Origin: Theionarchaea archaeon
Lineage (GTDB): Archaea > Methanobacteriota_B > Thermococci > Methanofastidiosales > SZ-28-30
Assembly (NCBI GenBank): GCA_018992685.1
Contig: JACVGT010000014.1
Span: forward strand, 62,001-126,000
Length of the DNA stretch: 64,000 nucleotides
Direction of reading: 5' to 3'
Part shown: positions 1 through 64,000 of the stretch, piece by piece
Layout of the letters: each line of letters begins with the position of its first letter
How positions within the stretch are numbered: the stretch's first letter is position 1
Made by a program: the position numbers and the translations under genes
The notes under the pieces: generated by a model
What the model was told of the DNA's origin: nothing
What the model saw: only the letters and a program-made list of their open reading frames with translations
The model's database searches: none

Positions 1-1
1 A

Positions 2-199
2 AAAGCAACGGAAATTGCCCCAGTAGTATATTCGCTACACAAGAAGGGAAATGCAGGCTTCCTTTCACAGCAAACGCACCACACACTCACGCATGTAAAG
101 GATATGACACTGCCATTATACAGGAATTATCCTTTTCACACAAAACGGGTGGTTAATGTAGAAGCAGAACTATTGCGGTTTGAAAAGGTGAAAATATGA
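2..199 (+). CDS. METTL5-like RNA (adenine-N6) methyltransferase, C-terminal part
   Basis: This is the last 65 residues of a gene cut by the window edge, open in frame from base 2 to a TGA that overlaps the csl4 start (ATGA). The segment YSLHKKG early on, the block around PLYRNYPFH, and the C-terminal VEAELLRF ending match the C-terminus of the METTL5/COG2263 family of rRNA N6-adenine methyltransferases; the catalytic NPPF region would lie outside the window. The family being next to csl4 in other euryarchaea is recalled, not checked. Identification rests on these short motifs only. Confidence 0.7.
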   Translation, partial: KATEIAPVVYSLHKKGNAGFLSQQTHHTLTHVKDMTLPLYRNYPFHTKRVVNVEAELLRFEKVKI

Positions 200-765
200 A
201 GGACGGAGAATTAGTCATGCCTGGCTCCTTTCTAGGAGTTGCAGAAGAATTCTTGCCGGGTAGAGGTGCGTTTGAAGAAGATGGAAAAATCTATGCCTCC
301 ACCATTGGCATTGCTCGATATGATATGAAAGGAAGGAAAGCAGAAGTCAAACCAATGGTGAAACAGCCTCCAACCCCAACTTCAGGAGATATTGTCATTT
401 GCCAGGTTGAACTCATGAGAGAAAAGATGGCATTGGTGGAAATCTTAGCACTGGAAGGATATGAAGATAGAGAGGTGACAGGCTCCACCAAGGCACGGAT
501 CTATATCTCTCAAACTGCCCAGAGATATGTAAAGGATCTGGCGACTCAATTCCATGTTAATGATACTGTACGGGCCAAAGTAAGGAAAGCGCAGAGGGAG
601 CCCTATGAGCTCTCTACAGCAGGCAATGATCTGGGAGTGGTCAGAGCTCTCTGTTCGAAGTGCCGCACTGTGCTGAAGCGCAAGGGCAATGTACTTGAAT
701 GCCCTGAATGTGGGAACATCGAGATGAGAAAGCTGGCCTCTGACTATGGAAAAGGCCGGGTGTGA
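196..765 (+). CDS. csl4: Exosome RNA-binding subunit Csl4
   Basis: Csl4 forms part of the RNA-binding cap of the archaeal exosome, the 3'-5' RNA degradation and tailing complex. The 189-residue protein has the expected order: an N-terminal beta domain (MPGSFLGVAEEFLPG, residues 8-22), a central S1-type domain (about 60-145) and a C-terminal zinc ribbon with CSKC and CPEC pairs near residues 153-172. Length is normal. The ATG overlaps the stop of the upstream methylase and the 3' end overlaps rpo11 by 20 nt, so the five genes from base 2 to 1987 read as one operon. Confidence 0.95.
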   Translation: MKDGELVMPGSFLGVAEEFLPGRGAFEEDGKIYASTIGIARYDMKGRKAEVKPMVKQPPTPTSGDIVICQVELMREKMALVEILALEGYEDREVTGSTKARIYISQTAQRYVKDLATQFHVNDTVRAKVRKAQREPYELSTAGNDLGVVRALCSKCRTVLKRKGNVLECPECGNIEMRKLASDYGKGRV

Positions 766-1039
766 TAGTGTGGAACTTGAAATTCTAACCCATGAGAAAA
801 CCAGACTGGAAGCTGCTCTGAAGGGAGAAGATCATACTTTTGCCAACCTGCTTCGGCAGACGCTGAAAGAAGATACTCATGTTGTTTCTGCAGCGTACAA
901 GGTGGGCCACCCCTTGCTTGACAAGGAGCGTCCAGTCCTTTTTTTGGAAACAGACGGCAAGGAAAGTCCCAAGGAAGCTCTGACCAAGGCTGCTCGCAAG
1001 ATAAAGGAGCAGATAAATGAATTTGGAGCAAAACTTTAA
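746..1039 (+). CDS. rpoL: DNA-directed RNA polymerase subunit Rpo11 (L)
   Basis: Rpo11 pairs with Rpo3 in the assembly platform of archaeal RNA polymerase. The motif GEDHTFANLLRQTL is the signature of the Rpo11/RPB11 family, followed by V-X-A-A-Y-K-V-G-H-P-L. From the ATG at 746 the protein is 97 residues and overlaps csl4 by 20 nt. An in-frame GTG at 770, giving a start at VELEILTH, produces a length closer to other archaeal Rpo11 proteins and would leave only a few bases between genes, so the start is uncertain. The 3' end overlaps the next ORF by 23 nt. Confidence 0.95.
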   Translation: MEKAGCDSVELEILTHEKTRLEAALKGEDHTFANLLRQTLKEDTHVVSAAYKVGHPLLDKERPVLFLETDGKESPKEALTKAARKIKEQINEFGAKL

Positions 1040-1421
1040 GGGATTTGGCGATGCTCTTATTAATTTCCTGTACTCGCTGGCTAAGTCCAAAGCAACGGGC
1101 ACCTGGACAGGGGAGAAAGTATCCAATTACGTTCTTTCACAGGCGCTGATTTTCTCAGAAATTAGTAATCCTGGAGGGATGGATAAGCACGAAAAGGGAG
1201 ACTATGTGGAAAGCTTCATCGCTCAAGCATGGGTTGACCGTGTCGTGAACACTGAGGAAGCTGTGGACGTGCTGGTAGGAGTCCTGAAAACCTACAATCT
1301 GGAAGAAGAAGAACAGAAAGCCATGACTGATGCTTTTCGCCATCTCCTGGATTACATACAAGAGAAACACAGGAAGTCGTTGAAGAAACCTTTGCGGAGA
1401 TTCCTGGGACTGATCACATGA
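1017..1421 (+). CDS. Archaeal RNase III-like family protein
   Basis: A 134-residue protein whose start GFGDALINFLYSLAKSK followed by V-S-N-Y-V-L-S-Q-A-L resembles the small archaeal family described in Pfam as Ribonuclease III-like (PF11469). It is all-helical in appearance. The bacterial RNase III catalytic signature (ERLEFLGD) is not seen intact, so nuclease activity cannot be assumed. Placement between rpo11 and DUF99, with overlaps of 23 and 4 nt, puts it in the csl4 RNA-processing operon. The assignment is from motif memory. Confidence 0.6.
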   Translation: MNLEQNFKGFGDALINFLYSLAKSKATGTWTGEKVSNYVLSQALIFSEISNPGGMDKHEKGDYVESFIAQAWVDRVVNTEEAVDVLVGVLKTYNLEEEEQKAMTDAFRHLLDYIQEKHRKSLKKPLRRFLGLIT

Positions 1422-1987
1422 AGATTAAGCCTCAAATTCGCATTCTAGGAGTGGACGATGGTTCACTGTGTGGTCAGCGAATTCTGTTGGTTGGAGTAGT
1501 ATTTCGAGGAGGATTCTGGATTGATGGGCTCTTGAGTTGTGAAATCCAGCGAGATGGTACTGATGCTACAGAGAAGATCATCTCAATGGTGAGCAACACA
1601 AGACATGAAGACCTCAGGATTATTATGACAGATGGTATTACTTTTGCAGGGTTCAACACCATTGACATCAAGGCCATCTCTCAACAAACAGGGCTGGGGA
1701 TCATCCCTGTCATGAGGAGGATGCCGGATTTCCAGAAGATCTCCAGGGCACTGGAGAATTTTCCTGATAGAGATAAGAGATGGGAGTGTATTGAGAAAGC
1801 AGGACCGGTGTTCTCTGTCAAGGTTGGCCAGGGGGAGCTCTTTTACCAGGTTGCAGGACTCGAAAGAGAAGAAGCAGAGAAAGTAATTTCGCTAACCTGC
1901 ATGCACTCTCACCTGCCTGAACCCGTGAGGGTCGCACACATCATCGCCACAGGGGTTGTGCGAGGAGAAGCCTCCAAGAAACCATAG
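1418..1987 (+). CDS. DUF99 family protein (endonuclease V-like fold)
   Basis: A 189-residue protein starting with IRILGVDDGSLCG, the hallmark of DUF99 (COG1628), a mostly archaeal family thought to share the RNase H-like fold of endonuclease V. Further family features are VVFRGGFWIDGLL and the MTDGITFAGFN segment around residue 70. The biochemical function of the family is not established. It overlaps the preceding gene by ATGA and closes the operon; a 457-nt intergenic region follows. A genuine endonuclease V is encoded separately at 32057-32674, so this one is not simply that enzyme. Confidence 0.85.
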   Translation: MKIKPQIRILGVDDGSLCGQRILLVGVVFRGGFWIDGLLSCEIQRDGTDATEKIISMVSNTRHEDLRIIMTDGITFAGFNTIDIKAISQQTGLGIIPVMRRMPDFQKISRALENFPDRDKRWECIEKAGPVFSVKVGQGELFYQVAGLEREEAEKVISLTCMHSHLPEPVRVAHIIATGVVRGEASKKP

Positions 1988-2304
1988 ACTTCCCGTGGAT
2001 TGTTCCGTATGAGGATTGATTGTCCATTTCACTCTTGGCTCCTGAGTGTAAATAATGGGAGCATCTTACTTTTTCGTATAAACTCATAATCCCTAAATGG
2101 CCAATGGAGTTATCTCGTACTGTAATTTTTGGTCAAATATGATATTTTGTTGAATCTCGTTCATTGATTTCGCTTTTTTCATTACTTTTCCTTCTAACCT
2201 ACTATTTCCAATTTTACATCTCCCAGTCGTTTCCAATAATGGTCATTCCTATAACCAAAAAATAAATAGCATGCACAAAGTATATATGGTTCGAAATGAA
2301 AAAA

Positions 2305-2415
2305 CCCCAGCGTTTGTTGAGATCTGTAGGGGGGTGGGCAGAGAAGATCATGTGGTGAAGAGGCTCTCGGCGCTCCTGGGAAGTTTCCCAGGAGCGGTTC
2401 ATCCAGAGCCTTTCT
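2305..2415 (+). other. Structured intergenic element, possible small RNA or bidirectional terminator
   Basis: This lies in the 457-nt gap between the converging DUF99 and PAC2 genes, where no ORF is credible. A TATA-like stretch (AAAGTATATATGG, about 2276-2287) would place a plus-strand start near 2310. Downstream are a CCCC/GGGG pairing (2305-2308 with 2329-2334), then a nested hairpin: a perfect 12-bp inverted repeat CGCTCCTGGGAA/TTCCCAGGAGCG (2371-2396) inside an outer GGCTCT/AGAGCC stem (2362-2367 with 2405-2410), followed by a short T-rich run. I cannot match it to a known RNA family. Confidence 0.4.
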
Positions 2416-2444
2416 AACTGTATGATTCCATAATCCAGAGACGG

Positions 2445-3221
2445 CTATCTGATGTAGCCGAAATCTCCAAGTTCCTTCAACTGCTGTTGCAGTCTCTGTT
2501 TCTTCTCCATGTCCTGAACTTTCTTAATGAACTGTTCTGTCTCCTGCGCTCTCCGTTCCAGTTCAGACATGTCAACATCGATGCCCAGTATCTTGGTAAG
2601 CACTTCCAGAACGGACTTGGCTGATCTCGCGTCGATCACCAGGTATCCCGGAGATTCTCCCAGAAGACACACTCCCTGCATCCCTCTGAGATAACCCAGT
2701 GCCAGGAGCAGTCCAGATGCACCCACAATGGCAGAACCCGGGTCTGACTTGAAGGTGATACTCGCTTCCTGATATTTTTCCACCATCTCGACGGCAGTGG
2801 CCGCTCCAAAAACCCGAGGAGTTTTGACCTCCTGCCCTCCTGTTGAGGAACCTCCCAGGGTAAACATAGTAGTCACTCCAAACTGTTCCAGATAGTCCAG
2901 AATTGCTCCCACCACTTCATAATGCCCATAGCTGTCTGTGGGCTGTGGCTGAGTGTCTCCCACAAGGATAACCAATTCGAGATTCTGTCCCTTCCAGTAA
3001 TAGAACTCGTTCCTCATGGGGCGAACTGTAGAATCAGATTCTACAACAGCCTGGTGCATGAATTGAGGGGAGTACAACTCAGCAAATTTCTCTGCATGAA
3101 GTTCTGAGATCAAATGGTCTGCTGCCAGTTTTCCAATCAATCCAATTCCGGGTAATCCTTCAATAAGAATTGGATCATGCATTTCAATCTTCTTGAGTTC
3201 TCTAATGATGCTCCTTTTCAT
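2445..3221 (-). CDS. PAC2 family proteasome assembly chaperone-like protein
   Basis: A 258-residue protein with the PAC2/COG2047 signature EGLPGIGLIGKLAADHL at residues 19-35 and TLGGSSTGGQ in the middle. Archaeal members are homologous to eukaryotic proteasome assembly chaperone 2, and some bind the 20S proteasome; whether this one does is unknown. The C-terminal 40 residues (ERRAQETEQFIKKVQDMEKK and on) are charged and probably coiled coil. Its ATG directly follows the nop10 stop codon, with a GAGGTGA ribosome-binding site inside the nop10 end, so it closes the PCNA-to-PAC2 operon. Confidence 0.85.
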   Translation of the reverse strand: MKRSIIRELKKIEMHDPILIEGLPGIGLIGKLAADHLISELHAEKFAELYSPQFMHQAVVESDSTVRPMRNEFYYWKGQNLELVILVGDTQPQPTDSYGHYEVVGAILDYLEQFGVTTMFTLGGSSTGGQEVKTPRVFGAATAVEMVEKYQEASITFKSDPGSAIVGASGLLLALGYLRGMQGVCLLGESPGYLVIDARSAKSVLEVLTKILGIDVDMSELERRAQETEQFIKKVQDMEKKQRLQQQLKELGDFGYIR

Positions 3222-3371
3222 TTATTCACCTCTTTTCAGTTTTCGTCTGTATTCTCCATACTTGTCTTCTGGTGAAAATCGGGGAGGTTTTACCGTATCG
3301 GCTCTCCCTCCACATGCACAACCATCTTTTAACGTATATGTGCCGCAGACGGTACATTTTTTCAGTTTCAT
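3222..3371 (-). CDS. nop10: H/ACA RNP component Nop10
   Basis: A 49-residue protein. Nop10 binds the Cbf5 pseudouridine synthase within H/ACA guide RNPs. The N-terminal zinc ribbon is complete, with CTVCG at residues 6-10 and CACGG at 18-22, followed by the PPRFSPEDKYGEYRR motif that wraps around Cbf5. The start codon overlaps the 3' end of the aIF2-alpha gene by 4 nt, and the stop abuts the PAC2 ATG. This aIF2-alpha/Nop10/PAC2 order is common in euryarchaea. The presence of Nop10 implies H/ACA guide RNAs in this organism. Confidence 0.95.
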   Translation of the reverse strand: MKLKKCTVCGTYTLKDGCACGGRADTVKPPRFSPEDKYGEYRRKLKRGE

Positions 3372-4123
3372 TTTCGAGTGAATTTCACCTCTCCACCGTG
3401 TTCTTCGATAAATGAGGTGACACTTTCATGTATGTTCTTAAGAATATCCTCTGCCACTTTGTATTCTTCTGCTTCTATCTTCACCATATACCGGGGAGTT
3501 CCAACGAGTTGAACCGTTACTCCGTCGTCTTCTACTTTCGTCAATGCGTCTTTGATGATCTCTACTCCATTGCGCTGAGGACAGGTAACATCGAGATATC
3601 CCGTGATCTCTACTGTGGGAACCTCTATATTGGCCGCCAGGAGTTCGAAAAAACTATCTCTGCACGTTTCAGGGATGATAGACAGGAGGGTCTTCTCTCT
3701 TACCATGGCTTCCATTCCTTCCAAAATAGATTCATATTTCTTTTTTATGGGTTCAATGACACAGTTTTCTAACTCTTCTTCAGTCAACCCACTTTCTTTT
3801 TGATAGTATTCCAGAAGTTTTTCCACTTTTTTCTCCCGCTTGTACTGCTGGATCTTCCATTTTCGCTGCTGGGCAGTGGTCCTCCTCAGTGACAGATCAA
3901 TGTGTCCCTTGTTGGGTACCACCTTCAAAACCTTGGTTACCACTTTCTGGCCCTCTCTGACATGGTTTCGGATGTTTTTTACCCAGGCAGAGGAAATCTC
4001 TTTGATGTGAATCATTCCTACCTTGTCATATTCATCCAGTTTGACAAAGGCCCCGTAGGGGAATACATCGGTAACATCTCCGATGACCAGTTCTCCAACT
4101 TCTGGATACTCTTTCTTACTCAT
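3368..4123 (-). CDS. Translation initiation factor aIF2 subunit alpha
   Basis: The alpha subunit of the heterotrimeric factor that delivers initiator Met-tRNA to the archaeal ribosome. The 251-residue protein begins with an S1/OB domain ([20 protein letters not shown], residues 6-25, and GMIHIKEIS, residues 37-45) typical of eIF2-alpha, continues with a helical middle domain and ends in the alpha-beta domain that contacts gamma ([17 protein letters not shown]). It lies between the S27e and Nop10 genes with overlaps on both sides, so production is coupled to ribosome components. Confidence 0.95.
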
Positions 4124-4284
4124 TCTAATACCTCAAGTATGCGGGTCTTTACCAGACCTTTCCCACCTTTGGGCTCTTCGACTGTCTTGCCACACACCAG
4201 ACAGCGCACCACTGAAGCAGGCCTATTAAAGATGACCTGTTCATTACCACAGTCTTCACATTTTATCCTCAAGAACTTTGACAT
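4120..4284 (-). CDS. rps27e: 30S ribosomal protein S27e
   Basis: A 54-residue zinc-ribbon ribosomal protein, found by translating the minus strand between the L44e and aIF2-alpha genes. Two zinc-binding pairs are visible: [13 protein letters not shown] (Cys 9 and 12) and [16 protein letters not shown] (Cys 28 and 31), with the characteristic VVRCLVCG stretch and a C-terminal TRILEVLE. The stop TGA overlaps the aIF2-alpha ATG (ATGA on the coding strand). It follows L44e by 8 nt, the standard euryarchaeal L44e-S27e-aIF2-alpha order. Confidence 0.95.
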
Positions 4285-4292
4285 ATGATCAC

Positions 4293-4565
4293 CTACTCGA
4301 AATCCAGTCTCTTTGTACGGAATCCTTTTTTCGTGGAAGATCTATTGCATTCCTTGCACGTATACCGCAAATCGTGTCTTCGGGTGGGTTTTTCACCCTG
4401 GGGCTTGGCTCTGGGGTATCCACCATATCCTCTTTCTATGCGGCGGAATCGTCTCTGACCCTGTTTCAGTTCGCCTCGTTTCCTTTTCTTCACTACTTTG
4501 ATTCTATGAACAGTGTGTTTCTTGCACCATTTACAGTATGTCCTTCGCGTCTTTGGCATTTTCAT
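4293..4565 (-). CDS. rpl44e: 50S ribosomal protein L44e
   Basis: A 90-residue, strongly basic large-subunit protein near the E site. The N-terminus [19 protein letters not shown] and the internal [16 protein letters not shown] are diagnostic; the two Cys pairs (residues 11 and 14, and about 71 and 74) form the zinc ribbon. MKMPKTRR has two possible ATGs; the first overlaps the GINS stop by one base. It shares its transcript with the replication genes PCNA and GINS upstream, linking replication and translation genes in one operon. Confidence 0.97.
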
Positions 4566-5032
4566 CAGATCACCTGTTCGATCAATCCTTTCTCTTTTAA
4601 AAGGGTTGCGATTGTCTCATCTAGAAGTACTTTTTCACCTCTCCTGTACGGTCCCAGAACTTTCAGGTCCGGTCCGTAGAATTGAGGAATATCCTGAAGG
4701 ACCATTACCTTCTGGGCAGTACCTTCCTTCTGAAGTAAAGATTCCAATACATCCTTTTTAAACTTTTTGAATGTAGAGGCACATTCAGCCAAGGCAGATT
4801 CTGTCTGTAGCATGTTTTTTCGCTGTCCATAGAATATCTTTTCAGCTCTCAGATCAATCAATTCCTCTAGAACCTGCTGCATCAGGCGAAGTTTTTCAGC
4901 AGATATGATATCTGAGCGGGACTCCAGATCTGTCATATGTTCTTGAATCCTGACCAAGAAATCATGATCCAGTGAAGATAATTCAGCAGTCTCCCGTTCT
5001 TTCCGGAGTTTTTCTTCCAGTAGTTTCAGCAT
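4565..5032 (-). CDS. GINS complex subunit Gins15/Gins51
   Basis: GINS joins MCM helicase and Cdc45/GAN in the archaeal replisome. This 155-residue protein has the order of Sld5/Psf1-like archaeal subunits: a helical A domain first (residues 1-100, including LMQQVLEELIDLRAEKIFYG) and a small C-terminal B domain (GPYRRGEKVLLDETIATLLKEKGL, residues about 128-151) of the sort seen at the GINS C-terminus. It begins 2 nt after the PCNA stop codon and overlaps L44e by one base. The PCNA-GINS pairing supports the call. Confidence 0.85.
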   Translation of the reverse strand: MLKLLEEKLRKERETAELSSLDHDFLVRIQEHMTDLESRSDIISAEKLRLMQQVLEELIDLRAEKIFYGQRKNMLQTESALAECASTFKKFKKDVLESLLQKEGTAQKVMVLQDIPQFYGPDLKVLGPYRRGEKVLLDETIATLLKEKGLIEQVI

Positions 5033-5033
5033 A

Positions 5034-5768
5034 TTACTCTCGTTCTACCCGGGGAGCCAGGATAAATAGAATTTCGGCACCATCCAGTGTAAACGTTATC
5101 TTGAGAGGCATGTCATTTCCCACATCCAGGGTTACTTCATCTTCAACCGACTTTGCAACATCAGTCAAATAGCTGAGGTTGTATGTGGACAGGGCTGGTT
5201 CAGATACCTCATACTCCAACCACTCTTTGATTTCCGTCTGTATGCTGCCTGAATCACCTTCGGCTTTCACCAAGAAAACATCAGGATCAGCCTTGAAGGT
5301 CACATTATCCGCGATAATATACGCATCTTTTATAGCGTCATCAAACACAAAAGAAGGAAGTCTGATCTTGACTGTGGTATCCAGATGGGGTACTTTGTAT
5401 TTTTCCCCACCAATAACGTCGATCAAGGGCAGTTCAAATCGACGGACTGTCTCTCCGTCTGCCCTTTGAAAGGTGAGAGTCATTCTGGTTTCATTTGCTT
5501 CCACCGTAAGAACGTCATCTGGTCGTGAACGATTGATGATTTTTCTGTTCTCATCCACATCCAGTCCCAGAGAAGTCTCTTCGGTGACTTCATATTCTTC
5601 AAAATGCTCCTTCCCCATATGAAAGTCCACCATGCTGATGTGGGAGGGGTCCATAGCAGTGAATTTGATGCCCTCTGGCGCAGCCTCAATGGATACTTCC
5701 TCTATGATGCTGGCCAGAGCATTGATTATCTTTTTCCACGTTTTGGCTTCCAGTTTTGCGCGAAACAT
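5034..5768 (-). CDS. pcn: DNA polymerase sliding clamp PCNA
   Basis: The trimeric clamp that tethers polymerases, FEN1 and ligase to DNA. The 244-residue length is normal, with the two clamp domains: N-terminal AAPEGIKFTAMDPSHISMVDF (residues 30-50) and C-terminal DVAKSVEDEVTLDVGNDMPL followed by LAPRVERE. The ending LAPRVE is the conserved PCNA C-terminus. It is first gene of the minus-strand operon through PAC2; a GGTGGTG ribosome-binding site sits just before the ATG and a TATA box lies at 5802-5811. A single PCNA is seen in the window. Confidence 0.97.
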   Translation of the reverse strand: MFRAKLEAKTWKKIINALASIIEEVSIEAAPEGIKFTAMDPSHISMVDFHMGKEHFEEYEVTEETSLGLDVDENRKIINRSRPDDVLTVEANETRMTLTFQRADGETVRRFELPLIDVIGGEKYKVPHLDTTVKIRLPSFVFDDAIKDAYIIADNVTFKADPDVFLVKAEGDSGSIQTEIKEWLEYEVSEPALSTYNLSYLTDVAKSVEDEVTLDVGNDMPLKITFTLDGAEILFILAPRVERE

Positions 5769-5801
5769 TCCACCACCAATTGAGTCAGAGAGGGTTTTGT
5801 G

Positions 5802-5811
5802 TTATTTAAAG
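5802..5811 (-). promoter_or_regulatory. TATA box of the PCNA operon
   Basis: The minus strand reads CTTTAAATAA here, a good archaeal TATA box. Its centre is about 38 nt upstream of the PCNA ATG at 5768, so the transcript should carry a leader of roughly 12-14 nt including the GGTGGTG Shine-Dalgarno sequence. Confidence 0.65.
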
Positions 5812-6049
5812 GTTTGTACTGCGAGATGTCCTCTCGGGCGCTGTGTCAGGCAACCTCTGATTCTGGGGAACATTAACAGTGCAGAAGCGCTTGGGAAGGT
5901 GACTCAGGAGAGTTCATCGAATAAGCCACGGAACCATCATAACCGTAGTGGTTCTTCAGGGACAGAAGGCCGGACATGCAGCCACAGCACAGGTGAAAAA
6001 AGTGCATTCGAAAGGACGCGTCTCGACGCCTCTGACTCCACGTGCAGCT

Positions 6050-7552
6050 CTATAATGGTTCAATGGTCTGAGGGGGTTTGTGAGACACAAAATAGGCGAC
6101 TGACACTACCTCTGGAATTTCATTTGTTATTCTGGTGGACATTCTCTCCAGTACATCCCAATCAACCTTCACAAAGTTGGCAGTCATGGCATCTAGCGAT
6201 TGTACAATCCTTATGCCCACAACATTTCCCAGGTTTCGTTCATCTCCCACTACACCCACGACCTTGTCCTCAAACAGAACAGCAAATCCCTGCCATACCT
6301 CATTATAGAGTCCTGCGGCCTTCAATTCATCTTCCACAATTGTGCAGGCCTTCCTGCAGATGATAATAGACTGATCATTGACTTCTCCCAGCACTCTCAC
6401 AGCCAGACCTGGACCCGGAAAAGGGTGCTTCCTCAGGATGTCATCTGGCAGTCCCAGTGTTTTTCCCACTTCACGGACTTCGTCCTTGTACAGGTCCTGC
6501 AGGGGCTCCACCACCTGTTCAAATTCCATGACCTCAGGCAGTGCTCCCACATTGTGGTGGGACTTGATGACATCAGCATGCTGCGTGATACCACTTTCGA
6601 TCCTGTCAGGATAGATGGTCCCCTGTACCAGCGTGGTTGCCTTCACTTTACGAGCCTCTTCCTCAAATATTCGAATAAACTCCTCTCCAATTACTCTTCG
6701 TTTCTCTTCAGGATCGAGAACCCCTTTCAATTTTGAGAAGAACCTGTCCTTTGCAGATATGACTTCCAACGTTACCTTTCCTTCAAACCACGTTCTTACC
6801 TGCTCTACTTCACCTGCAGGAAGCAGCCCGTGATCCACAAAAACTGCTGTTAACCGTGTACCTATGGCTCTACTCACCAGAGTGGCAGCGACACTGGAAT
6901 CAACACCTCCACTCAGCCCGATAACTGCATTCCCTGGAATCTTCTCTCGTAGCTCTGCCACAGTCTGCCTGGTGAAATCTTCCAGATGCCAGTCTCTCGT
7001 TGCACCTGCAATTTCCAGAAAATTCGACAACATTTTCATTCCATTTTCTGTGTGGTGAACCTCAGGGTGCCACTGGACTGCATACATGGTATTACAGCGG
7101 AAGGCCGCAAACTCACTGTTCTCCGTGGATGCAATCCTTGAGAATCCAGGTGGTAGTGCTTCCACCCTATCTCCATGGCTCATCCAGACTTTCTGCGTTA
7201 TGTCCAGCTCCTTGAAAAGAGGATCATCTACGACAAACGCATCAGCTGTGCCGTATTCTCTCTCTTTTCCTTTTACTACCTTCCCTCCAAAGTGCTGGGC
7301 AATTAAATGCAGACCATAGCAAATCCCCAGGGTTGGAATCTTCTCGGCGAACAGCCAATCTAAAAGTGCATCATTCCGGGGTGCATTCTCGCGATACACA
7401 CTGGAAGGTCCTCCAGAAAGGATAACTGCCTCCACATCAGTGTCTGCAACATCCTGGTAGAATGGGAATATCTCTGAATACACATTGAGCTGACGAATCC
7501 GCCTGGCAATCAGGTGGGTGTACTGGCTGCCAAAGTCCATCACGGCGAGCAT
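6050..7552 (-). CDS. guaA: GMP synthase (glutamine-hydrolysing), single chain
   Basis: Converts XMP to GMP. The 500-residue protein carries both modules: the class I glutamine amidotransferase (MDFGSQYTHLIARRIR, nucleophile Cys in GICYG, HPEVHHTE) at residues 1-190 and the ATP pyrophosphatase with P-loop VIGLSGGVDSS plus the C-terminal dimerisation domain ending in IEPL. The reading frame is open further upstream, but the ATG at 7552 starts at the conserved MLAVMDFG and lies 26-27 nt from a TATA box at 7576-7581. Many euryarchaea split this enzyme into two polypeptides; here it is fused. Confidence 0.95.
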   Translation of the reverse strand: MLAVMDFGSQYTHLIARRIRQLNVYSEIFPFYQDVADTDVEAVILSGGPSSVYRENAPRNDALLDWLFAEKIPTLGICYGLHLIAQHFGGKVVKGKEREYGTADAFVVDDPLFKELDITQKVWMSHGDRVEALPPGFSRIASTENSEFAAFRCNTMYAVQWHPEVHHTENGMKMLSNFLEIAGATRDWHLEDFTRQTVAELREKIPGNAVIGLSGGVDSSVAATLVSRAIGTRLTAVFVDHGLLPAGEVEQVRTWFEGKVTLEVISAKDRFFSKLKGVLDPEEKRRVIGEEFIRIFEEEARKVKATTLVQGTIYPDRIESGITQHADVIKSHHNVGALPEVMEFEQVVEPLQDLYKDEVREVGKTLGLPDDILRKHPFPGPGLAVRVLGEVNDQSIIICRKACTIVEDELKAAGLYNEVWQGFAVLFEDKVVGVVGDERNLGNVVGIRIVQSLDAMTANFVKVDWDVLERMSTRITNEIPEVVSVAYFVSHKPPQTIEPL

Positions 7553-7575
7553 ATATCCATCAATAAGGAGAAAGC

Positions 7576-7581
7576 TTATAA
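7576..7581. promoter_or_regulatory. Shared symmetric TATA box for divergent guaA and gfcR-like genes
   Basis: The sequence TTATAA (within AAAGCTTATAAAG) is self-complementary and is the only TATA-like element between the two divergent genes. Its centre (7578.5) is exactly 26.5 nt from the guaA ATG at 7552 and 26.5 nt from the ATG at 7605 on the other strand. That is the usual archaeal TATA-to-start distance, so both transcripts are predicted leaderless and to compete for one box. Confidence 0.65.
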
Positions 7582-7604
7582 AGATAATTGACATGCTTGT
7601 GGTT

Positions 7605-8303
7605 ATGAACATGGTGGAGAGCATGAAGTTGAGGATACGTTCTGTAGAGTATCTGCAGATGCTCAAGAGAAAGTTCACCTATTCTCAGCTGGGTGAGATG
7701 TTTGAGCTGCCTGCCACTGTCCTCAACCGGTACATCATGGGCAGGGTCCTTCCCAATGAAGAGAGAGCAAGAGAATTCATTGCCCACTTTAGAGAGTACT
7801 ACAACCTGGAGCAGGAGATACGAGACAGGATCCACTGTGATCGCGAAGGATATTTTGACAATTCCCCTATTCTGTATGACACGCTTCTACTCTTGGAAAT
7901 TGCAGATCAGGTGGCAGAACGATTCCAGGAAACAGAGAAGATTTTGACCTCTGAGACAGATGGAATCCCGGTAGCGTGCAGCATTGCAGCTCGTCTTGGA
8001 GTTGATGCTGTCTATGCCAGAAAGAACAGAGAAGTGGGGGTCACTGATTATGTTGAGGAGACCTATGTACCCAGTTCCTCAGGAAACCTCATGTCCCTGT
8101 ATCTTCCCAAGAATGCAATTCAGAAGAATGAAAAAGTTCTCATAGTCGACGACGTCCTGAGATCAGGAGAAACCCAGAGAGCCCTGATTAACCTGGCGGA
8201 AAAAAGTGGAGCTTCTATTTATGGGATTTTCATGGTTATCAGTGTGGGTGATGCAGATCTCGTGAAGGGTGAGAGTTTCTTCTCTTTGGTTACCCTTCAG
8301 TAG
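7605..8303 (+). CDS. GfcR-like regulator: HTH plus phosphoribosyltransferase domain
   Basis: A 232-residue protein combining an N-terminal helix-turn-helix (YSQLGEMFELPATVLNRYI, about residues 24-42) with a C-terminal phosphoribosyltransferase fold carrying the PRPP-binding loop VLIVDDVLRSGETQRAL. This is the architecture of archaeal PyrE-like regulators such as haloarchaeal GfcR. Divergence from GMP synthase suggests control of purine genes by PRPP or a nucleotide, but that is inference. The frame is open from 7518; the ATG at 7605 is chosen because it lies 26-27 nt from the TATA centre. ATGs at 7611 and 7623 are alternatives. Confidence 0.75.
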   Translation: MNMVESMKLRIRSVEYLQMLKRKFTYSQLGEMFELPATVLNRYIMGRVLPNEERAREFIAHFREYYNLEQEIRDRIHCDREGYFDNSPILYDTLLLLEIADQVAERFQETEKILTSETDGIPVACSIAARLGVDAVYARKNREVGVTDYVEETYVPSSSGNLMSLYLPKNAIQKNEKVLIVDDVLRSGETQRALINLAEKSGASIYGIFMVISVGDADLVKGESFFSLVTLQ

Positions 8304-8490
8304 GGAATGCAAAGGTCATGCTGCCAGGTTGTATCTCTTTCTATCAGGTGTCTCAGTCATCCTCTTGGACACACATGCACCTGTTCTGGCAATCTATTAG
8401 AAGGAAAATCTGCTACCATTTACAAATGTAAGCCCTTGTATGGTTCTGATCATGCAAAAATATATATGTTCTATTCAGAAGAAGGTAGTA

Positions 8491-8940
8491 ATGTATAAGA
8501 AGATTCTAATTGCCACAGATGGATCTGAACACTCGGAGAGAGCTGAGGCCCATGGATTGATGCTCGCCAAGAGATCTGGTGCACTGGTGACTGCATTGTA
8601 CGTCGTGGAAGTGGTGCATCCTGCGCGATCCATTGGCGGTCCTCCTTCGTTGCTCCTTGAAGAGCAGAAAGAAGGGCTCATGGAAGAGGGTAAGAAAATA
8701 GTGGACAGAGTTGTGCAGAAGGGAAAAGACATGGGGGTCGAGGTGCATCCCATGGTTGAGGAGGGGCACCCCGCCCAGGAGATTATCGATCACGCCGCGG
8801 ACTATGACCTGGTGGTCGTGGGCACACTGGGGAGGACGGGACTATCTCATCTGTTACTGGGGAGTGTTGCTGAGAGAGTGGTGAGACATGCACCTGCACC
8901 CGTTTTGGTGGTGAGAACTCGAAAAGATGAACCAGGCTGA
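8491..8940 (+). CDS. Universal stress protein (UspA family)
   Basis: A 149-residue single-domain USP. It begins MYKKILIATDGSEHSERA and has the ATP-binding signature G-T-L-G-R-T-G-L-S-H-L-L-L-G-S-V-A-E at residues 112-129 followed by PVLVVR, so it is likely an ATP-binding type. The in-frame ORF begins earlier, but a TATA box (AAAATATATATG, about 8456-8466) lies 27-30 nt before the ATG at 8491, giving a leaderless or nearly leaderless start. It overlaps the next small membrane protein by 14 nt. Its specific client process is unknown. Confidence 0.9.
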   Translation: MYKKILIATDGSEHSERAEAHGLMLAKRSGALVTALYVVEVVHPARSIGGPPSLLLEEQKEGLMEEGKKIVDRVVQKGKDMGVEVHPMVEEGHPAQEIIDHAADYDLVVVGTLGRTGLSHLLLGSVAERVVRHAPAPVLVVRTRKDEPG

Positions 8941-9127
8941 ACTCTCCGGATTCTCCCGTCTTTCTGTCCCTTTACAGCTGGCAGCTTCCACGTTGATAAT
9001 GGGAATCATCGGAATGAAGGTGGGGAGATGGATATACGGGGATTTTGGGGGGGCCCTGGGATTGATGATTGGACTAATCGCAGGGTTCTTCATCTACATT
9101 GCGGTAATTGTAAAGAGAGAACAGTAG
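8927..9127 (+). CDS. AtpI/AtpZ-like small membrane protein
   Basis: A 66-residue protein with two predicted membrane helices (about 17-33 and 41-61) joined by a short loop containing GRWIYGDFGG. The order, glycine pattern and MGIIGMKVGRWI segment resemble the AtpZ/AtpI family (ATPase_gene1), whose bacterial members assist assembly of ATP synthase rotor rings or transport magnesium. No ATPase operon is nearby, and the gene is translationally coupled to the USP by a 14-nt overlap, so a role in the ATPase is not assured. Confidence 0.6.
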   Translation: MNQAELSGFSRLSVPLQLAASTLIMGIIGMKVGRWIYGDFGGALGLMIGLIAGFFIYIAVIVKREQ

Positions 9128-9157
9128 GTTTTTATGCTCGAAGGAATAGGTACCACC

Positions 9158-9412
9158 ATGAAGAACTGTCCTCACTGCGCAGCTTCAAACTCCGAAAAGG
9201 CTGGTTTCTGCTGGAGATGCTACAAACCACTGGATTCTTTCAGCTATGAAGGATTCATATCCCTGCGGCAGAGAATCAGAGAGAAAGTGCGGGATATTGT
9301 ACAGTATAGGGATATTCGAGAGCTCCTGAGAGAGAAGATCAAACTGCTGGCAGAGAGGGAGAGTGAGGAACGGGGTGAGCTGCTTACTGAAGGACTGCCA
9401 AGGAGTCGGTGA
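9158..9412 (+). CDS. Zinc-ribbon protein with charged helical tail
   Basis: An 84-residue protein starting MKNCPHCAASN then FCWRCYKPL: two Cys pairs 4/7 and about 18/21 form a zinc ribbon. The rest (residues 30-84) is a strongly charged helix, rich in Arg, Glu and Leu. The ATG at 9158 is preferred over 9134 because a TATA-like TTTTTATG (about 9126-9135) lies 26 nt upstream of it and overlaps the earlier ATG. No function can be assigned; such proteins often bind other proteins or nucleic acid. Confidence 0.6.
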   Translation: MKNCPHCAASNSEKAGFCWRCYKPLDSFSYEGFISLRQRIREKVRDIVQYRDIRELLREKIKLLAERESEERGELLTEGLPRSR

Positions 9413-9508
9413 GAGAGGACACGTTCATACCACGAGTGTGACAGCTTCGCGGTGGACAATCTACGGGAAAGGGAAAAGCTTTTCTTATCTTCATTCTGAG
9501 GAAGGGTC

Positions 9509-10240
9509 ATGGGTTATGAAGCATCCGCACAGTACTATGATCTTTTTGGAGAAAAACCAGATCTAGAATATTATAAACAGCTGGCAGAGAAAGCTGGAAA
9601 AGCTCTCGAGATAGGGGTTGGAACCGGGCGGGTAGCTCTGGAACTGGCGAAGGTGGGTGTTGAGGTATGGGGGATTGATAATTCCCCGGCAATGCTGAAA
9701 ATCGCAGAGGCCAAAATCAAAGAATTGCCAACCCATGCACAGGATAAGATCAAGCTTGTGCAGGCTGACATGATTTCATTTGATCTTTGTCGAAAGTTTC
9801 CACTGGCGTATATGCCATCTTCCACATTGAGCCACTGCATCACCACGGAAGATCAGGTGAAAGCACTCCGCTGCGTCCATGATCACCTGCAAGAAGACGG
9901 GATCTTTGCATTTGACATATTGCTTCCATCCTCCAGGTTCGATGGCGCTCTCAGACCTGCTGGAAGGCAGCCAATGGGAGACCGGACTGTCATGCGGTGG
10001 ATTTCCAATCGTTCAGATCCTGCAAGTCAGGTACTACATACGATTCTGATCTTTGAAGTGTACGAGAACAACATTCTGATAGAAAAGGTCATGGAATCTT
10101 CTACGGTGAGCCTCATCACCAGACGAGAAGTCGAGCTCCTCCTGGAGAAAGCCAACTTTGAAATTGAAACCCAGTTCGGTGACTTCTCCTACTCTGAGAA
10201 TATCACTGATCTTCTGGTTATACAGGCACGAAAACCCTAA
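9509..10240 (+). CDS. Class I SAM-dependent methyltransferase
   Basis: A 243-residue methyltransferase. Motif I is ALEIGVGTGRVALELA (residues 31-46), followed by the acidic residue of motif II in VWGIDNSPAML and motif III/IV around LVQADMISFDL. The N-terminus YEASAQYYDLF is typical of the broad Methyltransf_25/11 group of small-molecule methylases. Substrate is unknown. The ATG is about 27 nt downstream of a CTTTTCTTAT TATA-like element, consistent with leaderless transcription. The stop is followed 31 nt later by the start of the exchanger gene. Confidence 0.85.
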   Translation: MGYEASAQYYDLFGEKPDLEYYKQLAEKAGKALEIGVGTGRVALELAKVGVEVWGIDNSPAMLKIAEAKIKELPTHAQDKIKLVQADMISFDLCRKFPLAYMPSSTLSHCITTEDQVKALRCVHDHLQEDGIFAFDILLPSSRFDGALRPAGRQPMGDRTVMRWISNRSDPASQVLHTILIFEVYENNILIEKVMESSTVSLITRREVELLLEKANFEIETQFGDFSYSENITDLLVIQARKP

Positions 10241-10271
10241 ACCTTTTTATTCTCCCCACAGTGGTAGTCGC

Positions 10272-11210
10272 ATGATCTGGGACATCACCATTATCGCTCT
10301 TGGATTCTTCTTTCTGTGGAAGGGCAGCGAGTACTTTGTGACGGCGGCTGCAGAAATTGCCAGGCGTATAGGGGTCTCTGATTTAGTCATCGGCCTAACT
10401 CTGGTATCGGCCAGTACCACGTTGCCTGAATTCATGGCCTCTGTCATGGCGTCCCATCTCGGATCTGGCGGAATATGTGTTGGGAATGCAGTCGGCAGCA
10501 ACATAACAAATATCGCTCTCATTCTGGGAATCTGCATGATACTTGAAGGATACCGGGTGGAACCTGTGGTATTGAAAAGGTATGGTGCTGTCCTCTTACT
10601 GGTGTGCTGTCTGTTTGTAGTTTTCTGTCTGGGTGGTGTGTCCCGTCTGGAAGGGGGTCTCCTCTTAACATTATTCTTTGTATATTTGTTTGTGTTGAGC
10701 AGGGAGAAGCATACGAGACGAGAAATGGTGGAAGTATCCATTGAGTTGAGGGATATCCACAGGGAACCAGTGTGGAAGATACTGGTGAAATTTGTGGGAG
10801 GAGGTGCTGCTATCTTCATAGGAGCACGGTATCTGGTCCAGTCAGCTCTGAACATTGCTGCTGCGTTGCAGGTACAGGAATCAGCCATCGGGGCTACTAT
10901 TGTGGCATTGGGGACATCATTGCCCGAATTCGCAGTAGCACTGAGAGCTTTGAAGGAGGATTTTGAGGAGATATCAGTAGGGAATATTCTAGGTGCCAAC
11001 ACGTTCAATATATTGTGGGTTGTTGGGGTTTCTGCATTGGTGAGACCTTTGGCCCTGGACAGCAACCTACTGTACTTCAATATACCCATGATGATGGGAG
11101 TTACCCTGCTCCTTCTAGGATTCATGAGCAGGGGGTATCAGTTGAGGAGATGGCAGGGCATGTTGTTCGTAGGATTGTATTTGCTGTTTGTGATAACTAA
11201 TTTTGTGTGA
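10272..11210 (+). CDS. Calcium/sodium antiporter (CaCA family)
   Basis: A 312-residue integral membrane protein with about ten helices and the two inverted alpha repeats of the CaCA superfamily: GLTLVSASTTLPEFMASV (first) and GATIVALGTSLPEFAVAL (second). The acidic residue of each LPEF motif is a cation ligand. The first repeat reads SASTTLPE rather than the usual GTSLPE. The long cytoplasmic loop separates the halves (REKHTRREMVEVS). The ATG at 10272 is 27 nt from a CCTTTTTATTC TATA box within the end of the methyltransferase gene; ion specificity cannot be told from sequence. Confidence 0.88.
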   Translation: MIWDITIIALGFFFLWKGSEYFVTAAAEIARRIGVSDLVIGLTLVSASTTLPEFMASVMASHLGSGGICVGNAVGSNITNIALILGICMILEGYRVEPVVLKRYGAVLLLVCCLFVVFCLGGVSRLEGGLLLTLFFVYLFVLSREKHTRREMVEVSIELRDIHREPVWKILVKFVGGGAAIFIGARYLVQSALNIAAALQVQESAIGATIVALGTSLPEFAVALRALKEDFEEISVGNILGANTFNILWVVGVSALVRPLALDSNLLYFNIPMMMGVTLLLLGFMSRGYQLRRWQGMLFVGLYLLFVITNFV

Positions 11211-11426
11211 GAAGCTGGGACAACCAGGACCTGCTGACGGTGGGAGTGGTGCAGAGCTTCTGTTGACAGAAGTACCAGTGGTTTTTTGAAGGTGAGAACA
11301 CTGAATTTATGGCGGAGGACACTATAGATGGGCTGTATGCAGTACCTCTCTTGAGAGATTTCAGGTGGTCGTTGATGGATCACGGTAGAACCTCTACGTT
11401 TAAAAAGAGATGTCCCATGACTATGC

Positions 11427-12260
11427 ATGGATATTTGGGAAGCTTCTGAATACGCATGTATCATTGAGGCAGGAACCTTCAAACCCGGAAACGTGCATTC
11501 GAGACGAGAAGAGTTTCTGGATTTTGTGATGAGTGCTCTCCTGCTGGGAAAGAGCATTCGAAACATGCTGAGCCAGAATGAGATACACATGGGAAAATTC
11601 ATTAGGGAAGCAGTAATGGAAAGGTCAAGAGTGGTGCCTTCGAATACGAATTTGGGAATTATCCTGCTTCATATTCCACTTGCGGTGGCAGCTTCGGTAA
11701 ATCGAAAAAACATGCAACAGGCTCTGGATACACTAGTTCGTACCGCTACAGTAGGGGATGCTGAGCATGTGGCCGAGGCTCTCAGGATTTCAAACGCACG
11801 CCTGGGAACTCCTTTGGAGGGTCCTGACATGAGGAATGAACAGGTTGCTGTTGAAATCCACAAGAAGGGGCTGACTTTGCCTGATTTGTTTTTGCTGTCT
11901 TCCTCCTGGGATATGATAGCATCGGAGTGGGTAACAGGGTTTCCAATCACCTTTTCATGCGCAAAGAGGTTGGTGGAGGGTGATTCTGTCCTCAGTGTGT
12001 ACATGGACATACTCTGTAACTACCCTGACTCACTCGTACAGCGGAAATTCGGGAAAGAAGTGGCAGAAAGAATCAGGTCAGACGCAGCGAACATGCGTTC
12101 TGTTGAGGACATGAAGGAATGGGATGCATTGCTACACACTGAGGGGATCAATCCTGGGACGACAGCAGATCTGGTGGCATCCAGTATTTTTGTTGCTCTC
12201 CTGGATGACGAGAGTCTGCTCCAGAGGTTGGTGAAAGACACCCGTTCTTATCAGCACTAG
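11427..12260 (+). CDS. CitG/MdcB-like triphosphoribosyl-dephospho-CoA synthase family protein
   Basis: A 277-residue all-helical protein with two family signatures: TFKPGNVHSRREEF (residues 17-30; PKPGNVH in bacterial CitG) and SNTNLGIILLHIPLAVAA (about 72-89). In bacteria CitG makes the prosthetic group of citrate lyase from dephospho-CoA and ATP. No citrate or malonate decarboxylase subunit is present here, and archaeal members (COG1767) have no established role, so substrate is open. A TATA-like CGTTTAAAAAG centred near 11401 lies 26 nt before the ATG. Confidence 0.7.
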   Translation: MDIWEASEYACIIEAGTFKPGNVHSRREEFLDFVMSALLLGKSIRNMLSQNEIHMGKFIREAVMERSRVVPSNTNLGIILLHIPLAVAASVNRKNMQQALDTLVRTATVGDAEHVAEALRISNARLGTPLEGPDMRNEQVAVEIHKKGLTLPDLFLLSSSWDMIASEWVTGFPITFSCAKRLVEGDSVLSVYMDILCNYPDSLVQRKFGKEVAERIRSDAANMRSVEDMKEWDALLHTEGINPGTTADLVASSIFVALLDDESLLQRLVKDTRSYQH

Positions 12261-12459
12261 GGAAAGGCTGAAAACACGAGATACTGGAAATAGAAAACTC
12301 CAGGGGATTCCTATATGGATGATTTATCGATAATGAAATACTGAAAAGAGATCTTGCAGGAAAAGATGGATAGATGACTTAACAGGCAGAAGAATATTCA
12401 TTCGGAGCTGAAACTGCAGGAGCAAAACCTTATATATATCATGTCAGAGGAAACATCAT

Positions 12460-12566
12460 GCCGGGGTGGCTTAGCCTGGTTATAGCGCTCGGCTCATAAG
12501 CTCAATGAAATTGGATTCATCACCTGAGACACCGAGAGGTCGCGGGTTCGGATCCCGCCCCCGGCA
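12460..12566 (+). tRNA. tRNA-Met (CAT), intron-containing, probably elongator
   Basis: The acceptor stem GCCGGGG pairs with CCCCGGC, a D arm (GCTTAGCCTGGTTATAGC), anticodon stem CTCGG/CCGAG with loop CTCATA and anticodon CAT, and T arm GCGGGTTCGGATCCCGC all fold. An intron of about 32 nt interrupts the loop after position 37 (roughly 12499-12530); a CTCA in the anticodon region can pair with TGAG near the intron 3' end, as expected for a bulge-helix-bulge. CCA is not encoded. G1-C72 argues for elongator rather than initiator Met. A TATA box (CCTTATATATATC) is centred 26 nt upstream. Confidence 0.92.
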
Positions 12567-12802
12567 TCATATGACTTGTTCCGATCTCTAACTTTCCATT
12601 TCTTCCTAATCTCATAAGATTGCTGTTTTTAGGAATCTTTCATTTCAGTTGTTTTCAACGCCTTGAGGAGACCTTGCTCGCCTGTATCACATTCAAATGA
12701 TCTTCGTAGCCAGTCACAGTCTGATTTGACCAAAGGTGGTTTTAGAGACTCCCATCACTGTTTGATCAGAGACATCATAATAATCTAAGATTATCGCTCT
12801 CT

Positions 12803-13249
12803 TCATCCGACAATGACCGTCCCATCTTCTTGTATCTCGATGTCCTGTCCATTCTCCACGCGATCCAGAAACTCCCTGCCCAATTGATCTACAGTGACAA
12901 TTCGCTTTTCTAGCCAAATTTCAGCTAGAATTATCCCAGATGCAGCAAGTGAATCAATGCCCTCTGAAAAAAGCATGGCTTTCGGCATAAGTCTTCTATT
13001 AGCTGCCGTCTCCAGCAACAGGCCTCCCGCAGTCGAACCGATAGTCCCAGGAAGACAGAGGATCTTGCCTGTCATCACTTTTTGATACAGCTCAGGATTG
13101 TCATGATCTCCACAGACTGCTTTTCCAGTCACGTTGAAGAGTAGACTGCTGCGAAAAGATGCCAGAATGTTGAAAGGACTATGCGTAACCAACGCTTCAC
13201 CTTCAATATGTCCTGGAAGAACTGCCCTTCCCTGAAAAGTCTTGCTCAT
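12803..13249 (-). CDS. Aconitase X swivel subunit (phosphomevalonate dehydratase small subunit)
   Basis: A 148-residue DUF126/AcnX small subunit. Family marks are FQGRAVLPGHIEGEALV at the N-terminus and LPGTIGSTAGGLLLETA (residues about 66-82), which contains the catalytic Ser of the swivel domain. In archaea the AcnX pair acts as phosphomevalonate 5-phosphate dehydratase, making trans-anhydromevalonate phosphate in the archaeal mevalonate pathway; related bacterial AcnX enzymes act on hydroxyproline. Overlap of 4 nt with the large subunit ensures coupled synthesis. Function is inferred from the archaeal context. Confidence 0.85.
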   Translation of the reverse strand: MSKTFQGRAVLPGHIEGEALVTHSPFNILASFRSSLLFNVTGKAVCGDHDNPELYQKVMTGKILCLPGTIGSTAGGLLLETAANRRLMPKAMLFSEGIDSLAASGIILAEIWLEKRIVTVDQLGREFLDRVENGQDIEIQEDGTVIVG

Positions 13250-14559
13250 TGTACTCCCCCTGGTACATTTCCGGTGGTAACTATCTTCAGAATGTCCTCG
13301 TCTATGAAAAACCTGGCTGAAGAATATCCACGCAATTTGCTGGAGTTGGTGATTACAGCAATTCTTGAGGACAGTGGGTTATTCATTTGTGCGAGAGGAC
13401 AGACAGAGCTTAGATTGGCACCAACAGTCTTCATCTGCTCATGTTCTGTACTGTACTGTTTCTTGAACAGTTCCACAACATCGGGAGCAGCACACAAGAC
13501 TGTGTCTACTGTGACTTTTGAATTCCTCACTTCATGTACGGCATTCTGTATCTGGTGTACCCACCAACGGACTTGTTGCAGGCTGAGATGTGGACAGCCA
13601 ATGAAACAAAGCTGGGGTCTGGCATCTGCGTGTTTCCACTGCATTGGATAGCTATGCATTACCCGTTCAAGTTCTGCATCATCGACAACATAGGTTTGAT
13701 GATCCTTGATCAAGAGGTTCCGCTGAAGCTTCAAAGCTTCAGGAGTGACATTTTCTACATGAAAAAGCCCCACTGCACCATTGGTTGCCGCAGCCGCTCC
13801 CATATCCTTCAAGTAATCTCTGGCGGTTTCTGAAAGTCCTCTGCCCAAAAAACGGTCCAGACCAATAATGAAAGGAGTACTTTCAGCAACACGTAATCCG
13901 ATGGCGCTGCCCAACAACTGAGGATTCGGAAGGTTGGAGGTCTTCACATCTACCAGCCAGGTGGCACGTCGTCCTTCGTCTGTCACTAACCCAAAGAATG
14001 GCACTTTGCCCACAATGTTACACAGCAAATCGATTCCAGCAGAATTGCGGTGAGTCCGCGCTCCTAACACTGAATTAACATAGACCACAGCTGAGGATTC
14101 AGACCACGCCGATATATCTCCTTCCTGTGGTGTGTTCCCGACTTCAGGTAGGTAACTGGTACAGGTGAACGCCCTGTCGTTCATCAGCCCTAACTGGATC
14201 AGTTTCTTCTCGTAGTCTCCCTGCCCAGCATACATGTACCTGAAGATAATCTTCTGTAGTAGGCTGCATTTGACGTTCTTGAAATCCATGGGACGCGGAT
14301 CTGTCGTAAAGGGTCTTGTTGTCTTGATTCCTGCTGCTATCAATTCATCTACCATCTCAAAGTAAGGACCTAGTATACCAGAACTCGCAGAAAGAACCAG
14401 ATGTGGGTTTGCATCAATCTTCACCAATTTTCGTGCTCCAAATGTTTCTCCATAGGCTATCACAGACTTCATTACCTTTCGCATGGTTTCTCCATGCAAC
14501 CCATTCAAGACGTCCTGTTCGTCTTGGGTCAGTTCCATGGTGGAATGATGTCTATTCAT
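13246..14559 (-). CDS. Aconitase X catalytic subunit (phosphomevalonate dehydratase large subunit)
   Basis: A 437-residue DUF521/AcnX protein. It begins MELTQDEQDVLNGLHGE after a short extension, has KIDANPHLVLSASSG, and Cys residues near CTSYLPEVGNTP, FIGCPHLSL and SVCPLAQMN that suit the single iron-sulfur cluster of the family. Together with the 148-residue swivel subunit it should dehydrate mevalonate 5-phosphate for isoprenoid lipid synthesis. GGGAGGAAGATC before the ATG is a strong ribosome-binding site. The partner decarboxylase and isopentenyl phosphate kinase of this pathway are not in the window. Confidence 0.88.
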   Translation of the reverse strand: MNRHHSTMELTQDEQDVLNGLHGETMRKVMKSVIAYGETFGARKLVKIDANPHLVLSASSGILGPYFEMVDELIAAGIKTTRPFTTDPRPMDFKNVKCSLLQKIIFRYMYAGQGDYEKKLIQLGLMNDRAFTCTSYLPEVGNTPQEGDISAWSESSAVVYVNSVLGARTHRNSAGIDLLCNIVGKVPFFGLVTDEGRRATWLVDVKTSNLPNPQLLGSAIGLRVAESTPFIIGLDRFLGRGLSETARDYLKDMGAAAATNGAVGLFHVENVTPEALKLQRNLLIKDHQTYVVDDAELERVMHSYPMQWKHADARPQLCFIGCPHLSLQQVRWWVHQIQNAVHEVRNSKVTVDTVLCAAPDVVELFKKQYSTEHEQMKTVGANLSSVCPLAQMNNPLSSRIAVITNSSKLRGYSSARFFIDEDILKIVTTGNVPGGVQ

Positions 14560-14660
14560 GATCTTCCTCCCGATTGCTTTTCATCAACATACTACTACCG
14601 TGTTGAATTCTCATCAGCTATTATCTCAGTCAGGAACTTTCCCCTCCATTTCTTCCTCAT

Positions 14661-15299
14661 CTAACTCTCTCTTGTGCGTGCTTTCGCAATCCTGAATATA
14701 TCAGCTGACCTACCGGTAGCTCTACACTCAACCTCTTTCACCTCATGGTCATGACCTGTAATCCACCTCATGAGGTATCGGATCATTCCAGTGTAGACAC
14801 CGCATACAGGTTCCTCTGAGGTTACTCCATCACTCTCGAACCGATCCTTGTGAATGAGGTAGAAGTAGTCGTCATCCTCTTTCAGTTCGATAATTGGTCC
14901 ACTCACCGTTGATGTGAACCATTCGTTTCCTGTCTCTACCAACTTATTGAGAAGCAGATGCATTTTCGTTCTTTCTGGAGCAAGACGGGCCGCAATCAGT
15001 AAGGCTTTCACCAATCCTGAGCGACCTTCGATGCCGACACGGGCAAATTCTCGACCAACTCGAAGGGAGAGAGTCCGAGAACCTTTTTTTCCAAATAAGT
15101 CATAGAGAGATAGAAATAGATCTCTCGCATCTTTCACTGGAATTTCTAACAAATCGTTGTCTGGTGGAAAATTATCAATGTATCTCTCTAAATGAGCAAA
15201 GTTCAAAACTGATTTCAGTCCATTGGGTCCAATAGTATTCTCAACAGTCTGAAGCCAGCATCTCATCATGAAATTATCTGTCTTCTTTTCTTCTGCCAT
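14661..15299 (-). CDS. V4R-domain protein
   Basis: A 212-residue protein of the V4R (4-vinyl reductase/hydrocarbon-binding) type: early PNGLKSVLNFAHLERYI, central RVGREFARVGIEGRSGL, and near the end VKEVECRATGRS, which corresponds to the usual C-X-A-X-G-X-X-X-C region but keeps only one Cys. V4R proteins bind small ligands and are often encoded with roadblock proteins and GTPase or chemosensory systems. The ATG at 15299 is preferred over the earlier one at 15338 because GGAGGTG lies just upstream. It follows the roadblock gene with 31 nt between, as an operon. Confidence 0.65.
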   Translation of the reverse strand: MAEEKKTDNFMMRCWLQTVENTIGPNGLKSVLNFAHLERYIDNFPPDNDLLEIPVKDARDLFLSLYDLFGKKGSRTLSLRVGREFARVGIEGRSGLVKALLIAARLAPERTKMHLLLNKLVETGNEWFTSTVSGPIIELKEDDDYFYLIHKDRFESDGVTSEEPVCGVYTGMIRYLMRWITGHDHEVKEVECRATGRSADIFRIAKARTRES

Positions 15300-15330
15300 G
15301 GATCTGCACCTCCTAGTGTGATATGTATTT

Positions 15331-15714
15331 TCAAACAAGCTTTGATATCTCTTCAGCAGTTCTCTTCATATCTAGAAATACTAGTCCAAGTTTGGCATCT
15401 CTTCTTGCCAGAGCAGTCAGCACAGCATTTTCTCCTGAAGCCATTAGAACCACATAACCATTTTCACCCTTTACATACACTTCGGAGAGACCACCACGAG
15501 CCAACTCGCTAGCTGTTCTCTCTCCTAACGATAGCATCGCAGCTGACATGGCAGCTACTCTATCTTCTTCTACATCTCTCGGTAGCTCGGATGCAATCAT
15601 TAGTCCGTCCACAGAAACCACAGCAGAAGCCTCAATATCGGGAGTAGTTGCTTCCAGATCTTTCAAAAGAGTTGACAACTCTTCAACTCTTGATTTCTTG
15701 GCTATTTGACTCAC
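15331..15714 (-). CDS. Roadblock/LC7 domain protein
   Basis: A 127-residue single roadblock/LC7 domain: LEATTPDIEASAVVSVDGLMIASELP, AMSAAMLSLGERTASEL, and the closing LVFLDMKRTAEEISKLV are typical. Family members dimerise and regulate small GTPases (MglB-like). No small GTPase is encoded beside it in this window. It precedes the V4R gene, a pairing frequent in archaea and likely a ligand-responsive regulatory pair. A TATA box (minus strand GATTTATATGC, about 15785-15796) predicts a leader of about 50 nt, unlike the leaderless neighbours. Confidence 0.85.
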   Translation of the reverse strand: MSQIAKKSRVEELSTLLKDLEATTPDIEASAVVSVDGLMIASELPRDVEEDRVAAMSAAMLSLGERTASELARGGLSEVYVKGENGYVVLMASGENAVLTALARRDAKLGLVFLDMKRTAEEISKLV

Positions 15715-16004
15715 CTCATTTCATTTTATTCTCTATGTGGGTGTTTCTCTTCTCTCCTTTTCCTTTTTATCCGCTACGTTTTGGAGCATATAAATCTTAC
15801 GGAAAATTGGAACCCCACATCATCCCACGGGACCATTAGAAGATGAAGAATGAAGAGATTTTAATTGGAAGTGGTTCTGATTCTGAGGGAATGCTGTCAG
15901 TCTTCTCGTCCAGAAGTGAAATCAACCTACAATGTAATGTTGCTTAAAAATAAAGAGTAGGTAACCTACAAAAAAGACTGTTGTCACCAAATCGTGCTTT
16001 CTAG

Positions 16005-16304
16005 CTACAGTTCCCTTTTTCGGATCAAAGAGTTCCCCACAGTAAGTGTATCCGTGTCCTTAATACCCGTGACAGTGGCTATTTTCCCTCCAATTAACCT
16101 CATTCCCCTTTCCAGACTCTCTTGGAGGAAATGTCGCTCAATATCCAGGACCAGAAGAATGTCATGCCTCCCAAATATACTGTGCACTTCTGTCGTTTCT
16201 GGGAATTTCTTCAGCTTCTCCACTACCTCTTCGTGCTTTCCACCCTCTGTATCTACAAGCACAAAAAACCGCTGGGTTTTCTTGGGTTCAATGTATTCAC
16301 TCAT
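16005..16304 (-). CDS. Stand-alone Lrp/AsnC ligand-binding (RAM) domain protein
   Basis: A 99-residue protein with no DNA-binding helix-turn-helix. The fold is recognisable from RFFVLVDTEGGKHEEVVEKLKKFPE and VHSIFGRHDILLVLDIE, which match the AsnC_trans_reg/RAM domain that binds amino acids in Lrp regulators. Such short proteins form oligomers and may act as effector sensors or partners of full-length Lrp proteins. The minus-strand TATA GCTTATAAAAT centred near 16329 lies 25-26 nt before the ATG, so the mRNA is leaderless. It is a monocistronic gene. Confidence 0.8.
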   Translation of the reverse strand: MSEYIEPKKTQRFFVLVDTEGGKHEEVVEKLKKFPETTEVHSIFGRHDILLVLDIERHFLQESLERGMRLIGGKIATVTGIKDTDTLTVGNSLIRKREL

Positions 16305-16568
16305 GGTAGTTTCTAACCAGGAGATTTTATAAGCATTTCCTTACTTCAGTCGTTCCTACACATTTATCCTCTTGAACCCCACATCGTGATTAAAATCTCT
16401 TCATGGCTGTCAACTTTTGAAGATCCCTCGATACAATTCGATTTACGGTGGATAATTTATGACAAATTGAGAGGTTCATCATGGGTTCCTCCAGCACAGA
16501 GAGAGGAGAAAAGGAAATGTTATATACCCTGTATGAAATGAAAAGCATGAACCCGAGGAGGAACCCTC

Positions 16569-17324
16569 ATGAATATGGTTGAAACGGAATATCATGGTGA
16601 TGTAGCTCTCATAAGGCTGGCCAGAGACACCACCAATGCCCTGAATACCCCGTTTATTATTGAACTATCTCAGATGCTGGATATGGCGAGAAAAGATCCA
16701 GATGTGCACAGCATTGTCATTTCAAGCTCTAATAACAAGTTTTTCTGTATCGGATATGATCTCAAGGAGTTGCATTCCGTTTCCCGCCAGGAGTTCACAG
16801 AATTCTATCACGCATTCAATCGTCTCTGCATTGAACTCCTGACTACACCAAAACCAACCATTGCAGCAATTACCGGACATGCCATAGCCGGGGGATGTGC
16901 TCTCACACTGTGCTGTGACTACCGGTATATTGCTGAAGGCCATAAGTTGATGGGATTCAATGTATTAAGACTGGGTATCCCTGTTCCTTATCTTGTGGAG
17001 TGGCTCCTGCACCACATCGTTGGAGCACGAACTGCCAGGAATGTTGTAGACTCCGGCCAGTTTTTTACACCTGATCTCTTGTTAGAGATGGGTCTCGTGG
17101 ACGCTGTTCTGCCGTTGGAGACTCTTATCCCTCGATCTCTGGAGAGAGCTCAGGAACTGGGCAGTATGCCGCATAAAGCATTCGCTGTGACCAAACGCAA
17201 CCGCAGTGAAGTGTTAGAGTACCAAATTCTGGTCAAGCTTGAGGAGAAAAACCAGGAATTCATAGATTGTTGGTTTTCAGAAGAGGCGCAGACTCTGTTG
17301 AAAGATGCAGTGAAGAAATTCTAA
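16569..17324 (+). CDS. Crotonase-fold protein (enoyl-CoA hydratase/isomerase family)
   Basis: A 251-residue crotonase. The two oxyanion-hole segments are FFCIGYDLKEL (residues 57-67) and AIAGGCALTLCCDYRYIA (about 104-121). The two glutamates that catalyse hydration in classical enoyl-CoA hydratase fall, by hand alignment on LGIP and on the following A-R-X-V-V-X-S-G helix, at Asn positions (FNVLRLGIP and ARNVVDSG). It is therefore probably not a standard hydratase and may act on another CoA thioester. A TATA box GTTATATACC (about 16518-16527) and GAGGAGG before the ATG indicate a short leader. Confidence 0.8.
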   Translation: MNMVETEYHGDVALIRLARDTTNALNTPFIIELSQMLDMARKDPDVHSIVISSSNNKFFCIGYDLKELHSVSRQEFTEFYHAFNRLCIELLTTPKPTIAAITGHAIAGGCALTLCCDYRYIAEGHKLMGFNVLRLGIPVPYLVEWLLHHIVGARTARNVVDSGQFFTPDLLLEMGLVDAVLPLETLIPRSLERAQELGSMPHKAFAVTKRNRSEVLEYQILVKLEEKNQEFIDCWFSEEAQTLLKDAVKKF

Positions 17325-17372
17325 GAATATGTTTACTGAAAAGCTTATATCCTTCAGTGTCTAGCTTTTTGC

Positions 17373-18269
17373 ATGACATACATCATCAACAGTTACCAGG
17401 AAGCTTTCGTTGAAGATCAAGAACGAGTGGGAAAGGAAGTCACCAAAAACTGGAAGTCCTTTGAACAGTCCAGTGTTGATCAGCTGCGACAAGTGTATTC
17501 AGCACCTGATTTTGATCCTGAGACCAGATTTTACTGTTTTAGAGATAATGAATTAGTGGGATTTTTGACCTCCAACATAATAAAAGACGTAACACCCAGG
17601 AAGGCCAACCTGGAATTCCCCCTGGTCTTGCCTGCGCATGAAGAGGCTGAATCTCTCTTATTTGAGAAAGCGCTGGATGTACTCAGGGGAAAAGGTGTTA
17701 AAGTGGTGAGAACCCGGGTGAGTAAAGCCTGGGGAAAGACATATGACATGGCACAAAGGTGGGGATATACATTTGTGGAGGAGCAGGGAGTAACATACAG
17801 TGCAGACCTGACTGGAGTGTCAATACCGGAGAGCACTGGATTGGACAGAGTTGAAGAGTATGATTATCAGAGAGACTGTCAGCAGATGGTTGACATCTTC
17901 GTGAAACACTACGGCATGACCCCAGAGCAGGCACAGGCGAATTTTGACGCACTGGCCGATGCTGCAGATCAAGTTATTTCTCATGTGGTAATTCGGAAGA
18001 ATGGGCAAATTACAGGCCGAGCCCTGGCACTCCGTTACAGGAATGATCCTACCCGTGGACATACAGGGGCTTTTTTTGTTACTGATGAAAAGCAGCGCCT
18101 TCCGCTTGTGGCCCGAATAGTGAAGGACTGTATGGCAAAGAGGGTTACCACTCTTGAGGCTGCCCTTTTTGGGGACATGCTCAAGGATAAGGACGTAATT
18201 TCCAGCATGTTTGAATCCCTGGGGTTTGTTCACCAGGCTACCATATCCTTCTATGAAAAAAGGATTTAG
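17373..18269 (+). CDS. GNAT-family N-acetyltransferase, probably two-domain
   Basis: A 298-residue protein. The first half has FYCFRDNELVGFLTSN (residues 52-67), then VRTRVSKAWGKTYDMAQRWGYTFVEEQG; the second half repeats the pattern with VIRKNGQITGRALALRY and ends in MFESLGFVHQATISFYEKRI, a typical GNAT C-terminus. Two tandem GNAT-like halves are likely, but the canonical acetyl-CoA P-loop (Q/R-X-X-G-X-G/A) is not obvious in either. Substrate unknown. Leaderless start: TATA AAGCTTATATCC is centred 26 nt upstream of the ATG. Confidence 0.65.
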   Translation: MTYIINSYQEAFVEDQERVGKEVTKNWKSFEQSSVDQLRQVYSAPDFDPETRFYCFRDNELVGFLTSNIIKDVTPRKANLEFPLVLPAHEEAESLLFEKALDVLRGKGVKVVRTRVSKAWGKTYDMAQRWGYTFVEEQGVTYSADLTGVSIPESTGLDRVEEYDYQRDCQQMVDIFVKHYGMTPEQAQANFDALADAADQVISHVVIRKNGQITGRALALRYRNDPTRGHTGAFFVTDEKQRLPLVARIVKDCMAKRVTTLEAALFGDMLKDKDVISSMFESLGFVHQATISFYEKRI

Positions 18270-18336
18270 ATTCACGGTGGTCTCCAGGAATTCTGTGATG
18301 ATGACACGGTGTTCCAGAGAGGAATGACATGGATGA

Positions 18337-18576
18337 TTTCAAACGCTGTATCTTGCGAGGCAACTCCTTCACCTCGCCACAAGGGCAGAGGTAGCTGCAG
18401 TCATTCTCAATGACGGTTTCATTGTTGGCACTTGGCAGATGAAAAAAGAGGGGGACTCGTATTTGTTTCATGCAGAGCCCTTAACAGGCTTTGAAGAGTA
18501 TGAGACGGCCTCGATTGAAAAAAGGATAGATGAGATTGCCCATTTTCTGGGAACTGATGATTACGAGATTCGCTAG
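18337..18576 (+). pseudogene. Remnant of an AlkZ/YcaQ-type winged-helix DNA glycosylase
   Basis: An open stretch of 79 codons without a sensible start. Its translation contains AEVAAVILNDGFIVGTWQM and ends EIAHFLGTDDYEIR, which looks like the C-terminal end of the HTH_42/AlkZ-YcaQ family, where a V-X-L-V-D-G-X-X-V-G-T-W motif is followed by an acidic helix ending in FLG. The upstream catalytic winged-helix part of roughly 250 residues is absent, and an in-frame TGA precedes position 18337. I read it as a decayed 3' fragment. It starts 67 nt after the GNAT gene. Confidence 0.5.
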
Positions 18577-18648
18577 GTAAGACTTTGCTCTTCACTGCTG
18601 CCCTCTCCCTCTGAGAATCTCTTACAGTACTGGCGAGAAGTGAAATTT

Positions 18649-18735
18649 CTAATTCTTCTTCTTGCCGGGGAAGAGGGCGAATTTTGAAGACATCCTTTCT
18701 TCCCATTCTTTCAATTTGGTGCTCCACGTTTCCAT
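18649..18735 (-). CDS. Possible small ORF of 28 residues
   Basis: The minus strand has a strong Shine-Dalgarno sequence (GAGGTGACGAAA) six bases before an ATG, then a 28-codon frame, METWSTKLKEWEERMSS and a basic end GKKKN. The residues are plausible for an amphipathic helix with tryptophans. It sits in a stretch of degenerate sequence between 18577 and 19305, so it could be a relic of a longer gene. No homologue is recognised. Confidence 0.25.
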   Translation of the reverse strand: METWSTKLKEWEERMSSKFALFPGKKKN

Positions 18736-18809
18736 TTTCGTCACCTCGATTCGGTTTTTCAGAGCTCATTGAGTAATATCCTGAGACCAGGTTCAATACT
18801 CAATCAGGT

Positions 18810-19028
18810 TCAAAACTCAACCAGAAATTGATCGATCTCAGATAGTGCTTCAGTAATATCAACCGACAGTATTTCTCTTTTCGTACCTTCTGTGTGAATT
18901 CTTGCCTCGACAGTCAGTTCAAAATCTCCTCAATATACTTCTGCATGTTCATTCTGAATCCTCAGAACAAATCACAGCCGAAGCATGGGGGTTGTGCCCT
19001 TCTTGCCTTTGCAGAATCTGACTATCTT
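18810..19028 (-). pseudogene. Decayed small ORF with two in-frame TGA codons
   Basis: In one minus-strand frame 73 codons read as protein-like sequence, interrupted by TGA at codons 19 and 33. The 39 codons before the final stop, including DFELTVEARIHTEGTKREIL and DITEALSEIDQFLVEF, look like real coding sequence (alternating beta strand then amphipathic helix). No start with a ribosome-binding site is visible. Family not recognised. I treat it as a pseudogene; readthrough or selenocysteine is possible but unsupported. The remaining bases 19029-19305 hold nothing I can support. Confidence 0.3.
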
Positions 19029-19305
19029 TCAATCTCGATATGTGATTCTATTAGTTCCCTCCTTTATGAAGCTTTCTATAGGGGTCAAGAGATGTTGGGC
19101 TCAACGATGTCAGTCTCGAACGTGCCTTTTCTGGTTCTTTGAAAAGTCTCCGGGCAGAGTGGAGTGTTACCAGGGCATGCAGGTTTTTGATTTCCAACAC
19201 TCCTGTAATCCCCTAGCGGGAAAAACACGGAGTCACCTTATAACAGAATAGATACCTTCAGCAGGAAAGAAGACAAATGGCAGCCAAAATAAAAGAAAGA
19301 AAAAA

Positions 19306-20001
19306 TTACTTTCTATCAAGATACAGCACCGTATATGCCACGATTGCATACATTCCTACAAAAACACTGAGCAAGCCACCAATCCAAGGGACAAGACCAA
19401 CGACAAGGCCAAGTACAAGGAAGACTAACACAAGAATCAAGACTTCAAAGAAGTTTTCCTTGGCAATGCTGTAGCTCCTGCTGAATGCTGTTCCCAGATC
19501 AAGATCATCAACCACTATTCCCTGTTTCACAAAGATGAGCAAGATCATGACGATCAACGCACCGATGCAGAAGACGAAAAATCCAAGAATTGTCAGCAAA
19601 GTCACGATTATGGAAGCAATCAGCAGGATGAGTATTTTTCCTGCTCCAATTTCGTTCCACACTTCAGACAGCGACAGCTTCTTCCCTTGAGTAGCATTAT
19701 ACGCAATCCTGATAGCAAATGCGTCAATCACTACGCCAAATATCCAGCTGAGTATCCCAAAGACTGATATAAGTCCGAGGAATGACAATGCCGTGCCCAG
19801 GAAGTACTCTGGATCAACCTCGAATCCCCTGAATCCAGGCTGCATCATCCCTTGCTGAAAGAACACTCCCACTGTAGTGAGGATACCGATCAATGATAGT
19901 ATCACAGGTATCAGGTACAGCACGATGATGATCGGATTCTTTCCGATGATGTCCAAAGCCTCAGAGAGTATTTCTCCTATTCCTTTCTTTTCATTTGTCA
20001 T
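19306..20001 (-). CDS. Multi-pass membrane protein
   Basis: A 231-residue protein with about six hydrophobic segments, after an N-terminal ILSEALDIIGKNPIIIVLYL. The pattern (amphipathic EAL-helix, then IVLYLIPVILS, a paired-helix core, and a loop KQGIVVDDLDLGTAFSRSYSIAKENF) resembles archaeal membrane proteins related to the GPDPase membrane-domain/DUF7847 type. Transport or enzymatic function is unknown. The internal ATG (MTNEKKG) at 20001 is preferred because AGGTG precedes it by about six bases; the first ATG is at 20031. Confidence 0.7.
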   Translation of the reverse strand: MTNEKKGIGEILSEALDIIGKNPIIIVLYLIPVILSLIGILTTVGVFFQQGMMQPGFRGFEVDPEYFLGTALSFLGLISVFGILSWIFGVVIDAFAIRIAYNATQGKKLSLSEVWNEIGAGKILILLIASIIVTLLTILGFFVFCIGALIVMILLIFVKQGIVVDDLDLGTAFSRSYSIAKENFFEVLILVLVFLVLGLVVGLVPWIGGLLSVFVGMYAIVAYTVLYLDRK

Positions 20002-20253
20002 GGTAACACCTGAAGATATAGGAGAATTCACACTTAAATAACTTTTCGCTTCCAGAGAGGGTGCTATGTAACTTTTTGGCTTCTGTCAGGATTTTACTTT
20101 GTGTTTTGGCAGGATATGAAATAGTTCCCATGATTTGCTGAAATAGAACACGTGCGGCTTGAGGTGGTATTCACCAATGTGTAGATAGTACTGAATTAGC
20201 TGAAGAAGATGAGTCGTGTGAAAAGATACTTAAGGGACCTTGCCCCTCACACA

Positions 20254-21045
20254 ATGATGAAGATTGCTGTGGCTGGAAAGGGTGGAGTAGGAAAGACCAC
20301 CCTGACAGCACTACTCTCAACACTGTATAGAAATGAAGGACGCACAGTCCTGGCTATTGATGCAGATTCAAATCCCAATCTCGCTGACATTCTTGGTGTT
20401 TCAACCCATATTGTTCCCTTGACTGATCAGAAAGAGTTGGTAGAAGAAAGAACCCAGAGCACATTGGGAGGGTTTGGAGGCATTTTCAAGTTGAATCCTC
20501 GAGTCGACGATATTGCCTCCAAGTATGCAGTTGAGCATCAAGGAATTAAGGTGTTGGTTATGGGATCAGTGAAAGTGGCAGAAAGTGGGTGTGCGTGCCC
20601 CGCCAATGTACTGGTAAAGAATTTATTGAGTCACATACTCCTCACCGAAAAGGATGTGGTGATCTGTGACATGGAAGCAGGAGTTGAGCACCTGGGACGG
20701 GGAACTGCCAAGGCAGTCGATGCCATGGTGGTGGTGGTTGAGCCCGGGAGAAGAAGCGTGGAAACGGCCAATCGTATCTATCGCCTGGCAAGGGACCTGG
20801 GAATTCAGAACATTTTTGCTGTGGGAAATAAGGTGAGAAACCAAGAAGAAAAAGAATTTCTCGAGGATATGGTGGACATGGAGGTTCTGGGCACCATCAT
20901 GTATGACGAGAGGATCATTGAATCGGATATGAGAGGGAGCCTACCACAACATGACAACCTGGTTTCAGAGATTAGAGTCATAAAGGAGAATTTGGAAACG
21001 CAGGTAAAAAAGTCAGTTCCTACCAAGAATAGCAACGAATACTAA
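20254..21045 (+). CDS. cooC: CooC-like nickel-insertion ATPase
   Basis: A 263-residue SIMIBI P-loop ATPase. It has the deviant Walker A GKGGVGKTT near its N-terminus, switch DADSNPNLAD, and the CooC-specific C-X-C pair in GCACPANVLVKN. CooC proteins use ATP to help insert nickel into the C-cluster of carbon monoxide dehydrogenase. No CODH gene lies in the window, but the protein implies a nickel CODH or CODH/acetyl-CoA synthase elsewhere. The frame is open from 20209; the ATG at 20254 is 25 nt from a GATACTTAAG TATA-like element (about 20225-20234). Confidence 0.8.
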   Translation: MMKIAVAGKGGVGKTTLTALLSTLYRNEGRTVLAIDADSNPNLADILGVSTHIVPLTDQKELVEERTQSTLGGFGGIFKLNPRVDDIASKYAVEHQGIKVLVMGSVKVAESGCACPANVLVKNLLSHILLTEKDVVICDMEAGVEHLGRGTAKAVDAMVVVVEPGRRSVETANRIYRLARDLGIQNIFAVGNKVRNQEEKEFLEDMVDMEVLGTIMYDERIIESDMRGSLPQHDNLVSEIRVIKENLETQVKKSVPTKNSNEY

Positions 21046-21073
21046 GTAAAAAGCGAAAAAAAGGAAAAAGTGA

Positions 21074-22432
21074 TTATTCGGGGGCTTCTGGAATGTATCC
21101 TTTTTCCATGAGCAGCCCGGTCTGGGCCCGGGATTTTCTGATAATTTCCATGGCCTCTTCCATCAGAGTCTGGCGAGACGCTTTTCTCCTGGCAATGCCC
21201 TGCTCAATGGCCTTGAGTCCTACAGCCACAGCTTCTCTGGGGAACACTTCCCACTCATCCATGGTGGGGACAATGTATTCCTCATGAATACCATTATCCT
21301 CAGCAGTCTTGGCCAGCTCAAGAGCAGCTGCAATGCACATCTCGTCTGTGATAGTTTTCGCCATGACGTCCAGCGTACCTCTGAAGATACCGGGGAATCC
21401 CAGTGAATTGTTAATCTGGTTGGCAAAATCCGATCTGCCAGTCGCCACGATGTAGGCACCTCCCTCTTTGGCTTCCCACGGCCAGATTTCAGGAATAGGA
21501 TTTGCGGTGGCAAATACAATGGACTTGTCTGCCATGCCTTTGACTTCTTCAGAAGTGATGGTGCCAGGACCCGGTTTTGAGGCGGCAAGACAGATATCAG
21601 CACCCTTCAAAGCATCCTTAATGGTTCCCGACCGCTGTTCCTTGTTGGAGTTGACAGCCATATCCCACTTTAAGGGGTTATTCTTTTTATCTGCTTCCAG
21701 GTCTTTTCTCTGAGCGTTGAGAATACCTTTCGAATCCACCATGATGATATTACCCTTGGTGGCTCCCGCAGCAATCAGTACTCTGGATATGGCAATATTG
21801 GCAGCACCTGCTCCGATCATAGTAATGGATGCTTCTTTTATCTTTTTCCCAACCAGCCTGAGGGCGTTGATGGCTCCTGCCACCACGATGGTAGCAGTAC
21901 CCTGTTGGTCATCATGCCACACAGGGATATCCATCTCAGGATCAGATCGCAATGTATCCAGGATATAGAAGCACTTGGGTTTTTCAATATCTTCCAGGTT
22001 AATACCGCCGAAGGAAGGTTTCAGAAGCTTTACCGTCTTGATAATATCGTCAGGATCTCTGGTATCCAAGCAGATAGGGTATGCGTCCACACCACCCAGG
22101 TACTTGAAAAGCATAGCCTTTCCTTCCATAACAGGCATCCCCGCTTCGGGCCCGATATTTCCCAGGCCTAGTACACGGGTTCCATCTGTCACAACAGCTA
22201 CAGCGTTCCACTTATTGGTGTATTTGAACACCAACTCTTTGTCCTTTGCGATCTCTTTGCAGGGAGCGGCAACCCCTGGCGTATACCAGATGGCAAAATC
22301 ATCAAAGGAGCGGACACATGCTTTAGGGTTAACTTCGATTTTTCCCCTGTAAAAAGGATGAAGTTTCATTGCATCTTCATTCGGTTTCATAGCCTTTTTC
22401 AGGAGTTCTTCTTTAGTCATTTTTTCATTCAT
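21074..22432 (-). CDS. NAD(P)-dependent malic enzyme
   Basis: Oxidative decarboxylation of malate to pyruvate. The 452-residue protein has the short prokaryotic malic enzyme plan: FAIWYTPGVAAPCKEIA (catalytic Tyr, residues 47-63), VVTDGTRVLGLGNIGPEAGMP, metal-binding DIPVWHDDQQGTATI, and a GAGAANIAISR dinucleotide-binding loop. It lacks the C-terminal phosphotransacetylase domain of larger bacterial versions. GGGAGG precedes the ATG and a minus-strand TATA (GGATTTATAAAGG complement) lies near 22463-22476. Together with the 2-oxoacid dehydrogenase operon it could feed acetyl-CoA. Confidence 0.95.
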   Translation of the reverse strand: MNEKMTKEELLKKAMKPNEDAMKLHPFYRGKIEVNPKACVRSFDDFAIWYTPGVAAPCKEIAKDKELVFKYTNKWNAVAVVTDGTRVLGLGNIGPEAGMPVMEGKAMLFKYLGGVDAYPICLDTRDPDDIIKTVKLLKPSFGGINLEDIEKPKCFYILDTLRSDPEMDIPVWHDDQQGTATIVVAGAINALRLVGKKIKEASITMIGAGAANIAISRVLIAAGATKGNIIMVDSKGILNAQRKDLEADKKNNPLKWDMAVNSNKEQRSGTIKDALKGADICLAASKPGPGTITSEEVKGMADKSIVFATANPIPEIWPWEAKEGGAYIVATGRSDFANQINNSLGFPGIFRGTLDVMAKTITDEMCIAAALELAKTAEDNGIHEEYIVPTMDEWEVFPREAVAVGLKAIEQGIARRKASRQTLMEEAMEIIRKSRAQTGLLMEKGYIPEAPE

Positions 22433-22707
22433 GGGAATACCTCCCGTTGCAGATTTGTGTTGGATTTATAAAGGTTTTCTCTGTATTCCGCAAATGCGAA
22501 GTTTGGATGTTCTTTCAGTCTCTTTTCCAGTCAGAATCAGACTTCATTCCTATCACTCCTACATCCTTCTCTCGGACAATTCACAGAGAAGTTGCAGTCA
22601 TGACCTCCAATGAGAGTTTCTCCCGATGTCTTTTCATTCCTAGACCCAGTTCCCGGCACGTCTCTTCCCGTTCTGTTCGGAAGACGTATCGTCTGTTTCA
22701 GATCTCT

Positions 22708-23076
22708 TTATGTCTTCCTTTCCAGATCAAATTCATAGTCTCTCTTTTCCAGATTTTGAAACTTGTATACCAGCTTGTGAGCACACAAACAAAAAGTGCA
22801 GTTCTTGCATTCGGGAGCAATGTATTCAAGGATAATCCTGTTGCCCAAGATCTGGCAGTCTCCGTCTGTGATCTCTTCGGCACAGTTAATGTTGACGTAG
22901 ACTGTGACCATCAGTGTTTCACCATCTATCCACTGAACATCTTTCACACCCATGTCTGTGTTATAGGGGTCAATGCTGCTGTCACAGGGGCCAGCAGAAA
23001 ACTCTAAATGAGGAGACTGGCTGATGCATCCACAGAACAGGGCCACAAGCATGAACAGGTAATACTTCGGATTCAT
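22708..23076 (-). CDS. Small Cys-rich predicted lipoprotein
   Basis: A 122-residue protein with a hydrophobic signal and a lipobox-like LFCGC, predicting lipid modification at Cys 17 and anchoring outside the membrane. The mature part contains about eight cysteines, including CKNCTFCLCAH near residues 90-100, so metal binding or disulfides are likely. No family is recognised. It is transcribed alone; a minus-strand TATA-like AAGTATAAAAAC lies 20-28 nt before the ATG. The 275 nt between it and malic enzyme carry no supported gene. Confidence 0.6.
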   Translation of the reverse strand: MNPKYYLFMLVALFCGCISQSPHLEFSAGPCDSSIDPYNTDMGVKDVQWIDGETLMVTVYVNINCAEEITDGDCQILGNRIILEYIAPECKNCTFCLCAHKLVYKFQNLEKRDYEFDLERKT

Positions 23077-23240
23077 GCTTTTCTACTCCGGTTTTTATAC
23101 TTAAATCTATCGGGGGGATGCAGCTGACTTTTTATGTCACCAGGGTCTGGAGTAAAAGACTGCATGACATCCCTGAGCGCAGGCAATCTCTTGCTACATA
23201 CTTTCAAAAAGTTTATATTGCAGCCGGGAACCTGATACCC

Positions 23241-23810
23241 ATGAATCGACGACAATGGTATGAAGAACATACCCTGAGAATAGGCCGTACAATAGCTCGT
23301 ACTGGGCTAACACCCAATCAGTTAACTCTTCTCTCTTTGGTTCCTGCAGTCGTGAGTGCATACTTCTTCGCCAGTAGAAGAGAACTTGTGGGCGGACTCT
23401 TCTTGGTAATCATGTTAGTGTTTGATGTTTTTGATGGATCTGTAGCCAGAGCTCAAAACAAAAAAACTGATTATGGATTCGTCCTGGATGCTACCATTGA
23501 TCGCTACTGTGAGATCATCGTTCTTTTTGGGATTCTCCTTGGAGGGTTTGCTGAAGGATGGGTCGTCTTATTGTGCTTTTCTGGTATGATTATGGCGTCA
23601 TATGTGAGAGCTCGCATTGAATCCAAAGGTATATCTGCCATGAGCATTGGGCTCATGGAACGTATGCAGAAAATGACGATACTGCTCATAGGGGTCGTGC
23701 TGTACGGGTTCTTTGACAAAAGTATCACTGTGGCACTGTTACTTACTGGAATTCTTTCACATGTTACTGCTGCGCAGAGGCTCGCTTACTGCAGGAGGGA
23801 ATTCTCATGA
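23241..23810 (+). CDS. CDP-alcohol phosphatidyltransferase (archaetidyl-headgroup synthase)
   Basis: A 189-residue membrane enzyme. The family signature DG-X2-AR-X8-G-X3-D-X3-D is intact at DGSVARAQNKKTDYG followed by VLDATID. These enzymes join CDP-archaeol to an alcohol such as inositol phosphate, glycerol phosphate or serine. The frame is open upstream, but the ATG at 23241 is 26 nt from a TATA box (AGTTTATATTG, about 23209-23220), so translation is leaderless from MNRRQWYEEH. It overlaps the PfkB kinase gene by 4 nt, suggesting that the kinase supplies its phosphorylated headgroup. Confidence 0.85.
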   Translation: MNRRQWYEEHTLRIGRTIARTGLTPNQLTLLSLVPAVVSAYFFASRRELVGGLFLVIMLVFDVFDGSVARAQNKKTDYGFVLDATIDRYCEIIVLFGILLGGFAEGWVVLLCFSGMIMASYVRARIESKGISAMSIGLMERMQKMTILLIGVVLYGFFDKSITVALLLTGILSHVTAAQRLAYCRREFS

Positions 23811-24694
23811 TGGTGGCTATTGGAAATCCCGTTTATGATCTCATCAATACACCTCTCACTCGAACCACGGAAAGAGTGTTATCTGGCTGTTCCACCAATG
23901 CATGCATTGTGTGCAGCCAACTCATGTATGACACGGCTCTGGTGGGCTGCGTGGGGGATGACTACAAGAAACAGACAGAAGAGATTCTCATGGGGTTCGG
24001 AGTGAACCCTTGGCTGTATCCCTCAAGAGAGACGGGTGGATTCTCCCTGCTCTACGATGATCAAGGGAACAGGGAGCTGGCCATTCTGGGACGGGCAGAT
24101 CCCATCAAAGACGTTCCACAAGAGGTTCTCAATGCAGATGTTCTCCTGTTTGGACCAATCTTGCAAGAGATAGATCCTTCGCTGGTTGTTAGACTGTCTG
24201 AATCATCGCCCCTGCTCTTCTGTGACCCTCAGGGGTTTCTCAGAGGTATCGAGAATGACCAGATTACCCACTTCTTTCCCGAATCCTTCAAAGAGATCCT
24301 TCCTCTGTTCGATGTCATCAAACCCAATGAACTGGAAGCATACATCATGACAGGAAAAAACCCCTTAGAATATCCAGAACAGGTCATGGAATCACTGTAT
24401 GAGTTTGGGACTGAAATCTGTATTGTTACCCTGGCAGGGAACGGATCTCTCATTTACGATGGCTCCGAGCTTCTGAAAATACTTCCCTATGCCACAGAAG
24501 CCAGAGACCCCACTGGAGCAGGGGATACCTACGCTGCAGGATTCATAGTGGAATACATGCGCACCAGAAACCTGTACAAATCCGGACTGTTTGCTTCCTG
24601 CACTGCGTCTATATGGGTAGAGAAAATTGGGCCATATGTAGAGATCACAGAAGAAAAAGTGAGAAAAAGAGTAGAAATCCTAGAACAACGTTGA
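23807..24694 (+). CDS. PfkB-family (ribokinase-like) sugar or polyol kinase
   Basis: A 295-residue ribokinase-fold kinase. Motif 2 with the catalytic Asp is intact, DPTGAGDTYAAGFIVEYM (residues about 234-251); the start MVAIGNPVYDLI and VLSGCSTNACIVCSQL form the substrate lid region. Phosphoryl acceptor is not evident. Archaeal relatives include inositol, nucleoside and sugar kinases. Coupling by ATGA overlap to a CDP-alcohol phosphatidyltransferase makes a polyol such as myo-inositol a reasonable guess. Its last 15 bases overlap the end of the convergent tldE gene. Confidence 0.8.
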   Translation: MMVAIGNPVYDLINTPLTRTTERVLSGCSTNACIVCSQLMYDTALVGCVGDDYKKQTEEILMGFGVNPWLYPSRETGGFSLLYDDQGNRELAILGRADPIKDVPQEVLNADVLLFGPILQEIDPSLVVRLSESSPLLFCDPQGFLRGIENDQITHFFPESFKEILPLFDVIKPNELEAYIMTGKNPLEYPEQVMESLYEFGTEICIVTLAGNGSLIYDGSELLKILPYATEARDPTGAGDTYAAGFIVEYMRTRNLYKSGLFASCTASIWVEKIGPYVEITEEKVRKRVEILEQR

Positions 24695-26020
24695 ACCAGT
24701 AAAAGTAAACTCTCCAACCCGGAGAGCAGGGGCACAGACAGCAGCCTTTGCATACTCCATTCGGAGAATCCCCAGTTCATCACCTATCCCTTGAACGGTG
24801 GACAGTGCGCCCAGGACGCTCTGAGTGAATCGCATGTTCTTCAACCCTTTTACAATTTCTCCATTTTCGATGAGAAAAGTCCCGTCCCTGGTCATTCCGG
24901 TGATGACTGTCTTGAGGCGGTGCATGGGGTTAATATAGTGGAATCGGGTGACCAGAATGGCGCGTTTGCATTCGGAGATCAAATCTTCGAGACTGGATTT
25001 GCCTTCACCCATGAACATGTTGGCGGAAAATGGGCCTGTCCCAAAGGGTAGGTCTATAGCATGTCCGGTATTCTGCGTCCCCGCTTTCTGTGCGTAATAT
25101 GAATCATACACAACATTACGCGCAATCCCCTGTTCTATGAGATCCACTTTCTGCCTGGGAACACCTTCTGCATCAAAGGGAAGTGGGAATCCCCTCTCAT
25201 CCAGTCCATCATCCCATATGGAGATGCTGCTATCTGCCACCTGATCTCCAAGATGATCTGAAAAAGCACTTCGCCCTTCAAGGTACGGTTGAGCACCAAA
25301 GGTCATCATGGCCAGATACATCAGCATTTCACACACTGCCTGTTCTTCCAGAACTACCTGGTAGGAACCTGGATTTGCGGGTTCAGTTTTTCTGCTGTTC
25401 AAAGCCTTGTGGCATGCCTTCTCAGTCAATGCCTCAGAGTTAAGGTCTTTGTGGTTGCGGGAAAACCTCTGAGCTATTCCCGTTCCTTCGCCCAATCGGG
25501 TGTTGATCTTGAAGCAGGAGAGGGTCCCCCTGAAAAAGGCCTCTATTCCCAGAGAATTGGCTACAGCGATTTCTTCCGTCCCAGTGTAGTGGGTACCAGA
25601 CACACTCTCCATGCCCATGGTTTCTGCCTGATCTATAGCTGCCTTCACCACCAAAGCACGGGCATCTGGTTCCACGTCAGCTGTCTCCTTAAAGAACCCC
25701 TTCACTGACGGTACCGGATCAGGTGACGGCAACGACACGAAATCAGGAATCTCTCTTTGGACCCGGGCAATGTCGTCAGCTCTTCTCACAGCCTCAGCCA
25801 TGGATTCAGGATCAAGTTGATTGGTCTGAGCCTTTCCAATTTTCTTTCCAAAGACAGATCGTATGGTGAGCTCTGCATTGTCTTCCACGACATTCTGATG
25901 GATGTAATTGTTGGCAAACCGAGTCAACCCCCAGGACATACCTGATAGGCGGGCTTCACACTGATCTGCTTTGGACATTTTCACTGCTTTCTCCACAATA
26001 GATAAATACTCCTCCTTCAT
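24680..26020 (-). CDS. tldE: TldE/PmbA family metalloprotease subunit
   Basis: A 446-residue partner of TldD. The TldD/TldE heterodimer is a peptidase that, in bacteria, matures microcins and degrades unfolded peptides. TldE members lack the metal site, and none is seen here, as expected. Family features are SGMSWGLTRFANNYIHQNV (residues 25-43), the RFHYINPMHRLKTVITGMTRDGTF block near 370-392 and IGDELGILRMEYAKA close to the end. It overlaps the tldD stop by one base, so the pair is translated together. The 3' end overlaps the convergent kinase gene. Confidence 0.9.
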   Translation of the reverse strand: MKEEYLSIVEKAVKMSKADQCEARLSGMSWGLTRFANNYIHQNVVEDNAELTIRSVFGKKIGKAQTNQLDPESMAEAVRRADDIARVQREIPDFVSLPSPDPVPSVKGFFKETADVEPDARALVVKAAIDQAETMGMESVSGTHYTGTEEIAVANSLGIEAFFRGTLSCFKINTRLGEGTGIAQRFSRNHKDLNSEALTEKACHKALNSRKTEPANPGSYQVVLEEQAVCEMLMYLAMMTFGAQPYLEGRSAFSDHLGDQVADSSISIWDDGLDERGFPLPFDAEGVPRQKVDLIEQGIARNVVYDSYYAQKAGTQNTGHAIDLPFGTGPFSANMFMGEGKSSLEDLISECKRAILVTRFHYINPMHRLKTVITGMTRDGTFLIENGEIVKGLKNMRFTQSVLGALSTVQGIGDELGILRMEYAKAAVCAPALRVGEFTFTGSTLF

Positions 26021-27435
26021 TAACCCACCCCCGTCCTGATGTTTCTAAATCGCGCTGGAGCTGCCCCATGGCCCACAAACATGGTTTGAGAGGGCTCACC
26101 TTTTCCGCAATTCGGAACGCCCCATAAGTGCCAGTCTTTCGATATTGCATCACAGGCCCCCCAGAATTCAGGAGTCAGTGCAGTGTAGCTGGGATTCTTG
26201 ATGACATCCGTCAGTTCACCATCTTTGATCTTGTATCCAATTTCACATCCGAACTGGAAGTTAATTCTCCTGTCGTCAATGCTCCAGCTTTTATTGGTCT
26301 GCATGAAGATACCCTCCTGGATATCTTCCAGCAGTTCTTCAAAGGTATAGTCTCCTGGCATCAAGTTAACATTAGTCATTCGAATTATTGGCATGAAGTT
26401 GAAATCAGTAGCCCGCATAGCCCCATTGCTTCTTTCTCCCATCTGGTGCGCAGTCTCTCTGGATGTCAGGTACCCTGAGAAGATGCCCCTGTCCACCAGA
26501 GTGGTTTTGCATGCCTTAACGCCTTCATCATCATAGCCAAATGTCCCAAGCCCGCCGGGTGTGGTAGAATCTGCCACGATGGTTACAGAGGGGGATCCAT
26601 ACCTGTAGTGACCCAGTTTTTCTTGAGTGAGGAAGCTCGTTCCTGCATAGCTGGCTTCGAATCCGAGAACTCGATCCAGTTCAGTGGGGTGGCCACACGA
26701 TTCGTGAACCTGCAGAGCCAACTGAGAGGAATCCAGCACAATATCCATTGTGCCTGAGGGACATGTTTCAGCATCCACCAACTTGATGGCTTCTTCTGCC
26801 GTCTCTTCACAGTGATCATACAAACTGAGCGCTTCAACAAATTCATACCCTTGCTGAGAGAAATTCCCATCAAATGAAGTGGGGTATGACCGTTTCTGCA
26901 CGTCTCCTCCCTTAACCACTATGGCTGTGATACCTGCACCGCAGAAAGTGGTGTCCTGATGGATTTTGGCGCCTTCAGAACTGGAAAACCACTTTTCCTG
27001 AGACCTTGTGCGCATGGAAGCTTGAGCCACCTTGACATCCTTGTGTTCAAGGAGAGCTCTGCCACAATCTGACAGAAGGGATAATTTCTCTTCCATGGGT
27101 ACTGAAAAGGGATCTTTTTTCATGGGAGCTTTCCAGGAACCAGTGCAAGGGGTCAGATCTGACAGCTTGATGTCCTCTTTCTTCGCAAGGGCACTGCCTC
27201 GTGCTACCTTGACTGCCCTCGTCGCAGTCTGTTCCGGATCTTGACCAGCAGCAAAGCCCCAAGCCCCCCTCAGGAGAACACGTACTCCATACCCCTGGTT
27301 TACCTTTGAGGATACCTTCTCCGGGTTGCGCCCTCTGACTCGAATCTCTTCTTCGCGATTTACCACAAACCGTACATCACAGTAGTCAGCACCTTCGTTT
27401 ACAGCTACAGCAATTACTTTCTCTAGATCTTCCAT
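26020..27435 (-). CDS. tldD: TldD metalloprotease catalytic subunit
   Basis: A 471-residue protein with the HExxxH zinc motif, seen as HESCGHPTELDRVLGFEASY at about residues 234-253, which defines the active subunit of the TldD/TldE peptidase. The downstream GTFGYDDEGVKA and YLTSRETAHQMGERSNGAMR blocks are characteristic. It is followed immediately by tldE (one-base overlap) and preceded, 12 nt upstream, by an ArsR-type regulator in the same direction, which may control the operon. Natural substrate in archaea is unknown. Confidence 0.93.
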   Translation of the reverse strand: MEDLEKVIAVAVNEGADYCDVRFVVNREEEIRVRGRNPEKVSSKVNQGYGVRVLLRGAWGFAAGQDPEQTATRAVKVARGSALAKKEDIKLSDLTPCTGSWKAPMKKDPFSVPMEEKLSLLSDCGRALLEHKDVKVAQASMRTRSQEKWFSSSEGAKIHQDTTFCGAGITAIVVKGGDVQKRSYPTSFDGNFSQQGYEFVEALSLYDHCEETAEEAIKLVDAETCPSGTMDIVLDSSQLALQVHESCGHPTELDRVLGFEASYAGTSFLTQEKLGHYRYGSPSVTIVADSTTPGGLGTFGYDDEGVKACKTTLVDRGIFSGYLTSRETAHQMGERSNGAMRATDFNFMPIIRMTNVNLMPGDYTFEELLEDIQEGIFMQTNKSWSIDDRRINFQFGCEIGYKIKDGELTDVIKNPSYTALTPEFWGACDAISKDWHLWGVPNCGKGEPSQTMFVGHGAAPARFRNIRTGVG

Positions 27436-27447
27436 AACAGTCCTCTC

Positions 27448-28026
27448 CTAGTTAGATCCTTTCATCTTCCTTATGAACTGGAACACCCTCCCCCTGAAAT
27501 CTTCATTTTCTTCCATTCGAAGAAGGATGAGAAACAGTTCCAGCTTCTTGAGCATGATGATATCCAAAGGTTCGTCGATTTCTTCATATTCTCCAAATAA
27601 CTCGCTGCGCAGGGCGGTAACGAAGCGTCGACCTTCCGTAATCAAATCGTCATCAATGTGGATATCCGCGCCCATCTTCTTCATCAGGTGGTAGAGCTTC
27701 TCCATCCTCTTGGCAGAGTACGTTTCCAAGAGTCTGGAGGTTTCTTCAGTTTCGGGCACCAGTATGAAGAAGTGAGCAGTTCGTGCATAGACTTTTTCTG
27801 GAATGTGATGAGTTTTCTTCTCTCCCCTCACTTCCACGAATCCCGCTTCTTCCAGTTTGCTCATGTGCCGATAAATGGTGGACTGGTCTTTCTGCAACAC
27901 GTCAGCTATCTGGGAAACAGTCAGTTCACTGAATCTGAGAAGAGACAGAATATTCCTTCTGGTCTCGTCAACGACAATCTTGATCTTTTCGGGGTCTTTC
28001 AGGACACGGGTTTCTGATCTCTTCAT
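27448..28026 (-). CDS. ArsR-type winged-helix transcriptional regulator
   Basis: A 192-residue regulator. The winged helix is at residues 8-75: DETRRNILSLLRFSELTVSQIA, then KDQSTIYRHMSKLEEAGFVEV and the wing RGEKKTHHIPEKVYA. The C-terminal helical part (80-192) is probably for dimerisation or sensing. The frame is open upstream, but the ATG at 28026 lies 26-28 nt from the minus-strand TATA box TTTATATA (about 28050-28058), so the mRNA is leaderless. It precedes tldD by 12 nt and is probably autoregulatory; no ligand is evident. Confidence 0.85.
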   Translation of the reverse strand: MKRSETRVLKDPEKIKIVVDETRRNILSLLRFSELTVSQIADVLQKDQSTIYRHMSKLEEAGFVEVRGEKKTHHIPEKVYARTAHFFILVPETEETSRLLETYSAKRMEKLYHLMKKMGADIHIDDDLITEGRRFVTALRSELFGEYEEIDEPLDIIMLKKLELFLILLRMEENEDFRGRVFQFIRKMKGSN

Positions 28027-28451
28027 GAGTAAGAGTGGCATAAAGAGTATATAAAGGTATTGATGTGCAAGGATGCAGGAGTTTGACTTGCTGAGGAGGG
28101 GTGAAGGATTTTGCGAACTACGAATGGCAGAATAACTGAAGATGTTCACGGGAATTCTATGTAAAGGCTCATGAAAAAGAGAGGAGAACCGTGCATACTT
28201 CGCAAGTGTCGCATTAAAACTAAATGCCCAACTAGGACCTGTTTCTGATAGGCCTTTCTCTCGGGCCGAATTCTGTTTTCTCTCAAATGCAGGTTTCTCA
28301 TCCTCTAATTCTCAGAACCTGTGCCGTGATGCTTAACCACGTGCTCTCTTGTGGGGTTCTCAGATTCCGAGATTCTGATTCTCACACTCTGCAGTGTTGT
28401 CTTGTCATTTTGGATTGATAATCTTCTAAATATAATCGATACAGATATATA

Positions 28452-28500
28452 ATGCCGAGGTGATGTGCATGTGTGTAATATACACACTCATTCTCGGCAT
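28452..28500 (+). repeat. Nested inverted repeat over the start of a small ORF
   Basis: ATGCCGAG (28452-28459) is matched exactly by CTCGGCAT (28493-28500), and inside it GTGTGTA is matched by TACACAC around an AT centre near 28471-28487. The combined structure would occlude the GAGGTG ribosome-binding site and both ATG candidates of the small ORF at 28463. It could be a translation control hairpin, or the core of a small RNA. Confidence 0.5.
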
Positions 28501-28558
28501 GGTCGGGATCATCCTCCTTGGAGGTCCTGTTCCCGGGGATGTACCGTACCCCGGATAA
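28463..28558 (+). CDS. Possible 31-residue hydrophobic peptide
   Basis: A short frame beginning MCMCVIYTLILGMVGIILL and closing with GGPVPGDVPYPG: one membrane helix followed by a Pro/Gly-rich tail. A GAGGTG sequence precedes the first ATG directly and the second ATG (28469) by about six bases, so the latter may be the start. TATA-like boxes are present at about 28425-28436 and 28443-28451. No family recognised. It is the only gene candidate in the 900-nt gap between 28027 and 28945; the remainder (28559-28905 and 28060-28420) shows nothing I can support. Confidence 0.4.
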   Translation: MCMCVIYTLILGMVGIILLGGPVPGDVPYPG

Positions 28559-28945
28559 GAGAAAGTGAAACACGATAGATGTCTAGGTATACTCAATATT
28601 CCTTTTCTTTTTTTGAACGTTCCTGTTTTCAGAAAGCGAGAGTTGATGTCATTTTCCGAGAATATCTCTGTGCTCAAACTTTTTCATGCATAGGACCCTG
28701 CGCTTCCAGAAGGAGACAGATGCTTTTCAGCTCATACAAGAGGAAGGGTTCCTGCAGACACGAGAAGAATCCACGCCGTCATCTCACAATTTTCAGCCAG
28801 GATTCGAATCTGACGTTCCCTAGACTGTGAGGTTTCTAGCCGCGATATTCAATACAAGAGCAGATTGCTGTGGTTGATGCCAGGAGGATTACTCAAGAAC
28901 GCTGAGAGCATAAACCCTTTTATAACCTCAGAATACATACCACCA

Positions 28946-29848
28946 ATGGACGACGAACTGAAGAACTTGTTGAAAAGGCAACACTACAGAATTGTAGGAA
29001 ATCATTCCGCAGTGAAGCTCTGTCATTGGCTTCGGAAAAGCCTTCTAGAAGATCGGTTCTGCTACAAACAGAAGTTCTATGGAATCAGGTCCCACGGTTG
29101 CCTTCAAATGACTCCTGCGGTCATTGCGTGCACACAGAAGTGTCTATTTTGCTGGAGGCCCACTCAATTCACTGAAACGGCCCTTCCTGAATATGATCCC
29201 CCAGATTATATTGTTGAAGAAAGCTTGAAAGCTCAAAAGGCGTTGCTGGCAGGATATTTCGGGTTGCCAGGAAGGGTTTCTGCACGGAAACTCAAAGAAG
29301 CTCAAGATCCTGGTAATGTAGCTATCTCTCTGGCCGGAGAGCCCACCCTGTACCCTGAACTTTCTGAACTGATACGTCAATATAAATCCCGGGGAATGAC
29401 CACATTCCTAGTCTCGAATGGTACCAACCCGGAAATTCTTGAGTCGCTGGAACTTCCCTGGAATCTGTATCTGACGCTGGCTGCTCCCACGGAAGCCATC
29501 TACAAGAAACTGTGTCACCCACAGACAAACGGATGGTCAGAAATCATGGAGACAGTGTCGATGTTCTCTCAGCTTGAGACTCAGAGGGTGATTCGGCTCA
29601 CTTTGGTGAATCAATTCAACATGGTACATCCTGAAGGTTATGCCCGGCTCATCGAGAGAGCAGCTCCAGATTTTGTGGAAGCCAAGGCGTACATGTTTGT
29701 AGGCTACTCCAGACACAGGATGACTATTGAGAATATGCCTTCTTTTCTGCAGGTTCAAGAGTTTGCTCATGCAATTGAGGAGCATTCGTCCTATGAGGTT
29801 TGTGATTCTCAGAGTGAGAGCAGGGTGGTCTTGCTCAGGCGATCATGA
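28946..29848 (+). CDS. taw1: tRNA 4-demethylwyosine synthase Taw1 (TYW1)
   Basis: Radical SAM enzyme forming the tricyclic wyosine base at position 37 of tRNA-Phe from N1-methylguanosine and pyruvate. The 300-residue protein has the radical SAM triad in CTQKCLFCWRPTQF (C-X3-C-X2-C), preceded by YGIRSHGCLQMTPAV with the Cys for the second cluster, and followed by AISLAGEPTLYPEL. The family's second-cluster Cys residues seem present. The ATG at 28946 is 25 nt from a TTTTATAACC TATA box centred about 28920, so the longer frame from 28865 is not used. Confidence 0.93.
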   Translation: MDDELKNLLKRQHYRIVGNHSAVKLCHWLRKSLLEDRFCYKQKFYGIRSHGCLQMTPAVIACTQKCLFCWRPTQFTETALPEYDPPDYIVEESLKAQKALLAGYFGLPGRVSARKLKEAQDPGNVAISLAGEPTLYPELSELIRQYKSRGMTTFLVSNGTNPEILESLELPWNLYLTLAAPTEAIYKKLCHPQTNGWSEIMETVSMFSQLETQRVIRLTLVNQFNMVHPEGYARLIERAAPDFVEAKAYMFVGYSRHRMTIENMPSFLQVQEFAHAIEEHSSYEVCDSQSESRVVLLRRS

Positions 29849-29947
29849 ATGGAGCTACTACAACCTTCTCTCATGTGAATGGAGATTCTCTTGTCATCTG
29901 AGCAAACCATTATAATGTATTCCCGAAATGGAAAAGCAGGTGTTATC

Positions 29948-30352
29948 ATGATGCGGCTGATTGTGAGAGGAATTGAAGCTAGAAGATTCTTGAAAGAAGG
30001 AGAAACGTTCCCAGAAGTGGGAATCAAAAACAATAGTTCCATAATAAACATGGAAAAAGAAGATGACGGAATATCCATAGATTTCGTATTCAACACCATT
30101 TACAATCCTTCTATAGCCACCATAAAGATAGATGGGACATTGTTTTATCGAGGAGAGGATGCTGATACGATTCTTGAACAGTGGAGAGCCAGCAAAACCA
30201 TAAAAAATGTTCACATACAGAATGCAATCATAGAGAAGGGATTAATGGAGGCAGTTATTCTTGCAAAAGAACTCAATGTTGTACCTCCCATTCCCTTGCC
30301 TCGGATCAAGGAAGAGGAGAAAAAAGTTGAAGAGGAATTCTACCATGGATAG
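29948..30352 (+). CDS. Conserved archaeal protein of unknown function
   Basis: A 134-residue protein. The pattern NNSSIINMEKEDDGISIDFVF, then YNPSIATIKIDGTLFYRGED and the C-terminal AKELNVVPPIPLPRIK is one I associate with a conserved archaeal family lacking a defined role; its beta-rich first half with a helical end is reminiscent of SecB-like folds, but I would not assert that. AGGTG stands before the ATG pair at 29948/29951. It overlaps the SepRS start by 8 nt, so the two are likely co-translated; whether they work together is unknown. Confidence 0.6.
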   Translation: MMRLIVRGIEARRFLKEGETFPEVGIKNNSSIINMEKEDDGISIDFVFNTIYNPSIATIKIDGTLFYRGEDADTILEQWRASKTIKNVHIQNAIIEKGLMEAVILAKELNVVPPIPLPRIKEEEKKVEEEFYHG

Positions 30353-31814
30353 TCCGATAGAACCTTCAAAGAAAGACTTTGAACAGGGGTGGAAAGGGGA
30401 GAGTTCGAGATTCTATGGATCCAAAGGATTTGTTCTACCCTCTCGAAAGGGTAAACGACATCCTCTTTCAGTACACCTGAGGAAGATAGAGGATATCCTT
30501 CTGGACATGGGGTTCGACCAGGTCTTTCTCAAACCTGTGTGGGATGAAAAGCATGTCCACTTGCAGTACGGACCTGAAGCCCCTGCGATCTTGGATCGAT
30601 TATACTACCTGGCATCACTGCCCCGTCCTGATATTGGTGTCCCCCAGGAGATCGAGAATGCCATACTGGAGAGATGTGCTCCCGACATGGGGGAGTTGAA
30701 GCAGATTTTCAGGGACTACAAGATGGGTATGATTGATTCAGGGGAGTTGGTTGAGACGTTTGTCCACAGGTTAGGAATTGCCACGGAAGACGCCCTGTAT
30801 GTCCTGTCGTTATTTCCCGAGCTGGCAGACATAAAGCCAGACCCGACCTCCAAAACGTTGATCAGTCATTTTACCACAGCCTGGTTTCCCACGTTAGCAT
30901 CTTTGAGGAGGGACCCTCCAGTGCTCTTGTATACCTGGGGATGGCGATTCAGAAGAGAGCAAAAAGAAGATGCCAGTCATTTGAGAGCCCACTATAACCT
31001 CAGTCTGGTAGTCATGGGGGACCTGGGCATTGAGGATGGAAAGGAAATCGTGAGAGAGTTCTTCACGCGACTGGGCATGGAGGTCCAATTCGCCCTCAAG
31101 GAGAATCAACCAAGCTATTACGCATACAACACCAATTATGAAGTATTCTGGAAAGGTATGGAAGTAGCAGATATTGGCATGTTCTCTCCCATTGCTTTGG
31201 ATCACTATAAGATTGAATATCCCGTGTTTAATGCGGGTCCGGGGCTGGGGCGAATAGTCATGCTCAAAGAAGGGATATCCGACTTGAGACAGGTCCACTT
31301 CCCGGAGCTCTATGGGAGGAAATATTCAGATGGCGAAATTCTGGAATCTCTCTATTTGATTAAGAAGGCCGTAAACACTGAATTGGTGTCAAAGATTGTG
31401 GAAGCTGCCCGACAGCACAAAGATGCTGCAAGCCCCTGCAGGTTCACAGTGTACAAGGACAAAACCATTCAGATCGAGGTTGTGGAAGAAGAGGAAAACA
31501 CAAGATTAATTGGACCTGCAGGATTCAATGAGTTATATGTATATGATGGATCAATATATGGCGTTCCACCTGAATCTAAGAATAAGAGAATCCAGGAAAT
31601 TCTTGAGAGGGGGGTGACTGCTCATCTTTGCTACATGGAAGCGTTTGCTCATTCTGTGGTTTCTTCTCTGGAAGAAGGTACACACCGCGTGGGCATGGTC
31701 AAGAGTATGTCTGACATTAATGTAGACATTCCCTCCCATATCAGAGACCATATCAGAGCTCAAGGAAGAATTGACGTGAGAGGCCCGATGTTTTGCACTG
31801 TGGTGATTTCTTGA
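30345..31814 (+). CDS. sepS: O-phosphoseryl-tRNA synthetase (SepRS)
   Basis: Charges tRNA-Cys with O-phosphoserine, the first step of tRNA-dependent cysteine synthesis; SepCysS then converts it to Cys-tRNA. The 489-residue class II synthetase shows the SepRS marks VHLQYGPEAPAILDRLYYLA and LPRPDIGVP, the phosphoserine-binding TSKTLISHFTTAWF, motif 2 FRREQKEDASHLRAHY, and motif 3 GPGLGRIVML. The C-terminal 130 residues are the anticodon-binding part. ATG 30345 is taken because the frame upstream overlaps the previous gene; overlap is then 8 nt. No SepCysS or CysRS is in the window. Confidence 0.9.
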   Translation: MDSPIEPSKKDFEQGWKGESSRFYGSKGFVLPSRKGKRHPLSVHLRKIEDILLDMGFDQVFLKPVWDEKHVHLQYGPEAPAILDRLYYLASLPRPDIGVPQEIENAILERCAPDMGELKQIFRDYKMGMIDSGELVETFVHRLGIATEDALYVLSLFPELADIKPDPTSKTLISHFTTAWFPTLASLRRDPPVLLYTWGWRFRREQKEDASHLRAHYNLSLVVMGDLGIEDGKEIVREFFTRLGMEVQFALKENQPSYYAYNTNYEVFWKGMEVADIGMFSPIALDHYKIEYPVFNAGPGLGRIVMLKEGISDLRQVHFPELYGRKYSDGEILESLYLIKKAVNTELVSKIVEAARQHKDAASPCRFTVYKDKTIQIEVVEEEENTRLIGPAGFNELYVYDGSIYGVPPESKNKRIQEILERGVTAHLCYMEAFAHSVVSSLEEGTHRVGMVKSMSDINVDIPSHIRDHIRAQGRIDVRGPMFCTVVIS

Positions 31815-31882
31815 ATAGTTTTCCCCTGCTCTTGGTAAATGTTTTTAACTTTGGGTTGACTGTTAGGGGTCGGGGTGATAAC

Positions 31883-32056
31883 ATGAGTGATGTGAAACCA
31901 GATTTTGTGGTTCGAGTGGTGAAGGATGTTGGGGGCAAAGACAGATGGACTGATGTTGGGGTGGCCTATAGGAATGCACGAGGATCTATCACCATTTACT
32001 TGTCAGCTTTGCCTCTCAATGATAAGATGTTACTGATCCCTTCCAAGGGTGAGTGA
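31883..32056 (+). CDS. Small conserved-looking protein, 57 residues
   Basis: A 57-residue protein with a beta-rich pattern: FVVRVVKDVGGKDRWTDVG then ITIYLSALPLNDKMLLIP. The combination of an aromatic-G-V-A-Y strand and a closing L-S-A-L-P-L-N is reminiscent of small DUF736-like proteins, but the match is weak. GGTGAT precedes the ATG at 31883, which is preferred over an earlier in-frame ATG at 31793 inside the SepRS gene. Its stop TGA directly precedes the GTG start of endonuclease V, so they share a transcript. Confidence 0.55.
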   Translation: MSDVKPDFVVRVVKDVGGKDRWTDVGVAYRNARGSITIYLSALPLNDKMLLIPSKGE

Positions 32057-32674
32057 GTGATTGGAAAAGGAGGTGAAAGATTCCAACATCTTCTCTCAGA
32101 GTATGTTCGGGAAGAGGACTGCTTTGAGAAAGTGGTAACACTGGCTGGGGTAGATGTCTCCTACAAGGGAGACATTGCCTCAGTCGCCTGTGTAGCCATG
32201 GAAGAGGGAGTGGTGACCCAGGAAGTAACCTGGATTGGCCAGCCCTCTTTCCCCTATGTGAGCTCTTTTTTTGCATTGCGGGAATTTCCTTTGATATATG
32301 AAGCGGTTAGAAGGGTTCCATGTGATTTGCTGTTTGTCCACGGGCACGGGAGAGCTCATCCCAGGAAATTTGGGCTTGCCTGCCACACTGGGTTGTACTT
32401 TCAGAGGCCTACTGTAGGAGTAGCAGGCCGGATTCTGGTGGGCGAGTTTGACAATTCCTATGGGGATTGGACGTATCTGCATTTTCAGAATGAGGCTGTT
32501 GGTGCTCTAGTGAGAACACAAGAAAAGATGAATCCCATTGTGGTTAGTGTGGGGCACATGATATCACTGAAGTCAGCAGTTGACTACACTCGTCTGAGCG
32601 TGATGGCTCACAGGTTCCCAGAGGTTGTGCACTTGGCTCACCTACTTTCCAGGAAGACGCTGGATTCCAGATAA
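32057..32674 (+). CDS. nfi: Endonuclease V
   Basis: Deoxyinosine-specific endonuclease that nicks DNA next to deaminated adenine. The 205-residue protein has all the family blocks: AGVDVSY (catalytic Asp), FPYVSSFFALREFPLI, VHGHGRAHPRKFGLACHTG and TVGVAGRILVGEF. The start is a GTG placed immediately after the stop of the 57-residue gene. Catalytic Asp and His/Gly motifs are intact, so it should be active; in archaea it can also act on RNA inosine. The gene is distinct from the DUF99 relative at 1418-1987. Confidence 0.95.
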   Translation: MIGKGGERFQHLLSEYVREEDCFEKVVTLAGVDVSYKGDIASVACVAMEEGVVTQEVTWIGQPSFPYVSSFFALREFPLIYEAVRRVPCDLLFVHGHGRAHPRKFGLACHTGLYFQRPTVGVAGRILVGEFDNSYGDWTYLHFQNEAVGALVRTQEKMNPIVVSVGHMISLKSAVDYTRLSVMAHRFPEVVHLAHLLSRKTLDSR

Positions 32675-32771
32675 CTTCTTCAGGGTGCAGTCCGGTGAAT
32701 TGCGATAATATCCATGTTCACATTATGAAAAGGGTTTTAAGGTATCCACAAAACATCAACTGGTGATTCAC

Positions 32772-34220
32772 ATGTTTGAGTTAAAAGGAGTCAATGTGGC
32801 TCTGGCCACTCCCTTTACCAAGGATTCTGTTGATGAAGAAGCTTTCAAAAATCTCATCCACTACTGCAAGGCGCAAGGTGTCCATGGGATTGTACCCTGT
32901 GGCTCCACAGGTGAATTCTCCAACATGACTTTTGAAGAGAAAGAGCGAGCCATAGAGATTGCAGTTGAAGAGGCCCAGGGGATGAAGGTCATTGCAGGAA
33001 CAGGGGATTCAGGAACAGATAAAACCATTGGAATGACGAAGGCAGCCGAGGACATAGGTGCAGATGCCTGTCTGGTGGTTACCCCTTTTTACATGAAACC
33101 AGCAGACAAGGGGATGTTTGAACACTTTGCAGCGTTGGAGGAGTCAGTTGATCTCCCCATTGTCCTGTACAATATTCCTCCTTTGACAGGTGTTACTCTG
33201 CCCTGGAAGGTTGTCGAAGATCTTGCCGAATTGGAAGGCATTGTGGGCATCAAAGACTCTTCTGGGAACATGTCGTATATCATGACGTTACTGGAGAAGG
33301 TTTCATCTAAGATAAACGTGGTGTGTGGATGGGATGAAATTGTTCTTCCCTCCCTTGCCGCAGGCGCAGACGGAATGATTTTGGCCTCAGCCAATATAAT
33401 CGGTGATTACTGGGTGAAAATCTACAATGCCATGCAGAACAAGGAGTACGAAAAGGCTGTGGAAATCCAGAAAAGAATCCAGAAATTAACCCGGATCATA
33501 TGTGCTACAGGTGCTCTTGGGACAAAAGCGGGGCTGAACTACTTGGGTGTAAAGGTGGGGAAATGCAGGAACCCTCTCATGATTGGTGATACCTTGTCAT
33601 ATGAGAATAAGGAAGAGATTAGAATCGAACTTGAAAAACTGGGGAAAATCAAAGCAGAAGAAATTACCTTCAAACTGGAAGGAAAAGAGGTAAAGTCACG
33701 GTTTACCACAGCGGGGATTACACCTGCAGTCATTGATGATTTCTCCCTGAGAATTGGAGAAGCTCTATGTGGCGAAGGGGCAGAAGTAGCTCACATTGAT
33801 TTGTTGATCGGAGAACGGAAAGGTCCTGTGGGAGAGGCCTATGCCACCGTGCTGGCTTCTGATAAAAATGCATTGCAGGTCATATTGGAGCCAAATGTCC
33901 TGGTAAAACCCAATACACTGATTATCCCGACGGTGAAAATGAAGGACATGCGTCATGCCTCTATTGTCTATGGTCCTGCTCAGGCAGGCGTCGCTAAAGC
34001 ACTGGCAGATTCAGTTCAGGATGGTATTCTGCCCGAAGAAGTGCTGTTAATTGTCAATGTGTTTGTACATCCTTCAGCCTCGAACAGAAAGCAGGTATAC
34101 ATAAACAATTACAAGGCCACCCGTCACGCCATCAGGAGAGCAATAGAAGGAAGACCGACCAGGGAAGAGATCATGGAAGTCAAAGACAATGCACGTCATC
34201 CCTTCAGGTACTCTCCTTGA
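32772..34220 (+). CDS. DapA-superfamily aldolase fused to formaldehyde-activating enzyme (Fae)
   Basis: A 482-residue two-domain protein. Residues 1-293 form a complete DHDPS/NAL-type barrel with G44-S-T-G-E48, Tyr 133 (LYNIPPLTG) and Schiff-base Lys 161 (GIKDSSG). Arg 138, which binds aspartate semialdehyde in true DHDPS, is Leu here, so lysine synthesis is unlikely. A linker of about 30 residues leads to a complete Fae domain (327-482): RIGEALCGEGAEVAHIDLLIG with catalytic His 341, [32 protein letters not shown] and NNYKATRHAIRRA. Fae condenses formaldehyde with tetrahydromethanopterin. A GGTGAT site precedes ATG 32772. The gene appears monocistronic, with the frame continuous across the junction. 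Confidence 0.93.
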   Translation: MFELKGVNVALATPFTKDSVDEEAFKNLIHYCKAQGVHGIVPCGSTGEFSNMTFEEKERAIEIAVEEAQGMKVIAGTGDSGTDKTIGMTKAAEDIGADACLVVTPFYMKPADKGMFEHFAALEESVDLPIVLYNIPPLTGVTLPWKVVEDLAELEGIVGIKDSSGNMSYIMTLLEKVSSKINVVCGWDEIVLPSLAAGADGMILASANIIGDYWVKIYNAMQNKEYEKAVEIQKRIQKLTRIICATGALGTKAGLNYLGVKVGKCRNPLMIGDTLSYENKEEIRIELEKLGKIKAEEITFKLEGKEVKSRFTTAGITPAVIDDFSLRIGEALCGEGAEVAHIDLLIGERKGPVGEAYATVLASDKNALQVILEPNVLVKPNTLIIPTVKMKDMRHASIVYGPAQAGVAKALADSVQDGILPEEVLLIVNVFVHPSASNRKQVYINNYKATRHAIRRAIEGRPTREEIMEVKDNARHPFRYSP

Positions 34221-34475
34221 CTTCTTTTCCTTTTCCCTTTTCATTTCCTCTTTCATTTTCACTTCCGTTTTCTTGAATAAGTCCCTTTTGGCCATCACTA
34301 TCTCCGAAGAAGATTCTTGCACTTGTTCTGAAACTACCGAGGAGTGTAGAGATTGAAAATCATACCAGAATGTGGAAAGCAGCCCAATCAAGAGCCCTCC
34401 AAATGGAAGGGAAAACTTCGTCCCTATAAAAAGAGAGAGAAAGAATTTGTTACTGTGATCATTGCTCTTGGACGA

Positions 34476-36368
34476 TCAGCCCACAAAAATGGGTCTCTTT
34501 GAAAGCATCTTGGGCAAAGGAAGTGGCTTGAACGGCATACTCTCTGCCGTCTCGTTGACCTCTTTCGCCAGAGCATCCAGATTCATCTTCTCCTGTTTTC
34601 CCGTCTTCCTCACTCGCACCATGAACTGACCAGATTCGACTTCCTGGTCTCCGACGACCAGTATATAGGGAACCCATTCTTTTTCTCCATTCCGGATTCT
34701 CTTTCCCACACTCTCAGTTGTATCATCAATGTCCACCCGTACACATTGGTTCTCAAGCTGAGATGCAACCTCTTCACAGAATTTCAGATGCGCATCAGTT
34801 ACAGGCACAAGTCTCACCTGAGTTGGTGATACCCACACAGGAAGCATGGGCTTCTTTCCTGCCTGTTGATCAAAATACGCCTTCTCCAGAAGTGCATACA
34901 TTACCCGCTCAGTTGCTCCAGAAGGAGACAGGTGCATGAGAACAAAATCCTTCTTTTTCCCATCCTGATCTATATAGCCCAGCCCATATCTCTGGGAATT
35001 CTCCACATCAATTTGATCAGTGGTCAGTGCACTTGCCTTGCTCAAAGCATCGACAAAGTTCCATTCATACTTCAGTATGAAGTAGAAGAACTGTTTCTCC
35101 CACATTTCGATGAGGGCAGGCTTCCCCCATGTTCTCACCAGTCCAGCCACGAACTCCTTGTTCTCACTATAGAAGTCCCTGGTTACTCTGATGGCAAATT
35201 CCAGGTCATCAGGCACTGTCAGTCCGAAGGATTCCTGAAGTTCCCAGGACACCCTGAACCGAGTTTCCATCTCTTTCTTGGCCTGCTCAATGTCCTTGCA
35301 GAAGGCATGACAGTCAGGCATGGTGAAAGCTCTCAACCTCCTGAGTCCGGTCAGTTCTCCCCGCTGTTCAACTCTGAAACTGTATCTAGTTAATTCATAT
35401 AGCTTGAGAGGGAGTTGCCTATAGGAGATACTCATGTCATGCGCCATGAGGAATTGACCAAAGCAGGCAGCAAAGCGCAGGAACACTCTCTTATTAGGAG
35501 TCTGTATAGTGTATTGACGTGCCGGAAACCTGTGCAGGTAGCTCTTCAGAGAAGGATGCTCAAAATCGTACATGATGGGAGCCTCGATCTCCATGGCACC
35601 GTATTCATTCATTTTCCTGTTGACTGTTTCCTCGATCATGCTCTTTATGAACCTGCCTTTGGGATAATACCTGAGGTTTCCTGGATCAGACCCTGGCTCA
35701 TAGTCCACGAGCTCTAGTCTTCTCATGAAGGTGACATGGGGAGGTTCCTGTGTCACTGCTCGTACCTTTGCCATTTCATACTGGCAGAACAATCTCAATC
35801 TCTCGTGGTTTGAGAAGTCAAATCCAAATAGACTCCCTCTATCAGATTCCAACTCATGCAGTTCCCCGTTGGTGTCAAGTATGTACCAGCGAGATTCCAG
35901 TTCCTTCTCCTTTTCTAGAGCTTCTGAAACTGTTTCCTTCTCCTCTTCCTCAGGGCCGAATTCTCTGGAAAGTTCAGAAAGGGGGTGGCCTTTGCACTTC
36001 ACTGTGAATGCCTTATACCAGCCAAACGGAGCACGTTCAACCTCGAATTCCTGTGCTCTCAACAGCTCCTCAGCATTTTTCAAAACAGTGAGGGCTGTAC
36101 CCGGATTTCCTGGGGTCGATGTGAGATGAACGTAAGGGTAGAGCACAATCCGTGTGGTTCCAACCTGTTCGGCAATATTCTTCACCTCGCTGACATAGCG
36201 AGTGGTTGTCGCCTCTGGATTCACTTCATCCTTTTTTTCCACAGCAGAGAATACAACAAGGCATTCCTCAATTGCTTTGTGCTTTTCTGCAGTGTCTTCG
36301 GCCTCCTTCATGGCCTTCTTCTTCACCTCAAATTCAACGAAATCCGAGTGTATAGCCAGTATTCTCAT
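34476..36368 (-). CDS. thrS: Threonyl-tRNA synthetase, archaeal type
   Basis: A 630-residue class II synthetase with the archaeal N-terminal editing domain (MRILAIHSDFVEFEVKKKA, VLYPYVHLTSTPGNPGTA) that resembles D-aminoacyl-tRNA deacylase and removes mischarged serine. The catalytic core follows at about 200-500 (GELTGLRRLRAFTMPDCHAF) and the anticodon-binding domain ends the protein (VWVSPTQVRLVPV). AAGGTG precedes the ATG and a minus-strand TATA lies near 36407-36421, giving a leader of about 20 nt. The C-terminal residues KRPIFVG close the gene, 255 nt past the DapA-Fae stop. Confidence 0.97.
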   Translation of the reverse strand: MRILAIHSDFVEFEVKKKAMKEAEDTAEKHKAIEECLVVFSAVEKKDEVNPEATTTRYVSEVKNIAEQVGTTRIVLYPYVHLTSTPGNPGTALTVLKNAEELLRAQEFEVERAPFGWYKAFTVKCKGHPLSELSREFGPEEEEKETVSEALEKEKELESRWYILDTNGELHELESDRGSLFGFDFSNHERLRLFCQYEMAKVRAVTQEPPHVTFMRRLELVDYEPGSDPGNLRYYPKGRFIKSMIEETVNRKMNEYGAMEIEAPIMYDFEHPSLKSYLHRFPARQYTIQTPNKRVFLRFAACFGQFLMAHDMSISYRQLPLKLYELTRYSFRVEQRGELTGLRRLRAFTMPDCHAFCKDIEQAKKEMETRFRVSWELQESFGLTVPDDLEFAIRVTRDFYSENKEFVAGLVRTWGKPALIEMWEKQFFYFILKYEWNFVDALSKASALTTDQIDVENSQRYGLGYIDQDGKKKDFVLMHLSPSGATERVMYALLEKAYFDQQAGKKPMLPVWVSPTQVRLVPVTDAHLKFCEEVASQLENQCVRVDIDDTTESVGKRIRNGEKEWVPYILVVGDQEVESGQFMVRVRKTGKQEKMNLDALAKEVNETAESMPFKPLPLPKMLSKRPIFVG

Positions 36369-36541
36369 TTCAATACACCTTTTCTTAAGTTATGTAGGTA
36401 ACTACCTAGTCTTATTTAAAGATAGTGGTAAAGACGTGTTCTCTCATGGTATCTTTCTTCTTTTGAAAAAGAGAACCTTCATCACTCTTGGTATTGTGCG
36501 CATCCTTAAGTAGACTGCTGACGACTTTTCACAGTGATACC

Positions 36542-37354
36542 ATGAACTCCGTTGGTACAATCATGGAGGAGGCAACAGCCTTCATATACAGCAACGGGAC
36601 ACCCCTTGAGATTGCAAGGCTCGACAGTATTCTCAAGAGAACGTCATCCACGGTCCTGAGAACTATTGAGGTCCTTCAAAATGACGACGGCGGGTTCCCC
36701 TACAATATGGAGTCCGGCAAGATATCCACCCTCAACACCACTGAGTTTGTGCTGGTGTGGCTTCATGATCTGGCTCTCCTGGATTCAGAAATGGGAAGAA
36801 AAGCATTCCGATTTATTCTGTCCATGCAGAGCCCTGATGGTACCTGGAACGAAAAGGACGAAATCCTCCCATACAGTCCCCCTCCCTGGATGGTTCCCCA
36901 CAACGAATATGCCATAGCCTTCACAACTGCCAATTCCGCTTTCTGGCTGGGAGTCAAGGGGCTGAAGACAGAACCCTTTTTCAGAGCATGTACGTTTCTT
37001 ACGTCGTCTCAGAACGAATCTGGCAAATTCCCTGGGTTCCTCCACACCACCTGGATCAGCGCCTCGGTGTTGGCCTTGGAGAAAGATTGGACGTCTCCTC
37101 ATGTAGTTAGAGCCATGTCCTACTTGGAGGGACTCTCACTGGAGCAGTGGGAAGCCTCTCAGATCAGCTGGATGCTGTGGTATTTCTCTCTGGCTGGCAT
37201 TCCCGCGCACCTCCCTCTTCTCAGGAGTGCATTCACAGAGCTTCTCACCCGGCAGAACGAAGACGGGAGCTTCACGGCTGAAGATGGTGATTCCTACTCT
37301 GTCAACACCACGCTTGAAGTAGTCAAGGTCATTCTAGCCAACACATCTCTATGA
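36542..37354 (+). CDS. Terpene-cyclase/prenyltransferase-type alpha-alpha barrel protein
   Basis: A 270-residue all-helical protein with three QW-like repeats: VLQNDDGGFPYNMES, MQSPDGTWNEKDE and RQNEDGSFTAEDGD. These mark squalene-cyclase/prenyltransferase-beta alpha-alpha toroids. The DXDD motif of class II cyclases is not seen, so it may bind a prenyl or other hydrophobic substrate rather than cyclise squalene. No signal peptide. It is 32 nt from the end of the convergent PaaK-type gene and a few hundred bases from an isoprenoid-synthase-like gene. The ATG at 36542 is preferred over the upstream frame; a weak TATA is present near 36510. Confidence 0.6.
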   Translation: MNSVGTIMEEATAFIYSNGTPLEIARLDSILKRTSSTVLRTIEVLQNDDGGFPYNMESGKISTLNTTEFVLVWLHDLALLDSEMGRKAFRFILSMQSPDGTWNEKDEILPYSPPPWMVPHNEYAIAFTTANSAFWLGVKGLKTEPFFRACTFLTSSQNESGKFPGFLHTTWISASVLALEKDWTSPHVVRAMSYLEGLSLEQWEASQISWMLWYFSLAGIPAHLPLLRSAFTELLTRQNEDGSFTAEDGDSYSVNTTLEVVKVILANTSL

Positions 37355-37386
37355 GGTCTTCCACCTTCCCCACGTGATCGGTATAA

Positions 37387-38841
37387 CTAGCTAGAGTCTC
37401 CCCGCAGATCCACCACTCGCAGTGCTTTCCACTTCTCCACCAATTCATCCTCTAAAACCAGGGTATCCACTGTCTTCACAGAGGGTGTAATCTCAAAGAT
37501 ATTCTTAATCCTGGAGATGATGAGCTTCTCGATGTCAGACTCCTTCCCCTTTTCTATGCCTGCTTTTATGATAACCTCATCAAGTGAATACGGGTCTTTG
37601 GGATCAGTCCTGGTGATAATTGCTTGGTAGACCTCAAGTCCGGGAATCTCTGAGAGGAGATCATCTACTGCATTCAGGTCAAGGTTGGTCCCCTTGACAC
37701 GGGCAATATTGATCCTGGTGGAATATTCATGCATTCTTCCAATGGGGCTCATGATTCTGGGAGATGTTCTTCCACATTCACACTTCTCAGACACAATTCC
37801 GCGCTCAGCCACATCGTGAGTAAGAAATCGTAGAAACACTGTGCCTCTGAAATCGATGTGAGTGAACGCCAGGACTCCTCTCTCGCCTTCACCAACTGGT
37901 TCCAGTGTCTTTTCATCCAGAATCTCCCAGATATGCACATCGGGATGCAGATGGAACCCACTTCCTGGGGCGCATTCCACAAAGCTGGTCTTACACTCAG
38001 ATGATCCATACCCTTCCAGCACGCGGCATTCTGCACCAACTGCTCCCAGATTGTCCAGTATTCGCTTCTTCATACCTTCTGGAAATCGCTCACCAGCACA
38101 CAGCACGTTTTTCAGATTGTGGAACGAGATGTCATGACCCTCTTCCTTCATACGAACTGCTGCTTCTGAAAGGTGCTTGGTGTATGTTGGGACTCCTACC
38201 ATATCAGTAACACCAAACTTGTCAATAATTAAGACTTGCTTGTCAGTCATTCCAGCCCCAAACCGGATAGACAGGGCACCAATAGTATCAGAGGCTGCAA
38301 CACACTGCCAGAATGCCATGTGCAGTCCAGCAGGGAAGGCGATATGGAAAATAGAGTCCTCTGTGCCCCCAATGGTAGTTCCAATCCGTGCTCCACATTC
38401 TGCAAAGATCTCTGAGTCCTTCTTGGTATAGAAGACGGGTGTAGGCATACCGGATGCCCGCCCCGATGATACCACAAACATGACAGGTTTAAATTCTTCC
38501 TTGAGTTCTGAGGTAACTCTCTGCATGCTCATCAGCTTATCATAGAAAGCAGCTCTCAACTTGGTGGAAGTGGGGAGGGTCTTCCTTAGGGTGACTTCAG
38601 TAGGCTGCAAAATGAAATCTTTTGGCTGTTCCATCAGGTTCTCCTTCTTGGTCAAGGGGATCTTGGTCAGGTCGCCAAGAGTTCGGATGTCGCTGGGAGA
38701 CAACCCGTTCTCTCTGAACAACTTTCTGTAAAAGGGACTGTGGTGATATGCCAGTCTGACCATGTTGTGGAGTTTTCGCTCCTGCATTGATTTCATTGTT
38801 TCTTTGTCCATGGTCTCTATTTCCGGGTTCCAGAATTTCAT
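37387..38841 (-). CDS. PaaK-type adenylate-forming ligase (phenylacetate-CoA ligase family)
   Basis: A 484-residue member of the COG1541 ligases, which include phenylacetate-CoA ligase and the methanogen F390 synthetases. It has the N-terminal LAYHHSPFYRKLFRENGL, an ATP-binding VSSGRASGMPTPVFYTKKD, and LEGYGSSECKTSF in the middle, then the small C-terminal domain (RIKNIFEITPSVKTV). Substrate acid cannot be read from the sequence. The start is leaderless: a minus-strand TATA box TATATACT is centred 25 nt upstream of the ATG. Confidence 0.85.
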   Translation of the reverse strand: MKFWNPEIETMDKETMKSMQERKLHNMVRLAYHHSPFYRKLFRENGLSPSDIRTLGDLTKIPLTKKENLMEQPKDFILQPTEVTLRKTLPTSTKLRAAFYDKLMSMQRVTSELKEEFKPVMFVVSSGRASGMPTPVFYTKKDSEIFAECGARIGTTIGGTEDSIFHIAFPAGLHMAFWQCVAASDTIGALSIRFGAGMTDKQVLIIDKFGVTDMVGVPTYTKHLSEAAVRMKEEGHDISFHNLKNVLCAGERFPEGMKKRILDNLGAVGAECRVLEGYGSSECKTSFVECAPGSGFHLHPDVHIWEILDEKTLEPVGEGERGVLAFTHIDFRGTVFLRFLTHDVAERGIVSEKCECGRTSPRIMSPIGRMHEYSTRINIARVKGTNLDLNAVDDLLSEIPGLEVYQAIITRTDPKDPYSLDEVIIKAGIEKGKESDIEKLIISRIKNIFEITPSVKTVDTLVLEDELVEKWKALRVVDLRGDSS

Positions 38842-39167
38842 ACCATTAGAATTATGCTATAGTATATAATGTTTGTGCTGCTGCGCCTTATGTACCTAAA
38901 GGCTCACCCTACAAGGAGAAGTTCCCTTTTTTTGACAGTAATCTGAGATTCAGTTGCCCTCTCGGCGGGCATTGAAAAAGAAAAAGAAGAAAAAGGGGGT
39001 TTTCTTCTGCTACCGTTGCAGAGATCTGCAGGTTCTGCTTGAAATCCCTATCTCCTCCCCTTGGCTGTTAACGTACTGTTCTCATATAGGGAGTACCATC
39101 CTGTCTCCCCTGCCCTCTAACATGCCAGTCAGTCATGTTTATATATGTCAAGGTAGGCGTATCAGCA
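38842..39167. other. Intergenic region between divergent PaaK-type and isoprenoid-synthase-like genes
   Basis: Apart from the PaaK TATA box (about 38861-38870) and the TTTATATATG TATA box at 39138-39147 that serves the next gene, the region contains purine-rich tracts and a short perfect inverted repeat, GAAGAAAA/TTTTCTTC (38986-39007). I find no supported gene; the only ORF across it lacks a ribosome-binding site. Confidence 0.5.
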
Positions 39168-40322
39168 ATGGCTCTAGAGGAAAGAGAAACCTTCTCTATG
39201 ATGGTGCGCATCATATGGATGCTCCTGTCGCACAAACATGCTTCCCTCAGATTCAGGAGGATATCCCCTCTGGTGAAAAAAGCACTGAATGAGTATGAAG
39301 AGAAGATGAATTCCCTGGCAAAGAGTCCTCACTGCTTGGGAAGCACTGCACTCATGAAGCACGGACTGCTCAAGGAAAGGTACTGGAGAGCAGGGATTCT
39401 TATGGCAGCAGCCACGTCTCTTCCTGTCCTGTATGAGACTGTTACTGAAGAAGAACTGGTTCAGGCGGTATGTGCCAAAGCTTCAGTGAGTACCAGCGCA
39501 AAGCTCCTGGACAACCTCAACGATATGGTCCACACATATGCTCAGGCAGTACATTCCTTATCTGGGTACGAATCTGCTCTTGCAAGAGGGAGCTACCATC
39601 CTGATGGCACCTCTGACGTAGCACGAGCTGAATCTTCTGCACACGAGATTGCCTCGTGGGTGCACACCATCATGATGACCGTATGTGGGAACCCCCCATG
39701 TGCAAGAGACATTGAACTACTCATATCGGGGCAGATTGCTTCAATTCAGCACAAGAGAGGGGACTATCCCTCCATGCAAACGTATCTTTCCCAGGTATGC
39801 GAGCGCAGCATCGGAAATATGTGGATTGATGTTGATCTGACCTTTCTGCCTCAGGATAAGAGTTCTTCACTGAAAAAAGGAAATGACTATATTTTCAAGT
39901 CATATCTGCTGTATGACGATATTCAGGACATTAGAGAGGATATTAGGACCAATTCGGTAAATTCAGCACTTATCATGGGAATGGAAAGGGGGTTACTCCG
40001 TGGGGAAGAAATCGTCCCCGAGAAGACTGAAGATATTATCCGTAACCTGGATGAAGCGGGGATTTTCTGGGACATCCTATCTCTTGGAGATCTCATTTTC
40101 CTGGAAGGGTTGGAAACTGTATCTCAATGTGGCAGTTCCATCGACAGGAAAGGATTGGCTGCCAGTCTCGGATTGATTAGGATGTTTAACTTGCGCAGGA
40201 CACTCAAGAGGGAGAGAAGCATTCCTGTTCTCGGCGAGTTTCTGGCTGGCCGAAGAAGATTAGTCCAGGTGAGGGAGACCGTCCCTGACCGCATTCAGGA
40301 TCTGGCAAACTGTGTCGCATAA
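39168..40322 (+). CDS. Class I isoprenoid-synthase-like protein
   Basis: A 384-residue, all-helical protein. A DDxxD motif is exact at D250-D-I-Q-D254 (YLLYDDIQDIREDI), and a degenerate partner lies at 113-119 (LLDNLND, Asp 115 and Asp 119); the spacing of about 135 residues fits the two Asp-rich helices of class I prenyl synthases. The usual first DDxxD and the catalytic Lys/Arg pattern are altered, so the substrate is unclear and the enzymatic activity unproven. ATG 39168 is 26 nt from the TTTATATATG TATA box, hence leaderless. It lies near the PaaK-type and terpene-cyclase-like genes. Confidence 0.5.
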   Translation: MALEERETFSMMVRIIWMLLSHKHASLRFRRISPLVKKALNEYEEKMNSLAKSPHCLGSTALMKHGLLKERYWRAGILMAAATSLPVLYETVTEEELVQAVCAKASVSTSAKLLDNLNDMVHTYAQAVHSLSGYESALARGSYHPDGTSDVARAESSAHEIASWVHTIMMTVCGNPPCARDIELLISGQIASIQHKRGDYPSMQTYLSQVCERSIGNMWIDVDLTFLPQDKSSSLKKGNDYIFKSYLLYDDIQDIREDIRTNSVNSALIMGMERGLLRGEEIVPEKTEDIIRNLDEAGIFWDILSLGDLIFLEGLETVSQCGSSIDRKGLAASLGLIRMFNLRRTLKRERSIPVLGEFLAGRRRLVQVRETVPDRIQDLANCVA

Positions 40323-40367
40323 AGGTTTTGAGAAAGGGTTTTAATCCATGTCGCCTTTTTCCCCCAC

Positions 40368-40598
40368 ATGGCAGAAGAAATTCGACGATTAATGGATCAC
40401 ACGTCTGCACGGATCTATGCCGGACTTGCGATTGCCTTTCTGGTTGTGTATACTACACTGGCGATTCATGAACATTTTACTGGAAGTGATGCCTGGACAC
40501 TCTACTATCTGGGACTAGGATTTGGACTGTTCCTTCTCTTTTTTGTTGCTTCAGGCAGAACCATGAGACAGGCAATTGGTGGCCGCAAGACACGATAA
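40368..40598 (+). CDS. Small two-helix membrane protein
   Basis: A 76-residue protein with two predicted membrane helices (about residues 15-33 and 42-60) connected by HEHFTGSDAW. The N- and C-termini are positive (EEIRRLMDH and GRTMRQAIGGRKTR). No family recognised. The ATG is about 27 nt downstream of a GGGTTTTAATCC TATA-like box, 45 nt after the preceding gene. It may act as a small accessory subunit, but nothing in the window says of what. Confidence 0.55.
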   Translation: MAEEIRRLMDHTSARIYAGLAIAFLVVYTTLAIHEHFTGSDAWTLYYLGLGFGLFLLFFVASGRTMRQAIGGRKTR

Positions 40599-40628
40599 TT
40601 CAACTCCTGACGTGGGTCCAGGGTGATC

Positions 40629-40859
40629 ATGCCACTTGTGAGTCAATACCATCTTAAGGAGTGGCAGCTAAGAATCTGCATGCGTCAAGTCGTTGAGGTT
40701 ACTGAGCAGCCGTGCACGCAGAAGGAAGGGGCTATCGTCAGGCGAATCACGTATTCTGATGGAACGACAGAGGTCCGAGTTTCAGGTGACTGCTGGGGGT
40801 GTGACTACTTTTCAGTATGGATGAAATGTATAAAATACGAAAAAAGAGCTCATGAATGA
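40629..40859 (+). CDS. Small Cys-containing protein of unknown function
   Basis: A 76-residue protein with four conserved-looking Cys in two places: EQPCTQKEG and DCWGCDYFSVWMKC. The middle IVRRITYSDGTTEVRVSGD looks like a beta hairpin. Zinc or iron binding is possible. GGTGATC precedes the ATG at 40629; the ATG at 40680 (MRQVVEV) is an alternative. The last bases overlap the convergent mobB gene by 10 nt. No family recognised; it sits beside the MobB/MobA/FdhD cluster but on the other strand. Confidence 0.5.
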   Translation: MPLVSQYHLKEWQLRICMRQVVEVTEQPCTQKEGAIVRRITYSDGTTEVRVSGDCWGCDYFSVWMKCIKYEKRAHE

Positions 40860-41284
40860 ATAATCTTTTCTACAATGTCTTCTGGAATGTATTCTCCATC
40901 TACAGTCGCCAGAACTGTTCCAGAAACACTGAGGGATTCACCTGGAGTCGTTATTACAATTTTTTTTGTTGGTACTGATTTAAATCCTTCAACGAGGATG
41001 ATATCTGCTCTGGAAGACGCCAAGATTTCTTCTAGAGCAAATTCTTCATGCGTGAGGTGATAGGTCAATCCAGGTGAGGTCAGCCACACCTCATCAGCCC
41101 CCGCTTCAGAGAAGGTGAACGTGTCTTTGCCTTTGTGGTCAAAGTCCCTGAACGAGAGTAGGTGGCCTGCATGCTTGATCACACATACCGTATACCCCCT
41201 GTCCTTCAACAGAGGGATAATCCGGGACAGGAGCAACGTCTTTCCGCTTTTTGAGGTTCCCACAATGGACACTACAATAGTCAT
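40850..41284 (-). CDS. mobB: Molybdopterin-guanine dinucleotide biosynthesis adaptor MobB
   Basis: A 144-residue P-loop protein: VVSIVGTSKSGKTLLLSRII (Walker A, residues 4-23), then VCVIKHAGHLLSFRDFDHKGKDTF, the KH-X7-D-X-X-GKDT family block, and ADIILVEGFKS in place of Walker B. MobB is an accessory GTPase in making the molybdenum (or tungsten) guanine dinucleotide cofactor. It overlaps mobA by 4 nt, so the pair is coupled. The nearby FdhD-like gene fits a need for formate dehydrogenase or similar cofactor-dependent enzymes. Confidence 0.93.
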   Translation of the reverse strand: MTIVVSIVGTSKSGKTLLLSRIIPLLKDRGYTVCVIKHAGHLLSFRDFDHKGKDTFTFSEAGADEVWLTSPGLTYHLTHEEFALEEILASSRADIILVEGFKSVPTKKIVITTPGESLSVSGTVLATVDGEYIPEDIVEKIIHS

Positions 41285-41883
41285 AGCAGTTCCTCCACCA
41301 TCAGTTCTGCAGCCTGTAGGTCTGATAACATATTAATGTTTCTGAAACTCAAGAGGTCAGGATCAAAGTCTCGCAGTTTTTCGAAGGGCACAAACCGGGG
41401 GAGAGGAAGATGTCTGACGAGGTCAAACAGCCGATTCTCGCGCTGACCGATGATAGCAGTACACGCCTCTCTGACATCATATGTCCGGTACACACAGCAC
41501 AGGGGCTCGATGAACTCCCCTTCCCGGGGAAGACAGCAACTGTACCCTATGGCATTCTCAAACAAGAATGTAATAACCTTGGGATTCAGGAATGGCATGT
41601 CACATCCTGTTACAAAGGTATATTCTGACTTTACCATTGAAAATCCAGCTTGAAACCCGGCCAGGGGACCAATTCCCGGAGTCATGTCCTCCACCACACG
41701 GTAACCAAAGGATTGGAGGTTGCAGCCTCCCGAAATGACGATCTCGTCCACACATGGGCGAATTGACTCGAGCACCCACTCAAGAAGCGATTTTCCGTTC
41801 AAAGGTAAGAGTGCTTTCTGTTCTTTTCTACAGCGAAGTGATTTCCCGCCTGCCAGAATGAGTGCAGCTCTCATTCCCCTCAC
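41281..41883 (-). CDS. mobA: Molybdenum cofactor guanylyltransferase MobA
   Basis: Adds GMP to molybdopterin to make the dinucleotide cofactor. The 200-residue protein begins AALILAGGKSLRCRKEQKALLPLNGKSLLEW, with the nucleotidyltransferase signature LAGG-X-S-X-R, and has TGCDMPFLNP (the metal-binding DMPF block, residues 92-101). GTGAGGGG precedes the ATG. MobA and MobB in one operon is standard. Substrate could be molybdo- or tungstopterin. Confidence 0.93.
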   Translation of the reverse strand: MRGMRAALILAGGKSLRCRKEQKALLPLNGKSLLEWVLESIRPCVDEIVISGGCNLQSFGYRVVEDMTPGIGPLAGFQAGFSMVKSEYTFVTGCDMPFLNPKVITFLFENAIGYSCCLPREGEFIEPLCCVYRTYDVREACTAIIGQRENRLFDLVRHLPLPRFVPFEKLRDFDPDLLSFRNINMLSDLQAAELMVEELL

Positions 41884-42027
41884 ATGGAAATAGCATTAAA
41901 AAAAGGTTGCCGTTGATCAATGACAAGCCATACACGATACCTCCTTAGCCGTACGTCCGATTCACCGGAACACTTGTGCGATGTTTATCTTAACAACCTA
42001 TAAATAGGAAAAAGAGCTCCCTATAAG

Positions 42028-42735
42028 ATGAGAAAAGTCCATGTGATCCGATTTGACACAATCCGTGGGAAGAGAACGGAAGCAGAAGAATGGGTAGTTT
42101 CAGAGAAAAAGTATCATCTAACAGCTGATGGCCGTGAGGTCTCAGTAATCCCAGCCTCTCCCGGTATGGAAAAACAACTCGCCATTGGATACCTCGCAGG
42201 AAGGGGAATTGCCTTCGATTATGAATCAACAATTGTACATGGGAATACCATCACGGTGGAGGTGCATGAGGACATCAATGAATATGTGGAGATTTCTCCT
42301 CGAAAGACACGTGCCCTGAGTAGTGGCTTACCGAAGATTCCCGCATCGCTCATTGTCCAGGCGGGTTCCCGACTCCAGAGGGATTCCGAAATCTGGAAAA
42401 AAACCAATGCAACTCATTCCGCTGCGCTGTTCCAGAAGAACGGAACTCTCATCCAGTTGATTGAAGATGTTGCACGGCGAAGCGCCTTTGATAAGGTCAT
42501 TGGTCAGGCACTCCTGGACTCTCGTGATCTTTCTTCAACTTTTGCTGTCTTGAGCTGCCGAATCACAGAAGACGTAGTAATCAAAGCTGCAACCGTGGGA
42601 ATTCCGATTGTAGCGTCTCTGTCAACGGTGATTGAACCTGCAGTCACAACGGCTCACACTCTCGGTATAACACTGTTGGGATACAACCAGGAGGATCACG
42701 TAGTAGCCTTTGCACACCCTGAAAGGGTGCTCTGA
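42028..42735 (+). CDS. FdhD-like protein lacking the sulfurtransferase cysteines
   Basis: A 235-residue FdhD/NarQ family member. FdhD carries sulfur from a cysteine desulfurase to the molybdenum cofactor of formate dehydrogenase. Family blocks are present: MEKQLAIGYLAGRGI, NATHSAALFQKNG, SAFDKVIGQAL, TVGIPIVASLSTVIEPAV and LGITLLGYN. The active CxxC loop is replaced by RALSSGLPKI and the protein has only one Cys (LSCRITED). Classical sulfur transfer by the loop is therefore doubtful; it may bind cofactor only. Leaderless: the CCTATAAATAGG TATA box is 27 nt from the ATG. Confidence 0.85.
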   Translation: MRKVHVIRFDTIRGKRTEAEEWVVSEKKYHLTADGREVSVIPASPGMEKQLAIGYLAGRGIAFDYESTIVHGNTITVEVHEDINEYVEISPRKTRALSSGLPKIPASLIVQAGSRLQRDSEIWKKTNATHSAALFQKNGTLIQLIEDVARRSAFDKVIGQALLDSRDLSSTFAVLSCRITEDVVIKAATVGIPIVASLSTVIEPAVTTAHTLGITLLGYNQEDHVVAFAHPERVL

Positions 42736-42838
42736 CCTGGAGAAGAGGGAATGCCATGTGATGAGGGCAGAGAATATTTTTCCCGTGCTCTCGGTACACG
42801 TTTTTATGTGGTGAGTCTCCTGATTACGTGGTGTAAAT

Positions 42839-43039
42839 ATGGCGGAAAAAGAACTGCTCCTCAAGATGGAACCTCAGATTCAGGCCAATAGGAGGAATTT
42901 ACCCTTTCCCCGTCTTCTCGTGGAAGGGATTCTTCACACGGCACGTCCCCTGGCAGAAAAAGAGGCCATATTGGGGGAATTATTTGGAGTACCTGTCGAA
43001 CAGGGTCAGCATACCTTGAAAGAGATTGCTGCAAGCTAA
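42839..43039 (+). CDS. Small helical protein of unknown function
   Basis: A 66-residue protein, mostly helical with a mid-section NLPFPRLLVEGILHTARPLAEK. No Cys and no membrane helix. No family recognised. A TTTTTATG TATA-like element (about 42800-42810) lies about 34 nt upstream of the ATG, which suggests a leader of eight or so bases. It precedes the dehydrogenase operon by 230 nt and is not part of it by spacing. Confidence 0.45.
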   Translation: MAEKELLLKMEPQIQANRRNLPFPRLLVEGILHTARPLAEKEAILGELFGVPVEQGQHTLKEIAAS

Positions 43040-43272
43040 TTCAGATCACTCTTATTTCCTGAACTTTTTTTACTATATCTGGCAGTTCTCTGTGTTCTTA
43101 GTTTTCTATTGCATCTCTTCTTGCCTGCGGGAAGGAACAGGGGTCTCTAGCTTCTCTTCTGACTACCACGCCCTTTTCAGCCTTCACATTCACGCTATGG
43201 ATTGTCACAGTAAGACATTTAAGGGTGTTTCACCATGGTAGGTGCATGATGATTATACGGACAGGTGAGTGA

Positions 43273-44220
43273 ATGGAAGATATTGAAATGTACAAGAAAA
43301 TGCTGGAAATCAGAATGTTTGAGGAGAAAGTGTATGACCTTTTCGCTCAGAACCTCATCCCAGGAACCATGCATCTGTACATGGGACAGGAGGCGGTGGC
43401 TGTGGGGGTATGCGCAGCCCTCACTCCCAATGATTTTATCACCTCCACTCACCGGGGACACGGCCACTGTATTGCTAAGGGTGCCTCTCTCAAGAAGATG
43501 ATGGCTGAAATTTTCGGAAAGAAAACAGGCTACTGCAAAGGAAAGGGGGGGAGCATGCACATAACAGATAAGAATATCGGCATGCTGGGAGCAAATGCAG
43601 TCGTGGGAGGCGCTATTCCCATCGCTGTTGGAGCTGGACTCTCCTGCAAACTGAAATACCCGGAACGGGTGACAGCATGCTTTTTTGGCGACGGGGCATC
43701 AAACCAGGGAACTTTCCATGAAGGGATAAACATGGCGTCAGTCTGGGATCTTCCTGTGATCTTTGTGTGTGAAAACAACCTGTATGCCATGGGAACCCGG
43801 CAGTCTCTGGTGATGAACATCCAGGACATTTCACAGAGAGCAGCAGGATACAAGATACCTGGAGTGACAGTTGACGGAAATGACGTCATGGCGGTACATG
43901 AAGAAGCACAAAGGGCAGTGGCCAGAGCCAGAAATGGGGAAGGGCCGACGTTGCTTGAATGCAAGACGTACAGGCACAAGGGACATTCCCGGTTTGATCC
44001 CGCAAAGTACAGGCCTCCGGAAGAAGTTGCTGAGTGGATGGCCAGAGACCCAATAGAATCCTTTAGAGACAAGCTTCTGGATAAGGGAATCCCGGAGGAG
44101 TTCTTACATAAAATTGAATCCACAGTAGAAGCTGAAATCGACGAAGCCGTCAAATTTGCTGAAGAGAGCCCTCTCCCCGAGCCTGAGGACGCACTTAAGG
44201 ACGTGTGGGTGATAGAATGA
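43273..44220 (+). CDS. pdhA: 2-oxoacid dehydrogenase E1 alpha subunit (pyruvate/acetoin type)
   Basis: Thiamine-diphosphate subunit of a lipoyl-dependent 2-oxoacid dehydrogenase. The 315-residue protein has MYMGQEAVAVGV (about 36-47), the TPP-binding GDGASNQGTFHEGINMAS, CKTYRHKGHSRFDP and an EEFLHKI C-terminus. The short length and THRGHGHCIAKG fit the pyruvate/acetoin branch rather than the larger homodimeric E1. GAGGTGAG-type sequence precedes the ATG, and ACATTTAAGG (about 43213-43222) is a candidate TATA box. It overlaps the beta-subunit gene by ATGA; five genes 43273-48826 form the operon. Confidence 0.95.
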   Translation: MEDIEMYKKMLEIRMFEEKVYDLFAQNLIPGTMHLYMGQEAVAVGVCAALTPNDFITSTHRGHGHCIAKGASLKKMMAEIFGKKTGYCKGKGGSMHITDKNIGMLGANAVVGGAIPIAVGAGLSCKLKYPERVTACFFGDGASNQGTFHEGINMASVWDLPVIFVCENNLYAMGTRQSLVMNIQDISQRAAGYKIPGVTVDGNDVMAVHEEAQRAVARARNGEGPTLLECKTYRHKGHSRFDPAKYRPPEEVAEWMARDPIESFRDKLLDKGIPEEFLHKIESTVEAEIDEAVKFAEESPLPEPEDALKDVWVIE

Positions 44221-45191
44221 GAGAAATCACTGTGGTTGAAGCACTGAATGAAGCTCTGAGAGAAGAAATGCGAAGGGACGAAAATGTTGTACTGCTGGGA
44301 GAAGACATCGGAAAATACTGGCAGGGAGCTTTCAAGGTGACTAAGGGACTGGAAGAGGAGTTCGGCTCAGATCGCGTGAGGGACACACCCATTTCAGAGA
44401 ATGCAATTGTAGGGTGTGCAGTGGGTGCTGCCATGACAGGGCTGAGACCCGTAGCTGAAATCATGTTTGGGGACCTGGTGGCTCTGGCAATGGATCAGAT
44501 CTGCAACCAGGCTGCCAAGTTGCGCTACATGTCAGGGGGGCAGGTCAGGGTACCCATGGTTCTCCGTACTCCTTTTGGGGCAGGAGGATCCTATGCCTCC
44601 CATCACTCACAGAGCCTGGAAGCCTGGTTTATTCATGTGCCTGGACTGAAGGTGGTACAGCCTTCCAATGCGTATGATGCCAAGGGGCTGCTCAAAGCAA
44701 GCATTCGCGATGACAATCCCGTGGTGTTCTGTGAACATAAGTTTGTGTACGGGCTGAAAGGGACTGTGCCAGAGGAGGACTATGTGGTTCCCCTTGGAGA
44801 AGCCAGGGTAGCACGAGAAGGTGAAGACATCACCATTGTAGCCACCTCCTTGATGGTAGAGAGAGCACTCAGGGCAGCTGCAGCGCTGGAAGAGGATGGA
44901 ATTTCCTGTGAAATTGTTGATCCGCGTACTCTCAGACCACTGGATGAAGAAACGCTCTGTGCCTCAGCCAAGAAGACAGGCAAAGTTCTCATCATTCATG
45001 AGGCATGCGATACGGGCGGGATTTCTGGCGAGATCACCAAAACTCTAGTAAGGAGAGTTTTTTATTATCTGGATGCAATTGAGATACTGGCAGGAAAAGA
45101 TGCTCCTATTCCATTCGCCCCAGTAATGGAAAAATGGGTAGCGCCAGATGAAGAACGAATCAAGAAAGCCGTAAAGGAGATTGTAGTATGA
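44217..45191 (+). CDS. pdhB: 2-oxoacid dehydrogenase E1 beta subunit
   Basis: The 324-residue beta subunit completes the E1 tetramer and contributes the TPP-activating Glu. It shows ENVVLLGEDIGKYWQGAFKVT, DTPISENAIVGCAVGAAMTGLRPVAEIMFGD and the C-terminal transketolase domain with VDPRTLRPLDEETLCASAKKT. ATG 44217 overlaps the E1 alpha stop (ATGA); an upstream ATG at 44205 is not needed. It is followed by the E2 gene with a 4-nt overlap. Confidence 0.96.
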   Translation: MREITVVEALNEALREEMRRDENVVLLGEDIGKYWQGAFKVTKGLEEEFGSDRVRDTPISENAIVGCAVGAAMTGLRPVAEIMFGDLVALAMDQICNQAAKLRYMSGGQVRVPMVLRTPFGAGGSYASHHSQSLEAWFIHVPGLKVVQPSNAYDAKGLLKASIRDDNPVVFCEHKFVYGLKGTVPEEDYVVPLGEARVAREGEDITIVATSLMVERALRAAAALEEDGISCEIVDPRTLRPLDEETLCASAKKTGKVLIIHEACDTGGISGEITKTLVRRVFYYLDAIEILAGKDAPIPFAPVMEKWVAPDEERIKKAVKEIVV

Positions 45192-46819
45192 AGATGGTAA
45201 TGCCCAAAATGGGAATGACAATGGAAGAAGGAACCATTGTTGAATGGAAAAAGCGAGAGGGAGAATTCGTTGAAAAGGGTGAGATAATTCTGGAGATCAT
45301 GACTAACAAAGTAAATATTGAGGTAGAAGCACCTGCATCTGGATTTTTGAAGATTCTACGAGGAGTGGATGACGTTGTGCTGGTGGGAGAGGTTATTGCA
45401 TCGATTGAAGAAAAAGTTCCAGAAGCTGTGGAAAAGGCGGAGGTTTCTCGAGCTATGGAGGATGTCCCCTGGAAGGAACCAGAATTCAAGCCAGTAAGGC
45501 AGGAGAGAGAGGTGGTGGAAATTTCTGTACAAGAAGAGAGGACACCTGCATCTCCAAGGGCCAGGAGAGTGGCCGAAGACTACGGAGTTCTGCTGGAAAA
45601 TGTGAGAGGAACTGGACCAGACGGTGCCGTCACTGAAGGAGACGTGCTCAGCTATGTTGGAAAGCGGAAATCTCAGGAAGCCTTTCAATCGGGGCTACCT
45701 GGAGTCTCTCCCCTTGCAGAACGCATTGCCCGGGAGAAGGGTATTGATCTGTCTAGGATCAAGGGTACAGGACTCGAAGGGAAAATCACAAAGGAAGACG
45801 TTTTCAGGTACATGGAAGAAAGAGAGAAACCTGAACGGCCTAGAATGCAGAAGGAGTTGGAACCAGAAAAACCAGGAATAGAGAAGGAGCGGGAACCAGA
45901 GATTCCTAGAATAGAGAAGGAGCGGGAACCAGAGATTCCTAGAATAGAGAAAGAGCGGGAACCAGAGATTCCTAGAATAGAGAAGTCTTCAGAGATTGAA
46001 TTGGAACAGGCAATCGAAAAGCCAATGATAAGACCTGAACCCGTTTCACAGCTGCCACCAATACAGACCGGGGCAACACTGGCAGAACCAGAACACCGCG
46101 TTGAAGAGCCCATTATGCACCTTGAGAAACCTCTCGGGCCTGAACCGGAAGGAAAGACTCTCCCTTTGACAGGAATACGAAAACTCACTGCAGAGAGAAT
46201 GAGCAGGAGCAAAAGAGAGGCTCCTCATCTGACCCTGGGCATGGACGTGGACATGACAGAGGCCAGCAACCTGAAAACCTCTCTTGCAGTCACCTACACC
46301 GACATTCTCGTCAAGGCTGTTGCCCTTGCGTTGAGGACCCATCCCCAGCTGAACTCTACCTTATCTGAAAACAGGATCGTACTGAGAGACACTATCAACA
46401 TCGGAATTGCAGTGGCCAGGGGAGAGGATCTGCTGGTGCCTGTGATCCACAGAGCAGATGCTCTCTCTTTAAAGAAGATTTCTCAGGCAACTGCAGATAT
46501 CATAGAGCGAACTCGCAAGGACCAGTTGAAAGACACCGATGTTCTAGACGGCACTTTTACCATTTCCAACCTGGGAATGTATGATATCGACTTTTTTACA
46601 CCCATTATCAACCCCCCTGAAGCTGCAATCTTGGGAGTGGGAAGAATCACACCGCGGCCTGTGGTGGTAAGGAATCGAATTGAAATACGTGAGATAGCTA
46701 CCCTCTCTTTGAGTTTCGACCACCGAATTGTTAATGGCGTACCTGCTGCCCTTTTCCTCAAGGAGGTCAGGAATCTCCTGGAACATCCCTACAGGCTGCT
46801 GATGGAGGAAGAGCCATGA
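45188..46819 (+). CDS. pdhC: 2-oxoacid dehydrogenase E2 (dihydrolipoamide acyltransferase) with two E3-binding domains
   Basis: A 543-residue core subunit. In order: a lipoyl domain (1-75, lipoyl-Lys 41 in MTNKVNIEV), two peripheral-subunit-binding domains (RARRVAEDYGVLLENVRGTG, about 120-157, and LAERIAREKGIDLSRIKGTG, about 174-212), a repeat-rich linker (three perfect EREPEIPRIEK units), and the catalytic chloramphenicol-acetyltransferase-like domain (about 315-543). The active-site motif reads FDHRIVNG (His 512, Asn 516) where most E2s have HRXXDG. It overlaps E1 beta and E3 by 4 nt each. Confidence 0.95.
   Translation: MKMVMPKMGMTMEEGTIVEWKKREGEFVEKGEIILEIMTNKVNIEVEAPASGFLKILRGVDDVVLVGEVIASIEEKVPEAVEKAEVSRAMEDVPWKEPEFKPVRQEREVVEISVQEERTPASPRARRVAEDYGVLLENVRGTGPDGAVTEGDVLSYVGKRKSQEAFQSGLPGVSPLAERIAREKGIDLSRIKGTGLEGKITKEDVFRYMEEREKPERPRMQKELEPEKPGIEKEREPEIPRIEKEREPEIPRIEKEREPEIPRIEKSSEIELEQAIEKPMIRPEPVSQLPPIQTGATLAEPEHRVEEPIMHLEKPLGPEPEGKTLPLTGIRKLTAERMSRSKREAPHLTLGMDVDMTEASNLKTSLAVTYTDILVKAVALALRTHPQLNSTLSENRIVLRDTINIGIAVARGEDLLVPVIHRADALSLKKISQATADIIERTRKDQLKDTDVLDGTFTISNLGMYDIDFFTPIINPPEAAILGVGRITPRPVVVRNRIEIREIATLSLSFDHRIVNGVPAALFLKEVRNLLEHPYRLLMEEEP
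45878..45976 (+). repeat. Three tandem 33-bp repeats within pdhC
   Basis: The unit ATAGAGAAGGAGCGGGAACC plus 13 more bases is repeated three times in tandem (45878-45910, 45911-45943, 45944-45976; the third differs by one base). It adds three 11-residue units (IEKEREPEIPR) to the E2 linker, and keeps the frame. Such near-identical units suggest recent slippage expansion and the copy number may vary between strains. Confidence 0.9.
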
Positions 46820-48132
46820 TAACGATACTTGGTGGGGGCCCTGGAGGGTACACAGCTGCCATCCGGGCAGTCCAGCTCGGCGCTGAGGTAACACTACTTG
46901 AAAAGGAAGAAGTGGGGGGAACCTGCCTGAACTGGGGCTGCGTTCCCTCTAAGGTATTCTTGAAAGGTTCTAAAATGTACAGCCAGCTTAAATTTGCTGA
47001 ATCCTACGGTGTCTTTGCCAAACCATCTCCTTTTGACATGAGGAGGCTGGGAGAACGAAAGAACGAGGTCAAACAAGCGTTGGTCATGGGATTGAAGAAC
47101 GTGCTCAGGTCGTATGGGGTGAATATTGTACACGGAGAGGGTCGGATGATTGATGAACACACAGTGGTGGGTCCTGGAGGGAATATTGCGTGTGACAAGA
47201 TTATTCTGGCCACGGGGTGTCAGCCGGAGGTGCCCCATTTGTTTCAAGAACTCTCCGTGACATACAAAGATGTTTTCCAGCTGCAATATCTTCCCAGAAG
47301 TGTTCTGGTGGTGAATGGGGGGGTGTTCGCTGTGGAAATGGCCTGGTTCTTTTTGGAATTGGGGTCACAGGTGACCATGGTGGCTGAAAATGTGCTGGAA
47401 AGGGATTTTGAGGATATTGAAACTCGCATAGCATCTTACCTTCAGAACAGAGGAGTGAAATTTGTACAGGGAAGAATCGCATCCATCAAGAAACAAGGAG
47501 AACAGAAACTGGTAGAAATCGGAGAAGAAGAGATTATTGCAGAGGAGCTTATTTGGATGAATCGGAAACGCGTATTAGAGGGAATTCCAAGGAAGCTGGT
47601 GCAACATGAGAGTGTTGCTGTGAACGAGCACATGCAGACTGCCTTCCCGGCTGTGTATGCAGTGGGAGACATCACAGGGAGTTACACTGCAGGTGATGCC
47701 ATGGCTCAGGGAGTTGTGGCAGCCGAGCACGCAATGGGGAATACGACTGCGTACAATCCTCGGACCGTTCCCAAGGTACTCTATGCTCCAGAAGCTGCAG
47801 TGATTGGACTGACGGAGAGAGAAGCTTCAGAGGAGTACGACGTGGTAAAGGGGAATTTCCCGTATGGAGCTTCAGGCAGAGCTCAGACGGTGGGTGCCAT
47901 CAGAGGGAGAGTAACTATACTTGCGGATAAGAAGTATGGTGAAATCTTGGGGGCCCACATAGTGGGAAAAGGTGCCTCTGAGTTGATTCAGCTGATTGGG
48001 TTTGCAATGAGATTGGAAGCCACCATAGATGAGCTTTCGTCCTTGCTGTGTGCTCATCCTACTATGGTGGAAATGATACGGGATGCAGGATTGGATATTC
48101 ATGGAAATGCCTTTAACCTACCCAGGAAATGA
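46816..48132 (+). CDS. lpdA: Dihydrolipoamide dehydrogenase E3
   Basis: FAD flavoprotein that reoxidises the dihydrolipoyl arm of E2. The 438-residue protein has the FAD-binding GGGPGGYTAAIRAVQLGA, the redox disulfide in GGTCLNWGCVPSKVFLKGSK, an NAD-binding region around VVNGGVFAVEMAWFFLELG, VYAVGDITGSYTAGDAMAQG and the C-terminal HPTMVEMIRDAG with the catalytic His-Glu pair. Slightly shorter than bacterial E3 (about 470). The end overlaps the start of the lipoate ligase gene by 26 nt. Confidence 0.96.
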   Translation: MITILGGGPGGYTAAIRAVQLGAEVTLLEKEEVGGTCLNWGCVPSKVFLKGSKMYSQLKFAESYGVFAKPSPFDMRRLGERKNEVKQALVMGLKNVLRSYGVNIVHGEGRMIDEHTVVGPGGNIACDKIILATGCQPEVPHLFQELSVTYKDVFQLQYLPRSVLVVNGGVFAVEMAWFFLELGSQVTMVAENVLERDFEDIETRIASYLQNRGVKFVQGRIASIKKQGEQKLVEIGEEEIIAEELIWMNRKRVLEGIPRKLVQHESVAVNEHMQTAFPAVYAVGDITGSYTAGDAMAQGVVAAEHAMGNTTAYNPRTVPKVLYAPEAAVIGLTEREASEEYDVVKGNFPYGASGRAQTVGAIRGRVTILADKKYGEILGAHIVGKGASELIQLIGFAMRLEATIDELSSLLCAHPTMVEMIRDAGLDIHGNAFNLPRK

Positions 48133-48826
48133 GTTACGGCTGTTGTACCAGCATGGCGATCCGGCTGTTTCTCTGGCTTTTGAGGAAGCCATAGCCAGGT
48201 GCGGTATACCGACGTTCAGGGTGTGGGTGACCTCGAAATGTGTGGTCATAGGACGATTCCAGGACGTGAGTGAGGAAGTGGATGTGGAATACTGCACCGA
48301 GAAAGAGCTTCCCATTCTAAGACGGTTTACAGGAGGCGGGGCTGTCGTCTTGGATGAGGGTGTTGCCTGTCTTGCTTTTTGCCTTCCAGTGCAGAAGAAC
48401 CCGCTGGATGTCTTTCACGCTCTGAGTGAATGTGTTGGTAGTGCTATCGGGGCTGAGATTGATGAAAGGAATAATCTGTTCGTGAACGGGAAGAAGGTCT
48501 CAGGTGCTGCAGGCTGTAAGAAGTGGGGCTCCCTATTCCACCACTTGACCTTGCTGATGGCATGTGACACGGAACTGATGAGAGCTCTCACACCGGGGAG
48601 TGCAAGCCAATGCAAAACTGGCAGCGATGCACGTGAAGTCCGGAATATTGGCACGAACATGAGAGATGTACTAGTCCGAGTGGCCAGAAACATTGGGAAC
48701 CTGCTTGACACCAAGGTAACACCAGGAAAGATTACTCAGGAAGAGCGAAGCCTGGCAGATTACTTGCTCAGAGAGAAGTACGCCAAGAGCGAGTGGAATT
48801 TCATGGCCATTGATCCATTACACTAG
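48107..48826 (+). CDS. lplA: Lipoate-protein ligase A (catalytic domain only)
   Basis: A 239-residue member of the LplA/LipB/BirA superfamily that attaches lipoate to the E2 Lys. The signature RRFTGGGAVVLDEGVACLAFC (RR-X-TGGGAV-X-X-D) and NGKKVSGAAGCKKWGSLFHH carrying the catalytic Lys are intact. It lacks the C-terminal accessory domain of the bacterial 338-residue LplA; archaeal systems often encode that as a separate protein, which is not seen here. The ATG at 48107 lies inside the E3 reading frame; 48101 is an alternative. Last gene of the operon. Confidence 0.9.
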   Translation: MPLTYPGNELRLLYQHGDPAVSLAFEEAIARCGIPTFRVWVTSKCVVIGRFQDVSEEVDVEYCTEKELPILRRFTGGGAVVLDEGVACLAFCLPVQKNPLDVFHALSECVGSAIGAEIDERNNLFVNGKKVSGAAGCKKWGSLFHHLTLLMACDTELMRALTPGSASQCKTGSDAREVRNIGTNMRDVLVRVARNIGNLLDTKVTPGKITQEERSLADYLLREKYAKSEWNFMAIDPLH

Positions 48827-48896
48827 GTGTAGACGAGCGATCTATTCATGAATCCGCTTGTTATGAAGGAAACGTTACCTTTGCTTCATACACCGT

Positions 48897-48928
48897 TATG
48901 TTTATAAAGGATGAAAACTCTATAAAAG
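48897..48928 (+). promoter_or_regulatory. Orphan TATA-like boxes with no clear gene downstream
   Basis: The segments GTTTATAAAGG and CTATAAAAG lie ahead of an AT- and T-rich stretch (TTTTTTTTG at about 48969-48978). The only frame beyond them (ATG at 48943, 39 codons) overlaps the converging BofA-family gene antisense and has no recognisable content. They could drive a short RNA ending in the T-run, or be chance. Confidence 0.3.
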
Positions 48929-49027
48929 TCGTTGGAGCTGCAATGCTACCAAATCTACCTCCTATCTCTTTTTTTTGTTTTCAATTGAATGGCAAAATCC
49001 TGGGTAAACGCGGAAAAAAAAAGAAAA

Positions 49028-49282
49028 TTAAATATCGTATCCAAGAAAGTACAGCAGTATGATGATCAAGACTCCCACAACTCCGCCTATAGCCGTCAAA
49101 ACGACATCCCAGATTCCAATGTTTAATCCTGAAAGCAGACCCAGCCACTTGAGCACACCCAGAATTATGAGACCGACGATGGTATTTACTGCTAAGTACA
49201 CGATAGCCTTGGCAAGATAGTAGATGGCTACCACAACGAGGATCACCAAGACAAGAAGACCCAGCGTGATTACTAGAGCCAT
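49028..49282 (-). CDS. BofA-family membrane protein
   Basis: An 84-residue, very hydrophobic protein. The first half is a long helix (LVITLGLLVLVILVVVAIYYLA) and the second carries NTIVGLIILGVLKWLGLLSG with WDVVLTAIGGVVGVLIIILL, the pattern of the BofA/pro-sigma-K processing regulator family. In Bacillus BofA inhibits a membrane protease; the archaeal role is unknown. Leaderless: a minus-strand TATA (complement of GAGTTTATAAAG) is centred 24-26 nt before the ATG. Confidence 0.8.
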   Translation of the reverse strand: MALVITLGLLVLVILVVVAIYYLAKAIVYLAVNTIVGLIILGVLKWLGLLSGLNIGIWDVVLTAIGGVVGVLIIILLYFLGYDI

Positions 49283-49477
49283 ACGTTGATTTCAATTTAG
49301 AGTTTATAAAGATTTCTAGCATTCTTCAGTCTGTATAAGCTTGTTTTTGGATATTTGTCCACCGGTGGTAGATGGAAGTCTCAACAAGAGATTTTTCCTG
49401 TCAGTCAGAGGGTTGATTCACAGGGTCACACTAGGGTTTGGACCATACACTTTTTATTGCAAGCACTAATTGATACT

Positions 49478-50689
49478 ATGCCTACGCTTGTTGAGACCAT
49501 CGTTTCAAAGCACAAGGAATCACCAGTCAGAGCAGGGGACGAGATTGAAGAATTGCCTGTCGATAGACTGCTTATTAATGATGTGGCAGCCGTACAGCTG
49601 GTGGAACGCTACAGGGAAATTGAGGATCTACTTCCGGCTCCTTTTGATCCTTCATCTGTATTTGTAGTATTGGACCACGTAGTTCCCCCTTGTGATTCCG
49701 TGATAGCTGATAACCTGCAGAGAACAAAGCAATTTGCCCGTACGCTGCACCTGAACCTCTTCAAAGAGGGGGAAGGGATCGAACACGTCCTCCTTCCTGA
49801 AAATAACCTGGTCAGTCCAGGTGATATTCTACTGGGAACGGATTCTCACACCTGTACGAATGGGGCTTTGGGTTGTTTCGCGTTCGGTATCGGGATCACA
49901 GATGCTCTGTTCGTCCTGTTCACAGGAACTTTCTATAACTTTGTCGTACCAGAAACAGTTTTGCTGACCTGTTCAGGCAAGCTTCAAAAGGGGGTTTATG
50001 CCAAAGACCTGATTCTGTACGTGTTGTCCCACCTTGATCAGCAAAAGATGTTGAATAAAGTACTTCAATTCAGTGGCCCAGTCTTTGCGTCCATGCCGCT
50101 CGATGGAATGCTGACGGTTTGTAACATGACCACAGAAATCAGTGCAAAGACGGGGATCATGCCCTATGAAACTAGGGAAGACCTATCAGCAGAATTTGCA
50201 GAAAGATATACCTTTGATGTTACCCCGCTTGAACCCGTTGTGGCTGTTCCTCACTCCCCGCTGAATGGAAAGCCAGTGGCTGAACTGACCGTTGAGATCA
50301 CCAAAGCATTCCTCGGGTCATGCACCAATAGCAGGCTGTCTGATCTGCAGGTAGCAGCTTCCATTCTCAGGGGTAAGAAAGTCAAAGACACAGTAGATTT
50401 GTATATTGTGCCGGGTTCCCGGAAAATCTATGAAAAAATCCAGGAGAGTGGTATCCTTTCCACCTTCATCCAGGCAGGGGCTGTTATTCTCCCCCCGAAT
50501 TGCGCAGCCTGCTTTGGTAGACATATGGGGGTCTTGGGACCCAGCGATGTGTGTATTTCTTCGGCAAACAGGAATTTCGTTGGGAGAATGGGGTCTAAGG
50601 ATGCCAAAGTATATCTTGGGTCCCCAGCCACCGTGGCTGCATCTGCATTGACAGGGATGATAACTGATCCAAGGGAGGTCCTACCATGA
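49478..50689 (+). CDS. Aconitase-family hydro-lyase large subunit (LeuC/HacA-like)
   Basis: A 403-residue large subunit of the 3-isopropylmalate dehydratase/homoaconitase group. The 4Fe-4S cluster cysteines are at FLGSCTNSRLSDL and ILPPNCAACFGRHMGVLGP, with substrate-binding GTDSHTCTNGALGCFAFGIG. It could act in leucine, coenzyme B or lysine synthesis, or on another 2-alkylmalate; it cannot be decided here. ATG 49478 is 27 nt from the ACTTTTTATTG TATA box, hence leaderless, and it is translated before the small subunit (4-nt overlap). Confidence 0.92.
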   Translation: MPTLVETIVSKHKESPVRAGDEIEELPVDRLLINDVAAVQLVERYREIEDLLPAPFDPSSVFVVLDHVVPPCDSVIADNLQRTKQFARTLHLNLFKEGEGIEHVLLPENNLVSPGDILLGTDSHTCTNGALGCFAFGIGITDALFVLFTGTFYNFVVPETVLLTCSGKLQKGVYAKDLILYVLSHLDQQKMLNKVLQFSGPVFASMPLDGMLTVCNMTTEISAKTGIMPYETREDLSAEFAERYTFDVTPLEPVVAVPHSPLNGKPVAELTVEITKAFLGSCTNSRLSDLQVAASILRGKKVKDTVDLYIVPGSRKIYEKIQESGILSTFIQAGAVILPPNCAACFGRHMGVLGPSDVCISSANRNFVGRMGSKDAKVYLGSPATVAASALTGMITDPREVLP

Positions 50690-51171
50690 AAATTGAAGGG
50701 ACTGCCCTACCAGTGGGAGATGACATTGATACTGATCTCATTATTCCTACATTCGCACTACAGAAGTCAAGGGATCCCAGAACGTTCGCTGACTATGCCT
50801 TCTGCCACACCATACCGGGGTTCAAAGAGATACCTGAGAAAATCATCGTTGCTGGCCACAACTTCGGGTGCGGATCATCCCGGGAGGAAGCAGTTTTTGC
50901 CCTCCTATATGCGGATGTTAAGGCAGTTCTGGCCAGGTCTTTTGCCCCTATCTTCAAGAGAAATGCATTCAATAATGCATTACTGTCTATAGAGATGGAT
51001 ACGTCAAGAATCAAGAAGAGTGATCCTCTGAGAATTGATCTAGACAGGAAAACGGTATGTGACACTACAACGGGAGAAGACTACTCATTTACACTGACTG
51101 CAGCTGAAGAAACGTTGATTCAGCACGGTGGATTACTGCCCATGTTAAGGAAACGGCTTGCCAATCCGTGA
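50686..51171 (+). CDS. Aconitase-family hydro-lyase small subunit (LeuD/HacB-like)
   Basis: The 161-residue swivel subunit. It starts with VGDDIDTDLIIPTFALQKSRDP and has VAGHNFGCGSSREEAVFALL, the family core. The substrate loop, RYL plus variable residues in LeuD and HacB families, reads TFALQKSRDP here, different from the YLRT or YLVY patterns I know. The specificity is therefore open; this may be a hydro-lyase with its own substrate. The overlap of ATGA with the large subunit and identical order in many archaea secure the pairing. Confidence 0.9.
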   Translation: MKIEGTALPVGDDIDTDLIIPTFALQKSRDPRTFADYAFCHTIPGFKEIPEKIIVAGHNFGCGSSREEAVFALLYADVKAVLARSFAPIFKRNAFNNALLSIEMDTSRIKKSDPLRIDLDRKTVCDTTTGEDYSFTLTAAEETLIQHGGLLPMLRKRLANP

Positions 51172-51233
51172 AGGACTCATGCTGGCTTGAAAGGTTAGAG
51201 GATTAGGTTCACCCGTCATGTTCTACCTGAGAA

Positions 51234-52394
51234 TCACTCCACGTTGTGTCTGCGCATTCTCAGCCCGATGAGAACGGACACAATAATGGCTGGAATGAGC
51301 AGGATGGCAGGAATTCCTACCTCGTTCTCTTCTTCAACTTCTCCTCTTTCTTCTTTCTCGAAAAGAGGTTCCTCTACTCCCGATTCCTTCTCTTCTGCTA
51401 CTGGTCCTTCCTGGGGAGACACAAGGTCCTGGTCTGAAGTCTCAACTTCGCTGGGTTCAACCTGGCTGCCATCTTTCCCTTTCTGAGCATCCACATACAC
51501 CATCTGAACCTTATCCAAATCTATCTCTCCCAGCCCCATTTCGTACGCAGCCGTGAGATGCCCAACATCATCACTGTCCCGCTCCAGAAGCTCACACGCA
51601 TACCTGTCAATGGCGACAGGGTCCACACCAACAACAACCTCCCCGACCTCGTTCACTTTGCCGGGGCCTCGAGGTCCATTACTCATCAAAATCCGGTAGG
51701 CATCCAGTACTATCAGATCTGGCTTCACCAAACTGCTCAAATCAGCAATGCACTGGTCCAATCCTCGGGTATGAAACTCTCCTCTGTTCCACACAACACC
51801 CATTAGATTCTTCATGGATACAGTAATTTTGGCGGAGCCGTGCACCTTCGCTATGGGTACATTGATGAATACATCTGCACCCAGGACCTCCTTTGACAGC
51901 TCCGTTTTCTTCAGTTTCCTTCCCAGTGGAATGTCCACTTCCTCATAATCCCCACGGGAATCTATTACCTTGATTTTCCCTCCAGCCTGGACCACTGCAT
52001 CTTTTATCTCTGACGTGTCCATGCACATCCGACCATTCTCCAGAGTATTATCAACCACCACAACCTCTGAGGCACCTGCTTCCCTGCATATCTCTACAAG
52101 TCTTCCCACCAGTTCGGGGTTTGTGGTAGCTGCCCGAGAAGGCGGCTGATTGAATGACATATTGACCTTGATTACGACTTTTTGTCCTTTCCTCACCACC
52201 TTCCCGATGCCCCCGATGCCCTTGAGAGCTGCATCCACGAGTTCTCCAGGAGTCCCATTTTGGGCAATCACCAGTTCTGTACCTGAAGACGCATGCAGTA
52301 CTGGCGCAAAACGGCTGATCCTCTCAAGCAATGATGCACTCAGGAATAGTCCAGCTCCTTCTCTGAAGAATTCCCGTCTGGTCATGATGCGCAT
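51234..52394 (-). CDS. Tat-exported DUF362 protein with C-terminal membrane anchor
   Basis: A 386-residue protein. The N-terminus MTRREFFREGAGLFLSASLL carries a twin-arginine signal. A DUF362 domain follows (VVRKGQKVVIKVNMSFNQPP, GADVFINVPIAKVHGSAKITVSMKNLMG, VVVGVDPVAIDRYACELL). Then comes an acidic, low-complexity linker (residues 300-355) and one membrane helix (IPAILLIPAIIVSVLIGL) with a basic end RMRRHNVE. It should stand outside the cell anchored by the C-terminal helix. Function of DUF362 is unclear, often with iron-sulfur domains that are missing here. Leaderless: TATA GTTTATAAATC is 26 nt upstream. Confidence 0.85.
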   Translation of the reverse strand: MRIMTRREFFREGAGLFLSASLLERISRFAPVLHASSGTELVIAQNGTPGELVDAALKGIGGIGKVVRKGQKVVIKVNMSFNQPPSRAATTNPELVGRLVEICREAGASEVVVVDNTLENGRMCMDTSEIKDAVVQAGGKIKVIDSRGDYEEVDIPLGRKLKKTELSKEVLGADVFINVPIAKVHGSAKITVSMKNLMGVVWNRGEFHTRGLDQCIADLSSLVKPDLIVLDAYRILMSNGPRGPGKVNEVGEVVVGVDPVAIDRYACELLERDSDDVGHLTAAYEMGLGEIDLDKVQMVYVDAQKGKDGSQVEPSEVETSDQDLVSPQEGPVAEEKESGVEEPLFEKEERGEVEEENEVGIPAILLIPAIIVSVLIGLRMRRHNVE

Positions 52395-52457
52395 AGTATG
52401 TATCTGATTGCAGATTTATAAACCTAGCCCGGCACCAGCAACGGACAGGCGCAACAT

Positions 52458-52817
52458 TCAGGCCAGCTTTTCCTCAATCATCTTGCACCATTCTTTCGCT
52501 TCTTCTATAATGACTTTTTTCAACTTTTTTCTTGATATGGCAGAATATCTGTATATATATCCCCTCTTGAGACTGTCAGCGCGCCTGACAGCCAGCCCCT
52601 GATTCATCAGTTGGTCCAGTGCCTTCTGGACTGTGCTCCGATGTCTCTCCACTGCCTGGGCAATTTCCTTGGCAGTAACCCCTGAATGTGAAAAAAGATA
52701 GAAGAGGACTGTGCTCTCCAGATCATTCAATGAAAGAAGACAGGATAACAGCCGATCTTCGTCCATCTTGTCAATCTGCAGTTTACTGCACAGGTTCTCA
52801 TTCATGAGAAACCGCAT
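52458..52817 (-). CDS. Winged-helix transcriptional regulator
   Basis: A 119-residue regulator. The helix-turn-helix is at residues about 36-80: LESTVLFYLFSHSGVTAKEIAQAVERHRSTVQKALDQLMNQGLAV, a TrmB/ArsR-like winged-helix. The basic wing RRADSLKRGYIYRYS follows. There is no sensor domain. It overlaps the thioredoxin stop by one base (TAATG), so it is co-transcribed after thioredoxin and may be a redox-linked regulator, though no conserved Cys pair is present; only Cys 10, 26 and about 110. Confidence 0.8.
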   Translation of the reverse strand: MRFLMNENLCSKLQIDKMDEDRLLSCLLSLNDLESTVLFYLFSHSGVTAKEIAQAVERHRSTVQKALDQLMNQGLAVRRADSLKRGYIYRYSAISRKKLKKVIIEEAKEWCKMIEEKLA

Positions 52818-53200
52818 TACAGTGCCTCCATAATCTGCTGCTCCAGATGCTGCTGTGGAACAGCTCCCACAATGCGCTTGACTGGTGAACCTTTTTTGAA
52901 CACCAGCAATGTGGGAATGCTCATGACCTGGTATCGAGCGGCGGTCTTGGGGTTTTCGTCCACATTCAACTTGGCGAAAACCACCCTGCCTGCCATCTTC
53001 TCAGCCAGTGCTTCTACGGCTGGCTCGATCATCTTGCAGGGCATGCACCAGCTAGCCCACAAATCCACAACCACAGCATCATAGTTCCTGAGAGCGTCCT
53101 CAAAATCGCTGTCGGTAACCTTGATGGGTTTCTTGGGCATATTTGCCTCATCCTGAAGCTTTTCCAATTTTTCCTGACGAATACGTTGACGTTCATCCAT
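52817..53200 (-). CDS. trxA: Thioredoxin
   Basis: A 127-residue thioredoxin with a 20-residue charged N-terminal extension (RQRIRQEKLEKLQDEAN). The active site is WASWCMPCKMIEP (WCMPC in place of WCGPC), followed by cis-Pro in MSIPTLLVFKKGSPV. A bacterial-type fold of about 105 residues. The Met in the CxxC may shift the redox potential. It leads the two-gene operon with the winged-helix regulator. Confidence 0.95.
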   Translation of the reverse strand: MDERQRIRQEKLEKLQDEANMPKKPIKVTDSDFEDALRNYDAVVVDLWASWCMPCKMIEPAVEALAEKMAGRVVFAKLNVDENPKTAARYQVMSIPTLLVFKKGSPVKRIVGAVPQQHLEQQIMEAL

Positions 53201-53387
53201 GGGTATGGTGCTTGGTGCACGGTTATAAAGGTTTCGATTATTTATGCAACATCTTTGCGCAACTTTTCTTCTAGATGAAAACCTGTTCTTTCGTCACGGG
53301 GACTCAGTTAAAGAAGTGAACCCGTATCACTGTTGGGAATTCTGCAGTACAACAAACCTTTATATTTAGCAGCTCTAACAGGAGACT

Positions 53388-54122
53388 ATGAGCGAGGAGC
53401 TGCAGAAGGAAGAACGCCAGGAACTGCTTGAAAAACTGGGGATATCCCTACCGAAAGATGAAGAATTTGAAGAACTCCTTGAACGGGAAGGAATTGGATA
53501 TTTGATTAGGAAAGATGTTCAGGAATCTTTTTCTCCTGGCGAAATTGAAAGGATTAACAAGAATATTGACAGTATTCTGGCTGATCTTGCAGCTTCTCCC
53601 ACTGGTCTTTCGGGAACTGAAAGAATCATCAGTGAAGTGCTCCAGAAAGAGGCCAAGAACCTGGGTACGTTTGTTGTTCAGGGAATACAGTGTGACATGA
53701 GAGAAAAAGGATATGGCTGGAAAGGGACCACTTCCATATTTATGTCAGCTGAAGACTGGTCCAAGGCGACCAAGCAGGTGGAACTGATTGCCCGGCTTAC
53801 TTTGATGAAGCTGGCCAGAAACAGGGGACTGGTCCCCAAGGTGACAATCAATTTTGAGAAACAGAAAGGAGATGCGGAAGGACAATCTGCACTCACGCCG
53901 GCTGAAGCTGCAGCTCAGATTGAGGCATTCGCCAGGAAGTTGCTGGGAGACGACTATATCATGGTGAAGAAACGCCTGCAGAAGAACTTCACGAACAAGG
54001 AGGACTTGATGGATGCCTGCTCTGAGGTACAGCGTATTGTCACTCTGTTCATTGATGAGAGTCTGGCAAACAGCTTTAGAGATAGAGTTGCAGATATTGT
54101 GTACAGGATTCAAGGTGGTTAA
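53388..54122 (+). CDS. Conserved-looking helical protein of unknown function
   Basis: A 244-residue, charged, soluble protein, mostly helical: EELQKEERQELLEKLG at the start, then a central mixed region (GTFVVQGIQCDMREKGYGWKG, W-S-K-A-T-K-Q), and a helical end. One Cys near residue 103 and one near 215. No catalytic motif and no family recognised. It is leaderless (TATA CCTTTATATTT is centred 26 nt upstream of the ATG) and directly precedes the KaiC-like ATPase gene, whose ATG starts at the base after its stop, so the two probably work together. Confidence 0.6.
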   Translation: MSEELQKEERQELLEKLGISLPKDEEFEELLEREGIGYLIRKDVQESFSPGEIERINKNIDSILADLAASPTGLSGTERIISEVLQKEAKNLGTFVVQGIQCDMREKGYGWKGTTSIFMSAEDWSKATKQVELIARLTLMKLARNRGLVPKVTINFEKQKGDAEGQSALTPAEAAAQIEAFARKLLGDDYIMVKKRLQKNFTNKEDLMDACSEVQRIVTLFIDESLANSFRDRVADIVYRIQGG

Positions 54123-54827
54123 ATGAGAAGAGTCAAGACGGGTGTTCCAGGATTGGACAAAATGCTGCACGGAGGATTGATAGCGGGGAGGCCATACGTC
54201 ATTGCAGGCCCTCCCGGTTCAGGGAAGACTATTCTGGGTATGCATTTTTTACTCCAGGGAATTGAAGATGGGGTCAGGGGGCTGTACATTTCATTATCTG
54301 AACCAGCAGGAGAAATAAGAGACAACATGAGTGCCTTTGGATGGGACATCTCCCGCGTAAGAATTCTGGATGTATCTCCTGAGGGGGGGACAGGTGTGTG
54401 GGTACTCCCCACAGATGGACTACTGGAGAGTGTTCGGTTCAATGTGGCCAACCTCAATAATCTGATAACCTCTGAATTGACCGTGCATAAGGTGGGGAAT
54501 ATTGTCATTGATTCCATTACTGCCCTGAAAGAGTTGTGTGAAAGAGAGAGGGACATACGGGTGGATCTGTTATCTCTCATGAATTACCTTTCAGAAAATA
54601 GGTGTACATCCCTTCTCATAAGCGAGTCTCTAGGAGAGGCTGTAGAGGTGGAAAGCTTCCTGGCCAGGGGAACGGTGAGACTACAGACAGTTTTCCTCAA
54701 TGGCAAGAGAAAGCGCTCCATCCTGGTAGAGAAAATGAGGGGAACCGGATTTGATGAAGAAGCGCGCCCCATGAAGATAACAAGAAGGGGCATTGAGGTA
54801 TATCCTTCTGAATCTCTGCTGGAATAA
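54123..54827 (+). CDS. KaiC/RecA-superfamily ATPase
   Basis: A 234-residue single KaiC-type domain: TGVPGLDKMLHGGLIAGRPYVIAGPPGSGKT with Walker A in GPPGSGKT (about residues 30-37), the GMHFLLQGIEDGVRGLYISLSE block, and Walker B NIVIDSITAL. No C-terminal second domain. Archaeal KaiC-like proteins take part in signalling, motility (FlaH-like) or DNA-linked processes; partners tell which. Here the only partner is the unknown protein in front. The protein ends IEVYPSESLLE. Confidence 0.85.
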   Translation: MRRVKTGVPGLDKMLHGGLIAGRPYVIAGPPGSGKTILGMHFLLQGIEDGVRGLYISLSEPAGEIRDNMSAFGWDISRVRILDVSPEGGTGVWVLPTDGLLESVRFNVANLNNLITSELTVHKVGNIVIDSITALKELCERERDIRVDLLSLMNYLSENRCTSLLISESLGEAVEVESFLARGTVRLQTVFLNGKRKRSILVEKMRGTGFDEEARPMKITRRGIEVYPSESLLE

Positions 54828-54871
54828 TCATATCTAAAAGAATCAGAAATAAAACAAAAGAAAAAAGGGGA

Positions 54872-55315
54872 TCAATGCATCGTTGAGCACCCAAGTGCGG
54901 GACCCAGGCTGCCTGGATTGTACGGCACTGGAATGAAGGCTGCGTATACGGTATTGGTCCCATATTCGTTGCTTGCAGAGACACCGATGTAGGCAACCTT
55001 TCCCTGTTCACTATCACTGATTGACAGGGGGATTCTCTCGAATAGATCTGGCCCAAACTTCGGATCGTATCCAGGGACTGGGATACCATTAAATTCAATG
55101 TATAACTCATTCGTGGTACCTGATGCATACACCAAGAGGTAGATAATACCTCCATTTGGAATAGACGGCAGCTCAACCTCTCTGCACTGTTCAGGGTGAA
55201 CGAACATTGTAACCTGTTTGGGATGGATAATGGCTACTCGTGGAACTTCATTTGCGCCTACAAATGATGTAAAGATCACCAAAGCAACAAAGGCTGCAAA
55301 TATTCCTTTTTTCAC
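54872..55315 (-). CDS. Secreted small protein A (paralogue of 55502-55957)
   Basis: A 147-residue protein with a signal peptide (MKKGIFAAFVALVIFTSFVGA, cleavage likely after GA-N). The mature part has VPRVAIIHPKQVTMFVHP, CREVELPSIPNGGIIYLLVYASGT, ELYIEFNG, and a C-terminal NEYGTNTVYAAFIPVP and GCSTMH. These blocks match the next gene, 40-45 percent identical by eye. Two Cys remain (about 46 and 144). It seems to be a beta-rich exported domain; no family is recognised. A minus-strand TATA (AGGTATATAAAGG) and AAAGAGGTG precede the start. Confidence 0.65.
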   Translation of the reverse strand: MKKGIFAAFVALVIFTSFVGANEVPRVAIIHPKQVTMFVHPEQCREVELPSIPNGGIIYLLVYASGTTNELYIEFNGIPVPGYDPKFGPDLFERIPLSISDSEQGKVAYIGVSASNEYGTNTVYAAFIPVPYNPGSLGPALGCSTMH

Positions 55316-55501
55316 ATTTACACCTCTTTCTTACTTTATATTTGATTTAATCCTTTATATACCTTTCGTTTTCTATAAAAATTTACTTTACCCGGAATTA
55401 GCAGGAGATGTCCTTCCTGGAGTGCAAAGGGGAGAGATACGAGGAATGAGAAGGGAAGCGGTTGAAAAAAGGATGAAAGAGAGATGGAAAAGCCAGCCCA
55501 G

Positions 55502-55957
55502 TCAGTACATTGTGGTACACCCGTAGGCAGCAGTCATCTCGCCGCCCCCTGTGGGAATGGGTATGAATACTGAATACACCGTGTTTGCCCCGTATTGGTT
55601 GACAGCGCGGGCCATGACGTAACAGGGCTTGTGTTGATACTGTTCTTCGATGATGACAGGAATAATCTCCAGGGTTTCAGGAGTGACTTTTGGATAGTAG
55701 ATAATGGTGCCCGTTTCGTCCCTGATGGATTGGCCATTGAATTCGATATAGAGCTCATGGGCTCCACTGGTATACACCTGGAGGTAAACAGTCCCATCAT
55801 TGGGAATAGAAGGGAGTTCTCTGCTCTCGCAGATAGGGGGATAGATGAATACTTTCGCCTGTTGCGGACGCTGAATAGCTACTCGGGGAACACTTCCCGC
55901 CTGTACTGCTGATGCTGTAAGGAGGATCAGCACCAGGACTCCAATCACGTTCTTCAT
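55502..55957 (-). CDS. Secreted small protein B (paralogue of 54872-55315)
   Basis: A 151-residue exported protein with signal peptide MKNVIGVLVLILLTASAVQAG. The mature chain repeats the pattern of its neighbour: VPRVAIQRPQQAKVFIYPP, CESRELPSIPNDGTVYLQVYTSG, ELYIEFNGQSI, NQYGANTVYSVFIPIP and GCTTMY. It has a third Cys (CYVMARAVN) absent from the other copy. Same direction, 186 nt upstream. AAAGGTG precedes the ATG. The pair arose by duplication, and both keep two Cys, at the same spots, that may form a disulfide. Confidence 0.65.
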   Translation of the reverse strand: MKNVIGVLVLILLTASAVQAGSVPRVAIQRPQQAKVFIYPPICESRELPSIPNDGTVYLQVYTSGAHELYIEFNGQSIRDETGTIIYYPKVTPETLEIIPVIIEEQYQHKPCYVMARAVNQYGANTVYSVFIPIPTGGGEMTAAYGCTTMY

Positions 55958-56373
55958 GGGAACACCTTTTTCTCTCTTTGGAGAAGGAATATATAGACTT
56001 TTCTTTTACAGAAAAGGAGTCGAGGTTTCTCTTTGCAGTCCAGGTTGCGGTGGATACTTGGAGGCTGCAAACGATAGAGAAGAACTTTCAAGCATGCATT
56101 TTCAGATTGTGGCTCGGTCCTTTGATGGAAGATCCGCTCCCAGGACTCTAATCCGTGGCACGTGTACCCTTGGAATACGGTGGATAATCAACATAGCAAG
56201 GAATCCTGGACACACAAATGGCAGAACTCCGAATTTGCCCAATTCGACAGCATCGTGACAAGGAAACTCATCATTATCCACCGAGTTTCGAATAGATTCA
56301 TGCAGAAAAAGACTGGAAAATCCCTTCACAAGAAGAGCCATAACCTTATATAGGAATGTGAACAATAGTTATC
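55958..56373. other. Intergenic region upstream of fae-hps
   Basis: The 416 nt hold the GAATATATAG TATA box (complement, near 55985-55996) of the secreted-protein gene, and the CCTTATATAGG TATA box (56343-56353) 25 nt before fae-hps. Between them a minus-strand frame (about 56102-56365) has odd composition and no ribosome-binding site. I see no supported gene or RNA. Confidence 0.5.
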
Positions 56374-57582
56374 ATGAAAATTGGAGAAGCCTTAGTAGGG
56401 GATGGACTGGAAGTCGCTCATATTGATCTGATTATTGGAGAAAAGGACAGTGCAGTTGGGCAGGCTTTTGTAAGCAGCCTTGCTCAGCCTTCCTACGGTC
56501 ATACCCCTATGCTGGGCGTCATACGTCCCAACCTGCCCTCTAAACCATCCACCCTTATTGTGCCCAAAGTCACCATAAGAGGGTTCAAAGATGCAGGAAA
56601 AATGTTCGGCCCTGCCCAGGCAGGAGTTGCCAAGGCAGTGGCTGATGCAGTGGAGGAGGGACTGATTCCACGAGAACACTGCGAGGACTGGGTTGTCATT
56701 GTTTCTGTGTTTATTCACAAAGATGCTTCAGATTATCGGAAGATTTATCAATATAACTACGGAGCAACGAAACTGGCCATAAAGAGGGCCATGGAAGACT
56801 ATCCTTCGGTTGAGAAAGTCATAAGAGAGAAGGATAGGGCTACTCACCCCATCATGGGATTCAGAGTGTACCGGCTGTGGAATTCACCCTATCTGCAGGT
56901 TGCTCTTGACCTGACCAGCGAAGAACAGGTCAAGAATATCATCGAAAAACTGCCTCTCAGGGAGCGATTGCTGCTGGAAGCGGGTACGCCTCTCATAAAG
57001 AACTGCGGCATTGAAATCGTGGAAAAGATTAGGGCAATGCGACAGGAATCTTTCATTATTGCAGACCTGAAAACACTGGATGTGGGAAGGTTAGAGGTGA
57101 AAATGGCAGCAGATGCAACAGCAGATGCAGTGTGTATTTCAGGACTCGGTCCCAATGCATCGGTGGAAAAATCCATTCAGGAAGCGTACAGGCAGGGCAT
57201 TTACTCGATTGTGGACTTTATGAATGTTACAGATATTGAGAAAAAACTGAAATCTCTGAAATATAAGCCCGATATCGCCCTCATTCACCGCAATGTGGAT
57301 GTGGAGACTGCGGCCAGAGAACGAGGGGAGGAGCCGGAGACCAAATGGGGAAATATTACAGCTATCAAGAAGCTGGTCAAGCTTGTTTCAGTGGCAGGCG
57401 GCATCACGCCTCAGACCTGTGGAGAGGCACTGGACAAAGGTGCTGATATTATAGTAGTTGGCAGGTACATTATCAGGTCGTATGATCCCTACCAGGCAGC
57501 CCGGGACTTCTTGGAGAAAATGCCTCCTGATCCTGATACTATGCGACTAATCCTGGACGAAGATGAAGTGGTAGGAACATAA
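56374..57582 (+). CDS. fae-hps: Fae-Hps fusion: formaldehyde-activating enzyme and 3-hexulose-6-phosphate synthase
   Basis: A 402-residue bifunctional enzyme. Fae occupies residues 1-165: [22 protein letters not shown] (His 17), [20 protein letters not shown] and [20 protein letters not shown]. Hps follows: [40 protein letters not shown] (metal/phosphate-binding Asp/Lys), and [27 protein letters not shown]. In archaea Hps makes ribulose 5-phosphate by splitting hexulose 6-phosphate, and Fae captures the released formaldehyde. The ATG is 25 nt from TATA CCTTATATAGG, so it is leaderless. It is a second Fae besides that in the DapA fusion. Confidence 0.96.
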
Positions 57583-57738
57583 TTCTCAGTGATTTCTTTT
57601 CTTCTCTCTCTCATTTGCTGATACGTACGATAGGCTATTTGTAACAGTACCTGATTGTATTCAGCTACCAGTTACCAAAACATTTATATTGCGTCGATTA
57701 GTAGTATATGTTAATGTTACAGATAAGAGGTGATGAAC

Positions 57739-58029
57739 ATGCCAATTGCTCTTGCACCTGTTGATAGAATCTTGCGGAAAGCGGGAGCTGAAAGAGTGTC
57801 AAGAGATGCTGCTCTTGAACTGAGAGAAATCGTAGAGAATTTTGCACACAGGATTGCTAAAGAAGCTGTCAAGAGATCCAGTGAATCCGGGAGAAAGACA
57901 GTATTCAAAGAAGACGTCCTGCAGGCACCGGCATCAGTGGTGGGAAGAGTTAAAGAGAACATCTTGATAGATGTAGAGACGGAGATTTTGAGGGAGCTTG
58001 AAGATCTAATACCCCCTCGGCAAGGATAA
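57739..58029 (+). CDS. Archaeal histone with C-terminal extension
   Basis: The 96-residue protein starts with the histone fold ALAPVDRILRKAGAERVS, ELREIVENFAHRIAKEAVKR and SGRKTVFKEDVLQA: the normal three-helix histone of about 66 residues. A 32-residue C-terminal tail (SVVGRVKENILIDVETEILRELEDLIPPRQG region) follows, an acidic amphipathic helix not present in canonical HMf-type histones. AAGAGGTGATG precedes ATG 57739; GTG 57730 and ATG 57733 are alternatives. TATA box ATTTATATTG is at about 57680-57690. The tail may add DNA-bridging, oligomeric or partner-binding function. Confidence 0.9.
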   Translation: MPIALAPVDRILRKAGAERVSRDAALELREIVENFAHRIAKEAVKRSSESGRKTVFKEDVLQAPASVVGRVKENILIDVETEILRELEDLIPPRQG

Positions 58030-58139
58030 TAGCCTCATATCCCCTCTCCTTTTTTGTTGGTGCCGCTCAGACAGACTGTTTGCCCCTGATTTGCTAGAGT
58101 GACAGAAACCTTTTTAAAACAGAATCACAGACTACTTCC

Positions 58140-58439
58140 ATGGAAATTCAGATTCTCGAAGAAAAGAACAATCCATTACTGGAACGCAGAGAAATTCAGC
58201 TGAGGATAATTCAGGATGCGGGGAGTCCCAAAATAGCTGATGTGAGAAGGAAGATCGCCGCTCAGCTCTCACTGGATGAGTCTTTGTTCGTAGTTCAGAA
58301 CGTGAGGGCAGAATATGGGATGAATGAATCACGCTGCCTGCTCAAGGTGTATGCGTCAAAGAACCGGCTGCAGACGGTGGAGGCAGATCACGTCATCAAA
58401 AAGAACGGGCTCGTGGAGGGATCTGATGAAAGCAAATGA
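58140..58439 (+). CDS. rps24e: 30S ribosomal protein S24e
   Basis: A 99-residue protein: [20 protein letters not shown] at the N-terminus, [18 protein letters not shown] and a C-terminal [20 protein letters not shown] are the classic S24e blocks. It overlaps S27ae by 14 nt, the standard archaeal S24e-S27ae pair that often precedes Kae1. A CTTTTTTAAAAC TATA-like box lies about 22-26 nt before the ATG. Structural ribosomal protein near the mRNA entry region. Confidence 0.95.
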
Positions 58440-58578
58440 ACTGTATGAGCTAAAAGACGGCAAATTGACTAGAAAGAATCCTCTGTGCCCTCGCTGTGGT
58501 CAAGGAACTTTCATGGCAGACCATGGAGATCGCCTCACCTGTGGAAGATGTGGATATACCAAGTGGAAAGGTACTTGA
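58426..58578 (+). CDS. rps27ae: 30S ribosomal protein S27ae
   Basis: A 50-residue zinc-ribbon ribosomal protein. The sequence has [19 protein letters not shown] then [11 protein letters not shown], giving the two Cys pairs (about 21/24 and 40/43) of S27ae. Its start [17 protein letters not shown] lies in the 3' end of S24e (14-nt overlap). In eukaryotes the homologue is fused to ubiquitin; here it is bare as normal for archaea. Confidence 0.95.
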
Positions 58579-58725
58579 GCCTGGTTGAGTTCCCGACTAG
58601 TTTTTCCGGCAGAGTTGTCTGGTAGAGGAATACTCTTTTTTGAGCAGAGTGGTACCGAGAGATGACATGAAAGGGTCTTTGGGGACATGCAAAAGTATCT
58701 TATACTCTGAGGTCTTTTCTGAGAC

Positions 58726-59694
58726 ATGATTTGCCTGGGTATCGAAAGTACTGCGCACACTTTTGGAGTGGGAATTGTCACAGAAGATGAAGTTCTGGCC
58801 AATGAAAGTGATAGTTATTCAGGAGTCGGTATCCATCCCAGAGAAGCTGCAGATCATCATGCGGAAGTGGCAGGACGCGTATTGAAACAGGCGTTGAAGA
58901 AGGCAGATATTGGGGTTACTGATACTGATGTAGTTTCCTTTTCAAAAGGGCCTGGGTTGGGTCCCTGTTTGAGAATTGCAGCTACGTGTGCACGTACCAT
59001 ATCGCTGCAGTCCGGAATTCCCATCGTAGGAGTGAACCACTGCATTGCACATGTGGAAGTGGGAAGGTGGGTAACAGAAGCCTGTGACCCCGTTACATTA
59101 TATGTTTCGGGAGGTAATACACAGATCATCGCATATGCAGGTGGAAGATACAGAGTATTCGGAGAGACTCTGGATATTGGGATTGGAAACATGCAGGATA
59201 TCTTCGGCAGGGAAGCAGGATTGCCCTTCCCATGCTACAGGGAGATGGACAAAATGGTGAGGACAGGTGTGTACATACCAGGGCTTCCGTACACAGTAAA
59301 AGGGAATGACTTTTCGTTCTCAGGGCTGCTAACACAGGCACTGAAAATGGTTCAGGAACACACCGTGGAAAATGCAGCCAAGTCGCTCATGGAAAATGCA
59401 TATGCCATGGTGGTAGAGGCTACTGAACGAGCCATGGCGCATACCGAGAAAACAGAATTGCTGCTGACAGGAGGCGTTGCTGCTTCTCCTCGGCTGCAGG
59501 AGATGTGCTGCACCATGTGCAGAGAAAGAGATGCTTCTTTCTATGTACCTCCTCACAGTCTGTGTAGGGACAATGGTGCCATGATTGCCCACCAGGGACT
59601 GCTAGAATACTCCCATGGGAAAAGAATGAGGCTGGAAGATACAGTAGTCAGCCAAAAATGGAGGACTGACGAAGTTGAAATCACCTGGCGTTGA
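58726..59694 (+). CDS. kae1: tRNA N6-threonylcarbamoyladenosine synthase Kae1 (KEOPS)
   Basis: Transfers threonylcarbamoyl to A37 of ANN-decoding tRNAs within KEOPS. The 322-residue protein is Kae1 alone, without a fused Bud32. Key blocks: ICLGIESTAHTFGVGIV, GIHPREAADHHAEVAGRVL (metal His pair), VSFSKGPGLGPCLRIAATCAR, VGVNHCIAHVEVGRW, YVSGGNTQIIAY and TGGVAASPRLQEMC. The leaderless ATG is 27 nt from the CTTATACTC TATA box. It points toward the converging Sua5 gene; Bud32 is only 1.2 kb away. The three genes form a compact t6A cluster. Confidence 0.97.
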   Translation: MICLGIESTAHTFGVGIVTEDEVLANESDSYSGVGIHPREAADHHAEVAGRVLKQALKKADIGVTDTDVVSFSKGPGLGPCLRIAATCARTISLQSGIPIVGVNHCIAHVEVGRWVTEACDPVTLYVSGGNTQIIAYAGGRYRVFGETLDIGIGNMQDIFGREAGLPFPCYREMDKMVRTGVYIPGLPYTVKGNDFSFSGLLTQALKMVQEHTVENAAKSLMENAYAMVVEATERAMAHTEKTELLLTGGVAASPRLQEMCCTMCRERDASFYVPPHSLCRDNGAMIAHQGLLEYSHGKRMRLEDTVVSQKWRTDEVEITWR

Positions 59695-59714
59695 TTGCCT
59701 GCATCATACAGACA

Positions 59715-60785
59715 TCATACTCGCACAATATTGAACCCTGCTGATTTTCTCAACCTATTCATGATTGCCAATCCAATCTCGGCAGTGACTACCCCTTCTG
59801 CTATGATAATATCCACTCCTTGTTCATCGAAAGCACGAAGCACATCAAACAAGTTCCTGGCTACAGTTCCCAGGTTCCTGCGGGAACCTACTACCTTAAT
59901 GAGACCCTGATTGTAGCAATGCGCTGTTTCTTCGGTTGCCATTACTCCTACCTTCAGTCCTTGACGTATTTTCTGGTTCAGGAGCTGGTTAATTTTTTCT
60001 ACCATGGGCCCTACCTGACCTTCCACCACAATCACTTCAGCATGAGGTGAGTAATGTTTGTACTTCATGCCAGGTGCGCGGGCTTCTGCTTCCGTTTTTG
60101 CTGCTGCAGCTGCTACAGGATGAACCTCCACGTTACCCAGAACTGCTCTAAGATCTTCTAGAGTAATGCCCCCCGGTCTCAGAATAGTGGGCACCTCCCC
60201 TGTTAGATCAAGAACAGTAGACTCAACTCCCACATCACACGGCCCTCCATCAAGGAGAACTTCTATCTTTCCTGCCAGGTCTTGATACACATGCTGAGCT
60301 GTGGTGGGACTTACCCCACCTGAGATATTTGCGCTGGGAGCAGATATGGGAACCCCTGATTCAGCAATGAGTGCCAAAGCTACGTTGTGATCAGGCATCC
60401 TCACTGTTATCTCATCTATGTTCTCCGGTCTGGGCACATGTGGGGCTTTCTTCAGCAGCAACGTGAGGGGTCCAGGCCAGAACCGTTTGGTTAATACCTC
60501 TGTGGAATCTGGTATTTCCCTTGCCAAATCATACACTGCATCTTTCTCAGACACATGGACAATGAGTGGATTGTCATATGGTCTGTTTTTGGCCTGGAAG
60601 ATTCTCAAGACAGCTCTGACGTCGAAAGTATTTGCACCCAGCCCGTACACTGTTTCTGTGGGAAATGCAACCAATCCACCTTCCCTAATCACCTGTGCTG
60701 CAATCCTGATTTTGTAGAGTTCCGGGGTTTCCCTGTCCACAGTAATGACCTGGGTTTTCACGACGGGTCCAGTCTTCGTTTCCAT
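59715..60785 (-). CDS. sua5: Threonylcarbamoyl-AMP synthase Sua5
   Basis: Makes threonylcarbamoyl-AMP from threonine, bicarbonate and ATP, for t6A. The 356-residue length shows a Sua5, not the short YrdC: an N-terminal YrdC domain (GGLVAFPTETVYGLGANTFD, KNRPYDNPLIVHV, SGVPISAPSANISGG, STVLDLTGEVPTILRPGGIT) and the C-terminal Sua5 domain (RAPGMKYKHYSPHAEVIVVEG linker, then MATEETAHCYNQG). It is convergent with kae1 (20 nt between stops) and divergent from bud32. TATA box CTTATATAC complement lies near 60828-60840. Confidence 0.96.
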   Translation of the reverse strand: METKTGPVVKTQVITVDRETPELYKIRIAAQVIREGGLVAFPTETVYGLGANTFDVRAVLRIFQAKNRPYDNPLIVHVSEKDAVYDLAREIPDSTEVLTKRFWPGPLTLLLKKAPHVPRPENIDEITVRMPDHNVALALIAESGVPISAPSANISGGVSPTTAQHVYQDLAGKIEVLLDGGPCDVGVESTVLDLTGEVPTILRPGGITLEDLRAVLGNVEVHPVAAAAAKTEAEARAPGMKYKHYSPHAEVIVVEGQVGPMVEKINQLLNQKIRQGLKVGVMATEETAHCYNQGLIKVVGSRRNLGTVARNLFDVLRAFDEQGVDIIIAEGVVTAEIGLAIMNRLRKSAGFNIVRV

Positions 60786-60920
60786 TTCAACATCCTCACG
60801 CTGTAGATCTATTCTCCTAATGAGTATACAAGTATATAAGTACTGGGCAGGTAATCAGGAAAAGGAATTCATAAGCCAAAGAAGTCAAAAAGATTCAGGC
60901 TTCCTTCGTGATGTGATTGG

Positions 60921-61538
60921 ATGATACGTATCAGGAAAGGTGCAGAAGCTGACCTGTATCTCACAGAGTTTTCAGCATTGTATTTCCCCTGGAACAGTGA
61001 AAAGGTCCTCATTAAGAAAAGAATCAGCAAAGGGTACAGACAACCAGAGCTTGATCATGAACTCAGGCAGAGAAGGACGATCCATGAAGCAAAGCTTCTT
61101 CATGAAGCCAAAGCATATGTTCATACCCCCGTTCTCTATGAGATAGACACAGAAGACTGTACCATCACAATGGAGTACGTTGAGGGAGCGAGGGCGAAAG
61201 ATGACATGACAGAAGACATGGCAGAAGAGATTGGTGCGTGCATTGCCCGCCTACATGAAGGAGGAATTGTGCATGGCGATTTAACCACCTCTAATATCAT
61301 TCTGAAAGGGTCCCGCATCTACTTCATTGATTTCGGACTGGGAGAAGTCACCACGGAAATAGAGCCTCAGGCAGTTGATTTGCATCTTTTGAAACAGGCC
61401 CTAGAGAGCACTCATTATACACACTGGAGGAAATTATGGAAGAAAATTCTGGAAGGATACAAAACTCGTTCTGGATCCCATGATGTAATTAAAAGGATCA
61501 GAGAAATCGAGAAAAGGGGACGATATTCCAAACGTTAG
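60921..61538 (+). CDS. bud32: KEOPS kinase/ATPase Bud32
   Basis: A 205-residue small atypical kinase. It has IRIRKGAEADLYLTEF (short glycine-loop region), KVLIKKRISKGYRQPELDHELR (Lys of the beta3 strand and the RKXYRHPXLD-type motif), EYVEGARAKDD, HGDLTTSNIIL (catalytic loop) and YFIDFGLGEV (the DFG). It activates Kae1 as an ATPase. It is a separate gene, not fused as in Methanocaldococcus. The 3' end overlaps the convergent coiled-coil gene by 4 nt. Confidence 0.95.
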   Translation: MIRIRKGAEADLYLTEFSALYFPWNSEKVLIKKRISKGYRQPELDHELRQRRTIHEAKLLHEAKAYVHTPVLYEIDTEDCTITMEYVEGARAKDDMTEDMAEEIGACIARLHEGGIVHGDLTTSNIILKGSRIYFIDFGLGEVTTEIEPQAVDLHLLKQALESTHYTHWRKLWKKILEGYKTRSGSHDVIKRIREIEKRGRYSKR

Positions 61539-61825
61539 GGCTCCAGTCCCTCATACCTTTTCTGTTTGGTTGCAAGGCTTTCCAGCACTTCTGTGAGCTT
61601 ATTAATGTGTTCTTTGAGCCGCATGGTATCCTTGGCCATGAGCTCAGTCCGTTCTTTGAGCTTTTCTATCTGTCTTCCCTGTTCAGCTATCTTCCTTTCA
61701 AGGTTTCCCGTGTTTTCTGCCTTTTTGCCCTGAAGATAATTAATGTATCGTTCCAGCTTTTTTTGATGTTCCCGCAATTCCTCAACATCATGAAATAAAC
61801 GGGGCAATCGGTAGCTGTAATCCAT
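61535..61825 (-). CDS. Small coiled-coil protein
   Basis: A 96-residue protein that is almost all a heptad-repeat coiled coil: LFHDVEELREHQKKLERYINYL, then NLERKIAEQGRQIEKLKERTELM and MRLKEHINKLTEVLESLATKQ. No family recognised. The ATG at 61825 (MDYSYRLPRL) is 25 nt from the TATA box CTTATATATCC complement (about 61845-61856), so the longer frame from 61876 is not used. It is convergent with bud32. Confidence 0.6.
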   Translation of the reverse strand: MDYSYRLPRLFHDVEELREHQKKLERYINYLQGKKAENTGNLERKIAEQGRQIEKLKERTELMAKDTMRLKEHINKLTEVLESLATKQKRYEGLEP

Positions 61826-62002
61826 AAATCTTGTGGTAAGACCGGATATATAAGTCTTGTGCTGTGATGAGATCAACGATCACTTGAGAGATCATACCGT
61901 GGAGAACTACAGAGTTTACCAATGCCAATGGACTACCAAAAGGTTTATATTTACAGTCATAAGGTATTTTATGAGAATTAATGTTCTACGAGGAGGGGTG
62001 TG

Positions 62003-64000
<1,998 letters not shown>

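Follow-up and report, generated by a model that had tools for sequence, protein, structure and literature searches.

A DHDPS/NAL-superfamily aldolase fused to a formaldehyde-activating enzyme in Theionarchaea that probably passes formaldehyde between keto acid and one-carbon metabolism

The formaldehyde-activating enzyme (Fae) is found fused to the formaldehyde-releasing lyase Hps, where it was proposed to capture the formaldehyde of Hps (PMC5241800). Cleavage of 4-hydroxy-2-oxobutanoate (HOB) to pyruvate and formaldehyde was reported for the E. coli aldolases NanA and YagE; strains without nanA no longer grew on 2,4-dihydroxybutyrate, so that NanA was needed in vivo, and in vitro only the cleavage by YagE was measurable (PMC12709889, PMC13279387). 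In the opposite direction, the route from pyruvate and formaldehyde through HOB to homoserine worked in engineered E. coli, as a synthetic pathway (the HOB aldolase/homoserine cycle) that used a promiscuous side activity of RhmA and other enzymes (PMC8879981). We analyzed a window of 64,000 nucleotides from an uncultured sediment archaeon of the Theionarchaea, which were reported to retain the Wood-Ljungdahl pathway after the loss of Mcr and Mtr (PMC9635834). The window carried a gene in which an aldolase of the DHDPS/NAL superfamily was joined to Fae. It resembled Fae-Hps in setting Fae beside a predicted C-C lyase, and the same genome had a separate Fae-Hps gene of 402 aa on the plus strand (56374-57582; NF009833, 584 bits against a cut-off of 274), which was the second Fae-bearing gene of the genome. 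However, the partner of Fae in Fae-Hps is an OMP-decarboxylase-type barrel, whereas the partner here was an unrelated DHDPS/NAL-type TIM barrel with a Schiff-base lysine, and Fae is N-terminal in Fae-Hps but C-terminal in the fusion. No Hps (OMP-decarboxylase-type) domain was found in the fusion protein, which indicated that it was not a Fae-Hps. The chemistry that we propose for it is that of the engineered cycle, pyruvate + formaldehyde <-> HOB, but the fusion would be natural and coupled to Fae.

The gene was located at 32772-34220 on the plus strand. As the earlier note had claimed, it formed a single uninterrupted frame of 482 residues whose only stop was the terminal one. The aldolase domain covered residues 4-281 (32781-33614; PF00701, 243 bits against a Pfam cut-off of 22), followed by a linker of residues 282-326 (33615-33749) and the Fae domain of residues 328-478 (33753-34205; PF08714, 171 bits against a Pfam cut-off of 27). 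The NCBIfam models gave TIGR00674 (dapA) with 240 bits against a cut-off of 206 and TIGR03126 with 181 against 118. A Shine-Dalgarno-like GGTGAT (32762-32767, plus strand), conserved in the sister species described below, was located four bases before the ATG at 32772. This ATG was therefore preferred as the start over a GTG nine bases upstream. The stretch GAAAAGGGTTTTAAGG (32727-32742, plus strand), largely conserved in the sister species, was a candidate BRE/TATA-like element and suggests that the fusion gene has its own promoter. The gene probably forms a separate transcription unit, with EndoV on one side and a convergent ThrRS gene on the other. Its neighbors (EndoV, SepRS and ThrRS) gave no hint of a pathway, and no sugar-acid gene adjoined it.

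The source genome was 3.03 Mb in 45 contigs, and this fragmented assembly could have raised the suspicion that two genes had been joined artificially. The same fusion was found in a sister species of the same genus (Theionarchaea archaeon SZ_28-30, JACVGW010000070.1), 93% identical, in matching gene order and likewise without stops. Between the two orthologs, dN/dS was 0.032 in the aldolase, 0.042 in the linker and 0.031 in Fae, with dS near 1; the neighboring genes gave 0.064 (ThrRS) and 0.15 (EndoV). With an independent ortholog and a linker under purifying selection, the probability of an assembly or sequencing artifact was practically nil, and the joining error that the earlier note had named as a way to be wrong was excluded. 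The shared gene order and the low dN/dS throughout showed that the fusion was real, old and functional.

The search of genomes that had been proposed in the earlier note was run over two phyla, and the only second carrier was the sister species, the one other genome of its genus in the set. No third fusion was found among 115 genomes of the phylum (the two carriers and 113 others), and the 392 genomes from the Methanothrix phylum contained none. Viral contigs and phage collections gave zero fusions. Among the plasmid matches listed, the annotated Fae genes were plain fae. A contig scan, which reached close relatives only, matched the sister fusion and two DapA. Both carriers are MAGs, 91% (source) and 88% complete. 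Within the two phyla and the viral, phage and plasmid collections covered, the fusion was thus known from one genus. The claim that no enzyme of this make-up had been described also held: in full-text literature searches, whose coverage included few of the subscription journals, no fusion of Fae with an aldolase of the DHDPS or NAL type was described.

The N-terminal half contained a complete aldolase with Tyr133, Lys161 and the GSTGE loop (44-48) at the positions that had been claimed. Membership in the DHDPS/NAL superfamily was supported by PF00701, the Schiff-base K161 and Y133 as the tyrosine of the YN[VI]P motif, and Y107 was also kept. By overall identity, the nearest proteins were archaeal DHDPS (DapA) at about 41%. 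The possibility was considered that the fusion was the lysine-pathway DHDPS of the cell, happening to carry Fae. It was the sole DHDPS-superfamily match in the source genome, it passed TIGR00674, and DapF and LysA-like genes were present in that genome. However, R138 was replaced by L138, and the other pocket motifs were all unlike those of the archaeal DHDPS examined. Nearly all of these had Arg138, GTTGES, TPYYNKP, KEASG, SGDD and ETNPIPVK, whereas the fusion had GSTGEF, TPFYMKP, PPLTG, KDSSG, CGWDE and ATGALGTK. The DHDPS-like relatives examined from Halobacteriota retained Arg138. In the tree, forcing the fusion aldolase into the DHDPS clade was rejected (AU p 0.009), and DapB (PF05173) was absent over its cut-off from both carrier genomes. 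The DapF gene and two LysA-like genes of the source genome clustered with a symporter, an aminopeptidase-like gene and a racemase-like gene (functions assigned by eye), and because of this company in transport and racemase-type genes they need not mean lysine synthesis. A lysine-pathway role was therefore judged highly improbable and was rejected. The assignment fits a DHDPS/NAL-superfamily member that is not a DHDPS, as the earlier note had expected from Leu138.

Several related loci were observed during this comparison. At L097:9594-14159 and L080:13968-18584, in genomes without DapB, DapF was clustered with two LysA-like genes and a gene resembling class V aminotransferases, and these clusters perhaps serve the metabolism of D-amino acids and not the synthesis of lysine. 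A second DHDPS-superfamily gene (L080:10013-10915, minus strand) was found in the sister genome only, with GSAGE and the Arg138 position kept. It adjoined cysteine synthase-like and aspartate racemase-like genes. Although it suggested a lysine operon at first sight, no conclusion was drawn from it, since it stood about 3 kb from DapF and was not found in the source genome. In addition, a Thermococcales clade of DHDPS-like proteins (L004, L021, L027 and similar loci) had the pocket motifs GSNGEF, KFTG, KDSSG and AGT(A/G)D, unlike DHDPS.

The pocket was compared by aligning the aldolase half with just three proteins of known function. It equaled E. coli NanA at S47, T48, Y110, Y137, L142, K165, G189, D191 and E192 (NanA numbering), and most of these positions agreed with YagE as well. 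In the NanA pocket set (S47, T48, Y137, L142, K165, D191, E192, S208 and F252), all residues were matched but S208 and F252. These corresponded to Ala205 and Ala248 of the fusion, the latter also replacing F258 of YagE. NanA and YagE thus shared with the fusion the fold, the Schiff-base lysine and the majority of the pocket residues, among them L138 and the aromatic-Asp-acid triplet, but they were about 30% identical to it and have no Fae. A NAL identity is not supported at the model cut-off (TIGR00683 nanA, 157 bits against 382). In the tree, a clade with NanA was neither shown nor rejected (p-AU 0.39), with long branches. The aldolase half was well predicted in an AF2 model built on 25 sequences, in which the Fae half was poor (pLDDT mostly <50) and the domain orientation was not used. 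Its best matches were DHDPS and human HOGA (4-hydroxy-2-oxoglutarate aldolase), with Z about 41-42 and rmsd 1.3-1.7. Because both were matched about equally, the fold was uninformative on the substrate.

The GWDE stretch at 186-189 bears on the substrate. The matching residues of NanA and YagE presumably line the polyol site, and we take the NanA equivalents of the D188-E189 pair to contact sugar hydroxyls. Since this pair was kept, a longer sugar acid is possible as the substrate. D188 and E189 would suit a polyhydroxylated substrate as well as HOB, which counts against HOB. The aldolase might then serve a longer 2-keto-3-deoxy sugar acid (C5-C9) and release no formaldehyde, while Fae would be active on formaldehyde from elsewhere, such as from Fae-Hps. 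Archaeal KDG aldolases and NALs belong to the same superfamily, which is in keeping with such a role. It would leave a strictly kept Fae (dN/dS 0.03) next to an unrelated reaction with no evident advantage, and no sugar-acid gene adjoined the fusion. We regard a longer sugar acid as unlikely, but as a credible contender.

The C-terminal half was a complete Fae domain with His341, as the earlier note had stated and as the Pfam match and the residue position confirmed. The EVAHID motif was intact, and most invariant Fae positions were kept; intactness was judged from conserved positions alone and not from published active-site numbering. The domain was 42% identical to Fae of Methylorubrum/Methylobacterium (PDB 1y5y) over 154 positions (E 8e-33) and 46% identical to the Fae-Hps of the window. 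That Fae-Hps was 53% identical to 1y5y, so the fusion Fae was the more diverged. The only gaps in its alignment were two short deletions, one of 3 residues and one of 4. These deletions and the lower identity might point to a Fae half that is past catalysis and merely binds the pterin or assembles the aldolase. However, the retained motif and invariant positions, TIGR03126 well above its cut-off and the selection on this half argued against the loss of activity, which we consider very unlikely.

The genomes were then compared for one-carbon genes. Mch (PF02289) was found in both carriers of the fusion; four further genomes, three from the order and one from the class, were tested and lacked it. 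The mch gene of the source genome was grouped with genes for a MetE-like methyltransferase and an MptN-like ligase, the latter scoring 283.6 bits against a cut-off of 350. With Fae-Hps in the window, the fusion tracked with H4MPT-type C1 genes, which was the association that the earlier note had proposed to look for. However, F420-dependent Mtd was not found in the source genome, and neither carrier had a match to beta-RFAP synthase (TIGR00144), which acts in H4MPT synthesis, despite Mch and the MptN-like ligase. With these absences, H4MPT is a presumed carrier pterin. Separately, the window contained a complete 2-oxo acid (pyruvate-type) dehydrogenase set in one run at 43273-48826, recognized by eye from the translations. 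It comprised E1 alpha, E1 beta, a long lipoyl E2, E3 and a lipoate ligase-like gene, which is unusual for an anaerobic archaeon.

On the basis of residues and gene content, our leading reading is a bifunctional enzyme that would cleave a 4-hydroxy-2-oxo acid, most likely HOB, and pass the formaldehyde to H4MPT; we hold it tentatively, at a little short of an even chance. The N-terminal half would act as a class I pyruvate aldolase through a Lys161 Schiff base in a NanA/YagE-like pocket, and would yield pyruvate and formaldehyde from HOB. The Fae domain would condense the released formaldehyde with tetrahydromethanopterin, or a local pterin, to methylene-H4MPT, which would enter the methyl branch of the Wood-Ljungdahl pathway. 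The net reaction would be HOB + H4MPT <-> pyruvate + methylene-H4MPT + H2O. Among the 2-keto-3-deoxy sugar acids handled by such pockets, HOB is the one with four carbons, and formaldehyde would therefore be a natural aldehyde product. Cleavage was taken as the first-choice direction by analogy with Fae-Hps, in which Fae is proposed to capture formaldehyde. The release of formaldehyde by the aldolase half, as suggested earlier, thus gained a precedent in HOB cleavage by NanA and YagE with shared pocket residues; the identity of formaldehyde as the shared intermediate, like the substrate and the direction, we infer.

The direction could also be reversed. Fae would then free formaldehyde from methylene-H4MPT, and the aldolase would add it to a 2-oxo acid, converting pyruvate to HOB and on to homoserine, or 2-oxoisovalerate to ketopantoate, as a two-domain 2-oxo acid hydroxymethyltransferase. 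Homoserine dehydrogenase (PF00742) was absent in both carriers, whereas the other tested members of the order and class had it, as did each of the 14 controls. Threonine synthase was over its cut-off in the source genome, where an alanine aminotransferase-type gene adjoined it, and a corresponding match was found in the sister genome. The homoserine route from pyruvate in engineered E. coli is a working precedent for this direction. However, homoserine kinase (ThrB) was over its cut-off in neither carrier. With homoserine dehydrogenase and ThrB both missing, the threonine route would be broken at two steps, and auxotrophy would explain the same facts; the carriers are, moreover, incomplete MAGs. 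PanB was also absent from the carriers, but the non-carriers of the order and the methanogen controls lacked it as well, so a replacement of PanB by the fusion was set aside as uninformative. Synthesis was considered quite unlikely as the direction of the enzyme. It would be a long shot that the fusion is a natural aldolase dedicated to formaldehyde and pyruvate, which is coupled to methylene-H4MPT and replaces homoserine dehydrogenase for homoserine (or feeds another hydroxymethyl 2-oxo acid).

Fae fusions indicate where free formaldehyde arises in a cell, and the present fusion probably passes formaldehyde between keto acid and one-carbon metabolism. In the literature found so far, formaldehyde exchange with a 2-oxo acid has been described for E. 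coli aldolases, as one of their side activities. If cleavage of HOB coupled to Fae is true, this exchange would be a real reaction of an archaeon, and the fusion would offer synthetic C1 assimilation an enzyme ready for use. If the fusion were instead the source of homoserine, it would parallel in nature the entry into the synthetic homoserine cycle and add a new C1-assimilation branch to the archaeal Wood-Ljungdahl pathway. Coupled cleavage of HOB would form a new link from the methyl branch of that pathway to C4 acids.
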